A stretch of DNA of 34,927 nt from a virus. The notes under the pieces were generated by a model that searched no databases, was not told where the DNA came from, and saw only the letters and a program-made list of their open reading frames with translations. Where the stretch lies: positions 1 through 34,927 of IMG/VR virus record IMGVR_UViG_3300042691_011429. The stretch is one strand, 5' to 3'. Of the stretch, positions 1-34,927 are shown one piece after another. Position numbers and translations under genes: made by a program. Each line of letters opens with the position of its first letter. Position 1 is the stretch's first letter.

Positions 1-231
1 CCAATCAAAGTGCCGAGGACAAAACGGCCAAAACAAACCGCAGAAGAAAAACAAAAACTCAAAAATGAACACAACCGACTGTACCGAACCAAAGACGTCG
101 AAGCTCATCGTCAACGCAGCAAAGACTGGCGCGCCAAGCTCACGCCGGAACAAAAAGCGGAGGTCGCTCGTAAGCTACGAGAGTGGAGAGCAGCTCGAAA
201 AGCCAATGCTAACGTCAAAAATGGCGTGTAA
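1..231 (+). CDS. Small basic protein, possibly 5'-partial
   Basis: The reading frame is open to the left edge of the window. The first in-window start is GTG at 10, giving 73 residues, but the true start may lie outside. The protein is rich in Lys, Arg, Glu and Gln and is predicted to be almost wholly helical. It has phrases such as RSKDWRAKLTPEQKAEVARK, a style common in the charged arms of phage HNH-type or nucleic-acid-binding proteins, but no catalytic motif is visible. Its last 26 bases overlap the start of the next gene, as is usual in this early block. Function unknown; nucleic-acid binding is only an inference from charge. Confidence 0.5.
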   Translation, partial: PIKVPRTKRPKQTAEEKQKLKNEHNRLYRTKDVEAHRQRSKDWRAKLTPEQKAEVARKLREWRAARKANANVKNGV

Positions 232-448
232 GATCCTGAACTGCCACATAACTACGCTAAACTACCGTGTTAAGCGTGGCTACATAACGCCTATCGTGAT
301 CCGTGGTATGCGGTACTTCCTGCTTGAGGATGTAGAAAGTCTTAAAAGATACAACCCGGTGCGTACCAAGCCGCATTATACTAGGCGCATTGTTGTTGCA
401 CCTGCGACACCGACCCTGTGGCAGCGCATTAAGGCTCTCTTTGTATGA
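206..448 (+). CDS. Small HTH (excisionase/MerR-like) DNA-binding protein
   Basis: 80 residues starting MLTSKMACKILNC. The first ~55 residues read like a helix-turn-helix_17/excisionase domain: a helix that recruits a recognition helix (ILNCHITTLNYRVKRGYI), then a beta-wing with IVIRGMRYFLLEDVESL. The tail is basic and ends in WQRIKALFV. I preferred ATG 206 over an upstream ATG at 65 because residues coded before 206 duplicate the frame of the preceding gene and look random. ATG 221 is an alternative start. The stop overlaps the next ATG as ATGA, suggesting translational coupling. It is probably a small regulator or DNA architectural factor of the early region; its operator is unknown. Confidence 0.6.
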   Translation: MLTSKMACKILNCHITTLNYRVKRGYITPIVIRGMRYFLLEDVESLKRYNPVRTKPHYTRRIVVAPATPTLWQRIKALFV

Positions 449-651
449 GCTGCATCCTTTGTGACATTGTGCTGCCTGAACTTCAGGAGGAAATCATCCG
501 GCTCAAAAATCAACTTAAAACACTGAAACATGATAGCCATGGCAAACACGACAGCGGTGCTGTTCGATCACAAGACGGAGATGATTCGTGCGGTGACATA
601 CGACGGCAGCTTGGAAGATCTGCTGGACATCCTGAAGGTGAACTGCATTGA
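445..651 (+). CDS. Hypothetical small protein with coiled-coil start
   Basis: The start overlaps the preceding stop (ATGA at 445-448), which favours real translation. The first ~32 residues (MSCILCDIVLPELQEEIIRL and onward) contain a CxxC pair and a Leu/Ile heptad-like helix. After that the composition becomes random-looking where the frame runs under the next gene. About 120 bases overlap the following gene in another frame, so either this ORF is genuinely overlapping or only its upstream part is meaningful. No family recognised. Confidence 0.35.
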   Translation: MSCILCDIVLPELQEEIIRLKNQLKTLKHDSHGKHDSGAVRSQDGDDSCGDIRRQLGRSAGHPEGELH

Positions 652-877
652 CACGATCCGCTTGGATGACGAGCACATTATCATCGTAGATGACGAGGGT
701 TTTGTGAACCAGATCGAGAGTGGTTTTGGCGTGCAGTACAAAGACAAGCGCGTTGAGTTTGCTGGCAGCGGGTTGCTCACCGGCGACAGCTACGGCAGCA
801 ACGCTCCAATCACGCTGAACTTGGCTGATCTCAAAATTGATGTTCTGAAATTCAAATATGAAAGATCCGAAGAATAA
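530..877 (+). CDS. DUF3846-like phage protein
   Basis: 115 residues (112 if ATG 539 is used; neither start has a Shine-Dalgarno sequence). The central part has the acidic strand-turn pattern DDEHIIIVDDEGFVNQ, followed later by GSGLLTGDSYGS and a C-terminal helix ADLKIDVLKF. This order resembles DUF3846 proteins, which are common in phages and plasmids and have unsettled function. The match is by eye and weak. Its end overlaps the next gene by 20 bases. It sits in the early block between small regulators and the methyltransferase, so a role in early takeover or anti-restriction is possible but unproven. Confidence 0.6.
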   Translation: MIAMANTTAVLFDHKTEMIRAVTYDGSLEDLLDILKVNCIDTIRLDDEHIIIVDDEGFVNQIESGFGVQYKDKRVEFAGSGLLTGDSYGSNAPITLNLADLKIDVLKFKYERSEE

Positions 878-1409
878 GAAGCCGCAGAAGAAGCGTGTGT
901 ACAAGTCGCCGGAAACTCGTGCAAGGCAGCTTGCCGGACTGGCCAACGTGCGCATTGAGGACCACGTCATGGGCGTGACAGGCATCGAGAAGGTCAACGG
1001 TCAGGGTTACCTTGCCGGTGTGTCTGAAGACATGAAGAAACAAGTCATTCAACTCTACTGCGAGGGTTACAGCATCCGGGCCATTGTGGAGAAGACCGGC
1101 GTTTCGCAGACGGTCGTGCACGCCATCAAGACGCATGGGCTGGATCACGATAGCCAGTTTAGGGAAAAGATGTACCAGGCTAGTCTCAAGGAAAAGCTCC
1201 AGCAGGTGGCTGCTGGGGCTGCGGACAGGGTGATTGAACTTATGCCCGAGATGAGTGCCAAAGACAGTGTGCTAGCCATGGGAATCGCCACAGACAAGCT
1301 GGCTGCACTGGAGCGCAACCGTGGCCCGGAGAGCCTGCATCAGCATGTGCACGTCCACACTACTGCGGAAGTGGGGGATGCTTTCATGCAAGCCATGAAG
1401 CCGAAATAA
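858..1409 (+). CDS. HTH protein, candidate terminase small subunit
   Basis: 183 residues. The N-terminus is strongly basic (KKPQKKRVYKSPETRARQL). A resolvase-like helix-turn-helix lies at about residues 57-95 (MKKQVIQLYCEGYSIRAIVE then TGVSQTVVHAIK). An extended helical region follows (LKEKLQQVAAGAADRVIELM), like the oligomerisation core of small terminase subunits, and the tail has a His-rich HQHVHVH. Small terminases recognise the packaging site and hand DNA to the large subunit. Here the large subunit is 6 kb downstream, which is unusual, so a transcription factor role is equally possible. The stop (1407-1409) abuts the methyltransferase GTG. Confidence 0.6.
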   Translation: MKDPKNKKPQKKRVYKSPETRARQLAGLANVRIEDHVMGVTGIEKVNGQGYLAGVSEDMKKQVIQLYCEGYSIRAIVEKTGVSQTVVHAIKTHGLDHDSQFREKMYQASLKEKLQQVAAGAADRVIELMPEMSAKDSVLAMGIATDKLAALERNRGPESLHQHVHVHTTAEVGDAFMQAMKPK

Positions 1410-2098
1410 TGTGGATACTACCCAAATCACTCATATCAGCCTTTGCTCAGGATACGGAGGCATTGACCTCGGACTCCGTAGAGTTATCCCAAACCTGCGC
1501 ACAATCGCTTATGCGGAGATCGAAGCCTTCGCCTGCGAAAACTTACTTGCGAGAATGGAAGGCGGGCAACTTGATGCGGCTCCGATCTGGAGCGATCTCA
1601 AGTCATTCCCTTGGGCAGAGTTTTCTGGGCTGGTGGACATCCTCTCTGGCGGCTACCCGTGTCAACCGTTTAGCGCAGCAGGACAACGTAGAGGAACAGA
1701 AGATCCAAGACATCTCTGGCCATTTATCTCAAGTGGCATTCAAGTGGTACGACCCAGACTGTGTTTCTTCGAGAACGTGCAGGGACACATTAGCCTTGGA
1801 CTTAGAGAAGTCATTGCAGACTTGGAAAGCCTTGGTTACGAAACGGCGTGGGGAATATTCAGCGCGGCTGAATGCGGCGCGCCTCACCAGCGACGCCGAA
1901 TTTACCTCCTTGCCAACTCCTTGTGCGAACGAGGACAGCTTCAGGTTGAACGGGAACAGCCAGCAGAGCAGATGTTTGGAAGCGAGGGCGCGACGTGGAG
2001 AACTTGGAGAACCTGGCCCACTAAACCCGCAGTTTGTGGAGATAATGATGGGACTTCCAATCGGGTGGACAGATTGCGCCTCCTCGGAAACGGAGTAG
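1409..2098 (+). CDS. Overlapping-frame protein within the methyltransferase gene
   Basis: A 229-residue frame begins with ATG at 1409-1411, two bases before the methyltransferase GTG, and stays open for almost the whole gene. The first half looks random. The second half carries recognisable order: STRTCRDTLALD-like and LQTWKALVTKR segments, then TSDAEFTSLPTPCANEDSF, then NPQFVEIMMGLPIGWTD. Proteins with an LPTP...ANED segment followed by NPxFVEWxMGxPxGWTD are common beside or fused to phage methyltransferases, from my memory of the family. This may be a true dual-coding gene or a shadow whose relatives are themselves shadows. Start usage and expression are unknown. Confidence 0.45.
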   Translation: MWILPKSLISAFAQDTEALTSDSVELSQTCAQSLMRRSKPSPAKTYLREWKAGNLMRLRSGAISSHSLGQSFLGWWTSSLAATRVNRLAQQDNVEEQKIQDISGHLSQVAFKWYDPDCVSSRTCRDTLALDLEKSLQTWKALVTKRRGEYSARLNAARLTSDAEFTSLPTPCANEDSFRLNGNSQQSRCLEARARRGELGEPGPLNPQFVEIMMGLPIGWTDCASSETE

Positions 2099-2166
2099 TA
2101 CCAGCTACGGCTGAGTTAGCCTTTAGAACACTAATAAATGAAATCCAAATTACCGCAGCTCGTTAA
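1411..2166 (+). CDS. DNA cytosine-5 methyltransferase (Dcm type)
   Basis: 251 residues from GTG 1411. It transfers a methyl group from S-adenosylmethionine to C5 of cytosine in DNA. Motif I is SLCSGYGGIDLGL (10-22), motif II surrounds AEIEAF (35-40), motif IV is GGYPCQPFS with catalytic Cys84, motif VI is ENV (121-123), motif VIII is QRRRIY (160-165), and motif X is LLGNGVVPA (224-232). The target-recognition stretch between VIII and X is only ~55 residues, short for the family but with all catalytic motifs present. No endonuclease partner is nearby, so it is probably a solitary protective enzyme against host restriction. Most of the gene is overlapped by a second plausible protein in another frame (1409-2098). 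Confidence 0.95.
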   Translation: MDTTQITHISLCSGYGGIDLGLRRVIPNLRTIAYAEIEAFACENLLARMEGGQLDAAPIWSDLKSFPWAEFSGLVDILSGGYPCQPFSAAGQRRGTEDPRHLWPFISSGIQVVRPRLCFFENVQGHISLGLREVIADLESLGYETAWGIFSAAECGAPHQRRRIYLLANSLCERGQLQVEREQPAEQMFGSEGATWRTWRTWPTKPAVCGDNDGTSNRVDRLRLLGNGVVPATAELAFRTLINEIQITAAR

Positions 2167-2374
2167 CTGGGCGCAACCCCAGTGGCAGCACGCAGCCTCC
2201 GGTATCCGCTGCCGGGCCGACTGGCGTAATGCTTACGTCTATGAGACGGATGCCGGGCTGATCATCGCTTACAGTCAGTCCCACGCAAACGAGAAAGCTC
2301 GTGAGGTAATCGAAAACGGGGACGTGATCAGAAATGAAGACGAACAAGAACAACAATTCTGGGAGGCAGAATGA
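2138..2374 (+). CDS. Hypothetical small protein
   Basis: 78 residues starting inside the last 29 bases of the methyltransferase gene and ending with TGA that overlaps the next ATG (ATGA at 2371-2374). A Trp/Gln-rich N-terminus (WAQPQWQHA) is followed by a strand-like section (CRADWRNAYVYETDAGLIIAY) and an acidic Gln/Glu tail. No family recognised. Its coupling on both sides suggests co-translation with the methyltransferase and the transglycosylase-like protein. Confidence 0.65.
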   Translation: MKSKLPQLVNWAQPQWQHAASGIRCRADWRNAYVYETDAGLIIAYSQSHANEKAREVIENGDVIRNEDEQEQQFWEAE

Positions 2375-3048
2375 TTGTAATGCCAGCAAACGCGAGTGGA
2401 TGGTTTTGGCACTGTCTTGCTCGTGAGACGGGGCGCATAGGGCACCTGTTTTCGCCTGGAGCGCAACGAGGACCATGGCCATGGTTTCCATATGCACTAG
2501 ACAACGGTGCCTTTGCTGCGTGGGATCAGGATGACAACGTGTGGCGCGAGGATCTGTGGGACGTTGAAGCGTGGCGAAAGATGATTCGTTGGGCAGATTC
2601 AAACACACAGAAACCAAATTGGGCTATCGTTCCAGACTGGATTGGCAGTGGCGAACGCACCATTGAGCGGTGGTATCAATTCAAAGATGAAGTGCCATTT
2701 CAAAAAGCCTTGGCGGTTCAGAATGGAATGGGCGTTGCTCAAGCCAGAGAACTTGAGCCTGATGTCATCTGTGTTGGTGGTACTACAGACTGGAAATGGA
2801 AAACCGTTGAGATGTGGGCCAAAGAATTTCCGCGGGTGCATGTGCTGCGGGTAAATTCACCCACAAAACTAGCATGGTTAGAGCAGCTCGGAGTCGAGTC
2901 CTGCGATGGGACCGGGTGGAACCGTGGCGACAAGACGCAAACTTATGGTCTGGAAACTTGGGCGCGATCACTTGCCGAACCAACCAAGTCGCTACTGACT
3001 CCATTCGTTTGCAAGCAACCTGATAAACAACAACTCACATTCTTATGA
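2371..3048 (+). CDS. tRNA-guanine-transglycosylase-like (DpdA-like) protein
   Basis: 225 residues. The layout suggests a TIM barrel of the tRNA/DNA-guanine transglycosylase superfamily: YALDNGAFAAW (near residue 45) resembles the TDSGGF/LDSGGF base-binding motif, WAIVPDWIGSGERTIERW matches the PDxxG...T pattern of phage members, VICVGGTTDWKWKT is a strand-loop typical of this phage family, and SCDGTGWNRG may supply another acidic residue. Family enzymes swap guanine for a 7-deazaguanine; the phage/bacterial DpdA branch does so in DNA. No precursor synthesis genes (folE, queD, queE, queC) are in this window, so substrate and activity are inference. Adjacent to the methyltransferase, it fits a DNA-modification role. 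Confidence 0.6.
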   Translation: MIVMPANASGWFWHCLARETGRIGHLFSPGAQRGPWPWFPYALDNGAFAAWDQDDNVWREDLWDVEAWRKMIRWADSNTQKPNWAIVPDWIGSGERTIERWYQFKDEVPFQKALAVQNGMGVAQARELEPDVICVGGTTDWKWKTVEMWAKEFPRVHVLRVNSPTKLAWLEQLGVESCDGTGWNRGDKTQTYGLETWARSLAEPTKSLLTPFVCKQPDKQQLTFL

Positions 3049-3320
3049 GCCCGCATGAGTTACATGCTGCTTGGGTTCAGAAACAAATTACAAAAATGAA
3101 GATCATATTTAACGAGCAAGGCTACACTGCCCAAGTATCACCTGACACCACTTGCGTCGTCCACCGCAGCGGGGAACTGGTTAACGGTCAAATGCTGCAC
3201 ACTCACGTCGGGGAGAAGCTGCCAAGTCAGGATTGGCGTGAGGTCCGACTGATGGGATGTCCAGACGAGATACGCATAAAAATCGTGCAATCTTACAAGG
3301 ATCTGATAGGGAAGAGATAA
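3045..3320 (+). CDS. Hypothetical small protein
   Basis: 91 residues, start overlapping the previous stop (ATGA at 3045-3048) and stop overlapping the next start (TAATG at 3318-3322). The N-terminal helix (HELHAAWVQKQITKMK) is followed by an alpha/beta stretch containing CVVHRSGELVNGQMLHTHVG and a C-terminal helix EIRIKIVQSYKDLIG. No family recognised and no catalytic motif apparent. Confidence 0.65.
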   Translation: MSPHELHAAWVQKQITKMKIIFNEQGYTAQVSPDTTCVVHRSGELVNGQMLHTHVGEKLPSQDWREVRLMGCPDEIRIKIVQSYKDLIGKR

Positions 3321-4063
3321 TGGCAAACGTCGTCAGATCGTGGAAAAAGTTCATGGCTGTTGGTTGCTCCCATGGCCACCACGCTGACCAAGCTCTTCTC
3401 GATAAGGTGCTTGCGTTTAAGCGCAGGTGGAAGCCGCACACCACGTTGCACCTGGGTGATGCTATCGATTTAGCGTGTCTCAGGGTAAATGCAGGAGAGG
3501 TTGATTCAGCCGTTGATCCTGAGACTGACTTGAACGACGGGCTCACGTTCCTGAGCCGGCTTGAGCCACAGGTCTATTTCCTCGGTAACCACGAGGCCCG
3601 GCTTAACACACTCATGGAGTCACCGCGTGCCATTGTGGCTGCTCTGGCTGCTCGCGTGATGACCCAGATCACTGACCGGGCTAAAGAGATGAAGTGTCAG
3701 GTTGTGGATTACAACTTTCAAAAAGGCTGGCGCATGTACGGTGATGCACTCTTTGGACACGGGTATATGGCAAATGAACAGGCCGTGCGGGATCACGCAG
3801 AGGCAATCTGTGAAGGGGCGGCCAATAAGGTAGTCATAGCGCACTTGCACCGGGTACAGCAGGCCGAGGGGCGCAACAGGGCGCATCCAACGGGGTACTG
3901 TGTGGGCTGGTTGGGGGATGTTAATGCTATGGGGTATGCTGCCAACCGGAGAGCAACGACCTCGTGGAGCCGCGGCTTCGCATGGGGAGAATATTGCAAC
4001 AACGAGACGATTGTATGGCTAGCAAAAGAGACAAAGGACAACCAGTTCAGGTTGCCGGTATAG
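3320..4063 (+). CDS. Calcineurin-like metallophosphoesterase
   Basis: 247 residues using ATG 3320, which overlaps the previous stop; an upstream ATG at 3257 would add 21 residues inside the neighbour and was not chosen. The two-metal phosphoesterase motifs appear in order: GCSHGH (15-20), LGDAID (45-50), GNHE (89-92), GHGY (146-149) and AHLHR (174-178). Phage members are usually phosphodiesterases or nucleases of unknown substrate. The first motif is odd: the usual metal-binding DxH is here CSH, so Asp is replaced by Cys16. This may alter metal preference or activity. The 3' end overlaps the next gene by 49 bases. Confidence 0.85.
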   Translation: MANVVRSWKKFMAVGCSHGHHADQALLDKVLAFKRRWKPHTTLHLGDAIDLACLRVNAGEVDSAVDPETDLNDGLTFLSRLEPQVYFLGNHEARLNTLMESPRAIVAALAARVMTQITDRAKEMKCQVVDYNFQKGWRMYGDALFGHGYMANEQAVRDHAEAICEGAANKVVIAHLHRVQQAEGRNRAHPTGYCVGWLGDVNAMGYAANRRATTSWSRGFAWGEYCNNETIVWLAKETKDNQFRLPV

Positions 4064-4272
4064 ACTCGGTTATAGCGGCCTTAAAGGCGGAGCTTCATGG
4101 TGAACCGCCACCAGAGGGATGGTATACCGTTGCTCAGATTGCCAAGATGCTCGGTATCCCTAAACAAACGGCTGAAGGTTTAGTGGGGCGCAAACAGTGG
4201 GAGTGTGCGCAATATACGACAAAAACGACAGACAATCGTACCATTAAGGTTAAGCATTACCTGATCACATGA
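4015..4272 (+). CDS. Small HTH protein
   Basis: 85 residues from ATG 4015, inside the end of the phosphoesterase gene. A longer reading from 3964 would add 17 random-looking residues. After a basic start, the section GWYTVAQIAKMLGIPKQTAE followed by a second helix and WECAQY looks like a winged or DUF-type helix-turn-helix in which AKMLGIPKQTAEGLV is the recognition unit. The tail TTDNRTIKVKHYLIT reads like a wing. Probably a small DNA-binding regulator. The stop overlaps the next ATG. Confidence 0.6.
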   Translation: MASKRDKGQPVQVAGIDSVIAALKAELHGEPPPEGWYTVAQIAKMLGIPKQTAEGLVGRKQWECAQYTTKTTDNRTIKVKHYLIT

Positions 4273-4484
4273 CCTCTGAACAGAAGCAGGCTTACATCGA
4301 GAGGATGGCTCGTGAGATAGGCGAGCACTTTGACTGTGTACAGGTCTTGGCTCACGACAGTGACACGGACACCTATCAGACGTTCGAAGCTGGCAGCGGT
4401 AGCCTGTTTGCGAGGATGTATCAGGCGCAACGTTGGGTGGAAGAGGAGCCGTCGCTCATCGAGGACGAAGAGGAAGACGAATAG
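4269..4484 (+). CDS. Hypothetical small acidic protein
   Basis: 71 residues, start overlapping the preceding stop as ATGA. The N-terminal helix (SEQKQAYIERMAREIGEHFD) leads to a short beta section (VQVLAHDSDTDTYQTFEAGS) and a very acidic tail (EDEEEDE). The composition is typical of small phage early proteins that bind host factors, but no family is recognised. It is the last clearly coding gene before the repeat tract and terminator. Confidence 0.6.
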   Translation: MTSEQKQAYIERMAREIGEHFDCVQVLAHDSDTDTYQTFEAGSGSLFARMYQAQRWVEEEPSLIEDEEEDE

Positions 4485-4486
4485 CG

Positions 4487-4556
4487 ATTTCAAAATCCAA
4501 ATCCAAAATCAAATTTCAAAATCAAAATTGGAAATCAAAATCAAAATCCAAATTGA
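4487..4556. repeat. AT-rich CAAAATC repeat tract
   Basis: About 70 bases are built from CAAAATC and close variants. Exact copies lie at 4491, 4504, 4517, 4536 and 4542, with variants CAAATCC, CAAATTT and CAAAATT between them. The tract starts three bases after a stop codon and is far richer in A+T than its flanks. It could be a melting element, a protein-binding iteron array, or a product of polymerase slippage. Confidence 0.7.
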
Positions 4557-4626
4557 GTTGGTCCCGGCCCCACACACGCCTGCCACACACGGGCACAACC
4601 TGGACCCTGGCGCGCCTAGCTCCGAT

Positions 4627-4782
4627 TTGGTCGATCACCGCCGAAGCATAGGGCGCAAGGGTGGATCGGTCACAATCGACGCGAAGGCAAAGGCGGCACG
4701 AGAGAACGCGCGGAAGCCACGTCCGAAGGCGCGAGAGAGGCACGCAGCCCGCCGGATTGAGGGGCAGGAAGGGCAGAATTAG
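4627..4782 (+). pseudogene. KGGS-type small basic ORF without a clear start
   Basis: The frame ending at 4782 encodes IGRKGGSVTIDAKAKAARENA followed by more basic residues. This resembles the widespread GKGG..AKAKAARxNGRKGG motif of small phage and plasmid proteins. No ATG precedes it in a sensible position; TTG 4627 is the nearest candidate. The same frame continues upstream through the CAAAATC tract to an ATG at 4330, but that part is a shadow of the neighbouring gene. It may be a remnant, or a gene with a non-ATG start, ending just before the terminator. Confidence 0.35.
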
Positions 4783-4793
4783 GGCAGCAAGAA

Positions 4794-4827
4794 GGGCACC
4801 CCGATTTCTCAAGGTGCCCCCTTTTTT
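4794..4827 (+). terminator. Rho-independent terminator of the early operon
   Basis: The 7-bp stem GGGCACC (4794-4800) / GGTGCCC (4813-4819) has a 12-base loop and is followed by CC and a run of six T (4822-4827). It closes the plus-strand early genes and lies between them and the convergent minus-strand cassette. The T run is on the plus strand only, so it should act in one direction. Confidence 0.8.
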
Positions 4828-4840
4828 GGTGTAGCGTGCT

Positions 4841-4906
4841 TTAGTCTTTGAAGAGGATGGACAAGACTAGATACAAGGCCAGAGCCTCGACGAGTCGGTC
4901 ACTCAT
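4841..4906 (-). CDS. Tiny membrane peptide
   Basis: 21 residues, MSDRLVEALALYLVLSILFK then D, stop TAA. Its ATG overlaps the stop of the upstream gene on the same strand (ATGA at 4906-4903), the coupling style seen in this cassette. Residues ~6-19 form a single hydrophobic helix long enough to sit in a membrane. Too short for family recognition. The coupling is the main support. Confidence 0.4.
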   Translation of the reverse strand: MSDRLVEALALYLVLSILFKD

Positions 4907-5100
4907 TCGCCCCTCCCTGTGTTGCCGCCGAACTCATACGGGTCAGGCTCAATGATGGACTGCAATTCAGCCAAACACTGCTCCATGCTGGAGCAAACTC
5001 CTTGGTGCCTAGGCGTTGCCCAACCCCACCAAGCCTCGCCTATTTGCCAATAACGGCAAACCCCGATTCCGGGTTCTCTCCATTCGGTAACATTTTTCAT
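4903..5100 (-). CDS. Hypothetical small protein of the minus-strand cassette
   Basis: 65 residues beginning MKNVTEWREPGIGVCRYWQI. It is rich in Trp (WWGW) and Cys, with a helical second half (SSMEQCLAELQSIIEPDP). ATG 5100 overlaps the TGA of the gene before it (ATGA). No family recognised. The composition is protein-like, and the plus-strand alternative frame over this region (5002-5394) looks random, so the minus strand is preferred. Confidence 0.55.
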   Translation of the reverse strand: MKNVTEWREPGIGVCRYWQIGEAWWGWATPRHQGVCSSMEQCLAELQSIIEPDPYEFGGNTGRGE

Positions 5101-5243
5101 AGCCTCTCAACCTCCAGTTTCCAGTGTGTCGCCCACAGCATAGCTTCATGCTCGCTAGGAAACGCTAGGACACGGTCTGAGTCGGCAAGGGTGAAGCGGA
5201 GTAACCAGTGGAAGCCGGATTGTTTAAGGGTGGCGTGGTGCAT
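5097..5243 (-). CDS. Hypothetical 48-residue protein
   Basis: ATG at 5243, TGA at 5099-5097 overlapping the next ATG. The protein starts MHHATLKQSGFHWLLRF and contains LADSDRVLAFPSEHEAMLWA, a strand-turn-helix with an amphipathic end (THWKLEVERL). Only two bases separate it from the upstream gene's stop (5245), so the two are probably translated together. No family recognised. Confidence 0.5.
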   Translation of the reverse strand: MHHATLKQSGFHWLLRFTLADSDRVLAFPSEHEAMLWATHWKLEVERL

Positions 5244-5244
5244 A

Positions 5245-5418
5245 TTAACGGAAACGGGACTCTTTAGGGGTGACAACCAGCGTGAGCGCCATGGCCGCCG
5301 GAAACCAGAGCATCATAGCCGTTTCCAACGAAGGAAAGCGACAGAGAAGCCAAGCGTCAGCAGCAAGAAGCACGCACGAGGCGAGGCGAATTAGGGCAGT
5401 GTGTTTGTGGGTGTTCAT
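5245..5418 (-). CDS. Small two-helix membrane protein
   Basis: 57 residues, ATG at 5418, TAA at 5247-5245. After a polar start (MNTHKHTALIRLA) there is a hydrophobic helix SCVLLAADAWLLC, a short turn (RFPSLETA) and a second one, MMLWFPAAMALTLVV, then a basic end (PKESRFR). This is the shape of a small hairpin membrane protein. It could affect superinfection or membrane state, but no family is recognised. The short spacing to the next gene suggests an operon. Confidence 0.5.
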   Translation of the reverse strand: MNTHKHTALIRLASCVLLAADAWLLCRFPSLETAMMLWFPAAMALTLVVTPKESRFR

Positions 5419-5450
5419 TAGTGTGTAGTTTGTTTGGGTTGGGGAGAGTA

Positions 5451-5645
5451 TTACTTAAGGATCGCGCGCAGCTTGTCAACGTGGGCAAAGCGACCCGTGC
5501 GACGGTGGATGGCACAAGCGTGCTTAGGGGACCGTGCAAGCAAGGTGTCACAGTATACCCACCAATATTTGCGGCCCGTTGCTCCTGCATTACGAGCGGT
5601 AGGTGTAAGAGGTAGTCTAGCGTGCACAGTGTAGGTTTTGTTCAT
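5451..5645 (-). CDS. Hypothetical small basic protein
   Basis: 64 residues starting MNKTYTVHARLPLTPTARNA and containing GRKYWWVYCDTLLAR and a basic C-terminal stretch AIHRRTGRFAHVDKLRAILK. Basic and aromatic, plausibly nucleic-acid binding. Chosen over competing plus-strand frames (5421, 5434) because its composition is protein-like. It lies 32 bases upstream of the membrane protein gene on the same strand. Confidence 0.5.
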   Translation of the reverse strand: MNKTYTVHARLPLTPTARNAGATGRKYWWVYCDTLLARSPKHACAIHRRTGRFAHVDKLRAILK

Positions 5646-5731
5646 TGTTAGTTTGTTGTTTGGTTGTTAGTGGTGCAGGTTATCCGCACCCTGCCGCCCC
5701 CCTCACTGTGAGAGAGGCGGATGGGCACGGA

Positions 5732-5929
5732 TTAACGCAACAGAGACTCAGCAGATTGCCCGCAGAGTGCCTGCATAGGCTCCCAGAGGTCACGCTTAAA
5801 GGGGTGAGTGGTAACATGTGTAAGGATTTGCACTGCGTTGTGCTCGGCAAATACGCCAAGCCAAGAATAGAGCACGCCTTCATGGGTGCAATAGAGATGG
5901 CCGTTGCTGTCGTAGTGGAAAAGAATCAT
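5732..5929 (-). CDS. Hypothetical small protein, head of the minus-strand cassette
   Basis: 65 residues from ATG 5929 (MILFHYDSNGHLYCTHEGVL). A beta-hairpin-like start is followed by VFAEHNAVQILTHVTTH and a helical end with ALCGQSAESLL. A longer reading from 6082 adds 51 Pro/His/Arg-rich residues that look random, so it was not used. A frame ending at 5926 overlaps this ATG, but its composition is doubtful. No family recognised. Confidence 0.5.
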   Translation of the reverse strand: MILFHYDSNGHLYCTHEGVLYSWLGVFAEHNAVQILTHVTTHPFKRDLWEPMQALCGQSAESLLR

Positions 5930-6624
5930 GGGACCAAGTAATCGGCAGCATGAGTGCAGGGCTTTAGCGCAAAAATTGCGAAAACGAGCTGACCTGTAGG
6001 TTTTTTGTGGGTGCGTAGGGTGCGGTTCCGGGGACCAGGTGCGAGCGTAGTGCGGAGAGTGGGTGCGAGCAGGGTAGGACATGCTGTGTCATAGGGCAGG
6101 GGTTTAATGCGTGCCAGTGCCCTCGTTCTCACACAACCCTGCGCGACCCTCCCGGCACCCTCTCGGCAGCCCACTTTGCCATGCTCAGCCCCTCACTTTG
6201 CACATTCCATAACATCACACAACACCCGTCATATGGAGTTGCCTCTGTAATCGTGGCCACCAACGCCACCGAGCTCGGTTGACCGACGCCAAACCAGATA
6301 GGGGGGGAGGGGGTCCGCCTCTGCCCAGGAACTTTTGCTACAACTCATCCCCCCACCTGAAAATTTTCCCCGCAAATGGCCCCCGTAGCGCGCACTCAGC
6401 CCCTCCGAAGCGCGCCACACTTGACGTGCTGCTACACACTGCGCTACACCTGCACACGTTGGTTGGGTGCGCTAAGAGACGCGAGCATGTTGCTCCTGTG
6501 CGCTGTGTTTGGGGCTTCTCCTCGGAGTGAGGGGCCGTGGTCACAGTGTGCAGCCGGTCCTCCTGGGAGGGCTGGGCGTCTTTTGTGCTTGTGGATTGTA
6601 TACAATCGTAGAACTTCAGGGCGT
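5930..6624. other. ~700-base stretch with no convincing gene
   Basis: Long frames exist on both strands but all have random-looking composition (Pro-, Cys- or Arg-rich). The sequence contains homopolymer-rich patches, including G runs near 6301-6311 and C runs near 6350-6384. One 28-residue minus-strand ORF (6215-6129, MLWNVQSEGLSMAKWAAERV...) is barely plausible. The stretch separates the divergent minus-strand cassette from the plus-strand gene at 6625, so promoters for both probably lie here, although I cannot point to a good -35/-10 pair. Confidence 0.5.
6594..6607. promoter_or_regulatory. 14-bp perfect palindrome before an orphan gene
   Basis: GATTGTATACAATC is a perfect inverted repeat centred between 6600 and 6601, ending 17 bases before ATG 6625. 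It contains a TATACA -10-like core. Such a palindrome is suited to a dimeric repressor or activator. No well-spaced -35 element is evident. Confidence 0.45.
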
Positions 6625-7110
6625 ATGGTTTTTACAGTTTCGGAGAAGCAGATTAAGGAGCGCGACGGTGCGGCGTATGATTTGGATAAGTACGTCTTGG
6701 GCACCGATTATGTCGTAAGACGGGCGTTTAAGGGCGAGCGCCGCATGTTTAGGAAGGGTATACTCGATCTTAACGACGTTAAAACGGACATAAGCCCGGT
6801 TATATCGCAACAAGAGCACGATATCATGGCTTATGAGCCAAACATAATCGAGTTAAGCGTTGTTGACCCGAGTTTAGTGGAGCATAAGCAGAATAAGCCG
6901 CCCCTTGTGGTACAGTTAAGTGAGCCTGTCGTGGCTAGGCCGGCCAACCTGGATGGCAAGGTGCGAAGCGCCAGAGTGGTTAAGAAGCATCAAAACCAGC
7001 GTTGGGTGGAGACGGACACGTTAGGCCGGGTGTTCGTCGGAGAGAAGGGCCACCAAATTAAGATGTACCAGCTTATACAGATTAAGGACGGCAGTCTGTA
7101 TCTTGGCTAA
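6625..7110 (+). CDS. Hypothetical protein between the early and late modules
   Basis: 161 residues from ATG 6625 (MVFTVSEKQIKERDGAAYDL). The frame is open far upstream, but the 83 extra residues look random. The protein has a charged N-terminal helix, a central section with DLNDVKTDISPVISQQEHDI, a Val/Pro-rich linker (PPLVVQLSEPVVARPANL) and a C-terminal basic beta section (RWVETDTLGRVFVGEKGHQI). No family recognised. It frequently uses TTA, GTT and TAA-type codons less common in its neighbours, which may hint at a separate origin. It is followed directly by the hairpin-rich region. Confidence 0.6.
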   Translation: MVFTVSEKQIKERDGAAYDLDKYVLGTDYVVRRAFKGERRMFRKGILDLNDVKTDISPVISQQEHDIMAYEPNIIELSVVDPSLVEHKQNKPPLVVQLSEPVVARPANLDGKVRSARVVKKHQNQRWVETDTLGRVFVGEKGHQIKMYQLIQIKDGSLYLG

Positions 7111-7530
7111 CGTAGCCCTGCTGTTACCCCTTCGGGCCGTCGGCCCGACCCTTCGGGGTAACTTATTGAAGTGATATACTTCCGGTAAGCTAGAACCCGG
7201 AGTCTGAGCATAGTACCCCCAAGACTGAGTGTTAGCCACCTAGAATTGGGGGTAGTGCTCAGTTTGAAGCGTTACACTTCCGTATAAGTGTCACCGTCGC
7301 GTCGCATATCACAGTCTCTGCCCATGGCTACCCGTTCAGCCTAGCATTGTCTCTATCGCGGACGACTGTGCAGCACTCACTGATTCTTGAACACCAGTGA
7401 TCTTTAATCTCGGTCGAGAGGGATACCGAGAACCATGTCTTCGCTAGTGGCTCCATCTTTCAGGTTGACCAGTAGGTACGCGGCCTTCTTATCCTAGAAG
7501 GCACAGGTAACATTCCAAAAAAAGACCAAC
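7111..7530 (+). ncRNA. Candidate structured RNA (hairpin-dense region) upstream of the terminase
   Basis: No reading frame is convincing here. Stems visible by eye: GTTACCCC/GGGGTAAC (7123-7162) enclosing TCGGGCC-GTC-GGCCCGA (7132-7148); GAAGT/ACTTC (7168-7182); CTGAGCA/TGCTCAG with TACCCCCAA/TTGGGGGTA inside (7204-7262); ACACTT/AAGTGT (7274-7291); CACAGTC/GACTGTG (7310-7370); TCACTG/CAGTGA (7377-7400); TCTCGGT/ACCGAGA (7408-7431); CTA.TGG/CCA.TAG (7444-7475); GCCTTCT/AGAAGGC (7483-7502). The density of stems across 380 bases is well above that of ordinary spacers. It could be a discrete ncRNA or an elaborate 5' leader of the late operon. No known class is recognised with confidence. Confidence 0.55.
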
Positions 7531-9255
7531 ATGTCAACAATCGACGACCAAAAAGATCGACTCATTCAGAAGCTGCTAAAGTTCCCGTTGGTTGAACATC
7601 CCTTGATGCCGGCTCCCAACGAGGAGCAGCGCATGACGATGATCGAGAACGTCGGCCCCGAGGAGACGATGCGCCTCTTCCTCATGCGCGAGCAGCGGGT
7701 CAAGGCGGAGCTGGCAGATCCGCACAGGTATGGAACGGAACTGGCTTCTTGGAAGGATGCTGACCAACTGCTCAACAACTGTTCGGAACTGCTCATCCTT
7801 GGTGGCAACCGGGCCGGGAAGACGGAGTACGCAGCTAAACGTATCGCTCAAGCCTTTGTGGGTACTGACCTGAACGGCTTTGCCCCTCACTGGGTAAGCG
7901 ACAAGTTTAAGAAACGTGGCCTGAACATCTGGTGTTTGCACACGACCAACATGACTAGCGTGTCCATGCAGCAGAACGTGTTTCATAAGTACCTTCCATC
8001 GGAATTGAAAGAAGCCAAACGCAGCAGGACGACCCAGGTGAGTTGGACCCAAAAGAACGGCTTCTCTGACAACACAGCAGTCTACAACGGTAACCAGATC
8101 TGGTTCCTGAACTACAGCCAGGACATCAAGGTCGTCGAAGGCGGCGAGGTGGATTTTGTGTGGTGTGATGAGCTTGTCCCGGCTGACTGGCTGGAAACGC
8201 TCAAGTACCGTCTTGTCACTCGAAACGGAAAGCTACTCGTCACCTTCACTCCGATCCTTGGGTACACACAGGTCGTTAAGGAGTTCATCACGACTGCCCG
8301 GATCAAGACTTGGAAGGAGAGTGAGCTACTTCCCAACAACAACGTGCTGGGCGTACCAAAGGGACACATGCCCTACACCGCGGAAGGTGTGTACGGAAAG
8401 CACGCCTGTATTTGGTTTCACTCAAAGCTAAATCCCTACAATAACTGGGACCGTATGTGCCAGACCTTAAAGGGGCGCAGCACTCACGACATTAAGATCC
8501 GTGCCTACGGTTGGGCAGAGCAGACTGCCGGGTCACAGTTCCCCATGTTTGGTGACTTTAACGTGTTCAGTGACCCTGTAACAGAACGTGCACCACAGGG
8601 GACCAACTACATGGTGGCTGATCCGGCTGGAGCTAGAAACTGGTTTATGCTCTGGGCCAGAGTAGACGAGCATGGCACAATCTGGATCTACCGTGAATGG
8701 CCGGATCAAAGCTACGGTGAGTGGGCGTTGCCAAGTGACAAGGCAGACGGTCGCCCCGGACCTGCACAACGCAGCGGATCTGGACGCGGTATTAACGAGT
8801 ACACTGAACTGGTTTGGTCCCTAGAAACTCATGCTGACAAACGCGAGGAGATTGCAGAACGTTACATCGATCCGAGAAGCGCAGGAACGGAGGCTACGAC
8901 GAAGGAAGGTGGCGTTACGCTGCTTGACCTTCTTATGGAAGCTACGGAACCGTTGTATTTCCTGCCTGCTGCCAGCGTGTCAGTTGATGAGCGTGTTTTA
9001 ATCATCAACGATTTGCTGTGTTATAATAGGGAAGCCGATCTGGACATTAAGACTAACCATCCGCGGTTGATGGTGCATGAGAGTTGCCAGAACCTGATTT
9101 ACTCGTTAAGAGAGTGGACTGGGCACGACGGTCAGAAGGGGGCTTGTAAAGATCCGATTGACGCTTTAGGATACCTTGTGGTAATGCAACCACGCCACAT
9201 ATCGTCTTCGTTAAGTAAGGAGTGGCAAAAGTTTAATAAGTGCGGGAGCTATTAA
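7531..9255 (+). CDS. terL: Terminase large subunit
   Basis: 574 residues, the ATP-driven DNA packaging motor and headful/terminal nuclease, acting at the portal of the prohead. ATPase domain: Walker A GGNRAGKT (91-98) and Walker B VDFVWCDE (207-214), with a downstream TFTP coupling-type motif (238-241). RNase H-like nuclease domain: VADPAG (Asp364), RYIDPRSAG (Asp447) and CKDPIDALGY (Asp541/Asp544) fit the conserved acidic triad. Full length for the family. It starts immediately after the hairpin-rich region, has no Shine-Dalgarno sequence, and opens the late operon; the portal follows after three bases. Confidence 0.97.
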   Translation: MSTIDDQKDRLIQKLLKFPLVEHPLMPAPNEEQRMTMIENVGPEETMRLFLMREQRVKAELADPHRYGTELASWKDADQLLNNCSELLILGGNRAGKTEYAAKRIAQAFVGTDLNGFAPHWVSDKFKKRGLNIWCLHTTNMTSVSMQQNVFHKYLPSELKEAKRSRTTQVSWTQKNGFSDNTAVYNGNQIWFLNYSQDIKVVEGGEVDFVWCDELVPADWLETLKYRLVTRNGKLLVTFTPILGYTQVVKEFITTARIKTWKESELLPNNNVLGVPKGHMPYTAEGVYGKHACIWFHSKLNPYNNWDRMCQTLKGRSTHDIKIRAYGWAEQTAGSQFPMFGDFNVFSDPVTERAPQGTNYMVADPAGARNWFMLWARVDEHGTIWIYREWPDQSYGEWALPSDKADGRPGPAQRSGSGRGINEYTELVWSLETHADKREEIAERYIDPRSAGTEATTKEGGVTLLDLLMEATEPLYFLPAASVSVDERVLIINDLLCYNREADLDIKTNHPRLMVHESCQNLIYSLREWTGHDGQKGACKDPIDALGYLVVMQPRHISSSLSKEWQKFNKCGSY

Positions 9256-9258
9256 AGT

Positions 9259-11376
9259 ATGCCAAACACAAAGACAGACGTTTTAGCGATTGCGTCAAAG
9301 AACCCGCATGTCGGTGAGCTTCTGAGCGAGTACAACCGCTCAATGATTAACTCCTCTCAGGGGAATCTGGTCACCAAGTTTGACAATATCCGCTTCTGTC
9401 GGTGGCCTGGGCAAACTGATGACGGCAAGAAGCACTCTGAAAACCGCTCCGCTGGAGACCCGGCTTGGCCGTTTGAAGGTGCCAGCGACGTCCGTACCCG
9501 CCTAATCGACGCCACCTGTAACGAACTGACTTCCCTACTAGTTGGCGCGTTCCAAAAGGCTGAACTTCGAGCCAACGGGAACGAGTTGTCCGACATGCCG
9601 GTCTCCCAGATTGGGACGACTCTCCTTCGCTGGATTCGCGACTGTAAGATGCCGCAGCAGCTTTATAAGGAGGCTACTCTTGCAGCACAGTACGCTCTTC
9701 AGTACGGCTGGAGTGCTTTTTTTGTAGGCTGGCAGCAGAACATCAGTGTTCGCACTCAGGACATCTCGATGGACCAGATCATGGCTTTGGCCCAGCAATC
9801 CGGCAGTCAGGTGCTACTGGAACTGCCGCAGTTGATTGTTAACGCTCCTGAACAGGCTGCGGAAATCATCCAGACTGCTGTTCCCAATTTGAAGGCTAGT
9901 GACGCCAAGCGGATGGTGCGTGAACTGGCTCAGACTGGCATGACCTCCATAGACCAGGAGTATGTCAGCAAAAACTTACCCGAGATCGTAGCCCTAAAGC
10001 CGTGGGATGAGATCATCTTCCCCCCAGAAACCGCGGACTTGCAACGGTCTCGGGTAATTTTTCGCAGAACCTGGATGTCTGAGGTCGAGTTGCGTGAAAA
10101 GATCACGACTGAAGGCTGGAATCCTGACTGGGTTGAGCGTGCGTTGCAGCAGTTAGGCAAATCGAGCAGCTACTACAACATCAACCTGCTTCCGACCACC
10201 ACAATGATGGTTTACAACGGTGTAAACTACCAAAACATGGTTGAAGTGGTGTATTGCTACACTAAAAGCCTGGACGGAGACGCTCCAGCCATCTTTTACA
10301 CGGTTATCTGTCCTCAAGCGGCGTCTAACCGGCAGTCTGACGGTGATTCTTGGGCCATTCACGAACGTCTCGACTACGCACACGGTGAGTATCCGTTTGT
10401 AGAGTTCCGCCGGGAGCAGATCCGCCGGTCCATTACTGATACCCGCGGTATTCCTGAGCTTGCCAGCACCGATCAGGACGAGATTAAGGCGCAGCACGAC
10501 TCGATTCGTGACCATACAGCTTTCTCGACGCTGCCTCCGATCAAGGTCATCAAGCGCATTGGTGGGATGAACAAGGTCGGCCCCGGCGTGCAGTTGCCGG
10601 TTACCAGCCAGAACGACTACACGTTCATGGACCCACCGGCTCGCGAGCCTGGTGTGGCGTTCAACCTGATTAAGCGGGTTGAACAGCAACATGCCGCGTA
10701 CTTTGGGACGGGTAATCCTAACGTAATGCCAATGACCACCCAGATGCTTCAGCAGGCACTGGTTAACTCGTGGCTTCTGTCCTGGCGTTCCGTGTTTCGG
10801 CAGATGTTTTCACTGTGCTGCCAGTACATGCCGGCAGAGGAGATTTTCCGCATCACTGGCGGGCAGCTCCCACAGAATCTGTCGGAAATCCATAACGAGT
10901 TTGATATCAACGTACGCTTTGACGTGATGAACCTTGATAAGGAGTACATCGCTCAAAAGGTGGACTTCCTGACCAAGATCAAGCAGATGGACACGGGTGG
11001 TGTACTAAACGCTAACCGGATTACTGAGATGCTGATTCAGGCGATCGCCCCGGAGATGGCGACTGAACTGATCATGAATCAGGAACAGGCGTCCCAGAAG
11101 ATGTTTAAGGACGTCCAGAGTGACATCGGAATGATGCTGTTGGGTAACGAGGTGCTGTATCAAGAGAACGATCCTGCGGCGCAGACCAAGATGCAGTTTA
11201 CCCAGCAGGTGATGCAGAACAATCCCAAGGCGCAGGCGGCTCTCCAGCAGGACGAAAACTTCCAACAACTCTTCCAGAACTACATCAAGAATCTTCAGAT
11301 GAGTGTCATGCAACAGCAGAACGCTCAGATTGGCAGACTTGGAGTAACGCCGGTGCAGCAGCAACCTGGACAATGA
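9259..11376 (+). CDS. Portal protein
   Basis: 705 residues. The portal forms the dodecameric ring at one vertex through which DNA is packaged and ejected. Identification rests on position directly after the terminase, length, and the typical start (WPFEGASDVRTRLIDATCNE near residue 70), the ALKPWDEIIFPP segment, and a C-terminal Gln/Asn-rich tail (QQVMQNNPKAQAALQQDENF). The pattern of early ASDVR..l...v then wP..ii.p resembles portals of podovirus-like phages of the P22/SU10 kind. The stop overlaps the next ATG. Confidence 0.9.
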   Translation: MPNTKTDVLAIASKNPHVGELLSEYNRSMINSSQGNLVTKFDNIRFCRWPGQTDDGKKHSENRSAGDPAWPFEGASDVRTRLIDATCNELTSLLVGAFQKAELRANGNELSDMPVSQIGTTLLRWIRDCKMPQQLYKEATLAAQYALQYGWSAFFVGWQQNISVRTQDISMDQIMALAQQSGSQVLLELPQLIVNAPEQAAEIIQTAVPNLKASDAKRMVRELAQTGMTSIDQEYVSKNLPEIVALKPWDEIIFPPETADLQRSRVIFRRTWMSEVELREKITTEGWNPDWVERALQQLGKSSSYYNINLLPTTTMMVYNGVNYQNMVEVVYCYTKSLDGDAPAIFYTVICPQAASNRQSDGDSWAIHERLDYAHGEYPFVEFRREQIRRSITDTRGIPELASTDQDEIKAQHDSIRDHTAFSTLPPIKVIKRIGGMNKVGPGVQLPVTSQNDYTFMDPPAREPGVAFNLIKRVEQQHAAYFGTGNPNVMPMTTQMLQQALVNSWLLSWRSVFRQMFSLCCQYMPAEEIFRITGGQLPQNLSEIHNEFDINVRFDVMNLDKEYIAQKVDFLTKIKQMDTGGVLNANRITEMLIQAIAPEMATELIMNQEQASQKMFKDVQSDIGMMLLGNEVLYQENDPAAQTKMQFTQQVMQNNPKAQAALQQDENFQQLFQNYIKNLQMSVMQQQNAQIGRLGVTPVQQQPGQ

Positions 11377-11624
11377 CACAAAGCGAACGCGCAGCTTACG
11401 GGTTCTCGGGGAAGAACCACATGTGGGATCAGATTATCGAGACGATCCAACAGATGCAGGAAACTATGTGGATGCACGCCATTAGCAATAACGTCAAAGG
11501 CGAGGATCGTGTGCACGCTTGTGGACAAGCTGATGGTGTAAACTTGGTTTACTCCACACTTTTAACATTAAGATCAGAAGCATTAAAATTAAACGGCTTG
11601 ACTGAAGAAAAAGATTTGGCATAA
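11373..11624 (+). CDS. Hypothetical small protein after the portal
   Basis: 83 residues, ATGA-coupled to the portal. Helical throughout: GKNHMWDQIIETIQQMQETM, then a region with VHACGQADGVNLVYSTLLTL. No family recognised. Position between portal and scaffold suggests a minor head or portal-associated factor. Confidence 0.6.
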   Translation: MTQSERAAYGFSGKNHMWDQIIETIQQMQETMWMHAISNNVKGEDRVHACGQADGVNLVYSTLLTLRSEALKLNGLTEEKDLA

Positions 11625-11687
11625 CGCTAATAACGGGCCTACCAGCGTTACTGGTTTGTAATTAAAGGCACTTGCGACCTTAACCGC
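11625..11687 (+). promoter_or_regulatory. Short spacer with a small hairpin
   Basis: A 63-base gap in an otherwise almost gapless operon. It holds the stem ACCAG (11641-11645) / CTGGT (11651-11655) with a 5-base loop, followed by TTGTAATTAAA. There is no U run, so a terminator is unlikely. It may tune scaffold translation or carry a promoter. Confidence 0.3.
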
Positions 11688-12671
11688 ATGAACGAACAAG
11701 AAATTGGATCACAGCCTGACTCCGGGAGTCAGGAGGCAGCAGTAAATCCCGTTGCTGAGAAACTCGGTTTAATGGATGAAAGAGGTCTTAGCGATCTACT
11801 TAAATCCAGCTTCCTTAACGAGGAGGAGGCCGCTCCGGCCACACAGGAGCAGGAACCTGAAGAAGTGGTGGATTCCTCTGGCGAGGACGATCAGCCTACT
11901 GAAGAAGATTCCGACCAGCACGACAGCAGTTCTTTGACAAAGGGCGTCCAGAAGCGCATCAACAAGTTGATTGCTGCGAAAAAGGCTGCCCAATCAGAAT
12001 TAGAAGCACAGAAAGCGCAGTTGGCGCAGCTTCAACAGGAATTGGAGTCCGCAAAGACTTCAGCACCTGTTAAACAACAAGACCCAAGTGAGTTTATCCA
12101 AAAACTTGATACCGTTGATCAGGTAAAAGGTGAATACGATAAAGCCATTGAGGTGTTGTTGTGGTGCGAGGATAACCTGGATGGAGGCGTAATTACGTTG
12201 CCTGATGGCACGGAACACGAGCTTTCAGACAAGGAAGTCCGCGCCATGAAGCGCACTGCACTCAAGCGCAAAGAAGTCGAGCTTCCTGCACGTCTAAACT
12301 ACCTGCAACAGCAGGCACAGGCAGACGCACAGGCGACAACCGACTTCCCTTGGTGGAATAAGCGAGAGTCTGAGGAGTACCAAGTTGCTCAACAGATCCT
12401 CAAGGACTTCCCTGAGGTGCGTCGCCGGCCAGACTGGAAGCATCTCACTGGGTTGGTGGTTCTCGGAGCCAAGACTTACGCCGATATGAAGGCTAAGTCA
12501 AAAGCACCGCAACAGCCAATCAAGCGGGCTCCAGCACAACCAGGGGTGACAAAAGCTCCGCCTATGCAGGCTTCTAACGCTGACACGTCAAAAGCTAAAA
12601 CCCAGTTTGCAAAGACTGGTGGCAGTCGTGATGGGTTAACTGACCTAGTCAAAGCAATGAACTTCGTTTAG
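11688..12671 (+). CDS. Scaffolding-like protein
   Basis: 327 residues directly before the major capsid gene, the usual scaffold position. The N-terminal third is strongly acidic (EEEAAPATQEQEPEEVVDSS). A Gln/Ala/Lys coiled coil follows at about 85-130 (RINKLIAAKKAAQSELEAQK), then a helical body containing WCEDNLDGG and FPWWNKRESEEY. The C-terminus is basic with Pro/Ala linkers (KAPQQPIKRAPAQPG), suited to binding capsid subunits. Scaffold proteins shape the prohead and leave it. No protease motif is seen in it. Identification is by position and composition. Confidence 0.8.
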   Translation: MNEQEIGSQPDSGSQEAAVNPVAEKLGLMDERGLSDLLKSSFLNEEEAAPATQEQEPEEVVDSSGEDDQPTEEDSDQHDSSSLTKGVQKRINKLIAAKKAAQSELEAQKAQLAQLQQELESAKTSAPVKQQDPSEFIQKLDTVDQVKGEYDKAIEVLLWCEDNLDGGVITLPDGTEHELSDKEVRAMKRTALKRKEVELPARLNYLQQQAQADAQATTDFPWWNKRESEEYQVAQQILKDFPEVRRRPDWKHLTGLVVLGAKTYADMKAKSKAPQQPIKRAPAQPGVTKAPPMQASNADTSKAKTQFAKTGGSRDGLTDLVKAMNFV

Positions 12672-12706
12672 TTCACGCAGTAAATCGCAGAAACTCATTC
12701 ACTTAT

Positions 12707-13789
12707 ATGGCAACTCTACTCGAACCCAATCTCTCTGGACGCGGTAAGCGCGAAGACCTTATGGACATGATCGCCTTGGTTGACGCCAAGGACACGCCGT
12801 TCACGTCTATGGCCAAGAAGGGCTCCAAGCCCGGTAACATGTTCTTTCGTTGGCAGTCCGATAGCCTCCCGACCCCTGTGGTTGGTGGCACCCCGGACGG
12901 CGTTGACGTGAACCTCAGCACTGGCGTTGACAACTATGTTGTCGGCTACCGTGCTGAGTTGGCTAACTACGCGCAGATCTTCCGCCGCGCAGTCCGTGTG
13001 TCCAAGCTGACGCAGGACATCGCTGACGTAGCTGGTGTGCGTGACGAGCTGGCTGACAACGTCGCCAAGGCTATCACCGGCATCAAGCGTGACATGGAAG
13101 TGACCTTCACCTCCAATCAGGTGTCTCAGCTTGACACTGGCAACCAGACGACTCCCTACCGCACGGCTGGGGCTCAGACCTGGATTAGCAACGCTGGTAC
13201 TGGCACCCCGACTCCCGGCGACATTCCCTCCATCTTCCGCACTCCCACGACCTCGATCGTTGGTAGCGGGACTGCGTTGGGAACGTCCTTGACGGATGCC
13301 GCGGTACAGGGCTTGCTTAAGTCTATCTTCGATCAGACCGGGCATTACACCTCGTTCGACTGCATCGTTGGAACCGACCTGAAGCGCGCTTTTACGAGCC
13401 TGCTTGGGACGACCAGCCTGACCACCACGACCGGTGCAGGTATCACTGGCGCGGGTGCTACGAAGGTGCAGACCTTCCAGCGTGACGCTGCTGCTGACAC
13501 CTACATCCAGTCTCTGGACGTGTTCCAGGGTGACTTCGGCACGGTGCGCCTCCATCCAACGACCTTCATCGGCACCGTTGGTGGTTCTCCGCTCGCGTGG
13601 ACCCCGACGCCTTTCAAGGGTCTTGTCCTTGACATGAACCTCATTGAAGTCCGTTATGGCGGCAATGTGGCGCAGGTCACTCCGCTCACCGACAACGGTG
13701 GTGGACCTGGCCGTTTGGTCGAAGCAGTTGCTGGTCTGGTTGTTGGGAACCCGCTGGGCCTCGGCAAGTTCGACTACAACGCTGCTTAG
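12707..13789 (+). CDS. Major capsid protein (SU10/DUF5309 type)
   Basis: 360 residues, no Shine-Dalgarno sequence. The start EDLMDMIALVDAKDTPFTSM followed by KKGSKPGNMFFRWQSDSLP matches the N-terminal signature of the DUF5309/SU10 major head family: a helix, a TPFTS turn, then a WQxDxL strand. The remainder includes ELADNVAKAITGIKRDMEVT and FDCIVGTDLKRAF (an HK97-fold spine helix/P-domain pattern) and GLVLDMNLIEVRYGGNVA near the end. The gene is rich in C-ending codons (e.g. GGC, ACC), unlike the fibre tips, consistent with high expression. It forms the icosahedral shell. Confidence 0.9.
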   Translation: MATLLEPNLSGRGKREDLMDMIALVDAKDTPFTSMAKKGSKPGNMFFRWQSDSLPTPVVGGTPDGVDVNLSTGVDNYVVGYRAELANYAQIFRRAVRVSKLTQDIADVAGVRDELADNVAKAITGIKRDMEVTFTSNQVSQLDTGNQTTPYRTAGAQTWISNAGTGTPTPGDIPSIFRTPTTSIVGSGTALGTSLTDAAVQGLLKSIFDQTGHYTSFDCIVGTDLKRAFTSLLGTTSLTTTTGAGITGAGATKVQTFQRDAAADTYIQSLDVFQGDFGTVRLHPTTFIGTVGGSPLAWTPTPFKGLVLDMNLIEVRYGGNVAQVTPLTDNGGGPGRLVEAVAGLVVGNPLGLGKFDYNAA

Positions 13790-14036
13790 TTGATTTAGCG
13801 CGACACCTGCGTACCTTGCCCCAAGGGAGGTTTAAGTGGTGCGACACCTCGGAGAGACGGGGACAATTTTGTGCAAGCGAAGGATTTGTAGCAGCCTTGT
13901 TCTAAGAGGGGATAAGCTGCGAGCCTTGGGCACAGTGCGACACCTGCCAGTGGCTCCATGCCGCTGCGCACGGACCGGAGATGCTTGGTCGCCGCAGTGG
14001 TGTGACAGCCGGGAGAGTACCGGCCCCTTTCAAAGT
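13790..14036. repeat. Spacer after the capsid gene with GCGACACCT repeats
   Basis: This ~247-base gap is the largest inside the late operon. GCGACACCT occurs at 13800, 13841 and 13937, and a diverged copy (AGTGGTGTGACAGCCGGGAGAG) lies near 14004. The second copy reads AGTGGTGCGACACCTCGGAG and aligns with the fourth for more than 20 bases. Several copies form small GTG..CAC hairpins. The repeats fall in different reading frames, so they act at DNA or RNA level. No U-tract terminator is present. Confidence 0.5.
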
Positions 14037-14357
14037 ATGATTAACGTACCTGAACATCTTGTTGGTAAACTGGAAAAGGAACTGCGCCTTGGTTGGGAGC
14101 GAAACAAGGCTCAGGCAAGAATCGAAGCAAAGCAGAACGCCAAGTTCAACAAAATGCGCCACAGGTCCGTTGAAGGGCTTGGGCAAAAGATAGCCACCAT
14201 TCCGCTGACGGCTTATCACTTTTGGGGTCAAAAACTCGGATATGGTTGCTGGGATAGTAAAGCATTCATGGATGAGTTTTTGCGTGACAACCCGGAGTGT
14301 CGTGTAAATAGTGGCGGCGTCAAAGAGATTAGTGTAGGATGGACGCCTAGCAAATGA
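14037..14357 (+). CDS. Conserved phage protein after the capsid
   Basis: 106 residues from ATG 14037 (MINVPEHLVGKLEKELRLGW). A longer GTG start at 13836 would add 67 Cys/Arg-rich residues over the repeat spacer and was rejected. The body has KMRHRSVEGLGQKIATIPLT followed by YHFWGQKLGYGCW and a C-terminal strand DNPECRVNS...VGWTPSK. Proteins with VEGLG...YH.WGQ.LGY.CW...F...NPE.RV are frequent near podovirus head genes, from memory; function unknown. The stop overlaps the next start. Confidence 0.65.
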   Translation: MINVPEHLVGKLEKELRLGWERNKAQARIEAKQNAKFNKMRHRSVEGLGQKIATIPLTAYHFWGQKLGYGCWDSKAFMDEFLRDNPECRVNSGGVKEISVGWTPSK

Positions 14358-15550
14358 AGACAGTACCATTTAGCGCGCTTTTGGCCGAGACCTGCCAGCT
14401 TATCGGGCTTGACCGAAACACGCTGAATGACAAATCGTTTGCTGCTATCCGCGATTTTACAAATCGTCGGTTAAGCATGATCTGGGATCGGGAAGATTGG
14501 CCCGATATTCAACAGGTTGCTCAGCTCTGGCCTGGCACGTTGATTAGCAATGTAGTCACGGACCCTATTCCCATTCTTACGGAAGCTGGAAACGAGCTTT
14601 TGCAAGAAGACGGAGACACTCTGTACGTCCAGAACGAAGAGGATACCATCCCTGTAGTCATCACGCTTGACCCGAACTATCCGCGCATCTACCTGCGTGA
14701 CTTCTCTGATGAAGCGTGGCAGCAGAACAAGATCGGCGAGTCAAACGTCAACATCATTAATCCGTTCTGGATTCTGAAGGAAGACGGCACGCTGGCTTCT
14801 GCTGCGGCTTCTCAGTACAATTTCACCTACACGGTTGGGGACGCAACCACTGATCCCTACATCACAAGCATCACCATTCAGATGCCGTGGGGCACTCCTC
14901 AGTGGACAAACATCAGCGGATCGACACTTGAGTTTGTGAACAACCCGCAGCCCATTGCGCTGGTTGCCGGGCAGGCTATCGGTTGCTGGACTGGTGATCC
15001 GCGGAAAACGTCTCGTGTCAAGGACGAGTCGTATGTGGTCGAGAACATGCCAAACCTTGATGTGAACACAACCGTGTCTACACAGGTATTTAGCCAAGAT
15101 TTGTTTGTGTTGAGGTTTGAGAACTTTAACTCCAAGTTTGTTCTGTTGCGTGCTGTGGCTCCGTTTCTGTTTGGCACGAGGTACGACCCAACCTTGGCTT
15201 ACACTGCTGGTTCTCAAGTGTACTATGATCCCAGCCAGGCTAGTTCAGCGTACAATCCGCCCAGCAAGAACCTGCCTGTAGCCGGCAACTTCTGGAACAC
15301 TTACAACGATGCTGCGATTGGTGTGCTGCCGGCTAACCCCAGCTTCTCTTGGAGGCTGATGGAGATTCCGTTTCGGTTTAAGAGTTACTTGGTCAATTCT
15401 GTGTCTGCTGACTTCTTGCGCTCAGAAGGTCGTGCTACTGAAGCTGATTCGCTCGAAGGAATGGCTGAGTTCTCAGTGCAGCAGCAGATTGACGTGCTGA
15501 TCAGACAGCAGGGTCAAGTGCGAAAAATGAACATGGTATATACATATTAA
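14354..15550 (+). CDS. Connector/tail structural protein
   Basis: 398 residues, ATGA-coupled to the previous gene. The N-terminal helical part (LIGLDRNTLNDKSFAAIRDF then RRLSMIWDREDWPD) is followed by beta-rich sequence and a helical C-terminus (DFLRSEGRATEADSLEGMAE). The architecture and position (after capsid, before fibres) fit a head-completion or tail adaptor protein. An internal segment, ILTEAGNELLQEDGDTL, resembles a TEAG..L...GD.L motif repeated in the next gene, so the two may share an ancestry or interface. No catalytic motif. Confidence 0.6.
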   Translation: MKTVPFSALLAETCQLIGLDRNTLNDKSFAAIRDFTNRRLSMIWDREDWPDIQQVAQLWPGTLISNVVTDPIPILTEAGNELLQEDGDTLYVQNEEDTIPVVITLDPNYPRIYLRDFSDEAWQQNKIGESNVNIINPFWILKEDGTLASAAASQYNFTYTVGDATTDPYITSITIQMPWGTPQWTNISGSTLEFVNNPQPIALVAGQAIGCWTGDPRKTSRVKDESYVVENMPNLDVNTTVSTQVFSQDLFVLRFENFNSKFVLLRAVAPFLFGTRYDPTLAYTAGSQVYYDPSQASSAYNPPSKNLPVAGNFWNTYNDAAIGVLPANPSFSWRLMEIPFRFKSYLVNSVSADFLRSEGRATEADSLEGMAEFSVQQQIDVLIRQQGQVRKMNMVYTY

Positions 15551-15551
15551 C

Positions 15552-15755
15552 ATGGTTACCAAGTTTATCAGGCAAAGGAATCAGGATCCGACAAAGGCTT
15601 ACAATAAAAACTTTGCTCGTATTCAGGTTTCTGGTAATGCTCAGACTTTCAGGTTTAAGAAAACAGTTCCAACAGGTGGAGCGGTTGACTTTATAACGAC
15701 TGAAGCTGGGTTTTCTTTAACCACTGAAGCTGGCGACAATTTAATAACAGGTTAA
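15552..15755 (+). CDS. Small structural-region protein with TEAG repeats
   Basis: 67 residues. The N-terminus is basic (KFIRQRNQDPTKAYNKNF). The C-terminus carries two short repeats, ITTEAGFSL and LTTEAGDNLITG, echoing the TEAGNELL..DGDTL segment of the preceding protein. The gene sits two bases after that gene and two before the fibre, so it is probably a small adaptor between connector and fibre. Function unknown. Confidence 0.6.
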   Translation: MVTKFIRQRNQDPTKAYNKNFARIQVSGNAQTFRFKKTVPTGGAVDFITTEAGFSLTTEAGDNLITG

Positions 15756-15757
15756 TC

Positions 15758-18286
15758 ATGGGCGACAAAATCTCTCAACTACCAGCAGCAACATCCGTTG
15801 ACGGAACGGAGATCGTTCCCATCGTTCAAGGTGGTGCTACCAAAAAGGTAACCGGGCTTATCCTTCGCAACCCTGCCGGTGCTGCTGGTGGAGACCTGAC
15901 TGGGACTTATCCAAACCCAACCTTAGCTTCGATCACCACGACTCAGGTGAACGTGGGATCTGGATCGGCTATTCCGGTGTTGTCGGTTGACTCTAAGGGT
16001 CGTGTTGTCACACTTGTCACTACGGCTAATCCAGCCCTGACCACGAACCAGATTGCTGGTCTATCCACAAGTGCTCCATCTCCACTGTCGGTAACCGCGT
16101 TTGCCGGGGTATCCACAAGCGCATCTCGATCTGATCATCAGCACATTCTTCCGACTCCTGTGCAAATTGGTGCGGTTGGAGTTGGTTCTGCTGCGAGCGG
16201 AGATCTGTCTGGAAGCTATCCGAATCCGTCTCTTGCAACCATTACGACCCCTCAGTCTTTTGGGTCAGGAACCCAGATACCGGTTGTCACGATTGATGGA
16301 AAAGGGCGCGTCACCAGTTTGACTGGTGTCAATGTTGCTGCGTCCACTCTTGCAATCACAGAGCTTACTGGTGACGTCATTGCCGCGGGGCCAGGATCTG
16401 TGCCAGCTTCTTTGGCGGCTATCACAACGGCTCAGTCTAACGTGGGTAGCAGTTCGTCAATTCCTGTACTTAGCATCGACGCCAAGGGGCGCGTGACTTC
16501 GATTTCAACTGCTGCTATCTCCAGTCTTGAAGGTGGCACGGTAAAAAGCGTTTCCGCTGGAACAGGGCTTTCTGGTGGCACGATTACGGTTGCTGGCACG
16601 ATTAGCATTGCTTCGGTTACCACCGCTCAGAGCAACGTGGGTAGTGCAACTGAGATTCCGGTCATTTCGATCAATGCTCAAGGCCAAGTGACTGAATTGA
16701 CAACGGTGGCAATTTCCACCCTAACCACATCTGAGCCTGCTGCACTTGCGACTGCTCCAGTGGTTGGCCTTTCGGGCTACGCTGCTCGTGCTGACCATCA
16801 GCACATATTTCCGACTGCGGCAGAAATTGGGGCACTAGGTGCTACCGCAACGGCTGGAGGTGATTTGGCCGGATCGTTCCCAATCCCAACTTTGGCTGCA
16901 ATCACCACAGCTCAAAGCAATGTTGGATCTGCTAGTATTGTTCCGGTTTTAAGCGTTGATGCGAAGGGACGTGTAACCGCGTTGTCCACTGTTGCTATTG
17001 CCGCTGCAACAACTTCTGCGATCACTGCGTTAACTGGAGATGTAACCGCAACTGGTCCCGGATCAGCCAGTGCATCTTTGACGGCAATCACCACCGCACA
17101 AGCTAACGCTGGATCTGCAAACGCAATTCCGGTGTTGAGCATCGATGCCAAGGGGCGTGTTACTAGCCTCTCAACGGTTGCGTTCTCAGCACTGACGACT
17201 AATCAGATAGCTGGGCTTGCCACCACGGCACCCGCAGTTCTTGCTACCACTGCTGTTGTTGGTATATCCAACTTTGCTGCCAGAGCAGACCATCAGCATT
17301 TGTTGCCAACTGGGTTGACTCCATATTCGGTTTCTGCTGACAAAACGGCTTCCAGCACATTGGCACTCTCGGATGCTCAAACCATCTATCCGATCAACTC
17401 TGCAACTGGAGTAAACTTAAACATTCCAACAAACGCTTCTGTTGCGCTTCCGATTGGCTCAGTTGTTAACGTGCTTCAGAAGGGTGCTGGAAGGATTAAC
17501 TTTCAAGCTGCGAATGGTGTTACCGTGTTGTCTCCGTTGTCTCAGACTTCAAGTGCTGGTCAATACTACAACAACATACTGTCAAAAATTGCAACAGACA
17601 CTTGGCACATTGATGGCAACCTGCTTGGAACCGATCCCAATTACTCTCAGGTGTCCACCCTGTTGCATTTTAACGGCACAAACGGAACGCAGGTATTTAC
17701 CGACAATGGCCCAAGCACGCTGACGTTTACAGCAAACAATGCAAATCCTGTTCTTACAACGGCAGACTTTAAGTTTGGAACAGCATCGCTATCTACTCCG
17801 GGCACAACAGGAAGTTATATTTCATGCACAAATGGTGCTCCGTTTGCTTTTGGAACGTCTGATTTTACCATTGAGTTTTGGATAAACAGAGCAAATGCTG
17901 CATGTTATGTTTTTGGAAATATAACAACATCAGCCGCAACAAATTACACTGGTACAATTAGTGGAACTGGAGCATTTGCATTTCAAACTGGAACTGCTTC
18001 ATTTTCATTTTCTGGAACAACAGCAATTCCGCTTAACACATGGACTCATGTGGCAATGACTCGGTCTGGTTCTACAATTAGGACATTTATTAATGGTGTT
18101 GTTGATGTTACAACTACCACATCAATAAATCTTTCCACTCAAAGCACATTTGTTATAGGAGCACCTGGAACAATAACTGGATTGCAGGGGTTCTCAGGAA
18201 AGATTGACGAGTTCCGAATTACCAACGGGTTTGCCAGGTACACGCAGGCATTTAACGTCGCCACTGCTGAGTTCTCCAATTCTTAA
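15758..18286 (+). CDS. Repetitive tail fibre with LamG-like tip
   Basis: 842 residues. The N-terminus KISQLPAATSVDGTEIVPIV is a common fibre attachment motif. The shaft has six or so copies of the repeat TAQSNVGSxxxIPVLSIDAKGRVTxLST, with TGDVxxxGPGS and AARADHQH linkers, typical of trimeric beta-helical phage fibres. The C-terminal ~220 residues (from VSTLLHFNGTNGTQVFTD to the end) form a laminin-G/concanavalin-like jelly roll: FTIEFWINR, WTHVAMTRSGSTIRTFINGV and GKIDEFRITNGFARY. This fold often binds glycans. The tip region is AT-rich compared with the shaft, suggesting a swapped-in receptor domain. Confidence 0.9.
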   Translation: MGDKISQLPAATSVDGTEIVPIVQGGATKKVTGLILRNPAGAAGGDLTGTYPNPTLASITTTQVNVGSGSAIPVLSVDSKGRVVTLVTTANPALTTNQIAGLSTSAPSPLSVTAFAGVSTSASRSDHQHILPTPVQIGAVGVGSAASGDLSGSYPNPSLATITTPQSFGSGTQIPVVTIDGKGRVTSLTGVNVAASTLAITELTGDVIAAGPGSVPASLAAITTAQSNVGSSSSIPVLSIDAKGRVTSISTAAISSLEGGTVKSVSAGTGLSGGTITVAGTISIASVTTAQSNVGSATEIPVISINAQGQVTELTTVAISTLTTSEPAALATAPVVGLSGYAARADHQHIFPTAAEIGALGATATAGGDLAGSFPIPTLAAITTAQSNVGSASIVPVLSVDAKGRVTALSTVAIAAATTSAITALTGDVTATGPGSASASLTAITTAQANAGSANAIPVLSIDAKGRVTSLSTVAFSALTTNQIAGLATTAPAVLATTAVVGISNFAARADHQHLLPTGLTPYSVSADKTASSTLALSDAQTIYPINSATGVNLNIPTNASVALPIGSVVNVLQKGAGRINFQAANGVTVLSPLSQTSSAGQYYNNILSKIATDTWHIDGNLLGTDPNYSQVSTLLHFNGTNGTQVFTDNGPSTLTFTANNANPVLTTADFKFGTASLSTPGTTGSYISCTNGAPFAFGTSDFTIEFWINRANAACYVFGNITTSAATNYTGTISGTGAFAFQTGTASFSFSGTTAIPLNTWTHVAMTRSGSTIRTFINGVVDVTTTTSINLSTQSTFVIGAPGTITGLQGFSGKIDEFRITNGFARYTQAFNVATAEFSNS

Positions 18287-18289
18287 TCT

Positions 18290-19366
18290 ATGGCCAACAT
18301 CAAAATCTCTGAACTTCCAGCCGCGGCTTCCGTAGCAACAACGGACGTGCTGGTGGTTAACCAGGGCGTTAATACCCGGAAGGCGACGGTCTCTCAGGCT
18401 TTGGCCGGCGTGCTCACGACCTCCCAGATTGCCGGGCTCGCGACTACTGCTCCTGCTGCACTGGCAACAGCCCCTGTGGTTGGACTGAGCACGTTTGCGG
18501 CTCGTGCTGATCATCAGCATCAGTACAACCCCACTTCTGTTCAGATTTTTACAACTTCTGGCAACTACACCATTCCCGCCGGTGCGTTTGCAATTGGAAT
18601 GGAGTTGCTTGGAGCAGGTGGAGGTGGTGGATCTGGCCGAAAAAATGCATCTTCAACTGTTGTGCGATGCGGTGGTGGCGGCGGTGCTGGTGGAAGTTAC
18701 TTTTCCACAATTGTTCCAGTAAGCGCAATTGGTGGTGCTGGTGCTGTGATATCAATTGGAATTGGAGCTGGTGGCACTGGTGCATTGGGCGTAACATCTG
18801 ATGCCGACGGAAATCCTGGCGGCCCTGGAGCAAACACTACTTTTGGAGCTTTTTTTATCGCATTTGGTGGCGGTGGAGGTTCTGGAGGAACAGCTACAGG
18901 AGGGGCTGCTGGATCTGCTGTTTTGGCAGCAAATTCCGGTGGTGCAGCAGCCACAAATGGAGGCGCCGGAGGAGTTGGATTTCCGATTTCAACATACGCG
19001 GCCACAATGCGCGGAGGTGCTGGCGGCGGTGCTGGTGGTGGAATCAGCAGTGGAAATGCCCAGTTTGCAGGTGGGGCAGGTGGTCGATCTAGCGTTTTGA
19101 ATCTTGCTGGAGGAACTGGAGGAACAGCTACTGGTGCTTCTGGGACTGCTGGAACTGCAAACTCAAATGCAGCAGTTGGGATATTTGCGGCTGGATCTGG
19201 CGGAGGTGGTGGCGGAGCAAGTGTTGGTGTCAGCGGGGGCAACGGTGCAGTTGGTGGTTTTCCAGCCAGTGGCGGTGGTGGAGGTGCGGCAACTCAACTT
19301 GGCGTACAATCTGGAAACGGCGGCAACGGTGCAGACGGCATGGCAATCATCACAGCTTACTTCTAA
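18290..19366 (+). CDS. Polyglycine-rich adhesin / second fibre protein
   Basis: 358 residues. The N-terminal ~85 residues are paralogous to the preceding fibre (KISELPAAASVATTDVLVVN and TTSQIAGLATTAPAALATAP, then AARADHQH). The rest is Gly/Ala/Ser-rich: blocks such as LLGAGGGGGSG, RCGGGGGAGGSYFS, GGAGGGAGGGISSG and GSGGGGGGASVGVSGGNGAV. These resemble polyglycine type II lattices of phage adhesins, in which loops between glycine blocks contact the receptor. The N-terminus would dock on the same partner as the preceding protein. Protein similarity between the two starts is clear, but their DNA is diverged, so the duplication is old. Confidence 0.85.
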   Translation: MANIKISELPAAASVATTDVLVVNQGVNTRKATVSQALAGVLTTSQIAGLATTAPAALATAPVVGLSTFAARADHQHQYNPTSVQIFTTSGNYTIPAGAFAIGMELLGAGGGGGSGRKNASSTVVRCGGGGGAGGSYFSTIVPVSAIGGAGAVISIGIGAGGTGALGVTSDADGNPGGPGANTTFGAFFIAFGGGGGSGGTATGGAAGSAVLAANSGGAAATNGGAGGVGFPISTYAATMRGGAGGGAGGGISSGNAQFAGGAGGRSSVLNLAGGTGGTATGASGTAGTANSNAAVGIFAAGSGGGGGGASVGVSGGNGAVGGFPASGGGGGAATQLGVQSGNGGNGADGMAIITAYF

Positions 19367-19368
19367 GC

Positions 19369-19545
19369 ATGAAATACGCAGTAATCAGTTTCGAAACAAA
19401 CATCGTGGAGAACGTCGTCATCTGGGATGGCGTGACTCCATGGAATCCTCCTGCCGGATACTATGCTGAGCCAATTGGAGACTCTGGCGCATGGATCGGC
19501 TGGAGCTACATCAACGGTCAATTTGTGCCGCCACAAGAGGACTAG
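19369..19545 (+). CDS. Fibre-associated mini-protein, copy 1
   Basis: 58 residues, ATG two bases after the adhesin stop. The start MKYAVISFETNIVENVVIWD is followed by WNPPAGYYAEPIGDSGAWIG and WSYINGQFVPPQED. The pattern (strand - VxxWDG - GWxYxxGxF) is common in small proteins following phage fibre genes, often annotated as fibre assembly or fibre-tip proteins. The next gene is a paralogue. Function inferred only from position. Confidence 0.7.
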   Translation: MKYAVISFETNIVENVVIWDGVTPWNPPAGYYAEPIGDSGAWIGWSYINGQFVPPQED

Positions 19546-19557
19546 AAATTTTTAAGA

Positions 19558-19758
19558 ATGAACTACGCAATGATTAACTCTGCCACCAACATTGTTGAGG
19601 GCTGCATTGAGTGTGACGCGCCCCTTCCATGGAGTCCTCCTGAACAAGGGTACTACATTGACCCGGCCTATTACGTTCAGGACACTGGCGACTCTGGTGC
19701 CCAAATTGGCTGGAGTTACATCAACGGTCAGTTTGTGCCACCCGCTTCAAATGGCTAA
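19558..19758 (+). CDS. Fibre-associated mini-protein, copy 2
   Basis: 66 residues, paralogous to the preceding 58-residue protein: both start M(K/N)YA.I, have PW.PP..GYY, and end GDSGAxIGWSYINGQFVPP. It adds a CIECD segment absent from copy 1. DNA similarity is highest over the last 60 bases, so this is a tandem duplication that has since diverged. The final bases (ATGGCTAA) hold the start of the next gene. Confidence 0.7.
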   Translation: MNYAMINSATNIVEGCIECDAPLPWSPPEQGYYIDPAYYVQDTGDSGAQIGWSYINGQFVPPASNG

Positions 19759-20023
19759 GAAACAAGTTAACCTCTCCGTCAAAAAGGGCGAGAAACTGCC
19801 TGTGTCCAAAGGTGCAGGGCTTACCGCTAAGGGACGCGCCAAATACAACCGTGAGACTGGCAGCAACCTCAAGGCTCCTGCGCCTAACCCTAAGACCAAG
19901 GCTGATGCAGCCCGCAAGAAGTCATTCTGTGCCCGCATGAGCGGGATGCCTGGTCCTATGAAGGACAAGAACGGTAATCCCACTCGGAAAGCTGCCAGCT
20001 TAAAACGCTGGAACTGCCGCTAA
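19751..20023 (+). CDS. DUF6321-like small basic protein
   Basis: 90 residues from ATG 19751, overlapping the previous stop by 8 bases. Highly basic, with KKGEKLPVSKGAGLTAKGRA and the signature KKSFCARMSGMPGPMKD...RKAASLKRWNC, which matches DUF6321 proteins found widely in aquatic phages. Their function is unknown. Two conserved Cys and a Trp near the end are kept. It sits between fibre and lysis genes. Confidence 0.8.
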   Translation: MAKKQVNLSVKKGEKLPVSKGAGLTAKGRAKYNRETGSNLKAPAPNPKTKADAARKKSFCARMSGMPGPMKDKNGNPTRKAASLKRWNCR

Positions 20024-20026
20024 TTT

Positions 20027-20203
20027 ATGGAAAAGTTCATCTCGCACATGCTCGATCAGGTGGCAGGTCAAGGCTTGTCAATGGCGTTCACCATCATTGC
20101 CGTGTGGTATTTGTACGGCAAGATCGTCGAGTGCGAAAAGGATCGCAAAGCTCTTTGGGAGCGTCTTCTTAACCACAGCAGTAGCCATGAAACAAACCAT
20201 TAA
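20027..20203 (+). CDS. Holin-like small membrane protein
   Basis: 58 residues, ATG 20027, TAA 20201-20203. A short polar start (MEKFISHMLDQVAGQGL) leads to one transmembrane helix (SMAFTIIAVWYLYGKIV) and a charged cytoplasmic tail (ECEKDRKALWERLLNHSSSH). One membrane helix plus a charged tail, placed directly before another membrane peptide and the endolysin, is the layout of a class III-type holin or a spanin/antiholin partner. No family signature is definite. Confidence 0.65.
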   Translation: MEKFISHMLDQVAGQGLSMAFTIIAVWYLYGKIVECEKDRKALWERLLNHSSSHETNH

Positions 20204-20366
20204 AACCTACGTCAAGCAACCTTCAACCTGGTTGGGCCTTGCTAAACTCGGTGCTGCGCTGGGCATCTACTCAAGCGGCGCGGCTGGCGCGATTAGCAGC
20301 GCAGTCATTGCAATCTTCGGGCTCGTCGATGTCGTCCGCAATGAGCGTGGTTCCGGCCAATCCTAA
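20187..20366 (+). CDS. Second holin-like small membrane protein
   Basis: 59 residues from ATG 20187, overlapping the previous gene by 17 bases. A basic start (MKQTIKTYVKQPSTWLGLAK) is followed by a long hydrophobic, Ala/Gly-rich stretch (LGAALGIYSSGAAGAISSAV then IAIFGLVDVV) that can form one or two helices, and a polar end (RNERGSGQS). It resembles small phage holins with two tight membrane helices. Its end overlaps the endolysin start by 26 bases, indicating coupled translation of the lysis cassette. Confidence 0.7.
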   Translation: MKQTIKTYVKQPSTWLGLAKLGAALGIYSSGAAGAISSAVIAIFGLVDVVRNERGSGQS

Positions 20367-20883
20367 CTTTGAAAGGTCGCTAGAGTTTGTCCTCGATGCC
20401 GAGGGCGGATTTGTAAACCACCCGCACGATCGTGGTGGCAAGACTAACCGCGGTATTCTCCAGCGTGAGTACGACGTCTACCGGGACAACCGGCAGGAAG
20501 ATCGTCGCTGCGTGAAGGAGATCAGCCAAGAAGAGCTGGAGGATATCTACTACAACGACTATTGGGTTCGCGGGAAGTGCTACAAGTTCCCGTATCCTCT
20601 GTGCCTAATTCACTTTGACGGTTGCGTCAACACTGGCGTGGGTCAGGCCGGAAAGTTCCTGCAACGTGCCGTGGGGGCTCAGGATGACGGGATCATCGGC
20701 AACAAGACCATTATAGCATACGAGAAGAAGGTCGATGACGTTGGCCTTGAGCCCATCTGTGACTCGATCATGCAGCAGCGGCAGGACTTCTATAAGCTAC
20801 TGGTCAAGTTGGATGACACGCAGAAATCGTTCAGTAAAGGCTGGAGTAATCGCCTCACAAACCTTAAAGAATACATAGCATGA
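20341..20883 (+). CDS. Endolysin, GH108 N-acetylmuramidase with PG-binding domain
   Basis: 180 residues from ATG 20341 (ATG 20329 is an alternative). It cleaves the glycan backbone of host peptidoglycan for lysis. The GH108 signature is FVLDAEGGFVNHPHDRGGKT-NRGI with catalytic Glu21 in EGG, and LCLIHFDGCVNTGVGQAGKF follows. The C-terminal part matches PG_binding_3 (QDDGIIGNKTI near 114-124, then the helical end). There is no signal peptide, so release depends on the holin-like proteins just upstream. Ends ATGA-coupled to the zinc-ribbon gene. Confidence 0.93.
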   Translation: MSVVPANPNFERSLEFVLDAEGGFVNHPHDRGGKTNRGILQREYDVYRDNRQEDRRCVKEISQEELEDIYYNDYWVRGKCYKFPYPLCLIHFDGCVNTGVGQAGKFLQRAVGAQDDGIIGNKTIIAYEKKVDDVGLEPICDSIMQQRQDFYKLLVKLDDTQKSFSKGWSNRLTNLKEYIA

Positions 20884-21128
20884 GCAAGCTCACCATCGCA
20901 CTTGGCTCCTTTATGGGAGGAACTGGAAAGCAGTATTGCCCGGACTGTGGCTGCGACATGAGGTCGAACGGCACCTGTTCTGAGTGTGGCTACGGTGAAG
21001 ATGAAGCCGAGTCGGAGGACGAAGACGAGGGTGAAGATGAGGGCATGGACACGCAGGTCATCATGGACATTCGGGACGACCTCCAGCGTGTTGTTGAGAA
21101 ACTCGGTAGGCTCCTTTCCCAAGACTAA
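20880..21128 (+). CDS. Zinc-ribbon small protein
   Basis: 82 residues. Two knuckles, CPDCG (20-24) and CSECG (33-37), form a four-Cys zinc ribbon. An extremely acidic linker follows (EDEAESEDEDEGEDEG), then a helix (MDIRDDLQRVVEKLGRLL). Zinc ribbon plus acidic linker is a shape common to small phage regulators of transcription, but no family is recognised. It is coupled to the endolysin and to the tail hub gene. Confidence 0.65.
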   Translation: MSKLTIALGSFMGGTGKQYCPDCGCDMRSNGTCSECGYGEDEAESEDEDEGEDEGMDTQVIMDIRDDLQRVVEKLGRLLSQD

Positions 21129-23356
21129 TGCCTGAAGACAGCCAGATTGCAGTGGATACCGACAACAACTTTGTCGGGTTTGCATCGCGCCTTGATCCCT
21201 CCAATCTGAAGCCTGGATACGCGCAGTCCTCAAGGAACATGAGGCTGCAACGGGGCATCGCCCAGCCCCGGAAGGGTTGCGAGCGGATGACCGACGATAC
21301 GCTCAACCAGAACATGCAGTCTGGTTCCGGGTACTATGTGAACGCTGCCGGTGAGGACAATGTGGTGATGGTGTTTCACGATGGGATCGTCCTGTTTAAC
21401 ACGCAGACACAGCAGGTCTCACAGAAGTACACGTTTCCAACTGGAAGGTACTGCCCGATTGGGCAAACGAGCAAGCAGACTTACAACAAGGGAACCTATG
21501 TTGTAGCGCCAATAACAATACCGCCAACAATACCTGTTACTCACTACACAGCATTTGCCGTAGTGCCAACAACCATTGGGGTAAGTATTGGAGATGCGAT
21601 AACAGTAGGATTTACATCCTTAAATGCTGAGTTATTTTACACAAACTTTGAAGTTTTAGATGTAACTCAAAATAACATCGTATTTTACGATAATGTTCAA
21701 AATGAGTTTCCAAACTACATAACAACAAACATATCGCTAACTGTTAACTCGTTTTCGTTTGAGCCAGAACTTGTTCAGGCGCTCGATAAGCTGTACATCT
21801 TCCGTGGACTTGCTGGGCCAGAGATTGTTGCTACAATTACCAATCCATCAATTGCTGGATTTGCTACAGTAACAATAACCGTTAACACTGCAACAGCACA
21901 TGGATTGCGGGTTGGATCAGAAGTAAATGTAGTTGATACAAGTCCATATCCATACACGCATGGTTACTGGCATAAAAACGTAATTGTTACTTCTGTGGCT
22001 AGCCCCACGCAGTTTACGTTTTTATTTACAAATCCAACCAATCAAAACATTCAAGCCCACACAAATCTTGCTGGCTTTAAGGTTCAGCAAGCCAACCCTC
22101 CGTTGGTGTGGGATGGAGTGTCAGCATCGCTCAGTTATGTTGACCAGACCGGCGTTAATGGTGGTGGTACTTATCCGCTGCCTCCAGGCGAGTTTGGATT
22201 GTACTTCCAGAACCGGATCGTTGTTAAGACTTCTAAAACAGAGATTACAGCCACCGACATTCTCAGTGACAGGTACGACCCACTGAACGTCTACGTCATC
22301 AACCAGGGCGGCAACGACAGCATTGTTGGCGCTCTCCCGTGGATCGAGAACCAGTTTTTGCTCTTCATGTCCAAGAGCATCTATGTCGCGTTCATTGATC
22401 CGCGGTTTGATCCGACTGAGCCAGACAGGTCGCAGATTACGGTCATCACTACAGAAGTAGGATGCCTTGCAAGGCACAGTATCGTGCCGGCTGGTCAGTT
22501 TGTGTTCTTCTTTAGCGGTAAGGGCGTGCACATGCTTACCCCCCAGCTTGATCTGAAGCTGCTAGGCAACACGCTGCCACTCAGTGAGCCAATCGACGAC
22601 TACTTTGATAACGTAAACTTTGATTATGCGAAAAGCGTTACGGCTAGCTATTTTGACAATCGCTTTTTTATTGCTTTTCCAGTTGGCTCCTCGATCAACA
22701 ATAACTCGATATTAGTGTACAACACGCTAAACCAAGCGTGGGAGACCATAGACACTTACCCGTCTGGGATGTCTATTGATAACTTTGTTCCTGCTCTGTA
22801 CAACAATAAGCGCAGGCTGTTTATTGTCTCAAACATCGGGAATGCATTCTTGGTTTCGGTTACACCGCTTGGGTCAACAACTCCGGTAAATGTGCTTTAC
22901 GGAAAGTACGGTGGCATCTTCTTGGCCGAACAACTTGATGGTGGTGACGAGTTTTTGGGAGTCACAGGCACACCACTGCTTCCGTTCTCGTTACCAGCCA
23001 CACTTAGTGCAGCCTCTTATGTTGTTGTGCCTGTAACGGCAAGTATCCGATCTCGAGAGTACACGTTTGATAGCCAGCTCACAAAACGGTTTAGCCGGGC
23101 TGAGTTTCAGTTTAATAACACTGCTGGTGATGACGTGTCTATTTTGGTGACCGTGCACGACCCTGACGTTACGGAAGAGGTCATGCGGTACGTCTTTACC
23201 GGCTCCGCTCAGATTGACGGCACACTCAGGCCGCGGATAGCCATGCGTGGTGTTGCTATCGACACTGAGGTCGTTTTTAACCTAGGCAGACCAGCCTTGA
23301 AGAGCACTAGCATGTATGCTATTAACTCGAACCGGGCAATGATCACGGAAGAATAA
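21128..23356 (+). CDS. Large tail hub/tubular structural protein
   Basis: 742 residues, beta-rich. The start (FASRLDPSNLKPGYAQSSRN then MRLQRGIAQPRKGCERM) is the characteristic opening of a podovirus structural protein with a beta-propeller-like body; similar proteins act as tail hub or DNA-stabilisation proteins. Body motifs include LPWIENQFLLFMSKSIYVAF, AGQFVFFFSGKGVHMLTPQL and ILVYNTLNQAWETI. Two internal segments (about 21490-21770 and 21830-22080) are AT-rich and read like inserted beta domains (VTITVNTATAHGLRVGSEVN), probably acquired separately. Confidence 0.75.
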   Translation: MPEDSQIAVDTDNNFVGFASRLDPSNLKPGYAQSSRNMRLQRGIAQPRKGCERMTDDTLNQNMQSGSGYYVNAAGEDNVVMVFHDGIVLFNTQTQQVSQKYTFPTGRYCPIGQTSKQTYNKGTYVVAPITIPPTIPVTHYTAFAVVPTTIGVSIGDAITVGFTSLNAELFYTNFEVLDVTQNNIVFYDNVQNEFPNYITTNISLTVNSFSFEPELVQALDKLYIFRGLAGPEIVATITNPSIAGFATVTITVNTATAHGLRVGSEVNVVDTSPYPYTHGYWHKNVIVTSVASPTQFTFLFTNPTNQNIQAHTNLAGFKVQQANPPLVWDGVSASLSYVDQTGVNGGGTYPLPPGEFGLYFQNRIVVKTSKTEITATDILSDRYDPLNVYVINQGGNDSIVGALPWIENQFLLFMSKSIYVAFIDPRFDPTEPDRSQITVITTEVGCLARHSIVPAGQFVFFFSGKGVHMLTPQLDLKLLGNTLPLSEPIDDYFDNVNFDYAKSVTASYFDNRFFIAFPVGSSINNNSILVYNTLNQAWETIDTYPSGMSIDNFVPALYNNKRRLFIVSNIGNAFLVSVTPLGSTTPVNVLYGKYGGIFLAEQLDGGDEFLGVTGTPLLPFSLPATLSAASYVVVPVTASIRSREYTFDSQLTKRFSRAEFQFNNTAGDDVSILVTVHDPDVTEEVMRYVFTGSAQIDGTLRPRIAMRGVAIDTEVVFNLGRPALKSTSMYAINSNRAMITEE

Positions 23357-23357
23357 T

Positions 23358-24794
23358 ATGGCTCAGATTCAAGCTGGAACAACTTACGTTGATGGTGCGC
23401 AGGTAACCGCTGCCAACCTAAACGCGCACGTTAACAATGCGGTGCTCGTGCCTGGTGCAATTAGCGATCGAACTGCGGTAGACTCCTGCACGACTTCTGA
23501 TAGTGTGCTTGTCCTTCAGTCTGGCACGCTCAAAAGGGCTACACTAGCACAGGTGCAGACCTCGATTGCGCCTGATCTGAGCGCATACGTCAACAAGAAC
23601 GGTTCGGTGGCTATGACCGGTGAGTTGACGTTGTCTAGCTCAACTCCCGAAGCAGTCTTGTCTGCTGCCTCCAAGGGGTACGTTGACACTGGGCTAGCCA
23701 CCAAGCAGAACACGATTGGCTACACGCCGGCCAACAAGGCAGGAGACACGTTTACGGGACCAGTAGTGTTGAACGCTGATCCCTCTGTGGCTTTCGAAGC
23801 TGCTACCAAGCAGTACGTTGACGCTGCCGCTGCTACAAAAGCTAGCCTAACCGGGGCTACGTTTACTGGTTCTGTGTTTTTGCCGTGTAGCCCTGTACAA
23901 CCTAATCCGGCGCTTCAGGAGGCTGTTAATAAGTCATATGTAGACACATTTACCATCTCCAGAGGTGGTGCTACAGTTGCGGGGACATACGTCTTTTCAG
24001 GCAAGCTGCAAACTGAGTCTGCGCCAACGGTTGCTAACGATGTCGTTACGAGAGGTTACCTTGAGAGTGTATTTGACTCCATCACTCAGCCTGTAGCTTC
24101 TGCGTACTTTTACACGGCAGTCGTTCCATCAACGACGGTTGACAACAGCAGGTTCCTTGCGGTTACCGCCACAAGGACTGCCGGCTCGTCCACGATGACG
24201 ATTAATTACGGTGGCCTTGCTGCCAGGTACTATGATCCTGCTGCTCCGTTCTTTTTGCAGTATCAGTACGTTGGCATCAACACTGGCACCGCTGGTGTGA
24301 CTGGCAGGCTTTACCAGATTACGTCCACCAATCTTGCGGCTAGGACGTTCACCATTACGACTCCTGAAACCACTGCATTTAGTGGCGGTATCCAGCTTTC
24401 GTTGGTTTATGATTCCACTAATTTGAAGACCGGCGAGTACGGATTTAACGTAAAGAGCATATACATGGATATAACTGCATATTCTAAGTTTTATGTTAAT
24501 TACATCAGGGACATCATTTCTGGAGAAAGTGCACCAGCAAGTCCGACAAACACGCCAGTTAGGTGTAATCAGGTTTCTGGTAGCGGGAACTTATATCAAG
24601 TATCTTCGTCGTTTACTCTTTCAATGAGGGATGTTGGAAGGACTGATTATATTTACAATCAAGATATTGCAGAAGGATTTGGTTCCAATTCTTTAGGCAA
24701 CCATATTGGTTATTTTTACAATTTTGCAGATGGTATTTCATATCCCCTTTGGGCAGCTTCCTTCTTAATTACCGCACAATTGCCACCGGCTTAA
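23358..24794 (+). CDS. Tail fibre protein
   Basis: 478 residues. The N-terminus MAQIQAGTTYVDGAQVTAAN and the repeats AVLSAASKGYVDTGLATK, AFEAATKQYVDAAAATK and ALQEAVNKSYVDT are typical of fibre shafts (a .A..K.YVD repeat). A GDTFTGPVVL/GATFTGSVFL strand motif alternates with them. The C-terminal part is beta-rich, ends in an AT-richer segment (from ~24430) and likely forms a tip. It may be a side fibre or tail spike distinct from the first fibre. No catalytic motif for polysaccharide cleavage is evident. Confidence 0.8.
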   Translation: MAQIQAGTTYVDGAQVTAANLNAHVNNAVLVPGAISDRTAVDSCTTSDSVLVLQSGTLKRATLAQVQTSIAPDLSAYVNKNGSVAMTGELTLSSSTPEAVLSAASKGYVDTGLATKQNTIGYTPANKAGDTFTGPVVLNADPSVAFEAATKQYVDAAAATKASLTGATFTGSVFLPCSPVQPNPALQEAVNKSYVDTFTISRGGATVAGTYVFSGKLQTESAPTVANDVVTRGYLESVFDSITQPVASAYFYTAVVPSTTVDNSRFLAVTATRTAGSSTMTINYGGLAARYYDPAAPFFLQYQYVGINTGTAGVTGRLYQITSTNLAARTFTITTPETTAFSGGIQLSLVYDSTNLKTGEYGFNVKSIYMDITAYSKFYVNYIRDIISGESAPASPTNTPVRCNQVSGSGNLYQVSSSFTLSMRDVGRTDYIYNQDIAEGFGSNSLGNHIGYFYNFADGISYPLWAASFLITAQLPPA

Positions 24795-24796
24795 TC

Positions 24797-25207
24797 GTGA
24801 AAAAACTTACGCCTGAACTGTGGAATAAGATAGTCGAGGCGTTTTACCAAAAATCACTCAACCACCTAAACATGGTTGGGCACTCAACAAAAAGTGAAGT
24901 TGAAAACTACCTGTCATTTTACGGAGTCCATAACTCCATTTATTGGAGCGAACAGGACGGTGAGATACGGGGCGTTTCAACGGCACATCCCGGCAAGCGA
25001 GATTTTGATTGGAATTGGTCAGATGAAGATGGAATATGGACTGCTCATGTAGTATGGGCGGACAACGTAAAAGCTCACGCTGACGTGTTAAAACAATTTT
25101 TGCAAACCAAGCATCCAGTTAAAGAGCTTTACACCTGGAGAAAGGAGCAACCAGTTCCGTTAACTGTTAAGAAGTTAGAAAGGATTTTGTCTTATGGGCG
25201 GCGGTAA
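24797..25207 (+). CDS. Small alpha/beta protein, possibly gp13/GNAT-like
   Basis: 136 residues from GTG 24797, two bases after the fibre stop (an ATG at 24749 inside the fibre gene is less likely). It begins KKLTPELWNKIVEAFYQK and contains SIYWSEQDGEIRGVSTAHPG, FDWNWSDEDGIWTAHVVWAD and VKELYTWRKEQPVPLTVKKL. The arrangement (helix, strand, helix, a Lys/Arg-rich closing strand) resembles small GNAT-like proteins encoded before internal virion proteins in T7-like phages, but this is weak. It overlaps the next gene by 14 bases and is AT-rich. Confidence 0.5.
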   Translation: MKKLTPELWNKIVEAFYQKSLNHLNMVGHSTKSEVENYLSFYGVHNSIYWSEQDGEIRGVSTAHPGKRDFDWNWSDEDGIWTAHVVWADNVKAHADVLKQFLQTKHPVKELYTWRKEQPVPLTVKKLERILSYGRR

Positions 25208-26426
25208 ATCTACAACCATTCAAGCACCCGCGGCTCCGAACTATCAGGAGTCGATGCGAGACATCCTGAAAGCACAGGTGGAGATGGCTCCGCAGGTGTA
25301 CGAGCAGGAAGCCATTTACCAGCCCAAGTATGCTGAACTACAGGCAAAGACTCAGGCTTATCTCGGTGAGCAAGCGTTGCAGCAAGCCGCCAAGATGTAC
25401 CCGCAGGTGGCTGAGATTGAAGCTGGCTATAATGCTGCTAATCGTGCTGCTGAACTTCAGCAACTGCAAAAGACCCTTCCTCAGTACCAACAGGCATTTG
25501 CCGCACTGACTCCTGGTTATCAGGAAGCCCTCGGTTCCGCTGGGCAGCTAGCAGAACAGTCCTTTGCCAGATCACTAGAGACTCCGCAGCTTACGGCTTT
25601 TGAGCGAGGTGTTGGTGGCCCTCAGATGCAATCTGGCCTTAACCGCATCAACCAAGGGATCGTTAACCAGTATGTGGGTACGATGCCAGGGATGGGCGAC
25701 TATGCCAACTTCTTGGCCGAGAGTTCACGAAGAGAACTGGAAGCTGGGAAAAGCCTTACTGAGGAAGAGCAACGGCTTGCTGATCAAGCTGCCCGGTCTG
25801 CGTTTGCCGCTCGAGGCACAACCCTTGGCAATCAGGCTATCGGTGCAGAGATCTTAAACCGTTCTCAGGTAGCTAACCAACGCTATCAGGAACGTCTTGG
25901 CAGGGCTCAGTCGGCAGCCAACCAGATTCAGGCTATCTACCAACCCGCTTTGGCTGAAGCTACCGCACGCCAACAAGCCGACTTGCAGTACGGACTTGGC
26001 GCACAACAGCAAGCCTTCCAGCAAGCAATGCAGCGTGGCCAAGCAGAGCAACAACGGGCGCTGGCTGGCACACAGATTCAGGCTGGTCAAGCACAACTCG
26101 GAGCAGGAGCGATGGGACAGCTTCAGGCGGCTCAGGCTCCTGTGCTGCAAGCCTTCTACAAACAGCCCATCCTTCAGGGGCAGGTTGGCTCTGCACAACA
26201 GATGGGCTTCAACATGGGCCAGGCTGCGGGACCGCAGCTATTCAACCCGGAGAGTCAGACCGGCATGGGTAGCATTTATGGTGCGTACAATGCGCAGATG
26301 AACTTGGCTGGTGCCAACGCTCAGGCGAATGCCAGTAAACAGGCTGGTAAGTCTAGCATGATTGGGTCTTTGGGGGGTGCTGCGCTGGGTGCTGGCGGAA
26401 TGATTGGCGCAGCAGTAATACTGTAA
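25194..26426 (+). CDS. Internal virion (ejection) protein
   Basis: 410 residues, strikingly rich in Gln and Ala, largely helical (ARQQADLQYGLGAQQQAFQQ, AEQQRALAGTQIQAGQAQLG). The N-terminus MGGGKSTTIQAPAAPNY and the hydrophobic Gly-rich end (IGSLGGAALGAGGMIGAAVI) are features of podovirus internal proteins that leave the head and help DNA cross the envelope. There is no enzymatic motif; GGGKST is not a full P-loop. The stop overlaps the next ATG (TAATG). Confidence 0.75.
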   Translation: MGGGKSTTIQAPAAPNYQESMRDILKAQVEMAPQVYEQEAIYQPKYAELQAKTQAYLGEQALQQAAKMYPQVAEIEAGYNAANRAAELQQLQKTLPQYQQAFAALTPGYQEALGSAGQLAEQSFARSLETPQLTAFERGVGGPQMQSGLNRINQGIVNQYVGTMPGMGDYANFLAESSRRELEAGKSLTEEEQRLADQAARSAFAARGTTLGNQAIGAEILNRSQVANQRYQERLGRAQSAANQIQAIYQPALAEATARQQADLQYGLGAQQQAFQQAMQRGQAEQQRALAGTQIQAGQAQLGAGAMGQLQAAQAPVLQAFYKQPILQGQVGSAQQMGFNMGQAAGPQLFNPESQTGMGSIYGAYNAQMNLAGANAQANASKQAGKSSMIGSLGGAALGAGGMIGAAVIL

Positions 26427-27265
26427 TGACTGCTGAACAAATTATATTACTTGCACTTAAACATGCAAAACGTCCTGCTGTTCTTTGGAGTGGCGGCAAG
26501 GATAGCACTGTGCTGCTCGATCTCGCCAGAAAGGCCCGGCCTGACATTGAGGTAATTCACTTCAAGCTGCCGTTTCTATCGCACAAGTACGCCTTTCATC
26601 ACCTTGTACAAGAGAATCTAGGGCTGACTGTTCACGATTGGGTTCCTGTGTCTGTGGCGTTAACACACGGGAACAACCGCATAGACGTGTGCGAGACCTA
26701 CTCGCTCGGGCAGGGAAGCCTGAAGGTCATGCGCGGCACCGAGCCGCGGGAAGCCGGGATGCCTTGGGTATGCGGCAGAGAGTGGCTCAACCGTCCCAAG
26801 GGGCACATCGTTTCTGACTTTGACGTGCTTCTGTGTGGGCACAAAAGTAGCGACGAAGATCCTTTAACTGGAACTGTTCCGCTTGAGATAGACAAAAAGA
26901 TTTTGGGGCCAAACACAGAGATGTGGTTCCCGCTGCGCAACTGGACCGACCAGGACATCTCTTCGCACATCAAGACCAACGACGTGGCCTTTGACACGAA
27001 CAGGTACGATGAGAACGTGGTTAGCAAGTTAGACAAGCACATGAACTCTGACTACGTTCATGCCTGTTTCAACTGCGTGGACAAGCGACTTGGCAAGTTT
27101 GTGGATTGCCCAAAGTTTGGCATCCAAGTAGAGAACGTGCATGAGCATGTATTGCACGACCAACCCGTCGCAGAGTATTGCAACATCCGATCTGGATTGC
27201 AGAACCTGCGGAGCATGTTGCAGCCACAAATGGAGTTGGCCGGTGCTTCGCCGGGACAGGGCTGA
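26426..27265 (+). CDS. PAPS reductase-family ATP pyrophosphatase
   Basis: 279 residues. The PP-loop SGGKDS (22-27) binds ATP; family features follow: GHKSSDEDPLTGTVP, WFPLRNWTDQDISSHI and a CFNC...DCP cysteine cluster (near residues 213-231). Family members adenylate and reduce or transfer sulfur (PAPS reductases, DndC-type phosphorothioation enzymes, thiolation enzymes). In phages the substrate is often unknown. It sits, unusually, inside the block of ejection proteins. The C-terminal ~40 residues lie under the start of the next gene and look dispensable. A role in nucleic-acid thio-modification is possible but unproven. Confidence 0.85.
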   Translation: MTAEQIILLALKHAKRPAVLWSGGKDSTVLLDLARKARPDIEVIHFKLPFLSHKYAFHHLVQENLGLTVHDWVPVSVALTHGNNRIDVCETYSLGQGSLKVMRGTEPREAGMPWVCGREWLNRPKGHIVSDFDVLLCGHKSSDEDPLTGTVPLEIDKKILGPNTEMWFPLRNWTDQDISSHIKTNDVAFDTNRYDENVVSKLDKHMNSDYVHACFNCVDKRLGKFVDCPKFGIQVENVHEHVLHDQPVAEYCNIRSGLQNLRSMLQPQMELAGASPGQG

Positions 27266-27464
27266 CGCTACAGGTATACCACCAGAGTTAATTCGAGATG
27301 ACTATCCGCTTCTTAAAACTTGCAACAATAGGTGTGCTGCTCTGTCTGGAGTTGTTGGCGAGTCAGTTTCGTGTACAATTTACGAAAACCGTCCACAGGC
27401 TTGCAGGCAATTCAAAGCAGGCAGTCCACTTTGTTTAGAAGCTAGGAAAGCATTTTATGGCTAA
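27141..27464 (+). CDS. YkgJ-like CxxCxxCC cysteine-cluster protein
   Basis: 107 residues. The cluster CRTCGACC (20-27), then CAAL, CTIYENRP and ACRQFKAGSPLCLEAR follow the order of the YkgJ/UPF0153 Zn/Fe-chelating family (CxxCxxCC ... C.aL ... C.IYe.RP..CR.F..Gs..C). The gene overlaps the pyrophosphatase by 125 bases, and the first Cys motif lies within the overlap, so the overlap is real rather than a start error. Both proteins hold Cys clusters and may work together. The stop overlaps the next ATG. Confidence 0.8.
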   Translation: MSMYCTTNPSQSIATSDLDCRTCGACCSHKWSWPVLRRDRADATGIPPELIRDDYPLLKTCNNRCAALSGVVGESVSCTIYENRPQACRQFKAGSPLCLEARKAFYG

Positions 27465-28053
27465 ACCAATTAACCTTTACCAAGGCCCAGCTCCGGCTGC
27501 CATGGGCATGATGGGCCAGGGCATCCTCGAAGCTGGTGCTCGCATCGGGCAGACGATTCAAAGCGGCTACGAGTCCATGGGCAAGGGGCTAGCCAGTGGG
27601 ATCTCAAGTGCAGCCAGTTCGATTGCCGGAGCTTACGGTGACTACAAAAAGATGGAGTCTGGCATCAAGGCATCCGAGAAAGCCTTCGACACGTTCAGGA
27701 GCTTCCTTAGCCCTGAAGTCCAGAAGAGCATTGACACCCGGATTGAAGAGATGAACAAGGACACAAGCCTGTCCCTTCAGGATAAGGCTGCGTTCTGGGA
27801 TCAAGCAAAAGCTGTCATGGGTGGTGCGATCAATCAGAAGTTCGCCATCGACAAGCAGCAGCAGGAGTTGAACGCCGCAGCAGCCAGACAGCGGGAGCAG
27901 ATTGCTTCGCAGGAAATGATGCCGTTTGGGCAACAAGCTGCTAAACTGCTATTTGGTGCTTCAGGATCTAGCGCAGGGCTTGCTCCTCAAAACCTCTCAA
28001 TCCAACCAACTCAGCCTAACAAACCGGCAAGCGTGTTTGGTGGATTTTTTTAA
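27457..28053 (+). CDS. Small internal virion protein
   Basis: 198 residues. A Gly/Met-rich N-terminal half (AMGMMGQGILEAGARIGQTI, LASGISSAASSIAGAYGDYK) precedes a helical charged region (EVQKSIDTRIEEMNKDTSLS) and a Gln/Ala-rich stretch (KQQQELNAAAARQREQIASQ). The composition matches ejection proteins that line or exit the head. It overlaps the cysteine-cluster gene by 8 bases. Confidence 0.65.
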   Translation: MAKPINLYQGPAPAAMGMMGQGILEAGARIGQTIQSGYESMGKGLASGISSAASSIAGAYGDYKKMESGIKASEKAFDTFRSFLSPEVQKSIDTRIEEMNKDTSLSLQDKAAFWDQAKAVMGGAINQKFAIDKQQQELNAAAARQREQIASQEMMPFGQQAAKLLFGASGSSAGLAPQNLSIQPTQPNKPASVFGGFF

Positions 28054-28057
28054 TAAT

Positions 28058-29161
28058 ATGGAACTTCCAGGCTCTTACGCAAACTTGATGCAGTTTGTGC
28101 CCGAAAAAGCACGGCCTATGGTGGAGGCTGGAATGAAGGTGCAGGCAGAAAGAAGGAACGCACTTGCGTCTCAATTAGCTCAACAGCAAATGCTTCTTCA
28201 AAGCCAGCGTGATGCAACCGTGGCTGAAGTTGAAAAGCAGTTCTCTGAGCTTCCTGACGAAATGAAGCAGTTCCCTGCTGTGCAGCACGAACTTAAAAGG
28301 CAGCAGATCCTTGCCGACATGGACATGGATCGTGGCCTTGCGTCGCTTAGTGCATATGGTCAGCCCAGTGAGGTGCTTAATAATCAGTTAAAGATGGTTA
28401 AGGAAAAGTACGATAGATACGAAGAAGCACTTAAACCATGGGAAACCACGGAGTCAAATAAGACCATCAAGCAAAACTGGCATAAAATTGCAGATTCAAA
28501 CAAAAGGGTTAACACCCTAATTTCTACAATCTCAAAAACAAAAGAGTTACTTGATTCTGGTGACAAGCAGGCTGCAATGGACAACATAAGGATGAATGTC
28601 CTTAAGCCTCTTAACTCTATTGACTCTGATGATGCGATTCAGATCGGGGAAGTTTTGTTGAAGTTCAACAAAGTAATGACCGCGCCAGAAACTGCTGAGT
28701 TTGCGGGCAAAAAGATTACCAATCCAACAGTCTGGTTTAACAGGTATCTTCAGGCAAAAACCAAACAGGAAAAAGAAGGTATTCAAAAAGGGTTCTTTGA
28801 AACGATTGAGACCTTGTTTGACTCGGACCCAGAAGGGTTTCTTGAGACTGCCATTGATGGGGCAAACTCTCATGTTGACTCGTACAACAAACGGCTTCGT
28901 GAACAGGTCATCAACACCACAAGCCCCGGCGTTGCAAGGCGCATGGGTGCTGTTCCGCTGGAGTATGTTTCGCAGATCAGAAAGCCGCAGCAACAGCAAA
29001 CTAGCCCACTTTCTACACGAAACCCGCTTGGGCAGACCATGATCTCTGGCGGCGCAGGCTCTGCCACACCAAATCCGGTACAAGGCCCAGTTGAGGAGCC
29101 AATCCAGGATCCATTGCATAAGCCGCTTGGAGGCTCTACAATTATCAGGATCATTCGTTAA
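28058..29161 (+). CDS. Internal virion protein, helical
   Basis: 367 residues from ATG 28058 (MELPGSYANLMQFVPEKARP); a longer frame from 27926 is a shadow of the preceding gene. Mostly helical and charged (ALASQLAQQQMLLQSQRDAT; KMVKEKYDRYEEALKPWETT) with a Pro/Gln-rich end (RKPQQQQTSPLSTRNPLG). No enzymatic motif. Position between two other internal proteins suggests it belongs to the ejection complex. Confidence 0.65.
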   Translation: MELPGSYANLMQFVPEKARPMVEAGMKVQAERRNALASQLAQQQMLLQSQRDATVAEVEKQFSELPDEMKQFPAVQHELKRQQILADMDMDRGLASLSAYGQPSEVLNNQLKMVKEKYDRYEEALKPWETTESNKTIKQNWHKIADSNKRVNTLISTISKTKELLDSGDKQAAMDNIRMNVLKPLNSIDSDDAIQIGEVLLKFNKVMTAPETAEFAGKKITNPTVWFNRYLQAKTKQEKEGIQKGFFETIETLFDSDPEGFLETAIDGANSHVDSYNKRLREQVINTTSPGVARRMGAVPLEYVSQIRKPQQQQTSPLSTRNPLGQTMISGGAGSATPNPVQGPVEEPIQDPLHKPLGGSTIIRIIR

Positions 29162-29162
29162 T

Positions 29163-32100
29163 ATGGAACCACAAGGTCAGCCAGTCCCAATCATACCTGC
29201 CGGCACAAAGGTTAAGCTGCCTTACCACATCAATCCTGAGACTGGCAGTGGTTATGAAATTGAGGTGCAGACAGACACTCCTCAGCCAGAGTTTCAGGCT
29301 GAAGTAGATCGTTTATTTCCAAAGACGCTGGCGTCCCTTGCAACGCAGTTGCTTGATAAGGATCCGACTGCACCCATGTTGTCAAAAGAAGACTTCATGG
29401 CAGTCTGGAACAGTGCTCAGGCTATGGACGCCGGGAAGACTGAGGCACAGAATCAGATCAAGGGTGGCCCAGGATTCTTCAAGAAGGGCTACGATGTGCT
29501 CAAGCACATGGCCAGTTACATCGGTGAAGGTGCCGCTGAGACACTTGGAATTGCTGCTTCGATGGCACCATCTGTGGACATGACTGGTTCCATGGACATG
29601 GATCCAAACGCTCAGTCTAAAGCCGGCATCAAGCTCCTAAATGGCATCCTGACAGGAACTGGCAGACTTATGGACGCGGCGGGCGTTGTGGGAGCGCTGG
29701 CTTGGGACAAGATCGCCAACGACCCATACTCTCTGTACACCACCGGCAAGTATGCGCAGCAGGCTGAATATATGCGGAAGGCTCAGGGCTACGGGATGCT
29801 GCCTGGGTCTACTCAAGAGGAAATCGACTCTGGCTTAAAAGCGGGCAACATCCTTGACATCACCTTGCTGTTTCCAGCGGTCTCAGCCCTTACAAAGGGG
29901 ATGGGCAAAGCCGGAGAAGCCGTGGCGGGACAAGCGCTTGAAGAGTTCTCTAAAAGCCTAGCACAACGCTCCGTTGATAGCCTTGGGCGAAGAGCCTTGG
30001 GACAAGCAATGGAGACTGCTGGTGGAGCGCTTGAAAAGGTTGGCTCCTTTTCTGCGCTTGGAGATTCGCTTGCCCGTGGATTCTTAAGAACCGAAACCGC
30101 AAAAGCTGGCACAGGACTTAGTGCCGTTGTGGCTGGCAGCGTCCTTCCAGATGAAGGCCCACTCTCGTATGCCGGAACCGCCCTTCAGGCTTATGGTGGG
30201 CTTCGCTTTGCCCAGTACGCCGGTGCTGCCACGAAGTGGGCGGGACGAGTTCTTGGCTCCGAAGAGTTGGCTTCTAAGATCATGCAAGATGCCATGCGCA
30301 ACGCTGAAGTGCAGGGTGCTGAGCGTTTGGCAGTCAAGTTGGTCAAAGCCGCTCCAGATCCTGCTGTTCGTTTGACGCGCAAGGTTCTCGATGGAGCGAT
30401 GATCCCGGCAACCATTGGCGCTACTTTGAGTGGAGCGCAGGAAGCCGCAGATCCTTTTAGCACTCCCCTTAGTGTTGCGCAGGCTGCCACCTATGGCGCT
30501 ACTGGTGGAGCAGCGATTGGCGGAGCAATTGGTGGGACAACTGGACTTGCGGCAGAGTTGACCGGCAAGGCTGCCCAACAGGCTTTCGTGCGCGAGGTGC
30601 TCACGGACATCGTCACTCGTCCAGAGGAACGGTCATTTATCATCAACAACCAAGATGTCTACATTCCGGATGACATCCAAAACAGGTTGAATGTTCTTAA
30701 CTCAGAGAACATGACTACACGGCAAAAGGCTTCCCTGTTTGGGATCCTTGACAGTGCCGAACACGCTGGTGTTGATGTAGCTTTCATCAACGACGCCACA
30801 CCTCTTCCTGATGCCTTGGGTGGTTCTGGAGCCAACATGGGCAAGGGTGTCAAGTTCGTCAACGACGCCGGGCGCAAGACGATTTTCATCAACGCTGATC
30901 AGATTAACCACACTGGCGCGATACACGAGGTGATGCACGCCTACACCAGTGACCAAGTGGCATCTGACTTTGTGCGGAACCTGTCTAAAGAACGTGGCGG
31001 AGAACTGGGCGCGTTCCAAGAGCTGGGCACGATGGCTCAGAAGTATTACGACACCCAGGCTCAGACCAATCCTGCGGCTGCCGAACAGATCAAGGCGAAC
31101 ATTGACCGGATGAATGATCCATCCCTGCCTATTCAGGACAGACTTGTGGCGGCAACAAATCTGGCGCATGAGTACATCGCTGAAGGCGTTTCGCAAAGCC
31201 TCGCAGACGCCAAGCCTGAGTCCCTGCAAGACTTCCGCGGTTCTGCCATCTCGGCGTTTGCAGACAAGGCTTTCCGTGGAGCTTTAGAGAAGTTCCAGAC
31301 TGCAACCGGGATGAGTTCTGTTGGTGCAACTCGCGATCCTATCTCTGGTCACTTCTTTAAGGATGGCAAAATCATCAGCAGTCAACCGTTGGCAGATATC
31401 ACCAAAAAGATTCAGACTGCCATCAACACGCGCACTCAGGTGCCCACCAGTGTTAAAGCTGCCACTAAACCATTTGTCGAAAGGGTTCCGAAGGACGTTC
31501 CTATTGTTGGTGAAACTATGCAGAACGGTGGCCGTGTTGTGGCCGTGGAGCCGCGAGCAACCTATGAGGACACTCATCCCAATGGTGCTCTAACCACCGA
31601 ACAGGAAAAAGCTGTCTACCACAAGGCTATCTACAATCAGGTAGCTCAGGCTATGGGCGCAACTGATGCAAATGCTGTGCTCATCCAGCAGGGTGTTTAT
31701 CCCGGCAACATTCAGGTTGGGACTCCGATTATTTACGCAGACAAGCTAACGCCTCAGCATGTCTCTGCTTTGTTTCAGGCTCAAACTCAGCATGGCGCTC
31801 CGCTCATTGCGCCAGAAAACCGTGAGGCTGTTGCTCGCTTTGCTCAGGCACTTAACGATGGTCACCTTGTTTCCGTAACGCATAGTGTGAACGTCGGCAA
31901 ATCTACCGGCAAGGATCGTGCCTACACTGCCAGGGTTGCTCAGGTTGGGTTACCAATGGCGTTCAGCATGACCAGTGGCAAGAAGGGTTCTGGCCCCAAG
32001 ATGGAGTTCTTCAACCTATCGCTTGCCAACGACATGATCAATCTGAACCGGACTTACTCTCCGGCGATTGACGCGGCACTCAGGGATCTGCGTGTCAACT

Positions 32101-34292
32101 CACTGGAAGATGTTGTGCCATATGCTAAGGCGTACATCGACAACCTAAGCTCTACAGGATCGGTGCCATCAGCAAGGGCACTAGCCGCTGTGGCCCCAGA
32201 GGGAGCCAGCACGAAGAATCTAGAGTTCATGCGCGACATGCTGCATATGTCTAGCGCAATTCAGCCTAGGGCTAAACGTGGCGAGGTTCGTATTAATGAG
32301 CCCTACATGGACCCGATGAAGTTTCGCAACGTTCCAAAACCGGAACTCGAAGCTGTCACTCCTCAGGGAGAAAAGTTCAAAACCACTCTGTCCCGTGAAC
32401 GCACTGGCATCCAGAGTATCCGACTAGATGGGATCAGTGATGTTCAGCTTTACCAACCTAATGGTCAGCCTGTGCAGGTTACGGTTGATAAACCGCAGCT
32501 TGTAAACAAGATCCGCGCAAACTTTAGTCCAGCAACATCAAAGCGGGAGATGCTAGCAAACGGAGAGACCGTCACGGACAACGTGACTGGTGAGCGGATG
32601 ATCATCTCGCCCAAGGGTACGGCAAAACTGTTTGATCCTGCTGGTCAACTGGTTGGAGTTTTTGAGAACGAAGAGGCTGCTGTTCTTAAAAGCAACCAAG
32701 CAAAACTAAAAGCAGCAACAGCAGAGACAGAGGCGAATGCCAGGCCAACACTCCATCGCGTATTTGAAGGTGGTCAGCCTATAAAAGTGACTGGGGAAGG
32801 CGTTTTTGCAGCCAAGCAACCTGAGCTTGCGTTTCGCATAACTGGCGAGCCTCAGATCAAAGATATTATTGAATCTGGTGTTGTTCGAGCAAGAGAAGGC
32901 AAAATGCGCGGCGGAAGATCTGGGGAGACCCAATGGTCCCGTGGCCATGAGTCACTAGGGTACAGGGCTTCTTCAAATGATAACCGGTATATTCTGGTTG
33001 CCTCTTCAGACATTAATGGTTTGCAAGGCGGGCTGCCTGCGTCTGACCTATTGCAGGTTTTAAAATCAGAGAATGGACAATGGGTAGATGTTACGAATGA
33101 AATAAAAACATCAGCATCTGGCGCAAGAGGCGTTGCTCAAATAATCCCTCCTTCTCGCAGGTTTAACGTCGAGTCTGCTGACATCCGCTTTTCTCCCAGT
33201 AGAACCGCTGCTGAAAAACGTGCGGCTGAGGTTGCTGCTGAAGAGCGCAAGTACGGTGTAAGCTCACGCACTGTGCCTGTTTCCATGATCCTAAACGAGG
33301 GCGAAGAGATCAGCAGAGCTATGAACGAGATCGTTCGTGAAAGTACGCCCACTCTTGTTGGTAAACTTGGAGCACCTGAAGATCTCGAAGCAAGGATAAC
33401 ACGAAGCCAAGCTGTGCTTGAACAGGTTGCTCCAAAGGAAGCTCTAAGCAAAACGGTCAGTAAACTTGCCCGCAAGCGCAAAGAAATCCAGCGCAAACAG
33501 GCTGAGATTGAAGCTGCTGTAGCCAAGACGGAAGCTGAAGGCACCATCGGTCCTGTGCCGGTTGGTCTGCGACCGCTGCCAGCAGTGAAGACTTTCAAAG
33601 AACTTGGTGACCTGCCTGGTGGCAGTCCAACACGGCTGCCATCTGAGCTGAAGATCAATCCAGAGCAACTGCGTCAGGTCTTCCGTAACCTTGACGTTGA
33701 AGAGTTCCCAACACCACAGGAAGCACCTCCTGCTGTCACAGATCTTATCTCGCAGAAAACTCCTCGCTCCGAGATCACGCACCGCACTGTGCTGGGCAAC
33801 ATACAGTCCGAAGCTGCCAAGACTGCTAGAGTTGGCGACATGAAGATTGACCAAATGCTCAAGGCCATGAGCGAAAAGCGTGAGGCCATGTTTGACGCTG
33901 AGCTTGCCCGTGTCAGAAACAAGTTTGACACTATGGAGTTGCAGGGCAAAGCAGAGGAAGCCCGGCAAGCTGGCATTGATCCTGAGATTGTGCGTCTTCG
34001 TAATGAGCACTTTGCTAACGTACAGCAACAGATTGCTCAGGTTGCTGAGCCAGCTCCGCTTAACAGTGGGACACCTGAGCCACCTGTGGAGACGCTCTTG
34101 CCCAACATGGCGACCGCTGCGGACGATCCTCGTATCCCGCGGGACATTGTCATTCAAGCCAGCCGTGGTAAGTTTAGGATTTGGTCAATCGGTAGACAAG
34201 CCGTACAGGCTGTTACCGACACCTATCAAGAGGCACTAAAAAAAGCGCAAGCTATTCAACTCAAACGCAGGAGAAAACAAAATGCCGCTTAA
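29163..34292 (+). CDS. Giant multidomain internal virion protein with zincin motif
   Basis: 1709 residues from ATG 29163 (MEPQGQPVPIIPAGTKVKLP). After a helical N-terminus and a Gly-rich hydrophobic stretch (GATGGAAIGGAIGGTTGLAA, ~446-466) comes a zinc metallopeptidase signature IHEVMHAYT (HEVMH 588-592) with HEYIAEG downstream as a possible third ligand. Later sections include a domain around ITGEPQIKDIIESGVVRA (~1225-1315) ending near ADIRFSPSRTAAEKRAA (~1340), a phrase typical of large polyvalent phage proteins, then a charged coiled-coil C-terminus. It is probably packaged and injected; the protease could act on virion or host proteins. Confidence 0.75.
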   Translation: MEPQGQPVPIIPAGTKVKLPYHINPETGSGYEIEVQTDTPQPEFQAEVDRLFPKTLASLATQLLDKDPTAPMLSKEDFMAVWNSAQAMDAGKTEAQNQIKGGPGFFKKGYDVLKHMASYIGEGAAETLGIAASMAPSVDMTGSMDMDPNAQSKAGIKLLNGILTGTGRLMDAAGVVGALAWDKIANDPYSLYTTGKYAQQAEYMRKAQGYGMLPGSTQEEIDSGLKAGNILDITLLFPAVSALTKGMGKAGEAVAGQALEEFSKSLAQRSVDSLGRRALGQAMETAGGALEKVGSFSALGDSLARGFLRTETAKAGTGLSAVVAGSVLPDEGPLSYAGTALQAYGGLRFAQYAGAATKWAGRVLGSEELASKIMQDAMRNAEVQGAERLAVKLVKAAPDPAVRLTRKVLDGAMIPATIGATLSGAQEAADPFSTPLSVAQAATYGATGGAAIGGAIGGTTGLAAELTGKAAQQAFVREVLTDIVTRPEERSFIINNQDVYIPDDIQNRLNVLNSENMTTRQKASLFGILDSAEHAGVDVAFINDATPLPDALGGSGANMGKGVKFVNDAGRKTIFINADQINHTGAIHEVMHAYTSDQVASDFVRNLSKERGGELGAFQELGTMAQKYYDTQAQTNPAAAEQIKANIDRMNDPSLPIQDRLVAATNLAHEYIAEGVSQSLADAKPESLQDFRGSAISAFADKAFRGALEKFQTATGMSSVGATRDPISGHFFKDGKIISSQPLADITKKIQTAINTRTQVPTSVKAATKPFVERVPKDVPIVGETMQNGGRVVAVEPRATYEDTHPNGALTTEQEKAVYHKAIYNQVAQAMGATDANAVLIQQGVYPGNIQVGTPIIYADKLTPQHVSALFQAQTQHGAPLIAPENREAVARFAQALNDGHLVSVTHSVNVGKSTGKDRAYTARVAQVGLPMAFSMTSGKKGSGPKMEFFNLSLANDMINLNRTYSPAIDAALRDLRVNSLEDVVPYAKAYIDNLSSTGSVPSARALAAVAPEGASTKNLEFMRDMLHMSSAIQPRAKRGEVRINEPYMDPMKFRNVPKPELEAVTPQGEKFKTTLSRERTGIQSIRLDGISDVQLYQPNGQPVQVTVDKPQLVNKIRANFSPATSKREMLANGETVTDNVTGERMIISPKGTAKLFDPAGQLVGVFENEEAAVLKSNQAKLKAATAETEANARPTLHRVFEGGQPIKVTGEGVFAAKQPELAFRITGEPQIKDIIESGVVRAREGKMRGGRSGETQWSRGHESLGYRASSNDNRYILVASSDINGLQGGLPASDLLQVLKSENGQWVDVTNEIKTSASGARGVAQIIPPSRRFNVESADIRFSPSRTAAEKRAAEVAAEERKYGVSSRTVPVSMILNEGEEISRAMNEIVRESTPTLVGKLGAPEDLEARITRSQAVLEQVAPKEALSKTVSKLARKRKEIQRKQAEIEAAVAKTEAEGTIGPVPVGLRPLPAVKTFKELGDLPGGSPTRLPSELKINPEQLRQVFRNLDVEEFPTPQEAPPAVTDLISQKTPRSEITHRTVLGNIQSEAAKTARVGDMKIDQMLKAMSEKREAMFDAELARVRNKFDTMELQGKAEEARQAGIDPEIVRLRNEHFANVQQQIAQVAEPAPLNSGTPEPPVETLLPNMATAADDPRIPRDIVIQASRGKFRIWSIGRQAVQAVTDTYQEALKKAQAIQLKRRRKQNAA

Positions 34293-34431
34293 ACATTCTA
34301 AAACAGAAAAGGCGTTCGTTCAGAACATCAAGACTGAGATCGCATCCGGCAAGCCACCCAAGCAGGCTGTGGCTATCGCCTACTCAGTGCAGAAAGAGGC
34401 CGCTCGCAAGGCTTCTGCAAAAAAACGCTAA
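34282..34431 (+). CDS. Small basic phage protein
   Basis: 49 residues starting MPLKHSKTEKAFVQNIKTEI and ending KEAARKASAKKR. It matches the common phage pattern of K...s.k....NI..E...GkP.kQAvAIA....r.a. Function unknown. It overlaps the giant gene's end by 11 bases and has a good AGGAG (34269-34273) eight bases before its ATG, rare in this genome. Confidence 0.7.
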   Translation: MPLKHSKTEKAFVQNIKTEIASGKPPKQAVAIAYSVQKEAARKASAKKR

Positions 34432-34533
34432 AGGTCTGTTGACCTCCAGCCGAATCTCTTGTTGCGTACAACCGTGTGCGGTTGCTGCGGGGACTGCCGT
34501 CCTTGCCCGCACTCGACGACAACAAACACATAA
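34432..34533 (+). promoter_or_regulatory. Spacer with two hairpins between the late operon and next module
   Basis: Directly after the stop is AGGTC-TGTT-GACCT (34432-34445), then CAACCG-TGTG-CGGTTG (34469-34484), a 6-bp stem with a 4-base loop. Neither is followed by a U run, so they are weak as intrinsic terminators. A module boundary is likely because gene function changes here, from virion to DNA metabolism. Confidence 0.4.
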
Positions 34534-34927
34534 ATGAAAGTAGCAAAAATAGCTGACTTGGCCAATCTGGCCGACGGTTCGATCATCGGTGAAATGTCAG
34601 TCCAGGTTAAGGCTGCATTCCCGCCCAAAACTGGCGAGGGCAAGTACGGTCCGTGGCGCGTGCAGGCTGCTGTGCTAAAGGACTCTACCGGAGAGGTGCG
34701 TGCCTCCTTTTGGACTAACGAGGAGATTAAGGACCTGATCGGCCAGACGGTGACCATTAAGTCCCAAGGTGGCGCAAAAGGTTTGCAGGGTTTGTCGGTT
34801 AAGTACTCCAAGCACTCCGACAGCAACGAGCTAAACATCACCGAGAAGGCTGCGATCATTGACTCTGCTGCCGGCGCGTTCCGTCAGGCTGAGACTGCCA
34901 ACAAGGTGAACGCTGCTCTCGCCAGCG
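34534..34927 (+). CDS. OB-fold-like single-stranded DNA-binding protein, 3'-partial
   Basis: At least 131 residues from ATG 34534, running off the window. The part visible reads KVAKIADLANLADGSIIGEM, then a strand pair with KYGPWRVQAAVLKDSTGEVR and FWTNEEIKDLIGQTVTIKSQ. The order of strands (xVxxxxP...GpWrvQxxxLxDxtGxxxxxFWtn) is that of an OB-fold of the RPA/SSB type, common in phage replication modules. It would coat ssDNA during replication or recombination. The C-terminus is missing. Confidence 0.7.
   Translation, partial: MKVAKIADLANLADGSIIGEMSVQVKAAFPPKTGEGKYGPWRVQAAVLKDSTGEVRASFWTNEEIKDLIGQTVTIKSQGGAKGLQGLSVKYSKHSDSNELNITEKAAIIDSAAGAFRQAETANKVNAALAS

Follow-up and report, generated by a model that had tools for sequence, protein, structure and literature searches.

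How a phage could keep one place in its genome for exchangeable small genes, and have each of them expressed, is the question raised by a leftward cassette of six very small open reading frames (ORFs A to F). The window, the whole stretch of DNA analysed, is a linear virus record of 34,927 bases that encodes an SU10-type portal, a Terminase_6N large subunit, and a GH108 endolysin, with PHROG 1328 as its major head protein. The capsid protein is only about 30% identical to those of isolated phages, many relatives are present in IMG/VR, and the family is an uncultivated, SU10-portal-type, small podovirus-like, and lytic-looking one. A 1733-aa ORF at 29091-34292 has no Pfam or PHROGs match. The cassette was described as running opposite to all other genes, which looks right; a possible exception is a 143-aa minus-strand ORF (34428-34859) at the window edge. 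The six ORFs are listed below.

5732 to 5929, minus strand: ORF A, 65 aa, soluble, the gene upstream of an RNA element; about 90–92% identical in the relative L083 and 92% in L002; pN/pS 0.15.
5451 to 5645, minus strand: ORF B, a cargo gene for a basic, soluble product of 64 aa; identity about 80% with L018 and 52% with L019; DUF7227 takes its place in L083.
5245 to 5418, minus strand: ORF C, 57 aa, with two membrane helices predicted; homologues at the same locus in about 13 phage contigs, searched for in part with a profile from a subset of nine C sequences.
5097 to 5243, minus strand: ORF D, 48 aa, an insertion separating C from F that only the window phage and L083 have; 90% identical to L083; pN/pS 0.16, pS 0.56.
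4903 to 5100, minus strand: ORF E, 65 aa, ATGA overlaps with D and F; 88% identical to L083; pN/pS 0.18.
4841 to 4906, minus strand: ORF F, 21-aa membrane micropeptide MSDRLVEALALYLVLSILFKD; kept in L083, L020, L031, L014, L019, L084, L094, and L095, while L024 and L023 have a form of 23 aa.

All six ORFs of the original prediction, of 65, 64, 57, 48, 65, and 21 codons, are present, and the selection check proposed for each of them found purifying selection in its own frame (pN/pS 0.15–0.19, window against L083 and, for B, against L018). Between the window and L083, A, C, D, and E give ratios of 0.15–0.18 in the named frame with zero internal stops, and most other frames contain stops and have ratios near or above 1. 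The frameshifts or stops that would speak against conserved reading frames were looked for in relatives and none occurred. The coding evidence for A, D, and E comes from one close relative; because the window and L083 differ by only three substitutions in C, support for C is taken from the wider family. For B against L018, pS is 0.73 and pN 0.14, and for F across nine phages pS is 0.75 and pN 0.16, so that even a 21-codon ORF is a gene. A second in-frame ATG for A lies upstream at 6082, and the conserved portion agrees with the start at 5929. None of the six matched a Pfam or PHROGs profile above the cut-off. The cassette DNA, protein C, and the DNA of the RNA element had no match in isolated phages, C was absent from the 'phages' collection, and bacterial and archaeal genomes queried with C and the major capsid protein yielded no relatives.

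The genes had been described as six coupled ones. D/E and E/F do overlap by four nucleotides (ATGA), and the single base 5244 separates C from D. The A–B gap of 86 nt, which contains the RNA element, and the B–C gap of 32 nt limit tight coupling to C-D-E-F; the description thus holds for these four and fails for A and B, which the element sets apart. Hydropathy agrees with the two membrane-like products anticipated earlier, with two hydrophobic segments in C and one in F.

Throughout the relatives, the cassette occupies one fixed site, with the rightward early genes on one side and the terminase on the other. A further feature faces its end:

4794 to 4827: stem-loop GGGCACC/GGTGCCC, followed by T6 on the plus strand; folds on both strands; region conserved in relatives.

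As read from the sequence, this stem-loop is likely to be the terminator of the rightward early genes. Relatives' cassettes at the same site end in C and then F, F being a membrane peptide of 21–23 aa in about a dozen of them, and the two genes usually overlap by ATGA (L020, L031, L019, L024, L084). In the window and L083, D and E separate C from F as insertions whose D/E and E/F junctions are ATGA overlaps; in L020 and L034, an additional 27-aa membrane peptide follows F. The C-to-F arrangement is ancestral and the coupled membrane pair is old. The cargo upstream is variable and includes GP88 (PF17338), DUF7227 (PF23872), and several orphan families. Among more distant relatives, the d-group carries a leftward GP88 with a 47-aa membrane protein, and the e-group, also leftward, an AAA_5 ATPase, DUF7192, and a membrane protein of 56 aa; the leftward cassettes of the latter composition in L027, L032, and L037 recall MoxR-type chaperone pairs. 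The whole cassette is inverted in three relatives (L019, L084, L097) and runs there in the same direction as the terminase. Conservation, fixed locus, cargo exchange, and this inversion all support the earlier idea of an independently oriented micro-gene module.

Several further observations concern the surroundings of the cassette. An A/T-rich degenerate repeat (AAAATC-like, window 4484-4556) lies at the junction of almost every relative, in some of them as two copies, and noncoding DNA at 6292-6384, upstream of a gene near 6625-7110, is about 85–91% conserved in several relatives. On the plus strand at 7110-7525, just 5' of the terminase gene (7531), about 340–400 nt of very conserved noncoding sequence contain 15 predicted helices, with 94.7% of cells paired (34–40% in slid controls), 23 pairs with two-sided change against 8.9 when shuffled, and no Rfam match. 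This region may be a large structured RNA of unknown kind or a packaging site with RNA-like structure. The terminase itself is interrupted near residue 97 in L031 (2991-5651) and also in L074, L075, and L079; the frame is open across the insert in several relatives, and L031 has a weak intein-splicing match below the cut-off.

Comparison of the intergenic DNA of relatives uncovered a hairpin between A and B, which belongs to an element with the following parts.

5643 to 5740, minus strand: RNA element, 32 distinct copies in relatives, supported by covariation, a switch test, and sense-strand bias.
5732 to 5734: stop codon of A.
5723 to 5728: arm 1, GTGCCC.
About 5694 to 5720: inner hairpin.
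5686 to 5691: middle strand, GGGTGC.
5672 to 5676: arm 3, GCACC.
5646 to 5671: A/C-rich leader, followed by the ATG of B.

The consensus fold of eight copies has 20 pairs, nine of them with compensatory change, and the model built from these copies retrieved more, each with its 3' end at the ATG of a cargo gene. In 13 copies, 94.3% of cells are paired, against 80.1% in shuffled and 50–57% in slid controls, and 32 two-sided changes stand against 10.3 when shuffled. The fold is kept by covariation on the strand of the predicted cassette transcript; the primary sequence varies between subgroups and the pairing is retained. Genome-wide searches, which found one or two copies per carrier genome, and pattern scans together gave the 32 distinct copies. 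An ATG stands at the 3' end of every one, and an ORF stops at the same position of the hairpin base in 25 of the 32 and mostly a few bases upstream in the rest. The copies join about 20 upstream and 13 downstream unrelated gene families, some upstream ORFs having been assigned mechanically. Two copies occur in L143 (49.7 kb); no terminase, capsid, or portal of the window's phage family was found there, and the element therefore probably extends beyond this family. The cassettes of L023, L031, L084, L097, and L019 have little or no hairpin, which makes the hairpin dispensable for at least some cargo; the leader is present in the first four, including the inverted cassettes of L084 and L097, and the hairpin element was not detected in any of the three inverted cassettes. 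Rfam covariance models gave no credible match at E<1 over 4400-7700, and the literature on GP88, DUF7227, promoter early stem-loop (PeSL) elements, and phage intergenic hairpins yielded no description of the element. Downstream of the hairpin come GAUAACCUGCACC and the A/C leader. The possibility of an intrinsic terminator was rejected, as no run of T/U directly follows the stem on its 3' side.

The middle strand of the element can pair in two ways, with arm 1 just past the stop codon or with arm 3 downstream. The pairing with arm 3 is complete in all 13 aligned copies and perfect in 30 of the 32, with 0.9 expected for shuffled tails, and arm 1 matches at five or more of six positions in 32 of 32. 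A variable base changes together on all three strands, and is of the A-U-A type in the majority of copies from the window's subgroup and of the U-A-U type in the other subgroup. When the first 18 bases are masked, which mimics a terminating ribosome, the downstream hairpin is the best fold in 31 of 32 copies. In all 32 copies, folding is better for the sense than for the antisense strand, as expected from G-U pairs, and this preference points to a role at the RNA level. The leader consists of 55% A and 30% C (A+C 85%) with 1.7% G and has no Shine-Dalgarno sequence; the ATG is unpaired in both folds.

The points of gene exchange coincide with the element. The window and L083 have A and the element in common (about 90–92% and 94% identical, respectively), B is swapped for DUF7227, and similarity returns exactly at the ATG of C, which places the breaks at the B and C start codons. 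Gene 1 and the element are common, with a different gene 2, in the pairs L018/L086, L014/L020, L056/L108, L047/L176, and L138/L156, and gene 2 and the element are common, with a different gene 1, in window/L018 and L056/L047. A tyrosine recombinase (PF00589) was absent from the 15 records searched, with 14 of 14 controls positive, and ordinary homologous recombination would accordingly be the simplest route.

The reading we prefer, with a probability of about 0.6, is a modular operon of small accessory genes that runs leftward, sits at a fixed hypervariable locus, and contains a plug-in RNA joint. On a putative polycistronic mRNA, the hairpin would separate the upstream and downstream messages by processing or stabilisation, and the A/C leader would allow translation of any inserted ORF without a Shine-Dalgarno sequence. 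Since one gene ends and the next one starts inside the element, genes could be swapped there by homologous recombination with their expression left intact. Message separation with leader-driven translation is the most economical reading of the element. The pairing of one strand either upstream or downstream suggests a switch, and its conservation on three strands suggests one gated by the ribosome, which on finishing gene 1 would cover arm 1 and flip the fold. That the element is such a mobile translation-sensing switch, in which the middle strand released from arm 1 would pair downstream and alter the processing or translation of gene 2, is possible, although we hold it tentatively; with the ATG unpaired in either fold, the switch has no obvious read-out.

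The element could instead serve each cargo gene mainly as a promoter or promoter-like site in the DNA, in the way of the promoter/stem-loop cassettes of T4-type phages, and the hairpin would then only end the upstream message. Its place directly 5' of unrelated genes, with which it is shuffled, would suit such a site. We nevertheless regard it as unlikely. No sigma-70-type promoter-like site was found in 4000-7600, where 2.0 were expected by shuffling, a consensus that may not be that of the host; a search for single-subunit RNA polymerase (PF00940) gave zero matches, but as its controls were silent too, it carries no weight here. Pairing is kept while the primary sequence differs between subgroups, the missing T-run speaks against an intrinsic terminator, and G-U pairs that favour the sense strand would be needless for a function at the DNA level.

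The membrane genes raise a separate choice. As a guess from their membrane character, the C–F pair would most likely act at the host envelope, in the manner of superinfection exclusion; for the cassette as a whole, the host takeover or superinfection exclusion first proposed is possible. C and F could alternatively set the timing of lysis as holin and antiholin, since they are small two-helix and one-helix membrane proteins coupled by ATGA. A full lysis cluster already lies in the late region at 20027-20883, with two other small membrane ORFs (20027-20203 and 20187-20366) and the GH108 endolysin (20329-20883), and the cassette is encoded on the opposite strand, within the early/accessory region. 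The adjacent endolysin and late-gene orientation of phage holin cassettes are both absent from it. The lysis control also entertained in the original prediction is therefore unlikely, as is the holin/antiholin variant for C and F.

Less probable again is a recombination site acting as DNA, similar to integron attC, at which a site-specific recombinase would recognise the single-stranded hairpin and shuffle promoterless cassettes. A hairpin between swapped ORFs, variable in sequence and conserved in pairing, has that general appearance; the lack of PF00589 in 15 records with working controls, the one or two copies without arrays, the G-U pairs favouring the RNA sense strand, the fixed position between stop and ATG, and an outer stem without paired RYYYAAC/GTTRRRY ends all argue against it. 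That the six ORFs are open only by chance, on the strand opposite a rightward gene, as overlapping plus-strand ORFs of up to 130 codons might suggest, is rejected on frame-specific selection, and the conserved micropeptides and ATGA overlaps point the same way.

The modular operon with its RNA joint offers a testable answer to how phages take in unrelated small genes and express them immediately: a single shared intergenic RNA would include both gene boundaries, where the preceding gene ends and the following one begins, as well as the homology for exchange. If the switch is real, any gene that acquired the element would be wired to the gene now upstream of it, with no need of a promoter or Shine-Dalgarno sequence. 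The genes of 21–23 codons are among the smallest well-supported phage genes and are skipped by standard gene calling. The element also serves as a sequence handle toward further accessory loci, which are of a kind that often houses anti-host and exclusion genes.

Among known systems, PeSL elements are reportedly mobile regulatory cassettes of T4-type phages, as Arbiol and colleagues are said to have described in GBE in 2010. PMC4177764 cites this reference (Arbiol et al. 2010, doi 10.1093/gbe/evq006). Like PeSL, the element is an intergenic hairpin that recurs beside unrelated small genes of a hypervariable region and acts as a joint when modules are shuffled, and both the shared stem-loop (32 copies) and breakpoints at the element were found here. 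In contrast to PeSL, it has no recognisable sigma-70 promoter, occurs in one or two copies per genome in a small podovirus-like rather than T4-type family, and combines a conserved two-way (three-strand) pairing with a stop codon at its start and an A/C leader and ATG at its end. With no internal early promoter found and with the alternative fold added, it is not filed as a PeSL member. Like the RNase III hairpins of T7-like phages, it is a long hairpin between genes of a polycistronic message that would leave a leader at the new 5' end, cleavage being putative here; unlike them, it is fused to a stop and the next ATG, is mobile between unrelated genes, and conserves an alternative fold. With integron attC sites it shares an imperfect palindrome between exchanged ORFs and structure conserved over sequence, but it shows an RNA sense-strand bias, has no core sites and no arrays, and no integrase was found in 15 records. 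Finally, the cassette resembles the hypervariable accessory or moron-like loci of tailed phages in its fixed position and in swapped small genes without known function, and differs from them in ending with a constant pair of coupled membrane micropeptides and in being invertible as a whole.
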